Source: Diplonema papillatum (taxonomy: Eukaryota > Euglenozoa > Diplonemea > Diplonemida > Diplonemidae). From it: 64,000 nt of DNA. Each line of letters begins with the position of its first letter. Positions within the stretch are counted from its first letter, which is position 1. Under the pieces are notes generated by a model. That model did no database searches and was not told the origin of the DNA. It saw only the letters and a list, made by a program, of their open reading frames with translations. The position numbers were made by a program, and so were the translations under genes. The stretch lies in assembly GCA_030068145.1 (NCBI GenBank), contig JAPJBO010000185.1, forward strand, positions 124,001 through 188,000, read 5' to 3'. Of the stretch, positions 1-64,000 are shown piece by piece.

Positions 1-47
1 CAGCAGCAAGATTAAGCAGCTTTCTGGCTTCACCTTTTTACTCCAAC

Positions 48-109
48 CATACGGCGCGCGGCAAGCCGAGCAGGAGAGGTGGACGAGAGTGACAGACACA
101 AGCATAGGA
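48..109 (+). pseudogene. Decayed partial copy of the 978-1154 zinc-ribbon exon
   Basis: This 62-bp stretch matches the 3' part of the exon at 1093-1154 almost base for base, and both copies run into a GTGAG donor-like site at the same point (110 here, 1155 there). The part of the exon that encodes the cysteines is missing here, so this copy cannot stand alone. I read it as a leftover of tandem exon duplication. A short piece of the same sequence (CCATACAGCGCGCGGCAACG) also occurs near 48573, so it has spread further. Confidence 0.5.
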
Positions 110-192
110 GTGAGGATTTTAATATTTTTACCAAACATGAAATGTTGGAGGAAATGAGAAGCTCGTCGCCGCAAACCGTGGCGTTTTCACTT

Positions 193-246
193 GCGTCCTG
201 AATCCAGCTATACGTAAAAAAACGATCAGGCACTGCGTTCAACGAA
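193..246 (+). repeat. Dispersed repeat R4, short copy
   Basis: GCGTCCTGAATCCAGCT followed by TACGT, an A run and GCACTGCGTTCAAC is shared with the units that follow each kinase exon copy at 28777, 29099 and 29533. It is part of a small dispersed family of unknown function. Confidence 0.55.
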
Positions 247-327
247 AACAACTCCCTCTTCCCGTCATCATCATCATTAGTTTTGTATCAGCCGTGGTTG
301 CGCGAGTGACGAGCTCTTATTTTTTTT

Positions 328-650
328 TGTATACGCACCTGCTTTGTAGGAAATTCTTGAGGAGACTGCCAGTTGCGATAGATCAAAGGAGGTATATGTG
401 CTGTAGCCCACACGAAACACAGGTAAATCTGGGTTTAGTGGCGGGCGTAAGCGTTCGACAAAAAAGACCCACTTTGTAGTTGTATTGTTTTCTCCCCCTC
501 TAGCCTCCTTCGAAATGAGCACAAGGCAGTCCCTCGAGTATTTTTTGTAGGAAATAAACTTGTTTCTTTGAAGACTAATAATAATCCGAACGACAGGTTT
601 GCCGCTCCAATCCGTCCAGAGGAGCAAAGTAGTTTGCTTCGCACCACTTC
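328..650 (+). repeat. Dispersed repeat R1, uninterrupted copy
   Basis: The run from GCACCTGCTTTGTAGGAAAT through GTAGCCCACACGAAACACAG to TCTCCCCCTCTAGCCTCC recurs at 3119-3260, 21052-21206 plus 25861-25942, 26780-26957, 48732-49015 and, more degraded, 31834-31900. The last 100 bases here also recur at 48420-48490. No long ORF is conserved between copies. This copy matters because it supplies the empty site against which the insertion at 21207 can be read. Confidence 0.75.
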
Positions 651-977
651 ATGTGGTCAGCAGCAAGATTAGCAGCTTTCTGGCTTCACCTTTTACTTGC
701 GACAACCAATTTCTGCTTCCCCGGAGACAGTATTTGTTACAGCTAAAAAGAACGTTGGCAGCGGGTTAACCAGAACACATGTAGGTTAAATCGCACAAAC
801 AAAAAAAATACCCCACCGATCACCACAAGCACGCACTAAGCTGAACTCCGCAAGCATACAAAAGGTCGAAAGACACCAATCTGTACGTCCATTCGGGATC
901 GTCGGAAACATAAATATCGCTCGTGCAGATGCCGATTGACCTGAAGGCTGTCGACTGGTCTCCCATCGAGGTCGTCC

Positions 978-1154
978 TTGCCCCCGACGGTTGCGAGGCC
1001 GCCCGACGAGGACGTGGACTGCTGCGTCGACTGTGGCAAGACCCACAACTCGGGTGCCTTCTGTGCCCGGTGCGGCAAATGGGGGCTCCCGTCATACGGC
1101 GCGCGGCAAGCAGAGCAGGAGCGGTGGACAAGAGTGACAGACACAAGCATAGGA
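978..1154 (+). CDS. Internal exon encoding a zinc-ribbon-like segment
   Basis: The frame opens after an in-frame stop at 942-944 and runs to a strong donor AGGA|GTGAGT at 1155. It encodes a cysteine block with the spacing C-x2-C-x9-C-x2-C, followed by a basic and glutamine-rich segment. That pattern is typical of small zinc ribbons, but I cannot name the family. The 5' edge is uncertain: several AG dinucleotides lie between 945 and 977 and I could not choose between them. A decayed copy of its 3' half lies at 48-109. No other exon of the same gene could be placed with confidence. Confidence 0.4.
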
Positions 1155-1310
1155 GTGAGTATTTTATTATTTTAATAGTACATCTGTACTGACGGGAACA
1201 TTTCCGGAACAACGGTTGCACATACATGGAAGAGAAAACGAAGCCAACGAAAAAGTGCTAATACAGGAAACCTCCCCCACCCCTGCCAACCCAGAATCCA
1301 CAACAAACCA

Positions 1311-1472
1311 GACTCACACCGCAGTCCTGTCTGCAGACACTCAGGTTCCGCGCTGATGATGGTCCGCCTTATGTGTCCGTGGCTTAAAGGACCGAAACAC
1401 GGCGCAGACGGGACCAGTGCGGTGTTGAGCACATACCCATTCCAAGCACGTTCTTGCAAACCACCCCTGCCA
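1311..1472 (+). repeat. Dispersed repeat R3, copy 1
   Basis: About 160 bp starting near CACACCGCAGTCCTGTCTGC and ending near CATTCCAAGCACGTTCTTGC is nearly identical to 58639-58797 and clearly related, more diverged, to 12556-12790. The two close copies are 57 kb apart. It has no conserved ORF; function unknown. Confidence 0.75.
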
Positions 1473-2005
1473 ACCCAGAATACAGACACCAAAACGCTGC
1501 CCAACCCAGTCCGAGGTAGTGTAAATCAACCCAACCTCCCACCCGATTTCCATTTTTTTGGGTGAGTTAAGTTTGGGCAGCAGTCAGTTAGCTAGCGAGC
1601 TCTCGGATCAAGCTGCGTCTGATGCAGCTGTTGTCGCCTACATACACTCAGCTGCGCGTGCCTTCATTGCGAAGGTTACTGATGCGGCCTTCTGGGTGGC
1701 AGCTGTGTCAGGTCAAGTAGCGAGATCTGGGGCTCTGTGATGGCTGAGTGTGCATCCTCGTGTTGTAGCCGTGTTGTGTATAAGGTTTCGTGAGGGCCTG
1801 GTCAACCACCTCATCACTACAGGGCACAAACCTTTCTCGATGCTTCTGCAATTCCCATTGACTATCGCGTCTGGCCGCGGTCTTCATCGTTCCCAGAGCC
1901 AAGACATCCACCGATAAGTGCAATTGATGTCACCCTCGATCAATCGCGGTTGAGCCGAGGGGAACAGATTGCTCGGGATTTTCGATTTCCTTCATGACCG
2001 TGATT

Positions 2006-2108
2006 GGACAGTCGGGATTGTCGGGGCGGGTCTCCATGAAGAAGAGAATTGTAAAGCAAGACCTGTCCCCTGCGCCTGCTGTCTCTGGCTGCTTCGGCAG
2101 ACGACACA
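2006..2108 (+). repeat. Dispersed repeat R2, copy 1 (left flank of the CTA tract)
   Basis: GGGCGGGTCTCCATGAAGAA through GGCTGCTTCGGCAGACGACA is shared with 3975-4078. In both copies it runs directly into a TACTACT tract, so the microsatellite appears to be the 3' tail of this repeat, hugely expanded here and short at 4078-4095. Confidence 0.7.
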
Positions 2109-2626
<518 letters not shown>

Positions 2627-2630
2627 TAGT

Positions 2631-2910
2631 ACACGGTAGGAACTGGAGCAAAGCGCATGGCAGGATGAGCACACCACCCGAGCCTACAACAGGAGACTTC
2701 GGGTGGGCTGAGGTGGGTCTTCTGAGACTGAATTCTTCTTCCAAGGTTCTGTCTGACTTCTCTTTCCTCCCCTTTCCGATGATGAATACTCCGGATGGCG
2801 TAGGTAGCCAAGCCCACCCTGAGTACAATGACCGAAGACCTAAGCCGAGACCGAGTGCGATGAGGCCAGAAGCTAGCTGCCAATTCCTACTACTACTACT
2901 ACTACTACTT
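2631..2910 (+). repeat. Repeat related to the ends of the 2.78-kb unit
   Basis: GGAACTGGAGCAAAGCGCAT and the following GGATGAGCACACCAC match 41482-41516, and the segment around GAGTGCGATGAGGCCAGAAG matches the end that carries GAGTGTGATGAGCCAGAAGC at 36474 and 39258. So both ends of that repeat family are present here around a different middle. The middle carries no recognisable gene. Confidence 0.5.
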
Positions 2911-3118
2911 GGGTGAGTTACCTCACCCAACCGCTGCAGTGCATAACCCCCTGCATGCAATGTGTGAGGAAACTGAACCGCCCAAGTAGGACCTTCTGAT
3001 CATGATCATTTGCCAATTTGCCACCTGAAACCACGTCCAGGATTTGGCTTCAGGGTAGTGCGGTCAACGAAAACTCTAGTTTCCCTTTCTACTTTCTCCT
3101 ACACTCGCGGTGTACGGT

Positions 3119-3260
3119 TTTGTATAAGCACCTGCTTTGCGGGAAATACTTGAGGAGGCTGCCAGCTGCAAAATATCAAAGGAGGTAATGTGCTGTAGCC
3201 CACACGAAACACAGGTGAACTGGGTTCAGTGGCGGGCGTACAGCCAACGAAAAAGTGTTA
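3119..3260 (+). repeat. Dispersed repeat R1, partial copy
   Basis: Matches 337-460 with scattered differences and then departs. No gene seen between 2940 and 3300. Confidence 0.65.
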
Positions 3261-3320
3261 CTACCGGAACCCTCCTCAGAGAGGTTTACACCCCTGCACG
3301 CGAAGAACAAGAAACTTTTG

Positions 3321-3540
3321 CCTTGTCATTCTTATCACCTTCGGTCAGTTGATGCTGTTTGTCTGTCAGTTCGTTATCAGTGCAAGCCCCAACTCCGGAA
3401 ATGTTCCTTGCCAGTGCCCCCCCCCCCAGAGAAGTTTAGAAAATTTTGCCTTGTCATTCTTATCACCTTTGGTCAGTTGATGCTGATCGTCCGTTACTTT
3501 GTTATCAGAACAAGCCCCAACTCCGTAAATGGTCCTTACA
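3321..3540 (+). repeat. Two-unit tandem duplication of about 128 bp
   Basis: CCTTGTCATTCTTATCACCT begins a block at 3321 and again near 3451; each copy ends with a CAAGCCCCAACTCCG-type segment. A C-rich run separates the units. No reading frame is preserved between them. Confidence 0.7.
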
Positions 3541-3609
3541 AGTGGGGCTCGCGTGTGGGCGTGTGCACTTCCTCTCGAAGTTGAACGCCACCTCAACTGC
3601 TGTACACAG

Positions 3610-3773
3610 ACGCTGGAGCCCATGCGCACGGTGCCTCCTTCCGACGGTTCGCAACGAACGGTCTTGTCGGCTGTGAAAGTTCCGACAGCCCCCGAAGACC
3701 ACGAAATCTGGACTCTTTCCGACGACGGCTTCGTGCAGATGTGGCGCAACCACGAATACATCCTCCCCATATG
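3610..3773 (+). CDS. Gene A, exon with a beta-propeller-like strand set
   Basis: Bounded by TGTACACAG at 3601-3609 and a donor ATATG|GTATGCC at 3774, the exon is 164 nt (starts in phase 0, ends in phase 2). It encodes a segment ending in a DHEIWTLSDDGFVQMW run, the pattern of a WD40/beta-propeller blade (the S/D-D-G-x-V-x-x-W hallmark). The family call is tentative because only one blade is visible. What supports it as a real exon is the join to 4214: the leftover TG plus the first G of the next exon makes Trp and the next frame stays open. Upstream exons were not found with confidence. Confidence 0.5.
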
Positions 3774-3974
3774 GTATGCCGGAAAATCTTGCCTTCGGGA
3801 TCTTTTTATCGGCTATCGTGGGTCAGCTCCAGCCGTCTCCAGACGACAGACATAGAACTCGCCCTTGATTTTGAGGCATTTACGCGGTCGATGCGGGGAA
3901 AACGTTCACCGTCTGCAGATGGGGTACCTTGTGCGAGCCATCAGCGACCTACCGTAATTGGAATAATGTTGAAC

Positions 3975-4095
3975 TACTCGGGATGCCGGGGGCGGGTCTC
4001 CATGAAGAAGTGAAAAGTAAAGCAAGACCTGCCTCCTGCGCCTGCTGTCTCCGGCTGCTTCGGCAGACGACACATACTACTTCTACTACTACTTT
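3975..4095 (+). repeat. Dispersed repeat R2, copy 2
   Basis: Near-copy of 2012-2115 with only a short TACTACTTCTACTACTACT tail in place of the 517-bp microsatellite. It lies inside the intron between the exons at 3610 and 4214. Confidence 0.7.
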
Positions 4096-4213
4096 CTTCA
4101 TCAGCAAGCACAACGAGTGTAAGCTGGGCAACTTGCCTAACATCCATTCGGTCTTCCGTCCAGCCGCAAAGCGTGATGAGAAAGGGTAAAACGCGCGAAC
4201 CAATTCAACACAG

Positions 4214-4340
4214 GTGCCAGGACGCCTACGTGCTGTGGTCCGAAGAAATAAACGAAGTTCGGGAAGAGGCCAAACAAACGAAGGCGCTTCTCAGCTTGCG
4301 GGAAGAGAAAATCGCGCAGCTCGAGATGAGCTGCGAAAAG
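4214..4340 (+). CDS. Gene A, coiled-coil exon
   Basis: Bounded by ACACAG at 4208-4213 and GAAAAG|GTGTGT at 4341. The frame fixed by the previous exon reads 42 residues, rich in Glu, Lys, Gln and Leu with heptad-like spacing (for example EEINEVREEAKQTKALLSLR), so a coiled coil is likely. It ends exactly on a codon boundary, which is the phase required by all three candidate next exons (6278, 6722, 7205). The exon is too short to appear as a long ORF; I place it by phase and splice motifs. Function unknown; a structural or scaffolding coiled-coil protein is the most I can infer. Confidence 0.6.
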
Positions 4341-4457
4341 GTGTGTTTTTAGTACGAACAATCTTGCGGGTTGCCCTTCAATGTAATTGAAATTCATCGG
4401 GCAAAAGTCCTGCTCCGAGCTCTCAACGGCCGTCACCTGAGGTTTGCCACGGACCCC

Positions 4458-6165
4458 TTTACCCAAATTAACCACCCCCCCTCCGTCCTTAAGTGCCCGA
4501 AGTGTGCAATTCACCATCCCCCCCCCTCCGTCCTTAAGTGCCTAAAGTGTGCAATTAACCATCCCCCCCCTCCGTCCTTAAGTGCCTAAAGTGTGCAATT
4601 AACCATCCCCTCCCTCCGTCCTTAAGTGCCTAAAGTGTGCAATTAACCATCCCCCCCTCCGTCCTTAAGTGCCTAAAGTGTGCAATTAACCATCCCCCCC
4701 CTCCGTCCTTAAGTGCCTAAAGTGTGCAATTAACCATCCCCCCCTCCGTCCTTAAGTGCCTAAAGTGTGCAATTAACCATCCCCCCCCTCCGTCCTTAAG
4801 TGCCTAAAGTGTGCAATTAACCATCCCCCCCCTCCGTCCTTAAGTGCCTAAAGTGTGCAATTAACCATCCCCCCCCTCCGTCCTTAAGTGCCTAAAGTGT
4901 GCAATTAACCATCCCCCCCCTCCGTCCTTAAGTGCCTAAAGTGTGCAATTAACCATCCCCCCCTCCGTCCTTAAGTGCCTAAAGTGTGCAATTAACCATC
5001 CCCCCCCTCCGTCCTTAAGTGCCTAAAGTGTGCAATTAACCATCCCCTCCCTCCGTCCTTAAGTGCCTAAAGTGTGCAATTAACCATCCCCCCCCTCCGT
5101 CCTTAAGTGCCTAAAGTGTGCAATTAACCATCCCCCCCTCCGTCCTTAAGTGCCTAAAGTGTGCAATTAACCATCCCCCCCCTCCGTCCTTAAGTGCCTA
5201 AAGTGTGCAATTAACCATCCCCCCCTCCGTCCTTAAGTGCCTAAAGTGTGCAATTAACCATCCCCCCCTCCGTCCTTAAGTGCCTAAAGTGTGCAATTAA
5301 CCATCCCCCCCCTCCGTCCTTAAGTGCCTAAAGTGTGCAATTAACCATCCCCTCCCTCCGTCCTTAAGTGCCTAAAGTGTGCAATTAACCATCCCCTCCC
5401 TCCGTCCTTAAGTGCCTAAAGTGTGCAATTAACCATCCCCCCCTCCGTCCTTAAGTGCCTAAAGTGTGCAATTAACCATCCCCTCCCTCCGTCCTTAAGT
5501 GCCTAAAGTGTGCAATTAACCATCCCCCCCTCCGTCCTTAAGTGCCTAAAGTGTGCAATTAACCATCCCCCCCCTCCGTCCTTAAGTGCCTAAAGTGTGC
5601 AATTAACCATCCCCCCCCTCCGTCCTTAAGTGCCTAAAGTGTGCAATTAACCATCCCCCCCTCCGTCCTTAAGTGCCTAAAGTGTGCAATTAACCATCCC
5701 CCCCTCCGTCCTTAAGTGCCTAAAGTGTGCAATTAACCATCCCCCCCCTCCGTCCTTAAGTGCCTAAAGTGTGCAATTAACCATCCCCCCCCTCCGTCCT
5801 TAAGTGCCTAAAGTGTGCAATTAACCATCCCCCCCCTCCGTCCTTAAGTGCCTAAAGTGTGCAATTAACCATCCCCTCCCTCCGTCCTTAAGTGCCTAAA
5901 GTGTGCAATTAACCATCCCCCCCTCCGTCCTTAAGTGCCTAAAGTGTGCAATTAACCATCCCCCCCCTCCGTCCTTAAGTGCCTAAAGTGTGCAATTAAC
6001 CATCCCCCCCCTCCGTCCTTAAGTGCCTAAAGTGTGCAATTAACCATCCCCCCCCTCTGTCCTTAAGTGCCTAAAGTGTGCAATTAACCATCCCCTCCCT
6101 CCGTCCTTAAGTGCCTAAAGTGTGCAATTAACCATTCCCCCCCTCCGTCCTTAAGTGCCTAAAGT
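4458..6165 (+). repeat. Intronic minisatellite, 43-bp unit, about 39 copies
   Basis: The unit is a C run followed by TCCGTCCTTAAGTGCCTAAA and GTGTGCAATTAACCAT. Units differ mainly in the length of the C run (6-8) and in a recurring CCCCTCCCTCC variant; one unit has CTCTGTCC (6053). The array fills most of the intron between the exons at 4340 and 6278 or later. Each unit contains a TTAAG/CTTAA palindromic core. The last unit ends in GTGTGCAAACATGG, and GTTAAAGTGTGCAAAAGTGG also precedes exon copies at 6600 and 7080, so the duplicated exon block carries a piece of the unit. Confidence 0.95.
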
Positions 6166-6277
6166 GTGCAAACATGGCTGCACCCGTTTCACTCGACTCC
6201 CAGCCTCAATGGTCAACCGGAGACCCTAAACCACCGAGCTTTTAACCCGCAACGAACGCCGAAAAATTACTGCACAG

Positions 6278-6526
6278 GAGACGCAACTGCAGCAGTCGGT
6301 GCAGGAGCTGGCCGTCGCGCGCTTCGAGACGGAGAACCGGCGGCGGAAGCACATCGAGGTGGAGCTGGGGGACCTGCGGCAGTGCATCGTCAACGCGCAC
6401 CGGCAGCCGAAGGAGCACCTGCCGCACTACAAGCAGACCGACCTCATGAGCGTGGTCCAATGGCTCGTTCAAACCGCACAACTCGGGTCCCTGGCACCCG
6501 GCGACTTTAGAACCTCAGAGTTTTGA
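6278..6526 (+). CDS. Gene A, terminal exon copy A (shortened)
   Basis: Follows the acceptor ACTGCACAG and stays open in the phase required by the coiled-coil exon, to TGA at 6526. Relative to copies B and C it lacks three pieces: 18 nt at the exon start, 9 nt after the AVAR segment and 9 nt after HRQ. All are multiples of three, so the coiled-coil frame survives. The C-terminus is unique (ends APGDFRTSEF). It may be an alternative last exon or a decaying copy whose losses happen to keep frame. A GG|GTCCCT donor-like site lies in this copy where copy C has GGGCCCCC. Confidence 0.45.
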   Translation, partial: ETQLQQSVQELAVARFETENRRRKHIEVELGDLRQCIVNAHRQPKEHLPHYKQTDLMSVVQWLVQTAQLGSLAPGDFRTSEF

Positions 6527-6721
6527 GTGAGCTTTCGCTCTAAATTTCTTTTTCGAAGAAAACGGTCTCATTATTAGCCCGAGAGACGTGACTAACCATA
6601 GTTAAAGTGTGCAAAAGTGGCACCACCCCATTCACTGCCCGACTCCTGGCCCCAATGGTCAACCGTAGACCTTAAAACACCGAACTTTTGGACCAACGAA
6701 CACTGGAAAAATACTGCACAG

Positions 6722-7075
6722 TTGAAAGACGATTTGGTGCAGGAGACGCAACTGCAGCAGTCGGTGCAGGAGCTGGCCGTCGCGCGGTCGCAGGGCTTCG
6801 AGACGGAGAACCGGCGGCGGAAGCACATCGAGGTGGAGCTGGGGGACCTGCGGCAGTGCATCGTCAACGCGCACCGGCAGCTGACGCCGCCGAAGGAGCA
6901 CCTGCCGCACTACAAGCAGACCGACCTCATGAGCGTGGTCCAATGGCTCGTTCAAACCGCACAACTCGGGTCCCTGGCACCCGGCGACTTTAGAACCTCA
7001 GAAATCAAGTGGACTTCCACTCTAAATTTCTTTTTCGAACAAAACGGTCTCATTATTAGCCAGAAACTTGACTAA
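6722..7075 (+). CDS. Gene A, terminal exon copy B
   Basis: Starts after AATACTGCACAG and reads in the required phase: a charged coiled-coil segment (with KHIEVELGDLRQCIVNAHRQ) through MSVVQWLVQTAQLG, then departs from copy C and stops at 7075. The first 237 bases are almost identical to copy C; the tail comes from flanking repeat sequence including the dispersed box also seen at 6489. It could be an alternative 3' end or a recent tandem copy awaiting decay. Confidence 0.45.
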   Translation: MKDDLVQETQLQQSVQELAVARSQGFETENRRRKHIEVELGDLRQCIVNAHRQLTPPKEHLPHYKQTDLMSVVQWLVQTAQLGSLAPGDFRTSEIKWTSTLNFFFEQNGLIISQKLD

Positions 7076-7204
7076 CCATAGTTAAAGTGTGCAAAAGTGG
7101 CACCACCCCCTTCACTACCCGACTCCTGGCCCCAATGGTCAGCCGTAGACCTTAAAACACCGAACTTTTGGACCACAACGAACACTGGAAAAAATACTGC
7201 ACAG

Positions 7205-7822
7205 TTGAAAGACGATTTGGTGCAGGAGACGCAACTGCAGCAGTCGGTGCAGGAGCTGGCCGTCGCGCGGTCGCAGGGCTTCGAGACGGAGAACCGGCGG
7301 CGGAAGCACATCGAGGTGGAGCTGGGGGACCTGCGGCAGTGCATCGTCAACGCGCACCGGCAGCTGACGCCGCCGAAGGAGCACCTGCCGCACTACAAGC
7401 AGACCGACCTCATGAGCGTGGTCCAATGGCTCGTTCAAACCGCACAACTCGGGCCCCCTGGCATCGAACCCGCGAGCCCCGCGCCCACAGCGTCGCCGGG
7501 GAAGGGTGAGGCGAAGCCGCCAGCGGCAACGGAAGGTGCGGATGCTAAGGAATCCTCGAAGGACAAGGAAAGGGAGCCGCCGAAGACCGTGGTCATCTGC
7601 CCCGCGTGCATCGAAAAGGGGGAGCAGGTGCCCCTGGCGGACTACCAGAAGCTGCAGGCGGAGCGGGCGGCCCTGCAGAAGAAGAACGACACACTCGAAG
7701 AGGACAACCTTCGCCTGAAGGAGATGCTCGAAGCCGTCAAGTCGTCGCACCGCCGCACGAACCTGCAGCTACAAGCCCTCGCCCAGGTCCAGCAGCCGCC
7801 TTCGGAGTCTATCTACCACTGA
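7205..7822 (+). CDS. Gene A, terminal exon copy C (likely principal)
   Basis: The longest copy, about 205 residues from the acceptor at 7201-7204 to TGA at 7822. Order: coiled coil (about residues 1-55), a QWLVQTAQL segment, a Pro/Ala/Glu/Lys-rich linker with an SSKDKEREPPK stretch, a short CPACIEKGE cysteine pair, then a second coiled coil (LQKKNDTLEEDNLRLKEML) and a Gln-rich end. The CxxC pair could be half of a zinc site. Composition is GC-rich with strong third-position bias, unlike the AT-rich flanks, which supports real coding. I do not recognise the family. Confidence 0.65.
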   Translation: MKDDLVQETQLQQSVQELAVARSQGFETENRRRKHIEVELGDLRQCIVNAHRQLTPPKEHLPHYKQTDLMSVVQWLVQTAQLGPPGIEPASPAPTASPGKGEAKPPAATEGADAKESSKDKEREPPKTVVICPACIEKGEQVPLADYQKLQAERAALQKKNDTLEEDNLRLKEMLEAVKSSHRRTNLQLQALAQVQQPPSESIYH

Positions 7823-7844
7823 GCCCACGAGACCACAGCTTTAG

Positions 7845-8330
7845 GGTAACCGCAACTCTGTAGCCGTGGATTCGCAGGCAGGCCCTTTCGCACTACCTCT
7901 GATGTCTGTCGCACTACCTCTGATGTGTTGCTGGCAGTACGTTGTCTATCTGCGACTGAGAACATGAAACTACATCGTTGGAAAGTGCAACTCTGTAGCC
8001 GTTATGCAGTTCCTGATGTAAATTCGCAGGCAGGCTCTCTCTGCACTACTTCTGATGTTGGCTGGCAGTCCAGCGTCTATCTGTGGCTGAGACAACGAGA
8101 CGACATCGTGGGTTACTGTAACTTTGCTGCTTCACGAAATTCGACGCGGGTAGGCAGACCATCTGTCCAGAACTGAGTGATTCGCTGCTGTGACGCGTGA
8201 TAGCTATGCAGTGCACTCCTTGATGCTGCTTCCGATGACGGCGGCTGGCGGACCGTCGGTACCTCTGTAGCTGCTTCGCAATTTCTCATGCGGAGCGCCG
8301 TGCCTATCCGCAACTGTGGAAGGATTCTAC
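7845..8330 (+). repeat. Degenerate repeat of about 130 bp, three to four units
   Basis: CAACTCTGTAGCCGT, TTCGCAGGCAGGC and CACTACCTCTGATGT-type segments recur in order with drift. No gene seen here or on to 8775, apart from unremarkable unique sequence at 8331-8775. Confidence 0.55.
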
Positions 8331-8775
8331 ACCGTGTGGGGGGTGTGCTTACCTATTGCATACCTATGCGCCTCCGACTTACGCCCGCCAGAGTAGTGCG
8401 GGGTAGTATCAAGCCGACCGGATAGAGATGTTTCCTGCACTCTAGCTCGTCTCTCTCTGTGGCTATCTCACCATTTCTGATGTGGGTTGGCAAGCCCCAT
8501 TGGGACAGGCTGGGCAGTGTGTCTTGGGCACTTGGCCACTGCTCTCACTATAGGTTGGGCTGGTCAAGGCCTTGCCGCCTTTTTTGACCGGCCAATTTCT
8601 CACTAGACAGTTCTCTCTCCCCTTCCCCTCTTCTCCCCGAGACGGGGTTGCCTTTGCTCTGGTAGCATTGCACGCCGTGCTCCAGCATTGGGTGGAGTTA
8701 AACTGTGCGGTCCATTTTGCGTGTGGGCCTCACCCGCAAATCCAGTATGCATTGAGTGCGATCACCTGGTTTTGC

Positions 8776-11695
8776 GGGTGTGTCCTCTCGCTTCCACCTG
8801 GATTGGCGGGTGTGTCTACTCGATTCTACCTGGATTGGCGGGTGTGTCCACTCGATTCCACCTGGATTGGCGGGTGTGTCTACTCGATTCCACCTGGATT
8901 GGCGGGTGTGTCTACTCGATTCCACCTGGATTGGCGGGTGTGTCTACTCGATTCCACCTGGATTGGCGGGTGTGTCTACTCGATTCCACCTGGATTGGCG
9001 GGTGTGTCTACTCGATTCCACCTGGATTGGCGGGTGTGTCTACTCGATTCCACCTGGATTGGCGGGTGTGTCTACTCGATTCCACCTGGATTGGCGGGTG
9101 TGTCTACTCGATTCCACCTGGATTGGCGGGTGTGTCTACTCGATTCCACCTGGATTGGCGGGTGTGTCTACTCGATTCCACCTGGATTGGCGGGTGTGTC
9201 TACTCGATTCCACCTGGATTGGCGGGTGTGTCTACTCGATTCCACCTGGATTGGCGGGTGTGTCTACTCGATTCCACCTGGATTGGCGGGTGTGTCTACT
9301 CGATTCCACCTGGATTGGCGGGTGTGTCTACTCGATTCCACCTGGATTGGCGGGTGTGTCTACTCGATTCCACCTGGATTGGCGGGTGTGTCTACTCGAT
9401 TCCACCTGGATTGGCGGGTGTGTCTACTCGATTCCACCTGGATTGGCGGGTGTGTCTACTCGATTCCACCTGGATTGGCGGGTGTGTCTACTCGATTCCA
9501 CCTGGATTGGCGGGTGTGTCTACTCGATTCCACCTGGATTGGCGGGTGTGTCTACTCGATTCCACCTGGATTGGCGGGTGTGTCTACTCGATTCCACCTG
9601 GATTGGCGGGTGTGTCTACTCGATTCCACCTGGATTGGCGGGTGTGTCTACTCGATTCCACCTGGATTGGCGGGTGTGTCTACTCGATTCCACCTGGATT
9701 GGCGGGTGTGTCTACTCGATTCCACCTGGATTGGCGGGTGTGTCTACTCGATTCCACCTGGATTGGCGGGTGTGTCTACTCGATTCCACCTGGATTGGCG
9801 GGTGTGTCTACTCGATTCCACCTGGATTGGCGGGTGTGTCTACTCGATTCCACCTGGATTGGCGGGTGTGTCTACTCGATTCCACCTGGATTGGCGGGTG
9901 TGTCTACTCGATTCCACCTGGATTGGCGGGTGTGTCTACTCGATTCCACCTGGATTGGCGGGTGTGTCTACTCGATTCCACCTGGATTGGCGGGTGTGTC
10001 TACTCGATTCCACCTGGATTGGCGGGTGTGTCTACTCGATTCCACCTGGATTGGCGGGTGTGTCTACTCGATTCCACCTGGATTGGCGGGTGTGTCTACT
10101 CGATTCCACCTGGATTGGCGGGTGTGTCTACTCGATTCCACCTGGATTGGCGGGTGTGTCTACTCGATTCCACCTGGATTGGCGGGTGTGTCTACTCGAT
10201 TCCACCTGGATTGGCGGGTGTGTCTCGATTCCACCTGGATTGGCGGGTGTGTCTACTCGATTCCACCTGGATTGGCGGGTGTGTCTACTCGATTCCACCT
10301 GGATTGGCGGGTGTGTCTACTCGATTCCACCTGGATTGGCGGGTGTGTCTACTCGATTCCACCTGGATTGGCGGGTGTGTCTACTCGATTCCACCTGGAT
10401 TGGCGGGTGTGTCTACTCGATTCCACCTGGATTGGCGGGTGTGTCTACTCGATTCCACCTGGATTGGCGGGTGTGTCTACTCGATTCCACCTGGATTGGC
10501 GGGTGTGTCTACTCGATTCCACCTGGATTGGCGGGTGTGTCTACTCGATTCCACCTGGATTGGCGGGTGTGTCTACTCGATTCCACCTGGATTGGCGGGT
10601 GTGTCTACTCGATTCCACCTGGATTGGCGGGTGTGTCCACTCGATTCCACCTGGATTGGCGGGTGTGTCTACTCGATTCCACCTGGATTGGCGGGTGTGT
10701 CTACTCGATTCCACCTGGATTGGCGGGTGTGTCTACTCGATTCCACCTGGATTGGCGGGTGTGTCTACTCGATTCCACCTGGATTGGCGGGTGTGTCTAC
10801 TCGATTCCACCTGGATTGGCGGGTGTGTCTACTCGATTCCACCTGGATTGGCGGGTGTGTCTACTCGATTCCACCTGGATTGGCGGGTGTGTCTACTCGA
10901 TTCCACCTGGATTGGCGGGTGTGTCTACTCGATTCCACCTGGATTGGCGGGTGTGTCCACTCGATTCCACCTGGATTGGCGGGTGTGTCTACTCGATTCC
11001 ACCTGGATTGGCGGGTGTGTCTACTCGATTCCACCTGGATTGGCGGGTGTGTCTACTCGATTCCACCTGGATTGGCGGGTGTGTCTACTCGATTCCACCT
11101 GGATTGGCGGGTGTGTCCACTCGATTCCACCTGGATTGGCGGGTGTGTCTACTCGATTCCACCTGGATTGGCGGGTGTGTCTACTCGATTCCACCTGGAT
11201 TGGCGGGTGTGTCTACTCGATTCCACCTGGATTGGCGGGTGTGTCTACTCGATTCCACCTGGATTGGCGGGTGTGTCTACTCGATTCCACCTGGATTGGC
11301 GGGTGTGTCTACTCGATTCCACCTGGATTGGCGGGTGTGTCCACTCGATTCCACCTGGATTGGCGGGTGTGTCTACTCGATTCCACCTGGATTGGCGGGT
11401 GTGTCTACTCGATTCCACCTGGATTGGCGGGTGTGTCTACTCGATTCCACCTGGATTGGCGGGTGTGTCCACTCGATTCCACCTGGATTGGCGGGTGTGT
11501 CCACTCGATTCCACCTGGATTGGCGGGTGTGTCCACTCGATTCCACCTGGATTGGCGGGTGTGTCTACTCGATTCCACCTGGATTGGCGGGTGTGTCTAC
11601 TCGATTCTACCTGGATTGGCGGGTGTGTCTACTCGATTCCACCTGGATTGGCGGGTGTGTCCACTCGATTCCACCTGGATTGGCAGGTGTGTCCG
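8776..11695 (+). repeat. Minisatellite M32, about 91 copies of a 32-bp unit
   Basis: The unit TCTACTCGATTCCACCTGGA + TTGGCGGGTGTG is highly homogeneous. Variants are mostly T to C in TCTACT (TCCACT), clustered at both ends and in the last third; one unit at 10222 lost two bases. Because 32 is not a multiple of three and the unit has no stop on the plus strand, all three plus frames stay open for about 1000 codons. These are artefacts of the repeat and not proteins. Confidence 0.97.
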
Positions 11696-11815
11696 ATGAA
11701 ACCTCTTCATCATTACCACCCAACGACTGTGGCGCGCGTGCAAAGTGTCGGACGCTAGAACATGCGTTTGACTCAGCCGTGGTTTAAAGGCGAGATGAGA
11801 GGCATCGGCTCACTC

Positions 11816-12435
11816 GATTTGCGGGTGTCACAAGGTTCACCACTGGATTTGCGGGTGTCACAAGGTTCACCACTGGATTTGCGGGTGTCACAAGGTTCAC
11901 CACTGGATTTGCGGGTGTCACAAGGTTCACCACTGGATTTGCGGGTGTCACAAGGTTCACCACTGGATTTGCGGGTGTCACAAGGTTCACCACTGGATTT
12001 GCGGGTGTCACAAGGTTCACCACTGGATTTGCGGGTGTCACAAGGTTCACCACTGGATTTGCGGGTGTCACAAGGTTCACCACTGGATTTGCGGGTGTCA
12101 CAAGGTTCACCACTGGATTTGCGGGTGTCACAAGGTTCACCACTGGATTTGCGGGTGTCACAAGGTTCACCACTGGATTTGCGGGTGTCACAAGGTTCAC
12201 CACTGGATTTGCGGGTGTCACAAGGTTCACCACTGGATTTGCGGGTGTCACAAGGTTCACCACTGGATTTGCGGGTGTCACAAGGTTCACCACTGGATTT
12301 GCGGGTGTCACAAGGTTCACCACTGGATTTGCGGGTGTCACAAGGTTCACCACTGGATTTGCGGGTGTCACAAGGTTCACCACTGGATTTGCGGGTGTCA
12401 CAAGGTTCACCACTGGATTTGCGGGTGTGACACCG
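11816..12435 (+). repeat. Minisatellite M30, about 20 perfect copies of a 30-bp unit
   Basis: Unit GATTTGCGGGTGTCACAAGG + TTCACCACTG. Copies are essentially identical, so the array is young or actively homogenised. It shares a core (GGATTkGCGGGTGT) with the neighbouring 32-bp array. The long frames on both strands are repeat artefacts. The 120 bp between the arrays is unique. Confidence 0.97.
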
Positions 12436-12555
12436 GATTCCTGACTTGCGGATGTACCCACACCCGACAGTTCAATCGTACAGTTAACTCCCCACCCGGT
12501 GCTGGAGTACACAGTGTGGGCGATCCCGACTACGACGAGTTACAAACAAACCGCC

Positions 12556-12790
12556 TGGCAAGCCAGACTCGTATCGCTGTCCTGCTTACAGACACTCTGG
12601 TTCCCACGCCGATTCTGGCCCGCTACTGCGTCCGTGGCTTAAAGAACTGCAACACAGTGCCGACATCGAACCACGGGCGCGGTTGTCAGCACTGGGAACT
12701 TTTGAGTCCATGATCCGCATGGATTAACATGCACTTTTTCGTTGGATGTTTAGCACATCCCGTTCCAAGCACGTATTTGCAATCCCCCCC
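12556..12790 (+). repeat. Dispersed repeat R3, diverged copy
   Basis: Aligns with 1318-1472 and 58646-58797 through GACACTCTGGTTCC, GTCCGTGGCTTAAAG and GTTCCAAGCACG, with an extra segment in the middle. Confidence 0.6.
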
Positions 12791-13041
12791 TGCCCCCGTG
12801 TAAAATAGAAGTAGCTGCTCCCTCCTGTCGCCACCAGCAGCCTCCTCCCGCCTCCAATTTGCAGTACAGTTGTTTTGTTTTTCTTTCCGTGCCACGCCCC
12901 CGCTTAGCCTTTGTTCTGTATAAGCGCAGGGAAAGAAGAAAGAAAGAAAAAGGCCGCTCCTGGTCCAGGAACGTAACGGGCAACTACAGCTTGCAAAGCT
13001 TGAGTCGGAGGCAGCACGCAGTGCTACAACCCCGTCTGCTC

Positions 13042-13195
13042 AGCCCTGTTGCTGACCGTCTCGACGAGCTTGTGTTCAATGCAACCGCCAAGCCCCAAGG
13101 TGCGCCACGCCTTGATGCTTTGGTCTGGTAATCGGTAGCCACTTGACCAGAAGGCCCGTGGCTCTGCAGTACCGGCGTACACGTGGAGCTTGGCT
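13042..13195 (+). pseudogene. Decayed first copy of the exon at 13380
   Basis: About 85 percent identical to the 13380 copy, but the frame breaks at LVW-stop (13128-13131). A GTAATC donor-like site sits at the break, so it could still work as a shorter exon. Confidence 0.4.
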
Positions 13196-13379
13196 CACGT
13201 GTAGGAGGCTTTTCCCTGGTACCTTGTCCCTGGTACGTTTGTTTTGTACAAGCGCAGGGAAGAAGAAGAAAAAGAAAAAGGCCGCTCCTGGTCCAGGAAC
13301 GTATAGCGGTCAACCACAGCTTGCAAAGCTTGAGTCGGAGGCAGCACAGTGCCACAACCCCGTCCGCTCTGCCCTGTGC

Positions 13380-13535
13380 TGACCGTCTCGACGAGCTGGT
13401 GTTCAGCGCAAGCGCCAAGCCCCAAGGTGCGCCACGCCTTGATGCTTTAGTTTGGGAAATCGGTAGCCACTTGACCCGTCGGCCCGTGGCTCTGCAGTAC
13501 CGCCGAACACGTGAAGCTTGGCTCCCGTGTAGCAG
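13380..13535 (+). CDS. Candidate exon, intact copy of a duplicated pair
   Basis: The second copy of the duplicated block keeps one frame open: ADRLDELVFSASAKPQGAPR, then LDALVWEIGSHLTRRP and a basic stretch. In the first copy (13042-13195) the same frame hits a stop right after LDALVW because of a one-base change of register. The 5' and 3' edges are not certain. I do not recognise the protein. Confidence 0.35.
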
Positions 13536-13802
13536 GCTTTCCCTGGTACCATGTAAAGAAACGCATCATAAGAGACCTTCTCCCTTTCAAAAGGGGGGGC
13601 TAGTACTTGCGAAGTTCCGACCGGCGAAAGAACACTGTTCGTATGAGCTCCGAGTTTGCGCAGGGAAGAAAAAAAAAGCAGCCAGGTAGGGCCTGCCCTA
13701 TCCGAACCTGTTATGCGAAATTAGTTAGGCACTGCAACACGTGATGCTCGAGCATAGCGGCACTGTCCGATCGAACAACCGTAGGAACGGGAGTTCCTCT
13801 CG

Positions 13803-13963
13803 TAAAGGGGGGAGTCGAATAATAACAATTGTTTTGACGCACGTCTGGTTGTCTAAAAAACACCCACTCTTTGATCCTGCTACTGTTCGCGACCCGGAAC
13901 TTTTTTTTAGTATTCGACAAATCGAATAATAACACAGGTGTTATTATTCGACCTCCCCCTTTA
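13803..13963 (+). mobile_element. Short inverted-repeat element, TCGAATA family, copy 1
   Basis: Ends read TAAAGGGGGG-AGTCGAATAATAACA and, inverted, TGTTATTATTCGACCTCCCCCTTTA. The middle matches, in reverse, the element at 31231-31397 (GGTTGTCTAAAAA, TACTGTTCG, AGTATTCGACAAATCGAATA). There is no ORF, so it is a non-autonomous MITE-like element. No clear target duplication beyond the palindromic TAAA/TTTA. Confidence 0.65.
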
Positions 13964-14011
13964 CTACCCCGTATTGCTGTCGGAATGCGCTGGCCCGATA
14001 GGCTCTCTCTC

Positions 14012-14043
14012 CATCAGCAGGGTGAAACCAACCTGTCTCACGG
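14012..14043 (+). rRNA. LSU rRNA scrap (about 32 nt)
   Basis: CATCAGCAGGGTGAAACCAA plus CCTGTCTCACGGA closely follows the conserved eukaryotic 28S segment that lies after domain V. Flanks do not continue the match. A fragment, not a gene. Confidence 0.45.
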
Positions 14044-14261
14044 AACACCCGTGTATGGCCACGTGCAAGACAGCATGCTGGGTGTCAACGGGCTGTGCTG
14101 TGTCCGCTGAAACGTTTTTTTTTTTTTTTCGCCCTTGCGGGCGAGGAGGGAGAGGACGGAGAGCGAAGGAGAAAGTTAGTTGTTTCTCTTGTTGTGGATT
14201 CCTTTCCGTTTTTGTATTCCAGCCACATGCCATGCGTAAACGTTTGCCGAAAATTCGTCTG

Positions 14262-14462
14262 GGGTAGGAAATAGGAGCGCGCGCTGAAATAAGTCGAGTT
14301 GTCGGCAACAGGCAACAAAGACACACACGCGAGCACACGCGCTGCCACTACAGCAGATACGATACGCACACTAACATACTATACCTTAAAGGAACCTTTA
14401 CGACAATAATTACCCGGAGACTATAACACCCCGGATCCCTGAGTGAACTTGCACTCTGAAAC
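14262..14462 (+). repeat. Dispersed repeat R5, copy
   Basis: GATACGATACGCACACTAAC, CTATACCTTAAAGGAACC, then the box CCGGAGACTATAACACCCCG. The same order recurs at 44370-44490 and in the tandem copies at 47663-48312. The stretch 14100-14930 otherwise shows no gene. Confidence 0.7.
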
Positions 14463-14937
14463 GGGTTTCGTCGGTTTCAGAAACCCAAAACCGGAAGCCT
14501 AAAGTGCTCGCAAAAATCCAGAAAAAGTGGTCGGATGCCCGTTTAGGCTGGAATAGTGGCTGCAGAATGCGAAAAAAACGAGGAAATCGATATGAAGAAG
14601 AATGCTTCATGGAAACAGAATTGCTTGCCAGGTTCTGCGGCTGCAGGAAATCGAGGCACCGGAGTTAGGACCGCTGATCAGGATCAATTGCCACGTGAAT
14701 CCACGTCCAGAATTTGAGTACGGGAGGAGTGCAACAAACGAAAGTCCATAGTAATCGCAAGTACAGTACCCATCAACGTGCCGCCAGACGGAAATGGGCT
14801 AGTTAGCTGTGTCGTCATGATACCTCGCGGCGGCTGTTTCGTATGGCGTTCTGTGAAAGACGGCACAAGCAGCTACTAGTGGTTTGGGCTAGAATGCAAA
14901 GAATCTGTGGCGATGATCTGCATCGCCGACGGCGCTG

Positions 14938-15537
14938 TTATCTCTTCGTAGGTGATGTGTCGTGCTTTCGCCTCTTTAGCTCGTCTTCATCGTCGCGCTC
15001 AGGCGCGCGTTTGGTGCTTCGCTTCTTCTTCGATTGCTCGTCTAGGTTCATCGGTTGCGCGTCGATTTCTGCTTCTTCACGGTGCTTGGGCGATGGTCGT
15101 GCTGCCTTCGATTGCACATCGATGCTTCCTTTGCGCCTTTTCGTTACCGGCTCCGCCGCGGAGTCCGATTGCCGCTTCTTCGCCGGCGTTGGTGCCGTCT
15201 TCCCGACCTTCGCTGCTGAAGTCGATGTCGATGTTGCGGGTCCTCGCTCGCCTTCCGCTGCTTCCGGCAGAACGACCACCGCGTTCTCTCGCTTCGCCTG
15301 CCTCGGCGCTGGCGCGGGGCCTCCGGCTCCGCCTTCCTCTTCTTCGTCGTTGATTCTTCTCCTCTCGCCACGGCCGCGGTGGTGCCCCTTCCGATAGCAC
15401 AGCTTCGCTCTTCGACTTCGCAAGTCCGCGAGCCGACTGCAGTGCGCACACGTCGGCATGCCATGATCAAGGCACCGGTGGTGTGTGTGTGTGTGGCAGC
15501 ACTCCGCTATCGTGTCGCACGTCGCACATTGCGTCAG
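14938..15537 (-). CDS. Cys/His-rich, lysine-rich nuclear-type protein, terminal exon
   Basis: On the minus strand the frame opens after an acceptor-like TGTTTGCGCAG and runs 199 residues to the stop at 14938. The N-terminal 50 residues hold a dense Cys/His block (CATC, then ECCHTHTHHRC, then a DHGMPTCAHC motif), consistent with zinc binding. The rest is highly charged: an RRK-rich stretch, Ala/Glu-rich linkers, TKRRKG and a final KKKRSTKR-type basic run that looks like a nuclear signal. A related, diverged copy lies at 16683-16907 on the same strand, sharing HGMPxCxxC and a TKRRRG tail. I do not recognise the family. Confidence 0.5.
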   Translation of the reverse strand: MTQCATCDTIAECCHTHTHHRCLDHGMPTCAHCSRLADLRSRRAKLCYRKGHHRGRGERRRINDEEEEGGAGGPAPAPRQAKRENAVVVLPEAAEGERGPATSTSTSAAKVGKTAPTPAKKRQSDSAAEPVTKRRKGSIDVQSKAARPSPKHREEAEIDAQPMNLDEQSKKKRSTKRAPERDDEDELKRRKHDTSPTKR

Positions 15538-15671
15538 GCGGTGCTGCGCAAACACAGCTACTAGATGGTGCGCGGCAGACCGAAGTGCCCCCAGTTACGG
15601 GTTTTTGGTTTGGAGCATTATTCGATCTACAGATGGACCGAGCACACAGCTACTAGATCTGTGTGATGGGT

Positions 15672-15689
15672 GCGCGCACGCGTGCGCGC
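15672..15689. repeat. Perfect 18-bp CG-rich palindrome
   Basis: GCGCGCACGCGTGCGCGC is its own reverse complement. It is alternating purine-pyrimidine, so it could adopt Z-DNA or a cruciform. It lies upstream (minus-strand sense) of the Cys/His-rich exon. Confidence 0.8.
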
Positions 15690-15811
15690 CGGTTTTCAAA
15701 AAAAAGGTGCGCACGGCCGCACAGCGCAAGACGCAAGACCAGGCATTAGCAGCGGTGTGTGGATGAAACAGATCAATCGAGTGATAGCACACGACTTGAA
15801 GTCGGTGCAAG

Positions 15812-16045
15812 CCCGCAAGAGCTTCTGCCCTATCAGCTTTTGACGGTAGTGTAGTGGACTACCGTGGCTGTAACGGGTAACGGGGAATTAGGGTTCGATT
15901 CCGGAGAGGGAGCCTGAGAAACGGCTACCACATCTAAGTATGGCAGCAGGTACGCAAATTGCCCAATAGCAACACTGCTGAGGCAGCGAAGAGAAATAGC
16001 CTCGACACGTACTTAGTACGTTAGAAGCAATGGATGATATCTAAA
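15812..16045 (+). rRNA. SSU rRNA fragment (about 230 nt), not a full gene
   Basis: The core GGGTAACGGGGAATTAGGGT, TTCGATTCCGGAGAGGGAGC and CTGAGAAACGGCTACCACAT is universal eukaryotic 18S. Downstream, GAGGCAGCGAAGAGAAATAG replaces the usual GAGGTAGTGACAATAAATA and resembles the euglenozoan version. Upstream CTGCCCTATCAGCTTTTGAC also fits. Homology stops on both sides, so this is an orphan insert of the 5' domain. Best evidence in the window for the host lineage, although the fragment may have diverged since insertion. Confidence 0.8.
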
Positions 16046-16105
16046 CGAAAGGAGAATGCGCTTTCTGAGAACGTGGGTCGTCTAACTGGTCATGTTACGG
16101 TAGCC

Positions 16106-16237
16106 GTGCGCGCGCCGTGCGTATAAGTCGATCTTTGAGTGCGTGAGCCCCTCCGAAGAAAGGTCCATCACACTTGCGCGCGCCGTGCGTATAAGTCGAT
16201 CTTTGAGTGCGTGAGCCCCTCCGAAGAAAGGTCCATC
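16106..16237 (+). repeat. Tandem duplication, about 65 bp x 2
   Basis: GCGCGCCGTGCGTATAAGTC through GAAGAAAGGTCCATCA appears at 16111-16168 and 16176-16237 with almost no differences. A related GCGCGCCGTGCG occurs at 16862. Confidence 0.85.
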
Positions 16238-16267
16238 AACACACACTAGTTCCAGGCTACTTAGCCC

Positions 16268-16680
16268 AATGATGTTATCAAACGTTTGCAAACGTACGTT
16301 TGACAAGATTTATCAAACGCAAACGTTTGACAAACGTGCAAACGTGACGTTTGCTAATCGATGGACCGGGTCTGTACGCAGACCCTTGATAACTAACTTG
16401 TCCACGTGGCTGCAGGCGGACACGACAAGGATAAGGGTACAAAACATCCTTCTGGTTCTCCTTGGGCGTGTACAGGGAGATACTAGCCTCCAGCAAGTGT
16501 TCCCTCCCACTTCGTGAGGCCCCGCCCTCGTGGCTCGAGTGTTCAAGCCGACCCCACACTCGGATCCCCGCTGCAGGCACAGCCAGCGCCTCACTCACGT
16601 TTGATACACGTTTGACATGAATTTTGCAAACGCAAACGTTTGTCAAACGTTCAAACGTTCAACGTTTGCCATGATCACTG
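16268..16680 (+). mobile_element. AACGTTTG inverted-repeat element, copy 1
   Basis: About 410 bp whose two ends are clusters of CAAACGTTTG-type words; the outer ends read ATGATGTTATCAAACG and, inverted, AGTGATCATGGCAAACG. A reverse-orientation copy sits at 45038-45497 with the same unique middle (through CTGCAGGCGGACACGAC and GGCTCGAGTGTTCAAGC). No ORF is conserved. The small open frames inside are not supported. Confidence 0.75.
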
Positions 16681-16682
16681 AC

Positions 16683-16907
16683 TTAGCCTGGGTCTCTGGG
16701 TCGCGTCCCCCTCCTTCTCTTGGTCGCCTGGTCTTGCGTCTTGCTGATCCGTCCGGGCTGGTCGCTTCGCGCTTCCCCTTCGTCTTGCATCACCTCGTCT
16801 CCGCTTCCTGCCGCACGGGCTTCTTCGGTTTGTGCCACCTGCGACGCGGGCTGCTTTACTGCGCGCGCCGTGCGCACCTTAAAACACCACGCGCACGGCA
16901 TGCCGTG
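16683..16907 (-). CDS. Diverged paralog of the Cys/His-basic protein, partial
   Basis: The minus-strand frame from about 16907 to the stop at 16683 reads HGMPCAWC, a basic patch, then an acidic/Gln-rich linker and KRRRGTRPR before the stop. Order and motifs parallel 14938-15537, and both are preceded in the minus-strand sense by the same 33-bp block (15561-15593 and 16921-16953). It has lost most of the Cys/His block, so it may be a pseudogene. Confidence 0.35.
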   Translation of the reverse strand, partial: HGMPCAWCFKVRTARAVKQPASQVAQTEEARAAGSGDEVMQDEGEARSDQPGRISKTQDQATKRRRGTRPRDPG

Positions 16908-17289
16908 AGCGTGCATCACAGTACTAGATGGTGCGCGGCAGACCGAAGTGCCCTTTCCCCATGCAGTGCTTCGTCTAAGACCTGCCACCAGGAATCAACT
17001 GCCTTCGGGCTACTGTTCCTTACCACTTGGCAGGTCTCACCTTTCGATACGTTGCATGCAAAACAAGCGCTGCCGACTACGAATCCTTTCAGTACACACC
17101 AAGAAGGCAATTTGGAAGACCACGAGACACGATACCTTAAAGCAACCGTTCGACAGTAGTCACACGGATCCAAGCGAACTTCACACTCACTGCCCCTCCA
17201 AACCCTAGGACGCATTTGCATTACAGAACCCATGCGACGAAGGTCAGATAGAGACTCTGAAAACCCGGATTCTCAAGATGGCAAGATGG

Positions 17290-17336
17290 AGACACCGAAA
17301 TTCCCGGATTCCTCAAGCGAACTTTAACTCTACAAC
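17290..17336 (+). promoter_or_regulatory. Recurrent box (CCGGAT..CAAGCGAACTTTAACTCT)
   Basis: CCCGGATTCCTCAAGCGAAC followed by TTTAACTCTACAAC lies 70-100 bases upstream of the candidate start at 17407. The same word set lies about 60 bases upstream of the transposon ORF at 21958 and recurs at 50027, 60497, 47686, 47978 and 48268. Position before ATGs at two sites hints at a 5'-region element, but it also occurs away from genes, so it may only be a repeat. Confidence 0.3.
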
Positions 17337-17406
17337 AAAACAAGGACGCAAAAGCCCCGGGGCGCGGGGGGCAATAGCCACCGTTCCCCCCTCGGAAAAA
17401 GGAACA

Positions 17407-17487
17407 ATGGCGGCGAACGACTTGCCACGCAAGGAGGAGAAGGTCGAGCAAGACACAGATGCAGGTATGAAAGGGCCGGGGGTGGGA
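17407..17487 (+). CDS. Candidate 5' exon with start codon
   Basis: GGAACAATGGCG starts a hydrophilic frame MAANDLPRKEEKVEQDTDAG with two good donors, CAG|GTATGA at 17465 and GGGA|GTAAGT at 17488; the second is a perfect consensus. Neither gives the phase needed to join directly to the exon at 17911, so an unplaced exon or another partner is required. Small, hence modest confidence. Confidence 0.35.
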
Positions 17488-17587
17488 GTAAGTACTACGT
17501 CTCAACGGCAGAGGAAAGCAGAAGAGGCGGAACGAGGTTGCTGCAGGGGTGACGCCTGCGGCGCTGTAGAGCGGAAAACAGAGTGGG

Positions 17588-17700
17588 CGCGTGTTTGTTT
17601 GTACGTGCCGGGGAGGATTAGCCTGTTCGTGAGTGGATACGATCGTGAGGCGAATCTTCTCCCAAACACGCTGCCAGCGTTCTCTTTCGTGTTACGATGC
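17588..17700 (-). mobile_element. Short inverted-repeat-family element, copy (GGCACGTACAAACAA end)
   Basis: On the minus strand: a CACGAAAGAGAACGCTGGCA segment, GCGTGTTTGGGAGAAGATT, then GCTAATCCTCCCCGGCACGT. The same order runs on the plus strand at 19950-20056 and, diverged, at 32072-32160. No ORF; non-autonomous. Confidence 0.6.
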
Positions 17701-17837
17701 ATTGTCACCACGAAAAAAATGAAGAAAACTGACGGATTGAAATTGAAGGTGTCCACAATGCCGTGAACAATGCATTGTCACCACGAAAAAAATGAAGAAA
17801 CCTGACGAATTGAAATTGAAGGTGTCCACAATGCCGT
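17698..17837 (+). repeat. Tandem duplication, about 70 bp x 2
   Basis: GCATTGTCACCACGAAAAAA through GGTGTCCACAATGCCGTG is repeated at 17699-17766 and 17771-17838 with two or three differences. Confidence 0.85.
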
Positions 17838-17910
17838 GTTGAGCATGCACCACTCCAAGCGCCTTCTCGCATCATTCCGTTTCGCATGTGTATTCTTCAT
17901 TGTATTGCAG

Positions 17911-18025
17911 TCGCGAGCCACAAACCAGCACAGGCGAGAATGAGATTGATCTCATGCAGCTTTTACTGCCGGACGGAAGCCTCAACAACGACCACCAGAA
18001 TTTCTCGCTTTCGTTCAACCGATCG
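17911..18025 (+). CDS. Gene B, internal exon
   Basis: Acceptor TTGTATTGCAG and donor CGATCG|GTATGG bound a 115-nt exon. In the frame that joins the next exon it reads REPQTSTGENEIDLMQLLLP and a polar Asn/Ser-rich end, ending on a codon boundary. No domain recognised. Assigned to gene B because 18072 and 18791 continue in phase. Confidence 0.45.
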
Positions 18026-18071
18026 GTATGGTTTCAACCGTCACTGACTCTCTCCGTTCATCGCAGCGCAG

Positions 18072-18248
18072 TCGAATATATGTTCCGCCAGCAAGGCGGC
18101 CCAACCCTTACAGCTACTAACGTGGCGCGTGGAGGACCAGCATGCCCTCTTCCCACGAAGTGCGCTTCTTCTCCAAAAAGGAGATCCAACTCAAACGCAA
18201 CATGCACCGGTGGAGAAGACCTGTCAAAAGGAACCAAGCCGCCTTCGG
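18072..18248 (+). CDS. Gene B, internal exon
   Basis: Follows the acceptor CATCGCAGCGCAG after a 46-nt intron and ends at CGG|GTAGCC. 59 codons, open throughout in phase 0: starts SNICSASKAAQPLQLLTWRV and ends in a polar, Gln/Pro-rich segment. A second acceptor (CAG at 18069-18071 versus 18064-18066) and an alternative reading that begins at GACCAG|CATGCC after a TACTAAC branch-like word are possible; I prefer this one because both neighbours share phase 0. Confidence 0.4.
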
Positions 18249-18327
18249 GTAGCCTGGTAAGAAGCGCGCTGTTGTCCAGGGAAAACCCGGTGTCAGGCCA
18301 CTGTACTTCCGGTGGAACATATTGCAG

Positions 18328-18605
18328 GCGCTGAAGGGCTGGGTGGAGCAAGGCAGCCTGCGTCGAGTCTCGCGGGGGCGTGGAACACGGTCTGGCACTT
18401 GGAAAGGACCGCCGCGAAGGCGGAGTCGCAGCACACGATGCTCGACGTCCTGCGGGACATCGTGCGCGAGATGCAGCGGAAGGCCGAGGAAAGCATCACG
18501 CGGACCCTGCTGGTCGACGACATGGCCGCCGTCCTCTTGCTGATCAAAGCGCGCGTCGAGAAGCAGGGACAGACATCCGCCAAACTGGATGCCGACAACC
18601 CCTGA
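18328..18605 (+). pseudogene. Decayed duplicate of gene B main exon
   Basis: Starts after ATATTGCAG exactly as the intact exon at 18791 does. A 10-nt deletion near 18357 breaks the frame, and around 18570 it jumps from the EKQG region to the SAKLDAD region, an internal deletion of about 220 nt, then stops. Otherwise the two copies are about 97 percent identical, so the duplication is recent. Confidence 0.7.
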
Positions 18606-18790
18606 CTTAGCGATGCCGATTTCTTGACACAAGTCAAACAGTCTAGTCAGCAGTCTCCACACTTACGAAACAGTCTAGTTAGCAGTCTCAATTACCGACT
18701 GTTTTATCACCAGACACAACAGTCGTTAGATGGCGTAATATACAGTCTATGAAATCTTCAAATGACAATGTTCAACTTAAAATATTGCAG
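18606..18790 (+). repeat. Short direct repeats in the intron
   Basis: AACAGTCTAGTCAGCAGTCT and AACAGTCTAGTTAGCAGTCT, then CGACTG/CAGTCG words, occur within 120 bp. No gene. Confidence 0.5.
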
Positions 18791-19727
18791 GCGCTGAAGG
18801 GCTGGGTGAAGCAAGGCAGCCCCGTGTGCGCTGCGTCGAGTCTCGCGGGGGCGTGGAACACGGTCTGGCACTTGGAAAGGACCGCCGCGAAGGCGGAGTC
18901 GCAGCACACGATGCTCGACGTCCTGCGGGACATCGTGCGCGAGATGCAGCGGAAGGCCGAGGAAAGCATCGCGCGGACCCTGCTGGTCGACGACATGGCC
19001 GCCGTCCTCTCGCTGATCAAAGCGCGCGTCGAGAAGCAGGGGAAAACGGTCGGCGGCCGCAAGGATGAAGGTGCCACGCCAGCCGACTGCACCCACGAGC
19101 TGAAGCAGCACTGCGTCGAACTCGTCCTCGCTAACCCCCAAGCGCCCGAAACGGAGGCGGAACGCCTGGCCCAGGCGCCGAAGGAGATCGGAATGCCAGA
19201 AAACGTGTTCGCATCGCTGATCGACGCGTGGGAGCTTCACTCTAAGGAGCAGGCGCGGGCCTTCTCCGCCAAGCTCGACGCCGACAAGGCCGCGCGGGAC
19301 GCGAAGAAGGCGGAAAAAGAACGTCTCAAGCAGCTCGCCGTCGCTGCGAACGCGTCTCGAAACACAACACCAGTAGGCGCACCCCCGCCGGCCACACAGG
19401 ATGGAGGTGGAGGGCAGCCGCAGGCCGACGGTCCGCGGGCTGCAATCGCGGCGCTGAACCCCGAAATCGACGAGGATGAGGAAGACAAGGAGCTGGAGGA
19501 AGACGACGACAACGAGGAGGAGGAGGTACTGATCTCGGACGTGCCGGTCGGGAAAAAAACTGCCCGAAAGCCCGGGGGCAAGAAGAAGGCCGCCGGCGCC
19601 GCGGACGCGAAGAAGAACCTCGCGCAGCTCGTCAACGCAGGGCTGTCGGCGTGGCTGCGGCCGTCGATAGGCCTCGCGAAGCTGGAGCGGGAACCGCATC
19701 CGAGCACGGGCGCCATAGGAAACTGGG
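18791..19727 (+). CDS. Gene B, main exon: helical, acidic protein
   Basis: Acceptor AATATTGCAG; 312 codons to a likely donor CTGGG|GTATGCC at 19728 (the open frame itself continues to 19822 through non-coding-looking sequence). It begins ALKGWVKQGS, then a Glu/Arg/Lys-rich helical region with HTMLDVLRDIVREMQRKAEE, a second helical region (FASLIDAWELHSKEQARAFS) and a Lys-rich coil, then a strongly acidic tract (DEDEEDKELEEDDDNEEEE) and a basic KKTARKPGGKKKAAG stretch. The acid/base alternation is typical of nuclear, chromatin-associated or RNA-associated proteins. GC-rich codon use contrasts with the AT-rich flanks. Family not recognised. Confidence 0.65.
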
Positions 19728-19904
19728 GTATGCCTTCTCTTCCACCTTCCCGGCGGGTTGCGGTGCGGATGTGCCCCGGGGTGCCCCAATGTTGGCACCC
19801 TACCTGTTTCTTTTTGTATTAACAATGCATTGTTGGTACTAAAAATTAGTAGTTGGCAGCGTACTAAAAGCAACTCACCAAATCAGGTGAAAAGCCGCTA
19901 GTGC

Positions 19905-20056
19905 GCACAAACAAGTTTTTTTTTTGTTCGTAATAACAATTAATTGTAAACACGAAAGAGAGTGCTGGCAGCGTGTTTGGGAGAAGATTAGCCTACCGAT
20001 CATATTCACTCACTATCACTCACTAACAGGCTAATCCTCCCCCGGCACGTACAAAC
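19905..20056 (+). mobile_element. Short inverted-repeat-family element, second copy
   Basis: TTGTAAACACGAAAGAGAGT, GCTGGCAGCGTGTTTGGGAG, GGCTAATCCTCCCCCGGCAC matches the minus strand of 17588-17700. Its last 16 bases are also duplicated at the 20403 junction of the tandem repeat that follows. Confidence 0.6.
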
Positions 20057-20725
20057 AAGGTAACACATACTACTACTTTAGTACTAACAATCTTGCGGGT
20101 TGCCCTTCAATGTATTGTGCAGGCTAAGAAGACGTGGTGGAGGCCACCATGCAGAGAACCGTGCGGCCGCCGCGGAAGACACGGAAAGGCATGAAGGCAC
20201 GTGGGACCGGATCCGAACGACTCCGGATGCGAGTGATCTCGCAGGTTGCGCGGCGCATGCGCAAGGTAAATGCGCTGAAGTACATCGACCAACTCATTTG
20301 TGCGGCACCGACCTGCGACGTTCAAGCTTGCTCCGACCACTGCACCCTCTGCCGACACTCACTAGCCGTCGACGCTTATGACGGCAGCCCCATCCTGAAG
20401 TGCCCTCCCCCGGCACGTACAAACAAGGTAACACATACTACTACTTTAGTACTAACAATCTTGCGGGTTGCCCTTCAATGTATTGTGCAGGCTAAGAAGA
20501 CGTGGTGGAGGCCACCATGTAGAGAACCGTGCGGCCGCCGCGGAAGACACGGAAAGGCAGGTTGCGCGGCGCATGCGCAAGGTAAATGCGCTGAAGTACA
20601 TCGACCAACTCATTTGTGCGGCACCGACCTGCGACGTTCAAGCTTGCTCCGACCACTGCACCCTCTGCCGACACTCGCTAGCCGTCGACGCTCATGACGG
20701 CAGCCCCATCCTGAAGTGCAAATAC
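20036..20725 (+). repeat. Tandem duplication of an exon-bearing block, about 365 bp x 2
   Basis: CTCCCCCGGCACGTACAAAC starts homologous blocks near 20037 and 20404. Each has TAGTACTAACAATCTTGCGG, an acceptor ATTGTGCAG, and the exon described below. The TAGTACTAACAATCTTGCGG segment is also at 4348 and 31637, so it is itself dispersed. Confidence 0.85.
20149..20400 (+). pseudogene. Zinc-finger exon, first copy, truncated 3'
   Basis: GCCACCATGCAG is a strong start context, and the frame reads a basic N-terminus (MQRTVRPPRKTRKGMK) into the cysteine block CAAPTCDVQACSDHCTLC, ending at ILKC where the tandem duplication breakpoint falls. It therefore lacks the last CxxC pair. An internal acceptor, TCGCAG|GTTGCG at 20245, could also begin the exon. 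Confidence 0.4.
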
Positions 20726-20794
20726 TGCCGACGCGTCCCTGCTGCTGTGTGCGCTCGGATTGGCGGCCACCTTATGTCACTCGTTTGTTTGTAA
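20561..20794 (+). CDS. Zinc-finger-like terminal exon, complete 3' copy
   Basis: Open in phase 0 from GGCAG|GTTGCG to TAA at 20794. It encodes VARRMRKVNALKYIDQLICA, a block with the order CxxxxC, C-x3-C-x2-C, then CKYC and a hydrophobic end. The spacing suggests two zinc sites of a PHD/RING-like or CxxC type, but I cannot assign the family. In this copy the upstream ATG of copy 1 reads ATG TAG and a 52-nt stretch is deleted, exactly removing sequence up to the internal acceptor, so only the internal acceptor can be used. Confidence 0.45.
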   Translation, partial: VARRMRKVNALKYIDQLICAAPTCDVQACSDHCTLCRHSLAVDAHDGSPILKCKYCRRVPAAVCARIGGHLMSLVCL

Positions 20795-20799
20795 AGATT

Positions 20800-21051
20800 G
20801 CTCCGTTCTTCTCCCTGACTTGTTCCCGGATTAGGATGACACATACTACTACTACTACTACTGCTCCAGGATGCGTTTTTTTGCCTATGGTCAACCGGGG
20901 GCTCAACATTGAGCCGTAAACCCGGAGATTAGTTTACGTTGCAGATTTAGACCGTCAGTCTATAAATCCAATGGAAGTTTTATGTCAGCTAATTTCGTGC
21001 AAGCGTCGGCAGAAGCGAAAGCTGCAGAACCAAGCAGTATCCTTCGATTTT
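20800..21051 (+). other. No gene seen
   Basis: Contains a short CTA run (20846-20861) and a CCGGGGGCTCAACATTGAGC imperfect hairpin. Otherwise unremarkable. Confidence 0.5.
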
Positions 21052-21206
21052 GTTTTTGTATAAGCACCTGCTTTGTAGGAAATGCTTGAGGAGGCTGCCA
21101 GTTGCAAAAGATCAAAGGAGGTAAATGTGCTGTAGCCCACACGAAACCCAGGTAAATCTGGGTTTAGTGGCGGGCGTAAGCGTTCAACAAAAAAGACCCA
21201 TTTTGT
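21052..21206 (+). repeat. Dispersed repeat R1, left half of an interrupted copy
   Basis: Continues through GTTCAACAAAAAAGACCCAT to TTTTGT, and the rest of R1 resumes at 25861 beginning with the same TTTTGT. The uninterrupted copy at 455-490 reads GACCCACTTTGTAGTTG. The interruption is therefore an insertion with a 6-bp target duplication. Confidence 0.8.
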
Positions 21207-21414
21207 TGGTGTGATCGGTATAACCATGGGGTACTACGGGGGAACTACGGGGAACTGGCCTTGGGGTGTCCTTTTTTTTTTTTGGTGGTTCTTGAGGGGC
21301 ATAGGTCTCATGTTTCCCTCAGACTGCGGGGGCTTTGGAGTTAGTTAAAGGGTTTGGGGCTTTTTGGGGGTGTTGGTGGACAGGGGCGCCAGGGGTCTTC
21401 AAACCGGCGCGTTT

Positions 21415-21768
21415 AAATTTAGGGAAAACGACAAAGTGGATTCTATATAACTGGATTACGACAAAGTGGATTATAATCCACTTTGTCGCCAATCCACTTT
21501 GTCGCCTAATCCACTTTGTCGCCCCGTATGACGGACCTAAGCTCACTTTTGATGGTTTCAATGAACTCAAACAGCTCAAAATAGTCACTTTCCCTGTGGG
21601 AACTTTTTGTGAAAGGGTCCCCCTATATAATTCATGCCGGTTGTCAGAAGCGACAAAGTGGATTATCAAAAGCGACAAAGTGGATTATTACTGGATTATA
21701 ATCCACTAATAATCCACTTTGTCGTAATCCAGTTATATAGAATCCGTTTTGTCGTTGACCCTAAATTT
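21415..21768 (+). mobile_element. Nested 354-bp palindromic element (CGACAAAGTGGATTA family)
   Basis: The outer ends AAATTTAGGG and CCCTAAATTT are exact inverses, and the inverted similarity runs about 58 bp inward (TCTATATAACTGGATTACGA on the left, inverted on the right). The word CGACAAAGTGGATT or its complement occurs at least eight times. It has no ORF. It is a MITE-like insert or a cluster of binding sites for the surrounding transposon. Confidence 0.7.
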
Positions 21769-21769
21769 A

Positions 21770-21822
21770 ACAGAGAAGCATTGCATAATAAAGCTAGACA
21801 GCTTTATGAAATGCTTCTCTGT
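21770..21822 (+). repeat. Strong hairpin, about 22-bp stem
   Basis: ACAGAGAAGCATTGCATAAT + AAAGC pairs with GCTTTATGAAATGCTTCTCT + GT around a 6-base loop, with one or two bulges. It sits between the palindromic element and ORF1. It could be a structured RNA or a further inverted-repeat end. Confidence 0.6.
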
Positions 21823-21895
21823 GTTCTAACATCTGCTGCTGTAGCCTAAACGAAATGTGACCCCAATACGATGCAATCGCCTTACAGGTGACTTT

Positions 21896-21930
21896 TGCAT
21901 CCGGAATCTCAAGCGAGCTCGAACTCTAAA
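21896..21930 (+). promoter_or_regulatory. Recurrent box upstream of transposon ORF1
   Basis: ATCCGGAATCTCAAGCGAGC and TCGAACTCTAAA lie about 30-60 bases before ATG 21958. This matches the box at 17290, 50027 and 60497. The shared placement before a start codon is the reason to consider a 5'-leader or promoter role. Confidence 0.3.
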
Positions 21931-21957
21931 TAAAGCGCAAATCATCTCTCTCGTAAA

Positions 21958-22911
21958 ATGATCGTTTCCATTGAACTGGCTACAAAAGAAAGTACCCAAA
22001 TAAAGGCACGAAACAAAATTCAAAAGCGTAAAATGCAATTCTGTATCGGCGTTACGTTTCACTGCTTTACGAAATATCTCCAAGTCCGCACGACGGAAGA
22101 GCGTGAGGAGAACGACAACAGCGAGACCGAAGAAAGCGACACCATCGACCTGAAGGAAGAAGACATGAAGTACAACGCCGACTTTATGACTAACGGCTCG
22201 CTGCAAACGTTCCACGAGTCCACAATACGGCCGCACCTGCTGGAATGCGGAAACCAGCTTGCAGAAAAGAAAGACGCTCCTTTCCTTAGGGGGGCTACCG
22301 GTGTCGCACGTCGCTGGTTTTATAAGGAGCGCGACGACGAGACGGAAGTGCTCAACGACGCGGGACTACAAAAGGTCGTCGAAAAGAAGTTGAACCTCCA
22401 TATAGTGGTCCGTTTGGAGCTGAAAAAGCACTCGGCAAAGCACGTCCGAAAGCACCTGCTAACACACGACGCGGAAGTGCACGACAACTCATACACATCG
22501 CGGGCGGACAGTAGCTCGATGATTACGAACAAGTTGGAGGAGGCGCTGTGTGACAGGTTCGGCAAGGTGGGGCTGAAGTTCGGACCCTCTTGGGTGCTTT
22601 GTATTTGTGGCACAAAGGTCAGCAACCCGCCGGACAGGCTTTCTGACGGGACGTCGTTTGTACGACACGGTTGTCGATGCCCGAAGTTCGCCAAGAAGCT
22701 GTCAAAGAACGCGAAAGCAGACCTAAAAGCTTTCAGAGAAAAAGAAGCTGCTAAAAATAAGAAGAAGGTGGCGGCCAGGAAGGATCTCACAAGGGGCATG
22801 TCCGAACAAGAAAAGGCCAACGCCAAAAAGATGTTTGAAATGGTTGGCTTCAAACGAAAGGCAGACGAGGAAGCAGAGGTCGAGAACCCACGCAAAGAGG
22901 CAAAAATCTAG
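21958..22911 (+). CDS. Transposon ORF1: 317-aa charged protein with a Cys/His cluster
   Basis: ATG start in AAAATG, stop TAG at 22909-22911. The N-terminus is basic, followed by an acidic Glu/Asp/Ser stretch (about residues 45-70), a mixed region with a RRWFYKERDD segment, then a CICG ... HGCRC motif (about residues 219-242) that could bind metal. The last 70 residues are Lys-rich with coiled-coil character. It may be a DNA- or RNA-binding accessory protein of the element. No similarity to a known transposase family was evident to me. It lies 212 bp before the downstream ORF and in another frame. Confidence 0.6.
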   Translation: MIVSIELATKESTQIKARNKIQKRKMQFCIGVTFHCFTKYLQVRTTEEREENDNSETEESDTIDLKEEDMKYNADFMTNGSLQTFHESTIRPHLLECGNQLAEKKDAPFLRGATGVARRWFYKERDDETEVLNDAGLQKVVEKKLNLHIVVRLELKKHSAKHVRKHLLTHDAEVHDNSYTSRADSSSMITNKLEEALCDRFGKVGLKFGPSWVLCICGTKVSNPPDRLSDGTSFVRHGCRCPKFAKKLSKNAKADLKAFREKEAAKNKKKVAARKDLTRGMSEQEKANAKKMFEMVGFKRKADEEAEVENPRKEAKI

Positions 22912-23123
22912 CTTTCTGGTGATAGCCTCCATCGTAAAGGCATTTCTTTTTTTGTGTGTTCCCGACGATCAATTATAGTTTTTTGTTGTCTCAATTCTCT
23001 TTTGTTCTGGATGTCCATTGGAAGCGACGGCCTGTCTATCCGGCGGCAACTCGGGTATTCGACTAGCTGACGAAGAGAAATTAACGTTTGTAATGTCGGT
23101 GTGTTCAAAACCAATGCAGGGGT

Positions 23124-25484
23124 TTGTTGCAGGAAAAGGAACGAGAGCGAGTCAGGAAAGCCTGGAACAACGGGGAGATGAAGATTGACGTTACTTTCGT
23201 GAAGCCGTGTGGAATGCGCCATGAAGGTTTTCTCGTCGAGAATGCTGACTGGAACGCTATCGTAGGACTTGCGAAGTCGGTTGGCTACGCGCTTGCTGGG
23301 ACATATGTGCGCCTCGCTACCGGCCCCCCTTCAACAGTTTGTCTGGCCGACTGTCCTGTTGTTCTCAGAGAGGACTTGTGGAAGCTCAGTTGCGGCCATT
23401 GCGTGCTTGTACCAGTCCTCGACAAGAATCGCGCTGTGGTGACGGACGGCGGAGGCCTGGCCGACGGAGAACTGCGAGGTATCGTAGACAGCCTGATGGC
23501 GGAAGATGTCAAGATCCGACGCATACCCCGGGTACTCCTCATTATCCAGCGAGTAAAAGTGAGTCGTTTCAGGGTTGAGCGAGCATGGCAGAGCAACCTG
23601 GTTGCGCGTGATATCTCGTTTTTGTGTGCCATCGAAGACAAGGATGTCGCCTTGCAGCACGATAGCACACCTGTTAACGAGAATTGGCATGCAATCCACT
23701 TGACAGCAACTTGGATGCAAGGAACATCACAAAGGCACCATTTCCTGAAGGCGTGCCTTTCAACCGTGCACGATGGCAGCATGGTGGAAGACGCAGTGAC
23801 AGAAATCTGTTGCTACTTCTCGTCTCTCACGCAAGAACTTCGAGGGCTTGGCGTTCTCGGCCCTGATGCCTTTTTCGAGCAAGACCGCTTCTGCTGTATG
23901 TTTACGGACCGCGGAGCAGGTGTGGGGGGCCTCAAACAACCCCGGGTATACGAACCAGTGCACAGGTTGCATCGGACGATGAGCAGGGTTGTGACCGAGC
24001 TCAAGATTGGGAAGGAGATGACGTTCCTGTGTGCAGCAGCGAACGACGTGGCATCTTCACCTGCATTTGCTGTATGGCTGCGGGAACAGGGCGGCCCGGA
24101 GTTGAAAGGTGTGTTGTGGCAGAGGGCGACGACAGGGAGATTCGGAACGTCCTGGGCAGCCGCGTGGTCTCTATCATGCACCGTTGGTCAGAAGACCCTA
24201 TTGGGATGGTACTTGGACTTCCTCGGCAGCTTTGATGAAACGACAGAGTATTCGAAAAAAAAGAAGAATATCGTCATGTACCTGACTCCTCGTGGTACCC
24301 AGGAGCGCTTCCGTCGAATAGGTTTAGCATTTGAGATCATTGCATATCCGGCGTTGAGGCGAATCTGGCAGTACGCTGGGGAAGAAGTACTCGACGACGA
24401 CTTTACTGCCGGCTTTGCCAGCGATTTGATGGCTACCCTGGGTCTCTATTTCACAAAAATTCGAACTGGAAAGGACATTTTCGGGAATCCGCTGTGGATG
24501 GAAAAAGCGAGACGAGGTGTGACATTTCCTACGAAGGCCCCGGAAGTAAAGTTTGTGTGCCAGCGGAACTCCGTTCAGCAGTTCATTCGGCGTATGAAAG
24601 CCCACTTAGACGCGGCTGGCTCTATTGCGAGCTATTACGGAGGTCCCGGCGTGCAGATGCCAACCATTAAACCCATAGACGAGGCAACAGATTCAGCTTT
24701 CCTGTCTTCTGTTGCCCACAGGTTTGCCTGCGGCATTGTTGCAGAGCTGACCATGTACAGCAAGGCAACAGCGGATACCCCAAGACCCGTAAAGCTAGGA
24801 CCGAGTCTCATAGAGGGCACCGTTGGATCCATGAAACGTCACCTGCAACAGCAGACAAACACGCGCATCCGCGATGAATGCATCAGGGCAAAGCTATCGA
24901 GCACCAACGCTCACCTGAGCATTCACCAGCCCTACCCAAAGACAATTCAGCAATATGCTGCGCAAAGGATAGAAACTATCCAGGCGAGGAAAGACCGATG
25001 CGGTTTGCTGAAGTTGACCCACTACAAGGCGAAGCAAGTTTCTCATGACGACAGGAAAAAGTGGCAGGCAGAACGCAATGACTTCATCAAAAGGATTCCT
25101 TGGCGATTCGATGCAGACAGTCATTGGCGAAAGGATGCGCTTGTGCAGCAAGCTGAACGGCGAGGTATCAAGTCCTGCCAAAACTGGAGCAAAGACAAGC
25201 TTGTGTCTGCATGTCAGGAAGCTGATGAGAAGTTGCTTCTTGACGAGCTAAAACAGCACGCCCTTGCCCGAAGCATGCGATTCCGGGCTAATGTTGTTGC
25301 TGGCAAGTTGCTCCATGACCTGGAACAGAAGGATGCAAAAACCGAAGAACCCGAGGCTTTGCCGCGTCCGAGGTCTCCCTCCCGGCAGCGAAAGAAGCAA
25401 CCCCAAGAAGACGAGCCCCCCCTGAAAAAGGTGCGCTTCGAGACAGCTAATAGCGAGGATAGTGAAAGCAGCGAGGAGATGTAG
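23124..25484 (+). CDS. Transposon ORF2: 786-aa protein, candidate transposase
   Basis: The largest ordinary (non-repeat, well-mixed) ORF in the window. The frame opens at TTG 23124; the first ATG is 23178, but an acceptor-like TTTGTTGCAG at 23123-23132 suggests either splicing from upstream or start at 23178. The first 600 residues have globular composition with many aromatic and hydrophobic residues, including CMFTDRGAGVGGL and GWYLDFLGSFDETT segments that carry acidic residues. The last 60 residues are basic, Pro/Ser-rich with PPLKKVRFE, a likely nuclear signal, then an acidic tail. Size, single-gene dominance and position inside a TIR/TSD-bounded insertion argue for the recombinase of the element; a DDE or other catalytic triad could not be proven by eye. 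Confidence 0.55.
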   Translation: MLQEKERERVRKAWNNGEMKIDVTFVKPCGMRHEGFLVENADWNAIVGLAKSVGYALAGTYVRLATGPPSTVCLADCPVVLREDLWKLSCGHCVLVPVLDKNRAVVTDGGGLADGELRGIVDSLMAEDVKIRRIPRVLLIIQRVKVSRFRVERAWQSNLVARDISFLCAIEDKDVALQHDSTPVNENWHAIHLTATWMQGTSQRHHFLKACLSTVHDGSMVEDAVTEICCYFSSLTQELRGLGVLGPDAFFEQDRFCCMFTDRGAGVGGLKQPRVYEPVHRLHRTMSRVVTELKIGKEMTFLCAAANDVASSPAFAVWLREQGGPELKGVLWQRATTGRFGTSWAAAWSLSCTVGQKTLLGWYLDFLGSFDETTEYSKKKKNIVMYLTPRGTQERFRRIGLAFEIIAYPALRRIWQYAGEEVLDDDFTAGFASDLMATLGLYFTKIRTGKDIFGNPLWMEKARRGVTFPTKAPEVKFVCQRNSVQQFIRRMKAHLDAAGSIASYYGGPGVQMPTIKPIDEATDSAFLSSVAHRFACGIVAELTMYSKATADTPRPVKLGPSLIEGTVGSMKRHLQQQTNTRIRDECIRAKLSSTNAHLSIHQPYPKTIQQYAAQRIETIQARKDRCGLLKLTHYKAKQVSHDDRKKWQAERNDFIKRIPWRFDADSHWRKDALVQQAERRGIKSCQNWSKDKLVSACQEADEKLLLDELKQHALARSMRFRANVVAGKLLHDLEQKDAKTEEPEALPRPRSPSRQRKKQPQEDEPPLKKVRFETANSEDSESSEEM

Positions 25485-25860
25485 CGCAGAAACGTCACAG
25501 GTTTGCAGACTGGGTTATTTCATCAAGATGTTGGAACCGTTTGACCGTCGTCCCACAAATTTCGCTTTCCAATTTCCGGAGGACGTGTGCCGTCTTGTTT
25601 TTTGGTCGTTTTATTTTGTTTTTACGCAGTGTCTTCTTCTTCATCCTCTTGGCTTTCCGACCTTCGTGGGCCAAATATCATCAGAATTGTCCACATTGTG
25701 TGACAGAAAGGTGCAAAGTCGCTAGGAAGTGCTCGCCAAGATCAAGAATCACAGCCCTGAAGTACTCAGCAAAAACTGAAAAAGCAAAAAAAAAAACGAC
25801 ACCCCCCCCCCTGGTTGAACTACGGGGGAACTACGGGGAACTGGCCCACCGACCACACCA

Positions 25861-25942
25861 TTTTGTAGTTGTATTGTTTCTCCCCCTCTAGCCTCCTTCG
25901 AAGTAAGCACAAGGCAGCCCCTCGAGTATTTTGGAGTTTCGC
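25861..25942 (+). repeat. Dispersed repeat R1, right half of the interrupted copy
   Basis: TTTTGTAGTTGTATTGTTTC through CTCGAGTATTTT continues the copy that stops at 21206. Confidence 0.8.
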
Positions 25943-26059
25943 GACTGTCGCTTCCCGGAACTGATGAGAAGGGTGTTCTCGGCTGAAGAACTGAACTAGC
26001 TCTGACCTGCTTCGGCCCGCTGCTCTTGAAGATGTAATCTGCCTCGTGCAGACTGCCCG

Positions 26060-26245
26060 TGGTCCGCTTCGGCGCTGACTGCTTTGGAAGAGGGACTGTG
26101 CTCTGCTTCGTGCTGACTGTCCTGCAAGAGGCACGCTTTGGACTCGTTGCATACCCACTGTCTGTGATCCACTTCGGCGCCGACTGCTTTGGAAAGAGGG
26201 ACTGTGCTCTGCTTCGTGCTGACTGTCCTGTGAGAGACATGCTTT
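26060..26245 (+). repeat. Two-unit tandem repeat, about 100 bp
   Basis: TCCGCTTCGGCGCTGACTGC and TGTGCTCTGCTTCGTGCTGA recur as TCCACTTCGGCGCCGACTGC and the same second word. Both minus-strand and plus-strand frames are low in information; not called as a gene. Confidence 0.6.
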
Positions 26246-26282
26246 GCTGATGAACAAACCAAAACCGACAACACACGCACAG

Positions 26283-26731
26283 GGTTGATCAAAGCGATCC
26301 AGAAGATGAATGAACGGCTTCCGGCAGAGGCTGAGAGTGTGTCGATTCGGACGCTGCTGAGCAGGTGCGGCACCACGGTGCACAAGGTGAAGGCGACCGA
26401 CCCGCCGGACGTCGTCGCGACGCAGTGGTACTCGCTGTGCAACCAGTTCGACCGCCCGAACTCCTGCGTCATCTTCCACCACACCAACCACTACTCTCTC
26501 ATCTTCGCCCTGCGCTCGTGGCTGCCGGCGGGGTCTGACATGCCCATTCGCCAGGTGCTCACGGCTCGCAAGGGGCAGAGGCCGAACACGTGGTACGACT
26601 TCAACGAGTGCCGCGCCATCGTTGCGTCGTGGGGCGGGTACAAGCTCCTGCACGTGTCTCGCCCTCAGCAGAACCAGCCGGCATCAGACGCCAACGCAGA
26701 TCAACCCGACGGCGGTGTCGTTCGAGAGTAA
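26283..26731 (+). CDS. BIVM-like (basic immunoglobulin-like variable motif) exon
   Basis: Acceptor CACACGCACAG, then an open frame with 2-nt lead to the stop at 26731. Key features: SVSIRTLLSRCGTTVHK, a hydrophobic NHYSLIFALRSW block and a TARKGQRPNTWYDF block followed by WGGYKLL. The pair NHYxLIxAxRxW ... TxRxGQRPxxWxDF is the signature I know from the BIVM family, which is widespread in protists. The family role is not established; a papain-like fold has been suggested for related proteins. The last 25 residues after LLHVSRPQQ appear frame-shifted compared with the second copy of this 3' end at 26991, so the true C-terminus may lie there. Confidence 0.5.
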
Positions 26732-26779
26732 CGCTCAGCAGCCTCAGCCCGATGGCTCAACACAACGTTGTTGTTTTGT

Positions 26780-26957
26780 TTCAGCACCTGCTCTGTAGGA
26801 AATACTTGAGGAGGCTGCCCGTTGCAAAAGATCGAAGGAGGTAAATGTGCTGTAGCCTAGGTCGTAAGCGTTCAACAAAAAAGACCCACTTTGTAGTTGT
26901 ACGGTTTCTCCCCTCCAGCCTCCTTCGAAGTAAGCACAAGGCAGCCCCTCGAACATT
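26780..26957 (+). repeat. Dispersed repeat R1, copy with internal deletion
   Basis: GCACCTGCTCTGTAGGAAAT to GTAGCC, then directly AAGCGTTCAACAAAAAAGAC and on to CCCCTCGAACATTTCC. It separates the two copies of the BIVM-like 3' end. Confidence 0.75.
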
Positions 26958-26990
26958 TCCAATGCAGCATACCCACAATATGCAACCAGC

Positions 26991-27108
26991 CATCCTCCTG
27001 CACGTTTTCCGCCCTCAGCAGAGCCAGTCGGGTGCGACGCCAAAGCAGATCAACCCGAGGGCGGCGTCGTTCGAGAGTAAGGTTCAGCAGCCTCAGCGCA
27101 ACAAGTAA
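26991..27108 (+). CDS. Second copy of the BIVM-like 3' end
   Basis: CTCCTGCACGTTTTCCGCCC continues as RPQQSQSGATPKQINPRAAS then a short tail and stop TAA at 27106-27108. It is homologous to 26647-26760. Here the frame LLHVFRPQQSQ...FESKVQQPQRNK is uninterrupted, while in the first copy a one-base register change truncates it. Either this is the authentic terminal exon or a translatable duplicate. Confidence 0.4.
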
Positions 27109-27109
27109 C

Positions 27110-28430
27110 ATTGATGATCCAATGCAACACACACGCGACGAAACCAGCCGGACCCCGACTCTGGGTGAGAGACCACGCTTCCGAATAAGACTTGCCCAGG
27201 TAGAATCCCCCAGCTCACCCGCCACCGCTGCAGCACCAACTCCGGTGCCGCCACTCACTGTAGCAGAGCCGCAACCTGCAGCGCGCCTCCAGAGCGACTT
27301 GCGCCCGCCGTAGCAGTGCGAAGAGAAGTGAGGAGACCGGAAACTCCCCGGAGAGATGGTCCCTGCACTCTAACTCGTCTCTCTCTCTCTCTACTACAGT
27401 AGATAGACCAGGGGACCTCCCCCCTGCATGTACCCTGCATGTATGTATGTGGTATGGTATGCAGGTATGCTGTATAGCAGGTACCCAGCTGCTACCACCA
27501 ATACTACATGCCACTCGTGTGGTAGATGCGTAGCACGATGCTACTGCGATGCGTAGCCCGTCCCAATACGGGTGGTGCCATGCAGTAGTGTACACCTGCC
27601 GCCAAATGCAACGCAGCCCCCGGCTGCGTCCATCCGGCCGGGAGGCCACAACGACCCACTCGTAGGCACCCGCGGCGGCGCAACAAACGCGTTCCATCTG
27701 CTGTGACGTAGACACGGAGTGTGCATAGTGCGTTGCTCAGGGTAGTCGAAGGCCTGACAGTCACACTAATGCAACATAATTACACCTGCTGGGCTCACCT
27801 GCAGTGCTGGTGTACCCTCCTTGTGGTGCGTACCCTACACAACGCCGCTACGTGCATCCCCCCAATACCGGTACTGGACTGAAGCCGAGAGACACTTCTT
27901 GCACCACGACCTTGGTCCCAAATTACGAAACCTGGACTTGGCTTCAGGGCAGTACACATGCGGCTGCAAAAGTTAAAGCAAGCAATCCAAAAAAAGCGCT
28001 CATGACTGGGCAAAAAAAAAAAAAAAAAAAAAAACGAAAATAAACACTAGAGCTAAGAAAAAAGAAGAACCCCCGACTTAAACCCCCCTGGATAGACGCA
28101 AGAAACACGAAAACGAAAAGGAAACGCCCGCAGAGGAGCAACGAACAAGCGGCAACTTGGAGGATTTTGCTCTTTTTTCGATGCCGGGCTCGTCGTCGGC
28201 CCACTGTTCGTTGCACACCTTTTCGCTATCTTTTTTTTCTCCTTCCCGTTCAGGTTGGCCTCGCGTTCGTTCAATCAAACAAGCTCGCGATGTTGTTGCT
28301 GAGAGGTGTAGGAAGCGAATCCACTCCTAGTGTCTATCAAGGCACTACGCCACATCTGAAGTCGACCTCACGTAAATTTACATTGTTCTGTCGCCCAGCA
28401 GTACCCCAGGAGACCTATCGCGGTTAGCGG
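27110..28430 (+). other. Intergenic, no gene supported
   Basis: Contains a CTCTCTCTCT run (27381-27391), GTATG-rich sequence with repeated GGTATG words (27430-27480), a 24-bp A run (28010-28034) and mixed sequence. Open frames here lack coding composition. Confidence 0.5.
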
Positions 28431-28459
28431 TATGGCCCGATGCAAGAGAATGCATTGGC

Positions 28460-28545
28460 AACATCAGCGCCGTGGCCCTGAGCTTCGACCGCTGGCTGCG
28501 GCAGAAGGCGCTCGTGAAGAAGCTGAGCCTGCCGTCGCCAGGCAA
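28460..28545 (+). pseudogene. Decayed copy of the kinase glycine-loop/Lys segment
   Basis: CGCCGTGGCCCTGAGCTTCG through GTGAAGAAGCTG copies 30477-30537 and is preceded by an acceptor-like ACATCAG. It diverges where the intact gene reads into GLPPG. Confidence 0.65.
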
Positions 28546-28608
28546 AACCCCCGTTTTCACATTCATGAGAACAGTTTCAGAAAAGAGACGAAAGTCCGAA
28601 CATTCCAG

Positions 28609-28763
28609 GCTCGCATGCGGGGGTGCGCAGGGGGGGCGGAAGATGCCGGAGCCACCGTCCGGGCGGGGGAGGCGGAACTTCACGATCCACGGGACGCTGT
28701 TCAAGCTGCCGACCCGATACGAGATGCACAAAGCCGCAGACCACGACGGCGGCCGTGCAGTCG
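28609..28763 (+). pseudogene. Kinase 5'-exon copy 1
   Basis: Begins after CATTCCAG and matches 30309-30463. Copies 1, 2 and 3 all leave the homology at the same base, after GCAGTC, and then share GAGGAAACCAGAAGAGCGTC. The intact gene instead continues GGGTACGGGACC. The frame is intact in the copied part. Confidence 0.7.
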
Positions 28764-28966
28764 AGGAAACCAGAAGAGCGTCCTGAATCCAGCTTTTTAC
28801 GTTAAAAAAAGCACTGCGTTCAACAAAATCTCGTCACACCGGAAACCCGAAAACACCGAACCTCTGAACCGCAATAAACGCTAGAAAATGAACTCTTGTT
28901 TTGAGTTTCTTTTTTGATTGATCTCCAGGCAAACCATTCAAAATCGTTGAGGGGCCGTTGTTCCAG

Positions 28967-29083
28967 GCTCGCATGTGGGGGTGCGAGGGGAGGCGGAACT
29001 TCACGATCCACGGGACGCTGTTCGAGCTGCCGACCCGATACGAGATGCACAAAGCCGCAGACCACGACGGCGGCCGCGCAGTC
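28967..29083 (+). pseudogene. Kinase 5'-exon copy 2, internally deleted
   Basis: Starts after GTTCCAG; lacks about 38 nt that in the others carry GATGCCGGAGCCACCGTCCG. Same end point as copies 1 and 3. Confidence 0.7.
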
Positions 29084-29366
29084 GAGGAAACCAGAAGAGC
29101 GTCCTGAATCCAGCTTTTTACGTTAAAAAAAAAAAAAAAAGGACCAAGCACTGCGTTCAACAAAATCTCGTCACACCGGAAACCCGAAAACACCGAACCT
29201 CTGAACCACAATAAACGCTAGAAAATGAACTCTTGTTTTGAGTTTTCTTTTTGATTGATCTCCCGGTAAACCCATTCAAAATCGTAAACGCTAGAAAATG
29301 AACTCTTGTTTTGAGTTTTTGTTTTGATTGATCTCCAGGCAAACCCATTCAAAATCGTTGTTCCAG

Positions 29367-29517
29367 GCTCGCATGTGGGGGTGCGAGGGGGCGGAAGATG
29401 CCGGAGCCACCGTCCGGGCGGGGGAGGCGGAACTTCACGATCCACGGGACGCTGTTCGAGCTGCCGACCCGATACGAGATGCACAAAGCCGCAGACCACG
29501 ACGGCGGCCGCGCAGTC
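29367..29517 (+). pseudogene. Kinase 5'-exon copy 3
   Basis: Starts after GTTCCAG, nearly full-length relative to copy 1. The 3' flank includes an A17 run and R4, then a duplicated 80-bp GAAAATGAACTCTTGTTTTG block at 29222-29300 and 29657-29760. Confidence 0.7.
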
Positions 29518-29759
29518 GAGGAAACCAGAAGAGCGTCCTGAATCCAGCTTTTTACGTTAAAAAAAAAAAAAAAAAGGACCAAGCACTGCGTTCAACAAAA
29601 TCTCGTCACACCGGAAACCCGAAAACACCGAACCTCTGAACCACAATAAACGCTAGAAAATGAACTCTTGTTTTGAGTTTTTTTTTTGATTGATCTCCAG
29701 GTAAACCCATTCAAAATCGTAAACGCTAGAAAATGAACTCTTGTTTTGAGTTTTTTTTT

Positions 29760-30250
29760 TGATCGGTGAGAAAAAACACGCAGTCTTTTTTCGCTTGGTC
29801 TTATTCTCCCAACAATATAGGTGAACACCCAAACACACACCTTCTCCCTTTCCGGTTTTTTAGCGCCACTGACCCGCAGGTCAGGGGAAAAAACTTCAAA
29901 TTCCCTCCCACCCGTCCCTTGGAAAGGGGAGTTCGCACAGTTTCGTATTTGAAAACCCTTGCCCCTCCGGTTGGATTTCCTTCCGCGTGATTGGCACACG
30001 GAAGAGGGTACCCCGCAGAAGTGTTTCCTCCTGCGAGTCAACGGGCCCTCTTTTTCCGCAGCGGGAAGAATTCAATTGACCGGCCCCCCTCGCAACCTCG
30101 CAAGGACGGGAGCAAGGTGGTCCTGTGTTTCTCCACGGGACCCCGACGCTCGCTACGTCGTAATAAAAACCCAAACGCAGAATAGTCTCTTCTTCCTCCT
30201 CTCGAACGTCTTCCTCCAACGTCTCATTGTACTAGGCCGGCGCAAAAACC
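29760..30250 (+). other. No gene seen
   Basis: Mixed sequence between the last exon copy and the intact kinase exon. No open frame has coding composition. Confidence 0.45.
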
Positions 30251-30308
30251 AAAGGGATGGGAAATAAGATTGATCTCCAGGCAAACCCATTCAAAATCGT
30301 TGTTTCAG

Positions 30309-31202
30309 GCTCGCATGTGGGGGTGCGAGGGGGGCGGAAGATGCCGGAGCCACCGTCCGGGCGGGGGAGGCGGAACTTCACGATCCACGGGACGCTGTTC
30401 GAGCTGCCGACCCGGTATGAGATGCACAAAGCCGCGGACCACGACGGCGGCCGTGCGGTCGGGTACGGGACCTACGGCGCCGTGGCCCTGAGCTTCGACC
30501 GCTGGCTGCGGCAGAAGGTGCTCGTGAAGAAGCTCGGCCTGCCACCGGGTGCCGGCAGCCGCGACCGGGGGGTCCTCGCCGTCCTCGCGAAGGAGCTCCG
30601 GCTGCTCGCGCGGTGCGCACAGTGCAACGTGATCCGCCCCTTGGACGCGTTTTCCGCGACGAAGCACGCGAAGGGAGGCGCGAACGCTCTGTACCTCACC
30701 GTTCCGTGCTACGAAACTACGCTGCAGAGCATCATCGCGTCTGAACAGCAATTAGACGACCCTCATATACGGCTGATTGCGTTCCAAATCCTGGAGGGCC
30801 TCGCGTACCTGCATGAGTGCGGTGTGCTTGTAACCCGCTTGTCCCCATCGAGCATACTGTGTAACGTGGACTGCGGACTGTGCATCGCAGACCTCGGCTG
30901 CTGCATCCCGGCGGACGTGCCGCACAACGCTCAGTATCTCGCGCCGGAGACCGATTCATTCAAGCCGGCCTGCAACTGGTACAAAGCGCCGGAGCACCTG
31001 CTCAAAGCGCCGGGTCTAACGCCCGCCTGCGACGTGTGGAGCGCTGGAGTCGTCCTCATGGAGCTGCACACGCGGAGGCCCGTCTTCCCGGGCGTCGACG
31101 TTTTGAAGCAAATCTCGCTCATAGCAGACGTGCTCGGGGTCGACAGGGCCGGGACCTCCCCGGTCACGGCGGCCGAAGTCGCCTCGATGCGAGAAGAAAC
31201 AG
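30309..31202 (+). CDS. MAPK-like pseudokinase, first large exon
   Basis: Likely starts at ATG 30341 (MPEPPSGRGR), or is an internal exon after the acceptor TGTTTCAG. Residues from that Met: glycine loop GYGTYG 41-46, beta-3 Lys at 63 (VLVKK), alpha-C Glu at 85, YLHECGVL 157-163. The catalytic HRD is replaced by V164-T165-R166 and the metal-binding Asn by S171; DFG reads DLG (184-186); WYKAPE 213-218 and DVWSAGV are kept. The activation loop has SFK where MAP kinases have TxY. It is therefore a CMGC/MAPK fold lacking catalytic residues, probably a scaffold or allosteric partner. The exon ends at ACAG|GCATGC, a GC donor, in phase 1. GC-rich codon use throughout. Confidence 0.8.
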
Positions 31203-31230
31203 GCATGCTCCATTGAATGTCTTTTTCGCA

Positions 31231-31397
31231 GGGGGGGGGGGGGGGGGGGGGGGCGAATAACAACACCTGAGTTATTATTCGATTTGTCGAATACTAAAAA
31301 TAATTCCGGGTAGCCGAACAGTAGCGGGGATCGAATAGTGAGAGTGTTTTTAGACAACCAAACGCGTGTAAACAACTGTTATAATTCGACCCCCTTT
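31231..31397 (-). mobile_element. TCGAATA-family element, copy 2
   Basis: Reverse-orientation relative of 13803-13963. A G23 run abuts CGAATAACAACACCTGAGTT; the other end is ATAATTCGACCCCCTTTA. No ORF. It sits 28 bp inside the pseudokinase intron. Confidence 0.65.
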
Positions 31398-31629
31398 ATG
31401 TGTTAAAATATATAATAGGGAAGGTGCGACTGACATTCTTTGATCCTGTTGGTTCGGGCTAGTTCAGGAGTGCTACCTTTTACCGGGATACTACTAGTCG
31501 TAGAAGCCACCCCGAATTCTCCAGGTGTCGATTCGAGGTGGTCGCCCTCATCTGGCCATGCGCCTTGCTCCCTCAGGAAACTGCAATAGATCTTCAACAG
31601 CCGAGACTTTCATTCGAACGAAACACCTG

Positions 31630-32160
31630 TTTTTAGTACTACCATCAATAACAATCTTGCGGGTTGCCCTTCATTGTATGGTGCAGGCTAAAAGGACGTA
31701 GGCAGGGTTGGTTGTTCCGAGTTCCTTACCTGAAAAGACACAGGGAAAGTACAAGTGGGAAAACGATCAACCGGCACGCACAAACAAAACGAAGCGCCTG
31801 TTTTTTTTTTTTTTTTTTTTTTTTTGCTTTTGCGTAAGCGTTCAGCGGTCTTGTTTTCTCCCTCTAGCTTCCTTCGAAATAAGCCTTCGAGTATTTCCCA
31901 AAAAAAAGTCAATCTATGCCTCCGAAAAGGTGTAGTCACTCGAAGAACTGCTCGTTGATGCGGAGGGGACCTCGTTCGCTTCCCGGCCATCTTCTTTCGC
32001 ACTTCTACCTGAAATTGTAACCACAAATTTGTCAAAACCATCGCACTCGTTTTTCACCGTAATACCAATCAATTGTAAACTTGAAAGGCTGGCAGCGTGT
32101 TTGAGAGGAGATTGACCCAACGATCATGTACTAATACAGGCTACCCTGGCACGTGCAAGC
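31630..32160 (+). repeat. Cluster of dispersed repeat pieces
   Basis: Includes AACAATCTTGCGGGTTGCCC (31653; also 4360, 20090, 20456), a T25 run, an R1 remnant (31834-31900) and the GGCAGCGTGTTTG ... GGCACGTGCAAGCAAAC element end (32090-32163) related to 19950-20060. No gene. Confidence 0.55.
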
Positions 32161-32224
32161 AAACTTCGCGCCTGTATTCTTTTTGCCTCCCAGCAATTAC
32201 TGATCCTTCTTCTAGCTGTCTTGC

Positions 32225-34030
32225 TCACACGCCCCCCTCTTTCCGGACTTCGCCGGCCACATGATGCATAACTTTCAACCTACTTTGTATTCGCGACTCG
32301 TGAGCGAACACTTCTGACTTCCCTCTGAGACTCAATCGGTTCTTGATTTCCGAGTGTGTGGGTCTACATGATCAAGTCTGGGCCGGGCGATTGTGAAGCT
32401 GTTTGTCTTCAACGCTCCCTACATGATGCATAACTTTCAACCTACTTTGTATTATCGCGACTCGTGAACGAATACTTCTGACTTCCCTCTGAGACTCAAT
32501 CGGTTCTTGGCATCCGAATGTGTGGGTCAATGTGATCAAGTCTGGGCTGGGCGATTGTGAAGCTGTATGTCTTACACGCTCCCTTTTTCCGGACTTCGCT
32601 GACAACATGATGCATAACTTTCAACCTACTTTGTATTATCGCGACTCGTGAGCGAATACTTCTGACTTCCCTCTGAGACTCGATCGGTTCTTGGCATCCG
32701 AATGTGGGGGTCAATATGATCAAGTCTGGGCCGGGCGATTGTGAAGCTGCTTTGCTTACACGCTCCCTTTTTCCGGACTTCGCCGACCACATGATGCATA
32801 ACTTTCAACCTACTTTGTATTATCGCGACTCGTGAGCGAATACTTCTGACTTCCCTCTGAGACTCGATCGGTTCTTGGCATCTGCTTGTGTGGGTCAAGC
32901 TGTGACCAAGTGCGGCCGCATCGAGGGCGTGGCTATTGTGAAGCTGCTTTGCTTACACGCCCCTCTCTTTCCGGACTTCGCCGACCACATGATGCATAAC
33001 TTTCAACCTACTTTGTACTCTCGCGACTCGTGAGCGAATATTTCTGACTTCCCTCTGAGACTCAATCGGTTCTTGGCATCCGAATGTGGGGGTCAATATG
33101 ATCAAGTCTGGGCCGGGCGATTGTGAAGCTGCTTTGCTTACACGCTCCCTTTTTCCGGACTTCGCCGACCACATGATGCATAACTTTCAACCTACTTTGT
33201 ATTATCGCGACTCGTGAGCGAATACTTCTGACTTCCCTCTGAGACTCGATCGGTTCTTGGCATCTGCTTGTGTGGGTCAAGCTGTGACCAAGTGCGGCCG
33301 CATCGAGGGCGTGGCTATTGTGAAGCTGCTTTGCTTACACGCCCCTCTCTTTCCGGACTTCGCCGACCACATGATGCATAACTTTCAACCTACTTTGTAC
33401 TCTCGCGACTCGTGAGCGAATATTTCTGACTTCCCTCTGAGACTCAATCGGTTCTTGGCATCCGAATGTGTGGGTCAATATGATCAAGTCTGGGCCGGGC
33501 TATTGTGAAGCTGCTTTGCTTACACGCCCCTCTCTTTCCGGAGTTGGCCGGCCACATGATGCATCACTTCAACGTACTTATCGCGACTCGTGAGCGAATA
33601 CTTCTGACTTCCCTCTGAGATTCAATCGGTTCTTGGCATCCGAATGTGTGAGTCAATATGATCAAGTCTGGGCCGTGCGATTGTGAAGTATGTCTGACAC
33701 GCTCCGGACTTCGCCGACCACATGATGCATGACTTTCAACCTACTTTGTATTATCGCGACTCGTGAGCGAATACTTCTGACTTCCCTCTGAGACTCAATC
33801 GGTTCTTGATATCCGAATGTGCGGGTCAAGCTGTGACCAAGTGCAGGCCGCATCGAGGGCGTGGCTATTGTGAAGCTGCTTTGCTTACACGCCCCTCTCT
33901 TTCCGGACTTCGCCGACCAGATGATGCAAAACTTTCAACCTACTTTGTACTCTCGCGACTTGTCTTCTGACTTCCCTTTGAGACTCAATCGGTTCTTGGC
34001 ATCCGAATGTGCGGGTCAAGTTGCGACCCA
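32225..34030 (+). repeat. Satellite array, about 185-bp unit, roughly ten copies
   Basis: CATGATGCATAACTTTCAAC recurs at about 32262, 32421, 32607, 32791, 32988, 33171, 33369, 33556, 33721 and 33921 with unit lengths of about 160-200. Units also share TCGCGACTCGTGAGCGAATA and GAGACTCAATCGGTTCTTG. Two sub-types exist: one has GACCAAGTGCGGCCGCATCG inserted. Higher-order pairing is visible because 32800-33000 and 33180-33380 are near-identical. Confidence 0.9.
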
Positions 34031-34659
34031 GGCCTAGTGCGAGCCTGCGGGACAGCTTCTCATTCGTTTGTCCTCAGCCGCCATCATCGGCAGCACACGA
34101 CGCGTGCAGAACGGTAGTCAGTAGCGACGTGTGCTGTCTATCGTCACAGATTGATGCTGCATATTCAAGTTCAAACTACTACAAAAGGGAAAGTGAGAAG
34201 TCATGCCAGTAAATTGACACCTTGCTCACTATCGACGGTCTTGGGAAACCCGCGTCAACCCACCCGAACCCTCCTGCTCCGCGCGATAGCTGTTCGCGTG
34301 AGCTCCAACAGGGCAGATCCACGTGATGGCATTGCCGTGCACCGGTCGCCTCCAGCCGGGCCTTGATTGCCAAACGGGTTCTGCACGTAGACTCCGCCTC
34401 CCCACAGGGTAGTGTCAGTGGTGTTGACCATCCGCCGGGCCCGTGTACCGTGGGAGGCAAGCCTCCTTCCTGGCGGAGCCATCTGCCCAGGCTATTCGGT
34501 AGGGTTTAGGGAGTGCATCCAGCCTGGTCGGCACCGTTCTTAAGTTCGCAGCCGGGTCCTTCGACCGCTTCTTCCCGAAGCGTGCTGTGCACTCCAGGAA
34601 AGTTTCCCAGGGTCTGAACGGGCTAGTACAGCAGTACATAGATATTTCTCGACTCCTGC

Positions 34660-34890
34660 CAGCAGTAGCCACCAGCAGCCACCAGTAGCCACCGGCTGTA
34701 GCCACCAGCAGTCACCGGCAGCCACTGGTAGCCACTAGCAGCCACGAGTAGCCACGAGTAGCTACCAGTAGCCACAAGCAGCCACCCGTAGCCACCCGTA
34801 GCCACCCCGCAGCCGCCCCGTAGCCGCCCGTAGCCACCAGCAGGCACCCGTCGCCACCAGCAGGCACCCGTCGCCACCAGCAGCCACTGG
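34660..34890 (+). repeat. GTAGCCACC-type simple repeat inside the 2.78-kb unit
   Basis: Tandem AGCAGCCACC/AGTAGCCACC/CCGTAGCC words. Matching tracts lie at 37443-37674 and 40227-40500. The third differs in length, showing repeat-level change after duplication. Minus-strand frames read Trp/Leu/Ala/Gly-rich nonsense. Confidence 0.85.
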
Positions 34891-35395
34891 TCTTGGTCCT
34901 TCTCAGGATTATCATTCTCTGCGAGAGCCTATCAAGCACGTGGCTTTTACGTGCGGACGGAAAGAAAGCTCGTTGTCAATGATCAGTCATGGGAAACGGT
35001 GCTGCGGAGTTGTTGTCGCCCCCTGTTGGAAACCTCGGTGTCGGGAAGCCGTCCCTCCCGCCCCTTCCAGTAGGCCTTGACCCAGCGATTGGAAGATTCG
35101 GGGGGGAGGTGACGGGAACAACCACGGGACCCCGTGGGTGCGCGTCTCGTGTCCTTCGAGGTCCGGCAGTTCCTGTGCGTTGTCGTTCTCGTCCTGCACA
35201 CCTGTCACCCAGTACCCACGGTGGAGTGGATCCTGTTTGCCGTTCTGGCGCCAGGAGAGGATCTTGAGTGTCCCGGCGGAAGTGCCACGGCAAGTGTCTA
35301 GTGGTGTTACCTCTTCCGGGTCGTCGGGAGAGTTGAACGGAAGTTCGTACCGCACAAGGAGGCAGAACCTGCCGCGGGAAAACGATTTGGTCCAG

Positions 35396-36307
35396 CTACA
35401 TTCTTCGCTTGACCCACGTCTCGACAGGGTCTGAGACGTAACTCACGATTGCGTTCGCTTTTTTGGAAACAACCCCATCGACGCGGATGCGTGCGACCGG
35501 GTCCTCCAAATACAACGTGCGAGAATGCTCTGCTGAAAAAGTCTTGGTCTTGAAAACATTTGACCACAGATAGTGGTCGGTGTTGCTAACGCTTAACAAT
35601 AGGTTTGTGGTTTCCTTTTCAGGTCCAAATACCCAGATAGTGCAGAAGCTGTCTTGAAAAGTCGACCACGCGCTGATAATTCCTTTTTTGCTAAACATTT
35701 CAAAATTGTTCTCATTGATCGCGTCGTAGAACGGGACAATTTTAGAGTTTGCGTCATTTCGCAAATCGTTTACGTCTATGGTCAAACATTTTTTCACCAT
35801 TCCTTTCTCTTTGTATGTTTTGACAGTGTCGTTGATTTCTACTGCCAGACAGCTGAGGACTCTATACAGAATCTCCAACCCCCTTTCTATTTGGTCTCTG
35901 GTGCCTAGAGCGTATTCGAGGCAGAGGGTGTAGTTCTGTATTTTGATGTTTGACCTCACACCGCACTTTAGAGAGATGGGCATTACCAGCCCGGGTGCGA
36001 TGTGTCTTAGAAGAGCTATACTCTTCAGGGTATCCTCTGTCCAAAATGTTAAACATAATGTCTTCAGTACGTCCGACGACGTTATGGCGGTTTCTAAGGA
36101 GAGTGACGTGAAGTCGAAGTGGAACACGTCGAAGAAGCATTTGTAAACTGCCTTCGGAACCACCATGAGGAACACGACAGTTCCTAGCTGGAGGTTCAGG
36201 AGGCCCCAGATGGCTGACACATCCCCAGAAAACTTGAGGTTTGGCAGCCATGCCACCGTGACGTCGGCCAGGTTGCTGTCCTTCGAGGTTTTGCCGTAAG
36301 AACCCAC
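35396..36307 (-). CDS. 303-aa ORF of the 2.78-kb unit, copy 1, function unknown
   Basis: Well-mixed composition, unlike neighbouring repeat frames: an N-terminal hydrophobic region (WGLLNLQLGTVVFLMVVPK), a central Leu/Ile-rich helical region with EYALGTRDQIERGLEILYRV, and a C-terminal mixed part. An overlapping 164-codon frame is also open (35862-36356), so the coding frame is not proven. The unit duplicated it exactly at 38180-39091. It lies antisense within the pseudokinase intron. It could be the gene of a mobile element whose limits are blurred by the duplication. No family recognised. Confidence 0.45.
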   Translation of the reverse strand: MGSYGKTSKDSNLADVTVAWLPNLKFSGDVSAIWGLLNLQLGTVVFLMVVPKAVYKCFFDVFHFDFTSLSLETAITSSDVLKTLCLTFWTEDTLKSIALLRHIAPGLVMPISLKCGVRSNIKIQNYTLCLEYALGTRDQIERGLEILYRVLSCLAVEINDTVKTYKEKGMVKKCLTIDVNDLRNDANSKIVPFYDAINENNFEMFSKKGIISAWSTFQDSFCTIWVFGPEKETTNLLLSVSNTDHYLWSNVFKTKTFSAEHSRTLYLEDPVARIRVDGVVSKKANAIVSYVSDPVETWVKRRM

Positions 36308-38179
36308 GTCCCACTTTCATCTCGGGCACGTGGAGTCCTGTCGGTGGTGTGCGCATCCCGCCGTGCGCTTTGCTCCAGTTTCTACCGTCTACTTTCGTAG
36401 TTTGACTTGTTGTGCAGCAACACGATGATGGACGACCACTGGTAATGGCGTGACGAGCTACGTGCAGTGGCCGAGTGTGATGAGCCAGAAGCCAGCTTCT
36501 AATTCCTACTAGTTCAGTTTGTCGTCACGGATTGTTGTTGCACATAAAGCTAGAACTACTACACTTCCCTCTGAGACTCAATCGGTTCTTGATATCCGAA
36601 TGTGCGGGTCAAGCTGTGACCAAGTGCAGGCCGCATCGAGGGCGTGGCTATTGTGAAGCTGCTTTGCTTACACGCCCCTCTCTTTCCGGACTTCGCCGAC
36701 CAGATGATGCAAAACTTTCAACCTACTTTGTACTCTCGCGACTTGTCTTCTGACTTCCCTTTGAGACTCAATCGGTTCTTGGCATCCGAATGTGCGGGTC
36801 AAGTTGCGACCCAGGCCTAGTGCGAGCCTGCGGGACAGCTTCTCATTCGTTTGTCCTCAGCCGCCATCATCGGCAGCACACGACGCGTGCAGAACGGTAG
36901 TCAGTAGCGACGTGTGCTGTCTATCGTCACAGATTGATGCTGCATATTCAAGTTCAAACTACTACAAAAGGGAAAGTGAGAAGTCATGCCAGTAAATTGA
37001 CACCTTGCTCACTATGGACGGTCTTGGGAAACCCGTCAACCCACCCGAACCCTCCTGCTCCGCGCGATAGCTGTTCGCGTGAGTTCCAACAGGGCAGATC
37101 CACGTGATGGCATTGCCGTGCACCGGTCGCCTCCAGCCGGGCCTTGATTGCCAAACGGGTTCTGCACGTAGACTCCGCCGCCTCCCCACAGGGTAGTGTC
37201 AGTGGTGTTGACCATCCGCCGGGCCCGTGTACCGTGGGAGGCAAGCCTCCTTCCTGGCGGAGCCATCTGCCCAGGCTATTCGGTAGGGTTTAGGGAGTGC
37301 ATCCAGCCTGGTCGGCACCGTTCTTAAGTTCGCAGCCGGGTCCTTCGACCGCTTCTTCCCGAAGCGTGCTGTGCACTCCAGGAAAGTTTCCCAGGGTCTG
37401 AACGGGCTAGTACAGCAGTACATAGATATTTCTCGACTCCTGCCAGCAGTAGCCACCAGCAGCCACCAGTAGCCACCGGCTGTAGCCACCAGCAGTCACC
37501 GGCAGCCACTGGTAGCCACTAGCAGCCACGAGTAGCCACGAGTAGCTACCAGTAGCCACAAGCAGCCACCCGTAGCCACCCGTAGCCACCCCGCAGCCGC
37601 CCCGTAGCCGCCCGTAGCCACCAGCAGGCACCCGTCGCCACCAGCAGGCACCCGTCGCCACCAGCAGCCACTGGTCTTGGTCCTTCTCAGGATTATCATT
37701 CTCTGCGAGAGCCTATCAAGCACGTGGCTTTTACGTGCGGACGGAAAGAAAGCTCGTTGTCAATGATCAGTCATGGGAAACGGTGCTGCGGAGTTGTTGT
37801 CGCCCCCTGTTGGAAACCTCGGTGTCGGGAAGCCGTCCCTCCCGCCCCTTCCAGTAGGCCTTGACCCAGCGATTGGAAGATTCGGGGGGGAGGTGACGGG
37901 AACAACCACGGGACCCCGTGGGTGCGCGTCTCGTGTCCTTCGAGGTCCGGCAGTTCCTGTGCGTTGTCGTTCTCGTCCTGCACACCTGTCACCCAGTACC
38001 CACGGTGGAGTGGATCCTGTTTGCCGTTCTGGCGCCAGGAGAGGATCTTGAGTGTCCCGGCGGAAGTGCCACGGCAAGTGTCTAGTGGTGTTACCTCTTC
38101 CGGGTCGTCGGGAGAGTTGAACGGAAGTTCGTACCGCACAAGGAGGCAGAACCTGCCGCGGGAAAACGATTTGGTCCAG

Positions 38180-39091
38180 CTACATTCTTCGCTTGACCCA
38201 CGTCTCGACAGGGTCTGAGACGTAACTCACGATTGCGTTCGCTTTTTTGGAAACAACCCCATCGACGCGGATGCGTGCGACCGGGTCCTCCAAATACAAC
38301 GTGCGAGAATGCTCTGCTGAAAAAGTCTTGGTCTTGAAAACATTTGACCACAGATAGTGGTCGGTGTTGCTAACGCTTAACAATAGGTTTGTGGTTTCCT
38401 TTTCAGGTCCAAATACCCAGATAGTGCAGAAGCTGTCTTGAAAAGTCGACCACGCGCTGATAATTCCTTTTTTGCTAAACATTTCAAAATTGTTCTCATT
38501 GATCGCGTCGTAGAACGGGACAATTTTAGAGTTTGCGTCATTTCGCAAATCGTTTACGTCTATGGTCAAACATTTTTTCACCATTCCTTTCTCTTTGTAT
38601 GTTTTGACAGTGTCGTTGATTTCTACTGCCAGACAGCTGAGGACTCTATACAGAATCTCCAACCCCCTTTCTATTTGGTCTCTGGTGCCTAGAGCGTATT
38701 CGAGGCAGAGGGTGTAGTTCTGTATTTTGATGTTTGACCTCACACCGCACTTTAGAGAGATGGGCATTACCAGCCCGGGTGCGATGTGTCTTAGAAGAGC
38801 TATACTCTTCAGGGTATCCTCTGTCCAAAATGTTAAACATAATGTCTTCAGTACGTCCGACGACGTTATGGCGGTTTCTAAGGAGAGTGACGTGAAGTCG
38901 AAGTGGAACACGTCGAAGAAGCATTTGTAAACTGCCTTCGGAACCACCATGAGGAACACGACAGTTCCTAGCTGGAGGTTCAGGAGGCCCCAGATGGCTG
39001 ACACATCCCCAGAAAACTTGAGGTTTGGCAGCCATGCCACCGTGACGTCGGCCAGGTTGCTGTCCTTCGAGGTTTTGCCGTAAGAACCCAC
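38180..39091 (-). CDS. 303-aa ORF, copy 2
   Basis: Identical in length and, as far as I can see, in sequence to copy 1. A recent duplicate; retention of the frame says little because there has been little time for decay. Confidence 0.45.
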   Translation of the reverse strand: MGSYGKTSKDSNLADVTVAWLPNLKFSGDVSAIWGLLNLQLGTVVFLMVVPKAVYKCFFDVFHFDFTSLSLETAITSSDVLKTLCLTFWTEDTLKSIALLRHIAPGLVMPISLKCGVRSNIKIQNYTLCLEYALGTRDQIERGLEILYRVLSCLAVEINDTVKTYKEKGMVKKCLTIDVNDLRNDANSKIVPFYDAINENNFEMFSKKGIISAWSTFQDSFCTIWVFGPEKETTNLLLSVSNTDHYLWSNVFKTKTFSAEHSRTLYLEDPVARIRVDGVVSKKANAIVSYVSDPVETWVKRRM

Positions 39092-40845
39092 GTCCCACTT
39101 TCATCTCGGGCACGTGGAGTCCTGTCGGTGGTGTGCGCATCCCGCCGTGCGCTTTGCTCCAGTTTCTACCGTCTACTTTCGTAGTTTGACTTGTTGTGCA
39201 GCAACACGATGATGGACGACCACTGGTAATGGCGTGACGAGCTACGTGCAGTGGCCGAGTGTGATGAGCCAGAAGCCAGCTTCTAATTCCTACTAGTTCA
39301 GTTTGTCGTCACGGATTGTTGTTGCACATAAAGCTAGAACTACTACACTTCCCTCTGAGACTCAATCGGTTCTTGATATCCGAATGTGCGGGTCAAGCTG
39401 TGACCAAGTGCAGGCCGCATCGAGGGCGTGGCTATTGTGAAGCTGCTTTGCTTACACGCCCCTCTCTTTCCGGACTTCGCCGACCAGATGATGCAAAACT
39501 TTCAACCTACTTTGTACTCTCGCGACTTGTCTTCTGACTTCCCTTTGAGACTCAATCGGTTCTTGGCATCCGAATGTGCGGGTCAAGTTGCGACCCAGGC
39601 CTAGTGCGAGCCTGCGGGACAGCTTCTCATTCGTTTGTCCTCAGCCGCCATCATCGGCAGCACACGACGCGTGCAGAACGGTAGTCAGTAGCGACGTGTG
39701 CTGTCTATCGTCACAGATTGATGCTGCATATTCAAGTTCAAGCTACTACAAAAGGGAAAGTGAGAAGTCATGCCAGTAAATTGACACCTTGCTCACTATC
39801 GACGGTCTTGGGAAACCCGTCAACCCACCCGAACCCTCCTGCTCCGCGCGATAGCTGTTCGCGTGAGTTCCAACAGGGCAGATCCACGTGATGGCATTGC
39901 CGTGCACCGGTCGCCTCCAGCCGGGCCTTGATTGCCAAACGGGTTCTGCACGTAGACTCCGCCGCCTCCCCACAGGGTAGTGTCAGTGGTGTTGACCATC
40001 CGCCGAGCCCGTGTACCGTGGGAGGCAAGCCTCCTTCCTGGCGGAGCCGTCTGCCCAGGCTATTCGGTAGGGTTTAGGGAGTGCATCCAGCTTGGTCGGC
40101 ACCGTTCTTAAGTTCGCAGCCGGGTCCTTCGACCGCTTCTTCCCGAAGCGTGCTGGGCACTCCAGGAAGGTTTCCCAGGGTCTGAACGAGCAGTACAGCA
40201 GTACATAGAGATTTCTCGACTCCTGCCAGCAGTAGCCACCAGTAGCCACCGGCTGTAGCCACCAGCAGTCACCAGCAGCCACCGGTAGCCACTAGCAGCC
40301 ACGAGTAGCCACGAGTAGCCACGAACAGCCACCCGTAGCCACCCGTAGCCACGAGCAGCCACCCGTAGCCACCCGTAGGCTCTCCTTAGCCGCCCGTAGC
40401 CACCCCGTAGCCACCCCGTAGCCGCCCCGTAGCCGCCCGTAGCCACCAGCAGGCACCCGTCGCCACCAGCAGGCACCCATCGTCACCAGCAGCCACTGGT
40501 CTTGGTCCTTCTCAGGATTATCATTCTCTGCGAGAGCCTATCAAGCACGTGGCTTTTACGTGCGGACGGAAAGAAAGCTCGTTGTCAATGATCAGTCATG
40601 GGAAACGGTGCTGCGGAGTTGTTGTCGCCCTGTTGGAAACCTCGGTGTCGGGAAGCCGTCCCTCCCGCCTCTTCCAGTAGGCCTTGACCCAGCGATTGGA
40701 AGATTCGGGGGGGAGGTGACGGGAACCCCGTGGGTGCGCGTCTCGTGTCCTTCGAGGTCCGGCAGTTCCTGTGCGTCGTCGTTCTCGTCCTGCACACCTG
40801 TCACCCAGTACCCACGGTGGAGTGGATCCTGTTTGCCATTCTGGC

Positions 40846-41255
40846 GAGGGGGTAATCTCAGGGTCGCTCACGTGATAAAAAATGTGAAAAAACGGGTCTT
40901 TGCCTAGAGGATTTTCAGAGTGAAAAGTTCGCTTGAGAATCCGGTCTCCGGGTGACCTTTGTCGAATGGGTTCCTTTAAAGCAATATGTACTGGGGGGGT
41001 TGGGGAGGCATGCATGGCGTCTTTCGTGTACAATTTACTTGCTTGTTTTGGCAAGCCAGGTTCGTAGCAATTTATGACCGATGCCAAGATCTTCTTTCGT
41101 CTTATTCTGCAGATGCTTTGAATCTTCGTTACCATGGAAGTGCGCAAATGGTGTCGTTATGTCGCTAACATTGTAGTCCACCTGCAATAGTAGTAGCTTG
41201 AGGCGGAAAGGCAGCAACAGTCTGTGACGATAGACTGCACGCTACCAATAATAAT
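40846..41255 (+). other. Unique spacer between direct and inverted copies
   Basis: Mixed AT-rich sequence with a GGGGGGGTTGGGG run. No supported gene. Confidence 0.4.
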
Positions 41256-42313
41256 AATTAGAACTTGGTATGCAGCAACCCTGTACAAGTCGCTATCGTA
41301 GTAGTTCTAGCTTTATGTGCAACAACAATCCGTGACGACAAACTGAACTAGTAGGAATTAGAAGCTGGCTTCTGGCTCATCACACTCGGCCACTGCACGT
41401 AGCTCGTCACGCCATCACCAGTGGTCGTCCATCATCGTGTTGCTGCACAACAAGTCAAACTACGAAAGTAGACGGTAGAAACTGGAGCAAAGCGCACGGC
41501 GGGATGAGCACACCACCGACAGGACTCCACGTGCCCGAGATGAAAGTGGGACGTGGGTTCTTACGGCAAAACCTCGAAGGACAGCAACCTGGCCGACGTC
41601 ACGGTGGCATGGCTGCCAAACCTCAAGTTTTCTGGGGATGTGTCAACCATCTAGGGCCTCCTGAACCTCCAGCTAGGAACTGTCGTGTTCCTCATGGTGG
41701 TTCCGAAGGCAGTTTACAAAGGCTTCTTCGACGTGTTCCACTTCGACTTCACGTCACTCTCCTTAGAAACCGCCATAACGTCGTCGGACGTACTGAAGAC
41801 ATTATGTTTAACATTTTGGACAGAGGATACCCTGAAGAGTATAGCTCTTCTAAGACACATCGCACCCGGGCTGGTAATGCCCATCTCTCTAAAGTGCGGT
41901 GTGAGGTCAAACATCAAAATACAGAACTACACCCTCTGCCTCGAATACGCTCTAGGCACCAGAGACCAAATAGAAAGGGGGTTGGAGATTCTGTATAGAG
42001 TCCTCAGCTGTCTGGCAGTAGAAATCAACGACACTGTCAAAACATACAAAGAGAAAGGAATGGTGAAAAATGTTTGACCATAGACGTAAACGATTTGCGA
42101 AATGACGCATACTCTAAAATTGTCCCGTTTTACGACGCGATCAATGAGAACAATTTTGAAATGTTTAGCAAAAAAGGAATTATCAGCGCGTGGTCGACTT
42201 TTCAACACGTACAAACAAGCAGGAACGAACTTCCGTTCAACTCTCCCGACGACCCGGAAGAGGTAACACCACTAGACACTTGCCGTGGCACTTCCGCCGG
42301 GACACTCAGGTGA
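41256..42313 (-). repeat. Inverted, internally deleted copy of the 2.78-kb unit segment
   Basis: Reverse-complement homology to about 35280-36560. The 303-aa ORF (here plus strand) is broken by a stop after DVSTI and by a frame loss near 42073, and about 300 bp equivalent to 35350-35650 are replaced by CACGTACAAACAAGCAGG. That filler matches the GGCACGTACAAACAAGG word at the ends of the small element at 19950-20060. Confidence 0.75.
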
Positions 42314-42439
42314 CACCACTTTATCTTTAGCCATACTTCAACCTTCTTGTTGGTTGCAACCGTTGTTGGAAGTTACTGGCTTGCTCATAATCCGAAAAGG
42401 AATCGGAATCTTCGCTTCCCCGTTTGCGCCACGTTTCTT

Positions 42440-42962
42440 CACTACACCGTCACCACCGCACAGCGTGCGCCACATTTCTTCACTACGCCACCAACTACCG
42501 CCACCACCGCACAGCGTGCGGCACATTTCTTCACTACACCACCAACTACCGTCACCACCGCACAGCGTGCGCCACATTTCTTCACTACACCACCAACTAC
42601 CGTCACCACCGCACAGCGTGCGGCACATTTCCTCACTACACCACCAACTACCGTCACCACCGCACAGCATGCGCCACATTTCCTCACTACGCCACCAACT
42701 ACCGTCACCACCGCACAGCGTGCGCCACATTTCTTCACTACACCACCAACTACTGTCACCACCGCACAGCGTGCGCCACATTTCTTCACTACACCACCAA
42801 CTACTGTCACCACCGCACAGCGTGCGCCACATTTCTTCACTACACCACCAACTACTGTCACCACCGCACATCGTGCGCCACATTTCTTCAACTACCATCC
42901 CCACCGCACAGCGTGCGCCACATTTCTTCACTACACCACCAACTACCGTCACCACCGCACAG
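42440..42962 (+). repeat. 51-bp tandem repeat abutting the kinase acceptor, about ten units
   Basis: The unit GCGCCACATTTCTTCACTAC + ACCACCAACTACCGTCACCA + CCGCACAGCGT ends in CCGCACAG, the same word that forms the 3' splice site at 42962. Each unit is therefore a potential acceptor. The unit is 17 codons and is open in frame with the downstream exon, so use of an upstream unit would add 17-residue Thr/Pro/His-rich repeats to the protein. Confidence 0.9.
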
Positions 42963-43522
42963 CGTACCTCGGAGACTCGCTCGACGCGGACGAGGCGAGG
43001 CGCCACCTGCTGGCGCAGGGGCCGAAGGCCCCCGTCCCGCTGCGGACGCTGCTCCCGAACGTCGGCAAGTTTTCGGTCGACTTCCTGTCGCGGATGGTCC
43101 GCCTGAAGCCGGCTGATCGGGAGACCGTCCAGCAGCTGCTCGGACACCCGTTGTTCGATGGGTTCACCCCGCGCGAGGTGCGCGTTGCGAAGGCCGCCGA
43201 GGACAGCCTGCGCCTGACCCTGGTCGACGGCCCGCAGGGCGCTGTGCTGGCCGAAGTCGCGGCGACGCCGGCCGCCGCTGCGAGCGGGCTGCCGCAGTTC
43301 GTGGGGTACTGCCTGACACACGTCAACGGTGTGCCGCTCGGCTCGCTCACCGACCGGGCCGTCGTGCAGGGTGTCGGGTACGCGGAGATCGTGTACTGGT
43401 TCGGAAAGCTGGCGGACAACCCGCTGGCGAACTCCGACGTGTGGCAAACGCACAGCGCTCCGCCTGATGTCCTGCGCAAGATGATCCACGACGACATTCG
43501 CACCTTGCAGCGTGGCTCGTAA
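42963..43522 (+). CDS. MAPK-like pseudokinase, last exon with PDZ-like domain
   Basis: Begins after ACCGCACAG in phase 1 and ends at TAA 43520-43522, giving a total of 473 residues from ATG 30341. It supplies the end of the kinase C-lobe: VPLRTLLPNVGKFSVDFLSR, then RLKPADRETVQQLLGHPLF, matching the MAPK run that ends in the alpha-I helix. From about residue 355 a PDZ-like module follows: LRLTLVDGPQGAVLAEV, a GLPQFVGYCLTHVNGVPLGS carboxylate-loop-to-beta segment and LTDRAVVQGV. The final 50 residues are polar. The kinase-PDZ order with a dead active site suggests a membrane- or cytoskeleton-associated scaffold. Confidence 0.75.
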
Positions 43523-43751
43523 GTCGGTTCAAAGCCATTCTCGTGTCTCCTGTTGTCATACGACAAATACGTGTATACGTGTCAACTGTTTATCAAAAGA
43601 CAAGTTAAGAAAACAAGCCAAAAACGCAAGACAAGGCAGAGTCCAAGTATTTCCACGTGTCAATTGCTTGGTCAAAAGACAAGTATTTGTACAAAAGGAC
43701 ACGTATGTACAGATGTGTACATCCTCCTGCCGCCTGCGTCTGTCCCCACAG

Positions 43752-44010
43752 GGCCGTCACAAGCCAGTTATCCCTGTGGTAATTTTTCTGTCACCTCCGG
43801 CTTCATCCCTTGAACATGAAGCGAGAACAAAGGATCGTTAAGCCATGCTTTCACACCGAGGATCGGTACTTAAGATCGTGTATCGAGCAAGCTTTTACCC
43901 TTATGCTCTACGCGAGTTTTCCGTTCCCGCTAAGCTTGCCTTAGGACACCTGCGTTAATGTGTATCAGATGTGCCGCCCCAGCCAAACTCCCCACCTGAC
44001 TGGTCTCCAA
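43752..44010 (-). rRNA. LSU rRNA domain V fragment, minus strand
   Basis: The reverse complement reads GGTGGGGAGTTTGGCTGGGG, CGCAGGTGTCCTAAGGCAAG, AAAGCATGGCTTAACGATCC and TTACCACAGGGATAACTGGC, the peptidyl-transferase region. It stops just after GGCTTGTGACGGCC where a full gene would continue. Homology on the far side fades near 44010-44110. It is a partial insert with lineage-specific differences. Confidence 0.85.
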
Positions 44011-44369
44011 ACGAGGATTCGCGAGCCGAAGCCCGTTTGTCGCTGGAAACGGATCCCAACGCCTTTACCCGATCTTCTTGCCGCAGCGCGTTCTGACTGC
44101 CAAGTTGGCACCTGGCTGGGCGAGCATGACACAGTGTCCTGCGTGGGACGAAAAGCGTCGGAAACTTCTGCCAAGAGGCAACATTCCAACTGTCCAAGTT
44201 TCACCTACTGCACTCCCAACTTTCCCGCCAAATCTCTCAGACCCATACAAGCCCCTGCCGATACGTATTCCTACAAAACAATATGTATGCACGTGGGGCC
44301 CGAGATCGCTTTCCTCGCGAACGTGAACTCGGTGTCGGTCACAAGAGCCATGGAAAGGGCAAAGCACAT

Positions 44370-44490
44370 AGGAAATAAGAGCGCGCGTCGAAGTCGAATA
44401 GTCGGCAATAGGCAACAACGATACACGCACAAGCACACGTACTGCCACTACAGCAGATACGATACGCACACTAACATCCTATACCTTCCT
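44370..44490 (+). repeat. Dispersed repeat R5, truncated by an insertion
   Basis: Matches 14270-14390 and 47845-47950 up to CCTATACCTT. Other copies continue AAAGGAACCTTTACGAC, but here the G-run element begins at once. Confidence 0.7.
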
Positions 44491-45037
44491 GGGGGGGGGG
44501 GGGGGGTCGAATACAAGAAGAAGAGTACCTCTTGTATTCGGCGTGCCGATCCTGCAATTTTCCCGAAAAAGAAATGGAAAAAAAGTACCGCAAACCCGGA
44601 ACCCGCGGGGACTCCATTCTCCTTGAAAGACGCACGTAAATTGTGGTCCCCGGGTCTATTTTCCACTTCTCTTCATCGGAGCTGAACGTGAGCACAAGTT
44701 TGCCGAAAAAGTCTGCTACATGGGGCCAGCAAAGAAATATCACCAACCAGTGGGTCGATTGCCGTCCTTCCCAATGAAATCCTGTAGTTTCCATGCCCGG
44801 TGCCCCGCATCTGGTAAAGATACACGAACCACGCACATACTTTTTGGTCCCCGGGTCTATTTTTCACGGTTCTCTTCATCGGAGCTCATCGCGATCAGAA
44901 AACCGTCATAAAAGGTCTGTTATGCGGACCATGACAAAATCCAACTTTTTTTCCAGATTTCCAAAATGCCTCTTGTATTCAAGGTACCTCTTCTATTCAA
45001 GGTACCTCCTGTATTCGACCCCCCCCCCCCCCCCCCC
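44491..45037 (+). mobile_element. G-run/TCGAATA element, long copy
   Basis: Left end: G16 + TCGAATACAAGA. Right end: CTGTATTCGA + C20. Internal words TACCTCTTGTATTC and CAAGGTACCTCTTCTATTC repeat near both ends. It inserted into repeat R5. It relates to 13803 and 31231 only by the end structure, so it may be a sub-family. Confidence 0.6.
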
Positions 45038-45497
45038 CAGGGCAGTGATCATGGCAAACGTTGAACGTTTGAACGTTTGACAAACGTTTGCGTTTGCAAA
45101 ATTCATGTCAAACGTGTATCAAACGTGAGTGAGGCGCTGGCTGCGCCTGCAGTGGGGATCCGAGTGTGGGGTCGGCTTGTGAACACTCGAGCCACAAGGG
45201 CAAGATCTTCATGCCCGGGGCCCAAGAAAGTGGGAGGGAACACTTGTTGAAGGCTAGTATCTCCCTGTATCTCCCTGTGCACGCCCAAGGCGAACCAGAA
45301 GGATGTCTTGCCCCCTTATTTTCGTCGTGTCCGCCTGCAGCCACGTGGACAAGTGCTATCAAGGGTCATGTACTGTGTACAGACCCGGTCAATCCATCGA
45401 TTGGCAAACGTCACGTTTGCACGTTTGTCAAACGTTTGCGTTTGCTAAATCTTGTCAAACGTACGTTTGCAAACGTTTGATAACATCACTGCCCTAG
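45038..45497 (-). mobile_element. AACGTTTG inverted-repeat element, copy 2
   Basis: Reverse complement of the family at 16268. The outer ends are CAGGGCAGTGATCATGG and, inverted, CTAGGGCAGTGATGTTATC. The CAGGG-type end with GTGAT resembles hAT-type non-autonomous elements, but I see no clear 8-bp target duplication because both sides are other repeats. Confidence 0.7.
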
Positions 45498-45576
45498 GGG
45501 GGTTAAACTAGGGTTCCAGAGTGTCCCATTGGGGTGTTTTTTCAACTTTGCGCAATGTCGAACAGAAATGTACGTG

Positions 45577-46140
45577 TCACCCAATAATTAGATATTTTTC
45601 TGGGAAAAAGCAGGAAAATCTGTCATAAATGGGCTCCTCAGCCTCTGAGAGTGCACTTAGAGCTAAAGTTAAAAAACGGTGCCAGTTTGGTGACACCGTT
45701 CGTCTTTTCCCCCCCTCTACTTGGCTGACCGCGAAACGCAAGCACTTGAAGCGAGAAACAAGCCACCGGTATGCCATAGGGAGGTCGGACGTGAGCGCGG
45801 CTGTTTTCACAGCGCCGATGCCTGCAGATCTCAGTGCAATGATAATGCCAACGGTAAAGCCACCGAGAGCACCCCGAGGACGGGTTTTCAACTTCAAAAA
45901 CCTCATAGCTCTTGCACAACGCTTCAAGCGGTAGTGCGCCTTTCTCAGACGGCCGTAGCTTTGCTTTGTAAGTCCCGCACAACTCGCACGCATGCACGGA
46001 GTTACAATCTTTGGCCCTTTTGTCGGCGCTTCGGGGTCAGAACACACGCCCTCGTGTTCACTCCCCTTTGCCGTCCCCATCTCGGTGTCGTCGTCGCTTC
46101 GATGAAGGTCAGAACACACCCTCGTGTCGTCATTCTCCAC
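45577..46140 (-). pseudogene. C-terminal piece of the decayed TIR-element protein
   Basis: 188 codons; a CSDPEAPTKGPKIV stretch, then a basic RKAHYRLKRCARAMRFLKLK run and a hydrophobic GGFTVGIIIALRS segment. It overlaps the middle piece in a different frame, which supports frame decay rather than three separate genes. Confidence 0.3.
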
Positions 46141-46523
46141 ACAGATGCATGCTTACAGCTCAAACACCAGAGGTGATGCCTATGCTTCTCACCTTGGATG
46201 CGTTCGTTGTGCGCTCCGAGTTCGAGACTTGCGTCCTTGAACACACCGACCGACAGACGCATACACCCCGTCTTTTTCGCCCAAGCTGTGTACCACCGGA
46301 TAACCGTCTCTTCTTGTACCTTGCACATGCACTTGTTCATCCCCAAGCAACAAATGCACGTACTGATCACTTCGCAAAAGGCCCGGCAACCAGCTCGGTC
46401 GATGCCAATCGGCCGTTCGACTCACCGTGCGAACCATTGCGTGATCTGGCTGGTGCACGCCGCCATCAGTTGCCTCGTCATAATCGTTGCAGCGCTCGTC
46501 TTTGATTGAAGCGTGCCTGCAGT

Positions 46524-46898
46524 TCACACACCATGAAACGAACTTCGTTCTGTCCACCTGTTTGCGTTCCTTGTAGCAGCCATGCGGCCGAGAGCTTTTT
46601 TCAGGCTTTCCAGAGATTCATCCTTGTCCCGTAGCCACAGCTCTGCTCTTTCATCGAGTAGAGTATGGCGCACACAGCAAGGTTTCTCACCCCGTGCCGA
46701 CAACCAGCGAACGAAGCCGCGAGCCGCGTTCTCGGCGTCTAGTGCACTTTGTCGTCGTTGTTGGGACATCTTCCCGTGTTCCCGTCGTGTTGTGTACGTG
46801 TCCTGGTATGGGTTGATCCACAGGTAGTTCTTAGTAGTGCTCAGGACGAACGGTGTCGCCAAACTGGCACCGTTTTTAGAAATCGTGGTTTGTTGCAC
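46524..46898 (-). pseudogene. N-terminal piece of the decayed TIR-element protein
   Basis: Starts within the inverted repeat: MQQTTISKNGASLATPFVLS then KMSQQRRQSALDAENAARGF and ends at HGV-stop. The next piece continues in another frame at 46189-46557, where WCVNCRHAS begins. Confidence 0.35.
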
Positions 46899-47102
46899 TT
46901 TTATGGGCTTTCAGGTCGTTTTGATGCCGTTTTTGTGGGTTTCCGGACGTCAGACAAGGGTATAAGGGGTGGGGGGCCTGGCAGGCAGCAAGAAAAAGGA
47001 CTTAGAAAATTAGCCCCAATGGGACACACACCCCCCCCCCCCCCCCCCCCCCTAGGGCTAAGTTGGATGGAAACGCCGTTTCTTTTAGTTTTTTCGAAAT
47101 AT

Positions 47103-47156
47103 GGAAACGGAAACGGAAACGGAAACGGAAACGTTTCCGTTTCTTTTAAAAGAAAC
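47103..47156 (+). repeat. GGAAAC hexamer repeat with self-complementary end
   Basis: Five GGAAAC units are followed by GTTTCCGTTTC, so the tract folds back on itself; then TTTTAAAAGAAACG adds a second pairing option. Could extrude as a hairpin. Confidence 0.75.
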
Positions 47157-47662
47157 GCCGGAAGGCTCCTCATGCTGAGGGGTCCTATAGGATACCACTT
47201 CGCGGGTCCTTCTGTGTGTCCGTCGGGTGTCCGTTTCCAGCCAAATTTTGGCTTTCCTTTCAGAGGGCGGGATCACCTTCTTCTTTTGATCTACCAGCGG
47301 GCACTTCTCTTCCTCCGTCTTCTGGCGGGCTCTCTGACTCTTCAGGACCCTTCCTGGGCTGTTCTTCGACTTGGCTCGGCCCCTTTTTGTGTGTCGTCGC
47401 GGTCTCGTTTGTGCAGAGCAGTCGCTGATGCTCACCGTTTTCTTTCATCGGCAATCTGACACGAGCAAATAGGTAACCACAAGCTAATGATGCAGAATGT
47501 CGTCACATGCGGATGCTGAGGTTTTCTGACACCAGGTTCCACTCTTCTGTGCCTACCCGTCCTCTGCCACCCCGGGATTCTCTAAAAGCACGGTATAACA
47601 GCGCCAACAATAAAATACACAGGGTTTCTACCAGGAGTCGCGCCCCCCTACCCCCCCCCAGT

Positions 47663-48312
47663 AAAGGAACCTTACGACAATGGGCACCCGGAGACTTTAA
47701 AACCCCGGATCCCTAAGCGAACTTGCACTCTAAAAACACGCAAAACGTGGGGCGGCCCGAGATCACTTTCCTACCGAACGTGAACTCGGTGTCGGTCGCA
47801 AGAACTCCGGAAATGACAAGACACAAAAGAAACGAGAGCGCGCTCTAAAACAAGTCGAATAATCGGCAATAGACAACAAAGACACACGCACTAGCACACG
47901 TACAGCCACTACCGCAGATACGATACGATACGCACACTAACATACTATACCTTAAAGGAACCTTTACGACAACGGGCACCCGGAGACTTTAAAACCCCGG
48001 ATCCCTAAGCGAACTTGCACTCTAAAAACGCGTAAAACGTGGGGCGGCCCGAGATCACTTTCCTACCGAACGTGAACTCGGTGTCGGTCGCAAGAACTCC
48101 GGAAATGACAAGACACATAAGAAATGAGAGCGCGCTCCAAAACAAGTCGAATAATCGGCAATAGGCAACAAAGACACACGCACTAGCACACGTACTGCCA
48201 CTACCGCAGATACGATACGCACACGAGTATACGATACCTTAAGAGAGCCTTTACGACAATGGTCACCCGGGGATTTTAAAATCCCGGATCTGTAACTGAA
48301 CGTACACTAAAA
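47663..48312 (+). repeat. R5 tandem array, about 290-bp unit, two full copies plus
   Basis: GGAACCTTTACGACAA-type starts at 47667, 47956 and 48246. Each unit runs through the box CGGAGACTTTAAAACCCCGG + ATCCCTAAGCGAACTTGCAC, GAACTCGGTGTCGGTC and GATACGATACGCACAC. Third-unit differences show drift (TGGTCACCCGGGGATTTTAA). Confidence 0.85.
47686..47736 (+). promoter_or_regulatory. Recurrent box, best-preserved example
   Basis: CACCCGGAGACTTTAAAACC, CCGGATCCCTAAGCGAAC, TTGCACTCTAAA. Repeated at 47978 and 48268 in the array. A TTTAAAA core is present, but no gene start follows here, so the regulatory reading is weak. Confidence 0.25.
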
Positions 48313-48419
48313 AAAACGCCAGTACTGACAACAATGATTAGAGCCAGCCCGTGCCCCCTTTCCAGGGGGCGTGGGTGGGGTCTTTCTCGCCCTTTTCTTC
48401 TTTTTTTTTTTCAGTTGAA

Positions 48420-49015
48420 AAATTAACTTGTTTCTTTGAAGCCTTACAATGATCCGAACGACAAGTTTGCTGCACCATCCCGTCCACATAAGCAAGAGTA
48501 GGTCGCTTTTCCTTCCTTTCCTTGCTTCCTTATCCTCATGAACAGCTTCCTGGCTTCGCTTTTTCTCCAACCATACAGCGCGCGGCAACGAGGTAGGAAA
48601 AAGAGCGACTGGCCCACCAGACGAAATCCACCTGGTCCGGGGCTCCTGGTAAGTTCCCCGAAACTCCCCGACATTTCCCCGAAACTCCCCGATATTTTCG
48701 TCTGGACCAGGTGGGAAATGAGGATTTCTTTTTGTACAAGCACCTGCTTTGTAGGAAATACTTGAGGAGACTGCCAGTTGCGAAAGATCAAAGCCGACGA
48801 CACCCCATTATTGCAACAATATTCCAAGATCAAAGAGGCAAATGTGCTGTAGCCCACACGAAACACAGGTAAATCTGCACGAAACACAGGTAAATCTGGG
48901 TTTAGTGGTGGGCGTAAGCGTCAACGAAAAAGACCCACTTTGTAGTAGTTGTTTTGTTTCTCCCCCTCTTGCCTCGTTCGAAATGAACACACGGCAGTCC
49001 TCGAGTATTTTACGT
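48420..49015 (+). repeat. Dispersed repeat R1, rearranged copy
   Basis: The R1 3' piece (TTGTTTCTTTGAAG ... GTTTGC) precedes the R1 5' piece, the opposite order to 328-650. A short duplication ACGAAACACAGGTAAATCTG occurs twice at 48857-48897. Minus-strand frames are not supported as genes. Confidence 0.65.
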
Positions 49016-49044
49016 GCCCGTGAGCGACACCGACAGCCTACACG

Positions 49045-49990
49045 CGAAATCTCAGAAGAAGCAACTCTCGGGTTGGGAAGTCCTACACGGGCTGAAGCTG
49101 TGTTTGGGTCTGAACAAACAAGCTGGTGAATCGAAAAAGCTGTGTGAAAGGTTGGTTCAGTGTGAACATGAGTCAGGAAGGGGCTGAAGCTGTGTTTGGA
49201 CAAAGCTGAGTGCAAGTGATAATGGTTCAGTGTGTTTCGATCGAACAAAAAACCGACCGCTTACTACAAGAAACAGTCTAAAAAAACTGTTAAAGTCAGC
49301 AGGCCCCTCCAGTCTCCTCATACAGGCAACTTGCGAGCAAGAAGAAGCAACTCTCGGGTTGGGAAGTCCTACACAGGCAGCTTGCGGGCTATGCATCAAA
49401 GAAGGCTCACGAGCCCCAACGTAATCCACTGTTCGAAAGTCAAAAAGAAGCGAGCGAATGGCGAGGAAGCCGGCAGCACGATGCTCACCCACGATCGGAG
49501 CTCTCGCGAGCACAAAACCTGACGTAGATAAGCTGATCTCAGAAGAAGCAACTCTCGGGTTGGGAAGTCCTACACAGGCAGCTTGCGAACTGTGCATCAA
49601 AAAAGGCTCACGAGACCCAACGTAGTCCACTGTTCGAAAGTCAAAAAGAAGCGAGCGAATGGCGAGAAAGCCGGCAGCACGATGCTCACCGATGATCGGA
49701 GCTCTCGCGAGCGCTAAACCTGACGTAGACAAGTTGAGTGTCGACGTCATCATACGCTGGGCACGGCGGCGAACAGAAGAGCTCGCGTGTTCAGAGCAAC
49801 ATCCCGACAGCCTACACGCAAAACCTCAGAAAAAGCATCTCTCGGGTTGGGAAGTCCTCCACAGGCAGCTTGCGGGCTGTGCATCAAAGAAGGCTCACGA
49901 GCCGCCCCAACGTAGTCCACTGTTCGACGGCGCGTGCCCAAGATTTCGCCCTCGCCCGGATCGAGTATCTCGGTCCTGAAAACCTCTTCT
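49045..49990 (+). repeat. Tandem array of about 195 bp with a SAP-like reading frame
   Basis: CTCGGGTTGGGAAGTCCTAC appears at 49070, 49350, 49555 and (TCCTCC) 49842. One plus frame reads KKQLSGWEVLHRQLAGYASK in each, and in the first unit reads GLKLCLGLNKQAGESKKLCE + RLVQ, which has SAP-motif spacing (Leu-x2-Leu, Gly-Leu, Gly-x-Lys-x2-Leu-x2-Arg-Leu). Frames are broken between units, so this is at best a decayed exon array. Confidence 0.45.
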
Positions 49991-50249
49991 TCTCAGCTAC
50001 AAAAGAGCGACGGTAGACTTTGCACCCCCCGGATCCTCAAGCGAACTCCCTCTAAAACAGGTCGGAAGCAAGAGAAAAGCGAAGAGCTACGGAAAAAGGG
50101 GGAAGAAAATACGTGAGCAGACCCTACGGACACTTTCTTACAAGGTTGCGCGAGAAAGTGACCGTCAGAGAGCTCCGCCGGCAGTAGACGAGGGCTTCCA
50201 CAGACGGCACCGCAACGCCAACAGATCATCGGCAACACGAACCCCTTCG

Positions 50250-50880
50250 GTCGTGCACGTTTTACGCCTGGCTTTCGTCGTGACTTTCGCCAACCTGGCT
50301 GTTGTCCGGCTATATTCCGGCGTTCTGTCTGACGTCGGACTGTAGACTGCTACAATAGTCCGGTTCGGTTTCGGTGGTTACAATCAGACATTCCGTCTGG
50401 CGTCTGACTATATATGCGGTTGACATTCCGTCTGATTTTTGTCTGACTTTGGCCTGATATCCGTCTGACGTCTGAGCGCACGGTCGAAACCTGACGGTAG
50501 TCCGGTTTACTGGTTATATCCGACTTTCCGTCTGACGTCTGACTGTGGTCTCACATTCGTCTGCCGTCTGGTAATCCGGCTTTAGTGGCCCACATTCGGT
50601 CTGACACTGACCGTAGTCTGTACGGGCATCCGTCTGACTCCAGTCCGGCGGCGCGGGCTTCACCCTTCGAAACGGGCGCGATGGGCAGTCGGCGGGTTAG
50701 CATGCTGAGTAATACGCCACGATAAGAATAAACGCTGGTCATTGACTGACTAGGGTACTGGAAGGTTACTGGTCATTGACTGATCATTGACTGATCATTG
50801 ACTGATCATTGACTGATAGAGTACTGGTCATTGCCTAATCATTGATTGAGAGTACTGGTCATTGACTGGTAGGTACGAGG
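50250..50880 (+). repeat. Degenerate short-word repeats: GTCTGAC and CATTGACTGAT tracts
   Basis: 50300-50640 is packed with TTCCGTCTGACGTCTGACT-like words; 50740-50870 holds about seven CATTGACTGATcATTGAC units. No gene. They lie directly upstream of the large gene at 51034. Confidence 0.75.
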
Positions 50881-51033
50881 CTCGCCCGTGCGCTGCGCCT
50901 CCTCCCGTTTTTTCGCCCCGCCTTCCGACTAGCGCGCGGGCGGCGTTCGGCGCCTGTTTCTCTCCCTCCTCCCTCTTTCTCTCTCACCCTGCCGTCGGTG
51001 GCCTCCCGCCAGCATCGGCTGCGCACCCGCGGG

Positions 51034-57577
<6,544 letters not shown>

Positions 57578-57899
57578 TTTGCCGCATCAGGAGTACGTCC
57601 TCATACGATCTGACCTCTGATGTAGGAGTACACATGACCCCGGCAGTCAAGCGATCCCGAACACTGCGTTTTCATTCCCTAAGAAGAGCCGAGATAATCG
57701 ATCGTTTGTTGCATTCCATGCCTGCATCAATGAAGACAAAAAGTACCACAGGTCGCACCGCTCGTACGCCGCACTCCCCTCGCACGGCCGTCGCCACTTT
57801 CCGACCTCTACAAAGCCAGATATTTGCCGCTGATGTGCCGCATCAGGAGTGCGTCCTGAGACCTCTGATGTAGGAGTACATACGATCCAGGCAGTCTGA

Positions 57900-58455
57900 T
57901 TTCTCTAGAAGAATAGCCAAGAGAATCGATGGCTTCTTGTATTCCGTGCCTGCATCATGACTGACCTCCGGCGAGCGATCCCCGAGTAGCTCCACAAGTA
58001 CTTGATCCCGACGACGAATGGCAGCCGGCGACGACGTCAGAAATAACCGAGCCCAAGAGAAAGAACATGCTGCTCATGTACTCAAAGTATCTCAGCCCGT
58101 GAGGAAGTGCGAACTGATCCACGTGGTTCACGTGCTTAAAATGATTCAACGAGTGGAGTAGGTCCGACGTGGTGCGCCGAGGATGGCAGACAGCCTGCCC
58201 CTGCGAGTTGCGATTGTCATTCTTGCAAGGGCGTTCACCCTGGGGTTGTGTGCGAATCGCCCGGTGCTTGTCGGGGCACGATGCTGCAGCTAGCTGGGGA
58301 GTGACCAGACGCTGTTGTTCGCAGAGTGCCTGCTAATCCATGTGGTTCCATGTGTACTCAAAAGCTCCCAGTGCTGATCGCTTGCACCGAGGAACCTGCA
58401 ACCTTCACATCGAACGCAACTCACAACACCCTACGGCTCTCCTGCCCCTCCCCGT
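57900..58455 (+). other. No gene supported
   Basis: Mixed sequence with short direct repeats (ATCCACGTGGTTCACGTG, ATCCATGTGGTTCCATGTG). No ORF with coding composition. Confidence 0.45.
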
Positions 58456-58866
58456 TGAAAGAGTCTCTAAAAGAGTGAAAGAGTACGTACAGTAGTGAGT
58501 AGAGAAGAGAGTTTTCCGTTTTTTAACTGATTGCTCAGACACGGTTGTAGGGGCCTTCTCCCCGTGACGGATTCGTCTGTGCTCTAGTAGCACGGGTGAT
58601 CCTGGCTGTGACGAGCTACGAACAGCCGCCTGACAAACCAGACTCACACCGCAGTCCTGTCTGCAGACACTCAGGTTCCACGCTGATGATGGTCCGCCTT
58701 ATGTGTCCGTGGCTTAAAGGACCGAAACACGGCGCAGACGGGACCAGTGCGGTGTTGAGCACATACCCATTCCAAGCACGTTCTTGCAATCCCCGTTTGC
58801 TCTCTGAAAGAGTCTCTAAAAGAGTGAAAGAGTACGTACAGTAGTGAGTAGAGGAGAGAACGAGTA
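58456..58866 (+). repeat. R3 copy flanked by a direct repeat
   Basis: GAAAGAGTCTCTAAAAGAGTGAAAG-type 50-bp blocks at 58456-58512 and 58805-58860 bracket the R3 copy at 58639-58797. The direct flanks with AGTAGTGAGTAGAG could be long target duplications or the remains of a tandem exchange. Confidence 0.65.
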
Positions 58867-58869
58867 AAA

Positions 58870-60030
58870 AAGAATGGAGGGTAGCACGAACTACCAGACC
58901 CAGTGGAGGCCACCGCAAAAAGATTTCTTACCTTTTCCTTATCCCTCAAAACCAGCACCAATAACAACGTCCCCGTTTGCTCTCGATGTTTCTGCACGAG
59001 ACTCCCTGGCATCGCTGTTCTCGCTGTCTCTCTCTCTTGCCTTTTCGTAAAGGTCGGCAGTATAGCGATGCGCACAGGCCCGTCCGATCAGGACAAAAGT
59101 GTATGGACCGATCTCCGACTGGCTCGCGTACTCTAAAACTCTCACAACACGCACCCTCGGGCAAGAGTCTCTTGACAACCAGTACCCATCAGCCATAGAG
59201 CTAGCACATGGTTTTGCTGGCTCTCCGTTCAATTACCGCCAGCAGAAAAAGGCAGTGGAAGACACACCTCGTGAAACTGGGATGCTAGGGCGTCCTCCGG
59301 ATGCAGCGTCAGATGATTTAAAGTGGGTCACCAGCCCATCTGCCACGTACCCAAGCCCGTTTGTATCTCTCCCGTGCGCCAAAGCGGTGACACAGTGATT
59401 CGCGCCACTTCCCCGTGCTAGCGAGTCTCGGAACAGGACTTCAAACTGTGACCCAGGTGGCGACTGCAGACCAGGACGGGTGCTTGCACCAGGAGGTTTG
59501 GAACAGCTAGTCAGGCCAAGCTCATTGCACAGAGAGAGTGTGACACATCCTCGGGTGAGAAATGGGCTGTACATTGATTCAGCTGTTACCCTTTCAAAGT
59601 TCTGAACTTAACACCCACACACGCACCTCAACCTACAGGGGAAAGGAGGCCAAACGGTGGTAGTGAAGAAGTAGAAAGAAAATCGAAAAAAAAAAAAAAG
59701 AAGGCACATTGTAAACAGAGAGAACACCGACTCCTCTTTCCCCACTCCCTGTCCCCTCCACCCCCCTCCCTCTGCTCTCGCCGAGCCTCCCCGTTTCCCC
59801 GCTCCCTTCATCCCATTCCCCCACCTTGTCACACATCGAGAGGGCGAACCCACTTACATTTTTCCAATTCACTAGCTGCTTCAAAAAGAGAAAAAAAAAA
59901 AAAAAAAGACTTCCCCACACACACTCCCCCCCGTATCTGCGAGAAGCGAGAGAGAAGTGAAGAGAAGAGGAAAGTAGGCAGAAAAAAAGAAAGAAAAAAA
60001 AAAAAAAAAGAGCAGAGTTTTTTTTTCCGT
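58870..60030 (+). other. No gene supported; A-rich and purine-rich tracts
   Basis: A duplicated CCCCGTTTGCTCTC word (58792, 58970), A13 at 59686, A20 at 59890 and A15 near 59996. A 113-codon minus frame at 59233-59574 is open and has mixed composition but no start, splice or repeat support. Confidence 0.4.
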
Positions 60031-60034
60031 CGTC

Positions 60035-60241
60035 ATGGCGCAATCGCACCAGAAGGCCAGCGTGTCCCTGTCGGCAGCCGCCGCGGAGTCGCCTTCGGCC
60101 GCCGCCCTGCCCGAGCTGCTTGTGTGCTCGCCGTCCCCCCAGTCCGAGCGACCCGAGGGACTGACCCCTCCGCCGCCTCTTCTCTCACCGTCCGTCTCCC
60201 CCAGCAACAACACCGGCGCGCAAATCCCTCATCTGGCCGAC
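60035..60241 (+). CDS. Candidate 5' exon, Ser/Pro/Ala-rich
   Basis: GTCGTCATGGCGCAA is a good start context. The frame (MAQSHQKASVSLSAAAAESP, then Pro/Ser-rich) runs 69 codons to a donor GCCGAC|GTGTGT at 60242 and stops at 60259 if unspliced. GC content jumps from the A-rich flank to a strongly GC third position, as in the other real exons here. Likely a disordered N-terminus of an unidentified gene continuing downstream; no later plus-strand exon was found before 61 kb. Confidence 0.5.
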
Positions 60242-60259
60242 GTGTGTCTTTTCTTCTGA

Positions 60260-60985
60260 GATAGCAAAACCCGAGCGTAGCGAGCTTTTTGTGAGATGGT
60301 TTTATGTCCAAACAACCAGACCTGCTCTCTCATTCTCATTTTGTTTTCTCGCACAAAAAATCACAGGATCGACACAAGCGTGTCTCCCCAAAATCCCAAA
60401 CCCTCCGAAGCTTTTTTCCTCTGATGGACAGCCCAATTCTTTCTCTTGATGTTCTTCCTTTGCAAATGCTAAAATGTGCGGAAATAAAACTTCAGGATCT
60501 AAATCCCGGATCCTCAAGCGAACTTTAACTCCTCTAACAAAATTACCTCTTTGCGAATTTTCGGACAGAGTCGAAGATTAGCGTCGAAATTCCTGGCTTT
60601 TCACGCCGCAGCAGAACGACCACACCCTACCCAAACCCAAGCACCCTCTAAACGCGTTAGGGGACTTCACAAGTGTTCACAACGGAGTGACACAACACCC
60701 GAAACGAGTCGCACTCTTTTACTTTTCTCAACCCCCCGCCATACCCAAGCCTCTACGGTCAACCGGAGACTTTAAAATACCGACCTTCTAATCCACAAAT
60801 AACGCTAGAGTGAGGTGACCTGCAGACAAGTTTTGGATGACTTCGCAGCCCGCAACACAGCGGTCATACTGCGCGAGTTCGCTATCAGAAGGCCCAGGCC
60901 TTCCCCAGAAAAAAATGGGGCGGAGCTAAATTTGAGAACTTCACCTCGATTTTTATCAAGCCTCTTTTGGCGAAAAAAGAAAACC
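60260..60985 (+). other. Intron or intergenic sequence with two copies of the recurrent box
   Basis: The box appears at 60497-60535 (CCCGGATCCTCAAGCGAACT + TTAACTC) and in a variant form at 60745-60800 (GGTCAACCGGAGACTTTAAA ... AACGCTAGAG), the latter matching 6660 and 28835. No exon supported. Confidence 0.45.
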
Positions 60986-60988
60986 TAC

Positions 60989-61090
60989 CTGCAGGGACTC
61001 TGTGTCCGTGGAGCCTTGGTAGCACTCGTGGGACAGCTTTTTGTTCTCGCGCTTCAGGTCGTCGATGCGGTCGAGGGACCGCGTGTGCAG
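60989..61090 (-). CDS. Coiled-coil exon, minus strand
   Basis: Acceptor ATTCTGTTGCAG and donor CTGCAG|GTAGGT bound exactly 34 codons in phase 0: LHTRSLDRIDDLKRENKKLS, then HECYQGSTDTESLQ. The heptad-like pattern suggests a coiled coil. Both splice sites are strong. Upstream (higher coordinate) the acceptor and first 36 exon bases are repeated twice. Neighbouring exons of the gene were not found. Confidence 0.6.
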
Positions 61091-61432
61091 CTGCAACAGA
61101 ATGGGCCACTTGGCTAACGCACAAGCAGCTAGAATCGGCCCAGTCCACGTCGGGAGTGCATTTGTGTCCAAGAAGCGCTGCAGGTCGTCGATGCGGTCGA
61201 GGGACCGCGTGTGCAGCTGCAACAGAATGAGCCACTTGGCTAACGCACAAGCAGCTAGAATCGGCCCAGTTCACGTCGGGAGTGCATTTGTGTCCAAGAA
61301 GCGCTGCAGGTCGTCGATGCGGTCGAGGGACCGCGTGTGCAGCTGCAACAGAATGAGCCACTTGGCTAACGCACAAGCAGCTAGAATCGGCCCAGTTCAC
61401 GTCGGGAGTGCATTTGTGTCCTAGAAGCACAA
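61055..61432 (-). repeat. 126-bp tandem repeat carrying an acceptor and exon start, three units
   Basis: Period 126 bp (61055, 61181, 61307). In the minus-strand sense each unit has CTGTTGCAG|CTGCACACGC and the first 36 exon bases, then departs at CTGCAGCGCTTCTTGG in the two upstream units. Only the innermost continues into the full exon. Units are about 99 percent identical. Confidence 0.9.
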
Positions 61433-62283
61433 GGCCGGAAGTTCAGCCTTTGGAAGTATTGAAAACGCAACAGTCTTTCAAACGGACTGCTGACTTGTCG
61501 TCATACAGGCGCACAATGTGGAAAACTGATTTTAAGGGTCCAGAAAGTGGCAGAGTGAAGTTTTTTCAGCGGGTAATTAATCGTCGAATCTCGGGGCAAA
61601 CGAAGGCCTGAGGGATTCGAGATTGTCTGATGCGATATGTAGTGTTGACAAAACGCGAGTCCAGTCGAAGCCAATTTTCACAAACTACCACCCACACAGT
61701 TCCGTCGAACGCCAGGCCGAGTGTGTCAGCAGAGCCCGGACCGCCTCTCTTGCCCTCCCAGCACCCAAAAGTATGCTGCCGTATTCCTGCCCCACGGGTG
61801 GGCTACGCCTCTCTTCTTTGTGCACAACCACTTCTAGCCAAATTTCTGTGTTACAGGCCACACACACCACTTCGCAACCTAGCTTGCGAACGTACGAGCA
61901 CACCACATGGCCAACACACTGCCAGTACTTCACTGCCAGCACTTAACTCACTGCCAACAACATAGCCAGCACTTCATCACCAACGCTTCATTGTCACCAC
62001 TTGCCAGCACTACATTGCGAACGCTTCACTGTCTGCACTTGACACTGCCAACAACATTGCGAACACTTCATTACCGGTAATACTCCACTGCATTTTGTCG
62101 CCACCGCATTGTCACACATACTTTACACCAGATCGCACGATGACACCTCAATTGCCCTCGCCGCCGATGGCGGATAATTCCCCCGCCGCCCAGTGCATCC
62201 TGCTGCTCATCAAGTACACAAACCACTTCGCAACACACCCTTCGTTTGCGAACACAACCCACCATATGGCCAACCCACTCTGC
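61433..62283 (+). other. Degenerate flank of the 14-bp array; no gene
   Basis: From 61905 GCCAGTACTTCACTGCCAGC-like words appear with spacing that decays outward. The block 61857-61945 (CACTTCGCAACCTAGC ... CACCACATGGCCAAC) is a diverged copy of 62220-62300, so the array nucleus has been duplicated. Confidence 0.55.
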
Positions 62284-62597
62284 CAGCACTTCATTGCCAG
62301 CACTTCATTGCCAGCACTTCATTGCCAGCACTTCATTGCCAGCACTTCATTGCCAGCACTTCATTGCCAGCACTTCATTGCCAGCACTTCATTGCCAGCA
62401 CTTCATTGCCAGCACTTCATTGCCAGCACTTCATTGCCAGCACTTCATTGCCAGCACTTCATTGCCAGCACTTCATTGCCAGCACTTCATTGCCAGCACT
62501 TCATTGCCAGCACTTCATTGCCAGCACTTCATTGCCAGCACTTCATTGCCAGCACTTCATTGCCAGCACTTCATTGCCAGCACTTCATTGCCAGCAA
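62284..62597 (+). repeat. Minisatellite, 14-bp unit CATTGCCAGCACTT, about 22 copies
   Basis: Essentially perfect copies. The unit is not a multiple of three, so all plus frames read the same His/Cys/Leu/Ser/Thr-rich cycle; not protein coding. Degenerate units continue to about 62725. Confidence 0.95.
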
Positions 62598-62825
62598 TGC
62601 GATGCCGACACTACACTGCCAGCATTTCATCGGCAACGCTACAATGTCATCACCACATTGCCGACACTACACTTCCGTCCTAGTGATACAATGCCGACTA
62701 CACACTGCCAGCACTTCATTGGCAACGTTAGGGTAGATAAACTCCAAACTTTGTTTCTTCGTTGCGCGCGTTCGAAATTTTTTGATCTTGGTTGGTTGGT
62801 CGGCCCGCCGCAACCCGCCGGAACC

Positions 62826-63986
62826 CTCTGAATGGCACTACCAACCCGCCGGAACCCGCCGGAACCCTTTGAATGGCATTTCCAACCCGCCGGAACCCGC
62901 CGGAACCCTCCGAATGGCATCGCCAACCCGCCGGAACCCGCCGGAACCCTCCGAATGGCACTTCCAACCCGCCGGAACCCGCCGGAACCCTCCGAATGGC
63001 ATCGCCAACCCGCCGGAACCCGCCGGAACCCTCCGAATGGCACTTCCAACCCGCCGGAACCCGCCGGAACCCTCCGAATGGCATCGCCAACCCGCCGGAA
63101 CCCGCCGGAACCCTCCGAATGGCACTTCCAACCCGCCGGAACCCGCCGGAACCCTCCGAATGGCATCGCCAACCCGCCGGAACCCGCCGGAACCCTCCGA
63201 ATGGCATCGCCAACCCGCCGGAACCCGCCGGAACCCTCCGAATGGCACTTCCAACCCGCCGGAACCCGCCGGAACCCTCCGAATGGCATCGCCAACCCGC
63301 CGGAACCCGCCGGAACCCTCCGAATGGCACTTCCAACCCGCCGGAACCCGCCGGAACCCTCCGAATGGCACTTCCAACCCGCCGGAACCCGCCGGAACCC
63401 TCCGAATGGCACGCCAACCCGCCGGAACCCGCCGGAACCCTCCGAATGGCATCGCCAACCCGCCGGAACCCGCCGGAACCCTCTGAATGGCATTTCCAAC
63501 CCGCCGGAACCCGCCGGAACCCTCCGAATGGCATCGCCAACCCGCCGGAACCCGCCGGAACCCTCCGAATGGCATTCCAACCCGCCGGAACCCGCCGGAA
63601 CCCTCCGAATGGCATTTCCAACCCGCCGGAACCCGCCGGAACCCTCCGAATGGCATTCCAACCCGCCGGAACCCGCCGGAACCCTCCGAATGGCACTTCC
63701 AACCCGCCGGAACCCGCCGGAACCCTCCGAATGGCACTTCCAACCCGCCGGAACCCGCCGGAACCCTCCGAATGGCACTTCCAACCCGCCGGAACCCGCC
63801 GGAACCCTCCGAATGGCATCGCCAACCCGCCGGAACCCGCCGGAACCCTCCGAATGGCACTTCCAACCCGCCGGAACCCGCCGGAACCCTCCGAATGGCA
63901 TCGCCAACCCGCCGGAACCCGCCGGAACCCTCCGAATGGCACTTCCAACCCGCCGGAACCCGCCGGAACCCTCTGGACGCGTGCCC
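62826..63986 (+). repeat. Minisatellite, 41-bp unit, about 28 copies, two alternating types
   Basis: Unit: CCAACCCGCCGGAACCCGCC + GGAACCCTCCGAATGGCA + TCG or CTT. TCG and CTT variants alternate in places (62910-63200), which suggests expansion by dimers. A few units are 40 bp. It runs nearly to the window edge; the last unit changes to CTCTGGACGCGTGCC. The large minus-strand ORFs over it are repeat artefacts. Confidence 0.96.
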
Positions 63987-64000
63987 CAAGCAGGAGGATC

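Follow-up and report, generated by a model that had tools for sequence, protein, structure and literature searches.

We analysed a window of 64,000 nucleotides of Diplonema papillatum DNA and found in it a mobile element that spans TGGTGTGATCGG...CCGACCACACCA, with coordinates exact to the base, and carries two open reading frames. Its features and those of its flanks are listed below by window position, with strand where one applies.

21049..21206, plus strand: left-hand piece of the dispersed repeat that the element splits, a hot spot for insertion
21201..21206, no strand: left target duplication TTTTGT, 6 bp in the window copy
21207..25860, no strand: whole element, 4,654 bp, its ends set by 30 other full-length copies
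21207..21218, plus strand: left terminal inverted repeat TGGTGTGATCGG
21233..21260, plus strand: left subterminal repeat block, units of ~11 bp (AACTACGGGG)
21263..21282, plus strand: inner inverted arm GGGGTGTC with T-tract
21413..21770, no strand: internal foldback with 62-nt arms, 94% complementary, and several CGACAAAGTGGATTA copies
21958..22911, plus strand: ORF1, 317 aa, putative accessory protein with basic C-terminus and homologues in diverged families
22600..22680, plus strand: putative CCHC zinc-binding motif of ORF1
23178..25484, plus strand: ORF2, 768 aa, putative DDE transposase
23661, 23907 and 24813, plus strand: first codon bases of the candidate catalytic D, D and E of ORF2
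25104..25358, plus strand: SAP-like C-terminal region of ORF2, weakly supported
25786..25805, minus strand: inner inverted arm, A-tract with GACACCCC
25819..25846, plus strand: right subterminal repeat block, equal to the left block at 28 of 28 bases and in the same orientation
25849..25860, minus strand: right terminal inverted repeat, minus-strand reading TGGTGTGGTCGG
25861..25866, no strand: right target duplication TTTTGT
25867..25932, plus strand: right-hand piece of the split dispersed repeat

The preliminary description had recognised a repeat that is intact elsewhere in the window and split here, and alignment bears this out, with 225 bp of the element's joined flanks matching the intact copy near 320-544 at 94%; the empty target site in this comparison is a paralogous repeat of the same window. 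Its TTTTGT at both edges is present in the window copy, and its 12-bp inverted repeats were recovered with one mismatch (11 of the outermost 12 bp paired). A chance origin is excluded because 30 further full-length copies have the same ends. Inner inverted arms similar to those listed were seen by eye in related families, and the internal foldback is possibly a nested foldback element or a regulatory region.

Copy number, target sites and excision

Left termini number 109 in the 271-Mb genome, against 0 for a reversed-pattern control. Our own tally of near-identical ORF2 cores, with 150 of 182 candidates scored, came to about 113, among which 111 were 100% identical over the 100-aa query and 92 held the full 796-codon ORF2 frame; the 57 ORF2 matches scored among 1,561 candidates were likewise all 100% identical. 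Full-length copies were identical across 4,656 bp in 29 of the 30 fetched, a figure biased upward because these were the highest scoring. The preliminary description had named two findings that would speak against a transposon, a lack of other copies in the genome and an ORF2 that matches a conserved single-copy host gene in relatives; copies are plentiful, and the ~113 near-identical cores within this genome rule out a single-copy gene. Dispersed copies, fixed ends and target-site duplications were all found, as in class II elements, which supports the initial view of the segment as a complete two-ORF transposon. The element is mobile and young, and it is probably active still or was until very recently.

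A search for other copies and their duplications, which the preliminary description had proposed, returned mostly 5-bp duplications: the length was exactly 5 bp in 48 of 59 testable copies, while matches arose by chance in 16 of 3,422 mismatched flank pairs. Among the same 59 copies, a 6-bp duplication occurred in two (the window copy included) and an 8-bp duplication in none, in seven, 1–5 extra bases separated a 5-bp duplication from the ends, and one had no duplication. The superfamily inference first drawn from a six-base duplication was therefore wrong, since the family rule is 5 bp, and six bases as a family trait can be discarded.

Target sites were strongly palindromic, with A-runs on the left and T-runs on the right. 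The A-tract lies ~8–14 bp to the left and the T-tract ~8–15 bp to the right of the duplication centre, both roughly one turn of the helix away from the cut. Among 47 target sites, A occupied position −13 in 41 and T position +13 in 39. The mean target score of 27 sites was 10.3 out of 14 compared to 3.4 in the background, and none of 20,000 resamplings scored as high.

One target, CTACA-TTGTA-ACAAAG, was footprint-like, and a narrow search of the hot-spot repeat for excision footprints gave one match, compared to 0 in the control, in which no clean footprint could be read. Cut-and-paste is not proved, as excision is based on one footprint-like and one ambiguous site.

The two proteins and their relatives

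Three diverged families were found in the same genome, with ORF2 37–39% identical to that of the window family. They have in common with it the two genes, ends that read TGGTGTGRTC, and phased subterminal repeats of 11 bp that keep one orientation at the two ends. Six diverged copies from the three families (L039–L044) carried the end motif at each end, and three of these six had no exact 5-bp duplication. Between families, both ORFs showed purifying selection (pS 0.74–0.82, pN 0.28–0.56), and ORF1 diverged faster than ORF2. Within the diverged families, non-synonymous changes made up most of the few codon differences (6 of 7 and 2 of 3), some copies were broken and single copies were partly decayed, such that these families look to be decaying.

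The 317-aa Cys/His protein reported at first was recovered as ORF1, with invariant residues C215-x-C217...H237-x3-C241 and nothing credible in PDB sequences or the other protein-family libraries searched. The second reading frame is also real, though not at the 786 aa initially given: that length fits a TTG at 23124, whereas the alignment with homologues starts only at the ATG at 23178 and gives 768 aa; on the same ground a splice acceptor at 23133 was set aside. Neither protein had a credible match in Pfam, NCBIfam, PHROGs or PDB sequences, and no transposase was identified by profile, in agreement with the early remark that the pair could not be matched to a known superfamily. A virus or prokaryote origin was considered and rejected, with no relative among the viral contigs, genome contigs and phage records searched.

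Eleven acidic columns of ORF2, including D177, D259 and E561 (P0002 numbering), were invariant in five proteins of four families, and the candidate triad is therefore a choice by pattern and spacing. It corresponds to D162/D244/E546 in the 768-aa protein, with 82 residues from the first to the second D (D1 and D2) and 302 from D2 to E. These invariant residues, spaced much as in hAT, point to ORF2 as a DDE transposase that contains a large insertion. A single-sequence structure model of full ORF2 was too poor to show the core (mean pLDDT 36.5).

The SAP fold is linked to A/T-rich DNA. A Pfam scan of four ORF2 C-termini matched the SAP profile (PF02037) in two stretches of the C14-family protein at E 3.2e-4 and 20.7 bits, below the Pfam cut-off of 23.9, and reported no match to it in the other three, the window's included. 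In the model of full ORF2, the C-terminus of the window protein begins with a helix-loop-helix (residues 651–680, block pLDDT 82–89). In a separate model of its 85-residue C-terminal piece (mean pLDDT 87, helix-loop-long helix), the chain runs into one long helix without showing a second SAP unit. A SAP-like motif at the ORF2 C-terminus is thus weakly supported by profile and model.

Classification and rival explanations

We consider the element to be a DNA transposon that is autonomous and was active very recently, from a group that matches no described superfamily here (probability roughly 0.7). A tentative extension, to which we give slightly under even odds, is that it represents an undescribed superfamily of eukaryotic DDE transposons, characterised by TGGTGTGRTC ends, 5-bp duplications, a Cys/His accessory protein with a SAP-tailed transposase, direct 11-bp repeats, palindromic A/T targets and recent activity. 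ORF2 would be the transposase. Its RNase H-like DDE site (D162, D244, E546), interrupted at hAT-like spacing by a large helical insertion, would cut at the TGGTGTG ends, and the enzyme would join these to the target with a 5-bp stagger. Its SAP-like motif may recognise the A/T tracts, with one arm for each half-site. The family-specific 11-bp repeats would be the binding sites of ORF1, and their shared orientation at the two ends could enable the complex to distinguish left from right.

It is quite possible, though we lean against it, that the element belongs to a superfamily already in Repbase, or to the unclassified families of algal and protist surveys, that the libraries searched do not contain. 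The libraries compared were Pfam, NCBIfam, PHROGs and PDB, and a brown-alga transposable element survey lists 51 DNA/Unknown families (PMC12477816). A weak argument against such membership is that none of the papers among the matches listed was recognised as describing a two-ORF element with 5-bp duplications and TGGTGTG ends.

We judge it unlikely that the element is a deeply diverged hAT lineage with the same catalytic layout, 5-bp duplications and TGGTGTG ends. The candidate layout of three acidic residues with a long D2–E stretch is shared with the hAT elements Hermes and Ac, the distances given above being close to those of the Hermes catalytic residues D180/D248/E572. LWQRA..GRFG[TS] is also similar to the hAT motif TRWNS, as is GPSLxEG..G to the hAT C-terminal motif ER..S..G, and CTACA-TTGTA-ACAAAG has the look of a flanking hairpin that was opened, a possible hairpin-type footprint in this one case. 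However, hAT duplications are typically 8 bp, a length absent from our copies, hAT elements do not usually carry two conserved ORFs, and the TGGTGTG ends and SAP-like C-terminus also set the element apart. No hAT Pfam profile was matched up to E 10 by P0002 or the five aligned ORF2 proteins, in a search where HMMER filters drop most matches above ~0.1. The C/DxxH motif that lies between D2 and E in Dada, hAT, Kolobok, MuDR and P (PMC10045372) is also absent from the invariant columns of the five ORF2 proteins, which have E274-x-x-H277 and C300-x-x-x-N304 there instead.

Copy-and-paste, in which a DDE element replicates through an intermediate and produces a burst of identical copies, would account for ~100 near-identical copies and the extra bases at some junctions; we find it improbable, as a recent burst can occur without a replicative mechanism, the footprint-like site suggests excision, and neither of only two genes matches a resolvase or replication protein. 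It is very hard to credit that the copies belong to an older family and look identical through errors of assembly or polishing: copies were ranked by score and divergent ones were not fetched, but the flanks differ and carry duplications that match in 48 of 59 cases, 111 of the ~113 cores are identical in the wider tally, and diverged families in the same assembly were not homogenised.

Comparison with known systems

Repbase held 23 eukaryotic DNA transposon superfamilies as of 2022 (PMC10045372), and a further superfamily with many intact near-identical copies would therefore be a notable and testable addition. The sharp palindromic target frame, together with the SAP-like tail, offers a concrete, checkable model of a transposase that reads target DNA shape or sequence, while the equal orientation of the subterminal repeats raises the question of how a complex distinguishes left from right.

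Transib/RAG elements resemble the element in their 5-bp target duplication, in a large insertion in the catalytic domain and, for ProtoRAG, in carrying a second gene. Their ends are CACWATG, unlike the TGGTGTGRTC of four families here, the direct orientation of the subterminal repeats is a further difference, and no match to a RAG1/Transib core was found in Pfam or PDB sequences. P elements and THAP9 differ from the element: the duplications of P elements are 8 bp long against 5 bp here, and no THAP or P-element profile was matched.

Ginger2, IS3EU and Polinton share short duplications (4 or 5 bp in Ginger2 and 6 bp in Polinton; PMC10045372) and TG..CA ends with the element. No rve profile matched, however. 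The retroviral-integrase type has ~35 residues between D2 and E, compared to ~300 between D2 and the candidate E of the element. En/Spm (TnpA with TnpD) and MuDR are likewise two-gene systems with subterminal repeat arrays, in which, by analogy, one gene probably encodes an accessory DNA binder, but the element's repeats run in one orientation at both ends, and its target duplication length, ends and proteins differ from theirs.

Copies of the element and their target-site duplications

The transposon splits a dispersed repeat, and its flanks once joined align with the intact copy near 320–544 at 94% identity over 225 bp. Both the empty-site comparison and the boundaries of the preliminary description were borne out. 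ORF1 (317 aa, as first described) and ORF2 lie on the same strand of the element; the 786 aa given earlier for ORF2 matches a TTG start, while counting from the ATG at 23178 yields 768 aa.

Features of the window
21207–25860: two-ORF DNA transposon, 5′ start TGGTGTGATCGG, 3′ finish CCGACCACACCA, TTTTGT at either flank
21413–21770: 62-nt inverted repeat (94%) in the element's 5′ region, with several CGACAAAGTGGATTA copies in both orientations; perhaps a foldback element that the transposon family carries nested inside it
15737–15986, 43786–44018, 1812–1922: scattered rRNA-like fragments (Rfam: SSU, LSU, 5.8S), perhaps pieces of rRNA-derived repeats
30257–31216: ORF with a protein kinase domain
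33780–40630: tandem array, ~2,784-bp spacing, three sampled stretches 78–100% identical among three copies; a 256-aa ORF is present twice (no Pfam family at E 0.01 in the one copy scanned)
52085–57577: 1,830-aa ORF with a cyclic-nucleotide-binding domain and long homopolymer tracts

The element is mobile and present in many copies. Looking for other copies, as initially proposed, we found 109 left termini with up to two mismatches across the genome (271 Mb, 2,910 contigs; control 0). The DNA search, covering the best 31 of 1,450 candidates, matched nearly the full element at each of the 31 places (one being the window copy); the remaining 62 matches were short internal repeats inside the same places. 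Identity among the 30 other copies is biased upward because these are the top-scoring ones: 29 were identical across 4,656 bp and one carried a single substitution, with the window copy differing from the 29 by one 1-bp and one 3-bp indel. ORF2 matches were likewise a best-scoring subset (best 57 of 1,561 candidates), all 57 being identical over 783 residues. By our own tally of the best 150 of 182 candidates for a 100-aa ORF2 core query, 113 were near-identical, including 111 with 100% identity, and 92 of the 113 had the full 796-codon frame; the other 37 rows were diverged or partial.

Target-site duplications (TSDs) were assessed in 60 copies, comprising the window copy, 30 whole copies and end pairs from 29 others; a thirtieth such pair was dropped as an end was not located, and 59 copies were testable. 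The 6-bp duplication initially described is present in the window copy but is shared by only one other, whereas 48 of 59 copies have a TSD of exactly 5 bp; one has 7 bp and one has none. The other seven combine a 5-bp TSD with one to five extra bases in total, at most three per side, beside the element ends (L010, A; L015, TG/TCA; L049, C; L065, C; L067, G; L087, TT; L097, TT). Chance levels from mismatched flank pairs were 16/3,422 for exact duplications and 59/3,422 with extra bases. The extra bases could have been carried over from the donor or added at joining, both being possible.

Palindromic targets and an insertion hot spot

Target choice is palindromic. We scored A at −14 to −8 plus T at +8 to +14, counted from the TSD centre (maximum 14), in 27 rebuilt sites; of the first 31 copies, L010, L014, L015 and L022 were excluded for having no clean TSD or flank. 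The mean score was 10.3, compared to 3.4 elsewhere in the same flanks (0 of 20,000 resamplings reached the observed value), and 10.1 when only the 21 sites not in the shared repeat were counted; the scored positions were picked after inspecting sites, and the pattern holds in sites added later. Of 47 sites, 41 have A at −13 and 39 have T at +13.

The dispersed repeat split by the window copy includes an A/T frame of this type and is an insertion hot spot, holding 9 or more of the 60 copies (six by string match; the window copy, L010 and L101 by eye). At one hot-spot copy (L051/L052, contig C28 near 176051), the target has an added TTGTA mirroring the flank, as expected if a flank hairpin had been opened. 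A second odd site in this repeat lies at C1459:20295, and both are possible excision footprints.

Conserved genes and ends in diverged families

The ORF2 core query also detected diverged families, of which we fetched eight loci: L039, L040 and L045 in the first family, L042, L043, L044 and the decayed L046 in the second, and L041 in the third. ORF2 identity to the window element was 37–39% by pairwise codon alignment and 36–38% in an alignment of five sequences, and ORF1 identity 20–25%. The two genes occur together in conserved order in L039–L044, with a partial ORF1 match in L040 and ORF1 broken across two frames in L042; L039 ORF2 lacks its C-terminus, and no ORF1 match was found in L045. 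Between families pS was saturated (0.74–0.82) while pN was lower (0.28–0.46 for ORF2, 0.36–0.56 for ORF1), indicating long-term selection on both genes; within diverged families, differences were mostly non-synonymous (6/7 and 2/3 codons) and too few to judge. TGGTGTGRTC ends were found in all six of L039–L044, and an exact 5-bp TSD in three, being absent in the other three. Ten partial ORF2 relatives had equal scores (contigs C68, C174, C1232, C1350, C1481, C1864, C1947, C141, C1912 and C2643), and since L046, the only one of them fetched, proved to be a decayed C1400-family copy (88%), they may be one non-autonomous derivative.

A common end plan was seen in five elements from four families (window, L039–L042). 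Inverted TGGTGTGRTC is outermost, followed by phased ~11-bp repeats, with an exact unit at both ends seen only on the plus strand, and, judged by eye, an innermost inverted G-run with a T-tract. The ~11-bp unit differs among families, although the C2 and C14 families have one in common. This nesting of inverted, direct and inverted layers gives the element a distinct left and right.

Putative catalysis and classification

Consistent with the earlier failure to place the pair in a known superfamily, neither protein had a credible match in Pfam, NCBIfam, PHROGs or PDB sequences. Acidic residues are invariant in 11 columns of the ORF2 alignment. Three of them, D177, D259 and E561 (numbered on ORF2 translation P0002; 162, 244 and 546 in the 768-aa protein), appear to be placed as in a DDE core of RNase H type whose last residue follows a large insertion, the strands around D177 and D259 being assigned by our own reading. 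A single-sequence ORF2 model (mean pLDDT 36.5) was unusable over the greater part of its length and confident at residues 651–680. The 85-residue C-terminal piece (mean pLDDT 87) was modeled as a helix, a loop and a single long helix, which fits the start of a SAP motif, a fold associated with A/T-rich DNA, but is no proof of one. In the same region, a C14-family protein had a SAP match in two stretches below the cut-off (E 3.2e-4; 20.7 vs. 23.9 bits); window ORF2 had no SAP match, and the remaining proteins gave weak matches to other small folds. In ORF1, C-x-C and H-x3-C residues were invariant across four proteins.

ORF2 would carry out DDE catalysis, with its SAP-like tail reading target DNA, and ORF1 would bind the 11-bp subterminal repeats, as suggested by the fast divergence of both ORF1 and the repeat unit compared to the more constant ORF2 and outer ends. 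Transposition is likely by cut-and-paste, given the two possible excision footprints.

Defining features of hAT, Transib, P and integrase-type elements failed where tested. The layout of acidic residues is nearest to the catalytic spacing of hAT, the TSD length to Transib, which also has 5 bp, and the gene plan to the two-gene systems En/Spm or MuDR, with which the element was compared by profile search and TSD length alone. We therefore filed the element as an unassigned DDE-like DNA transposon. Judged against Pfam, NCBIfam, PHROGs and PDB sequences, it is a candidate new superfamily.
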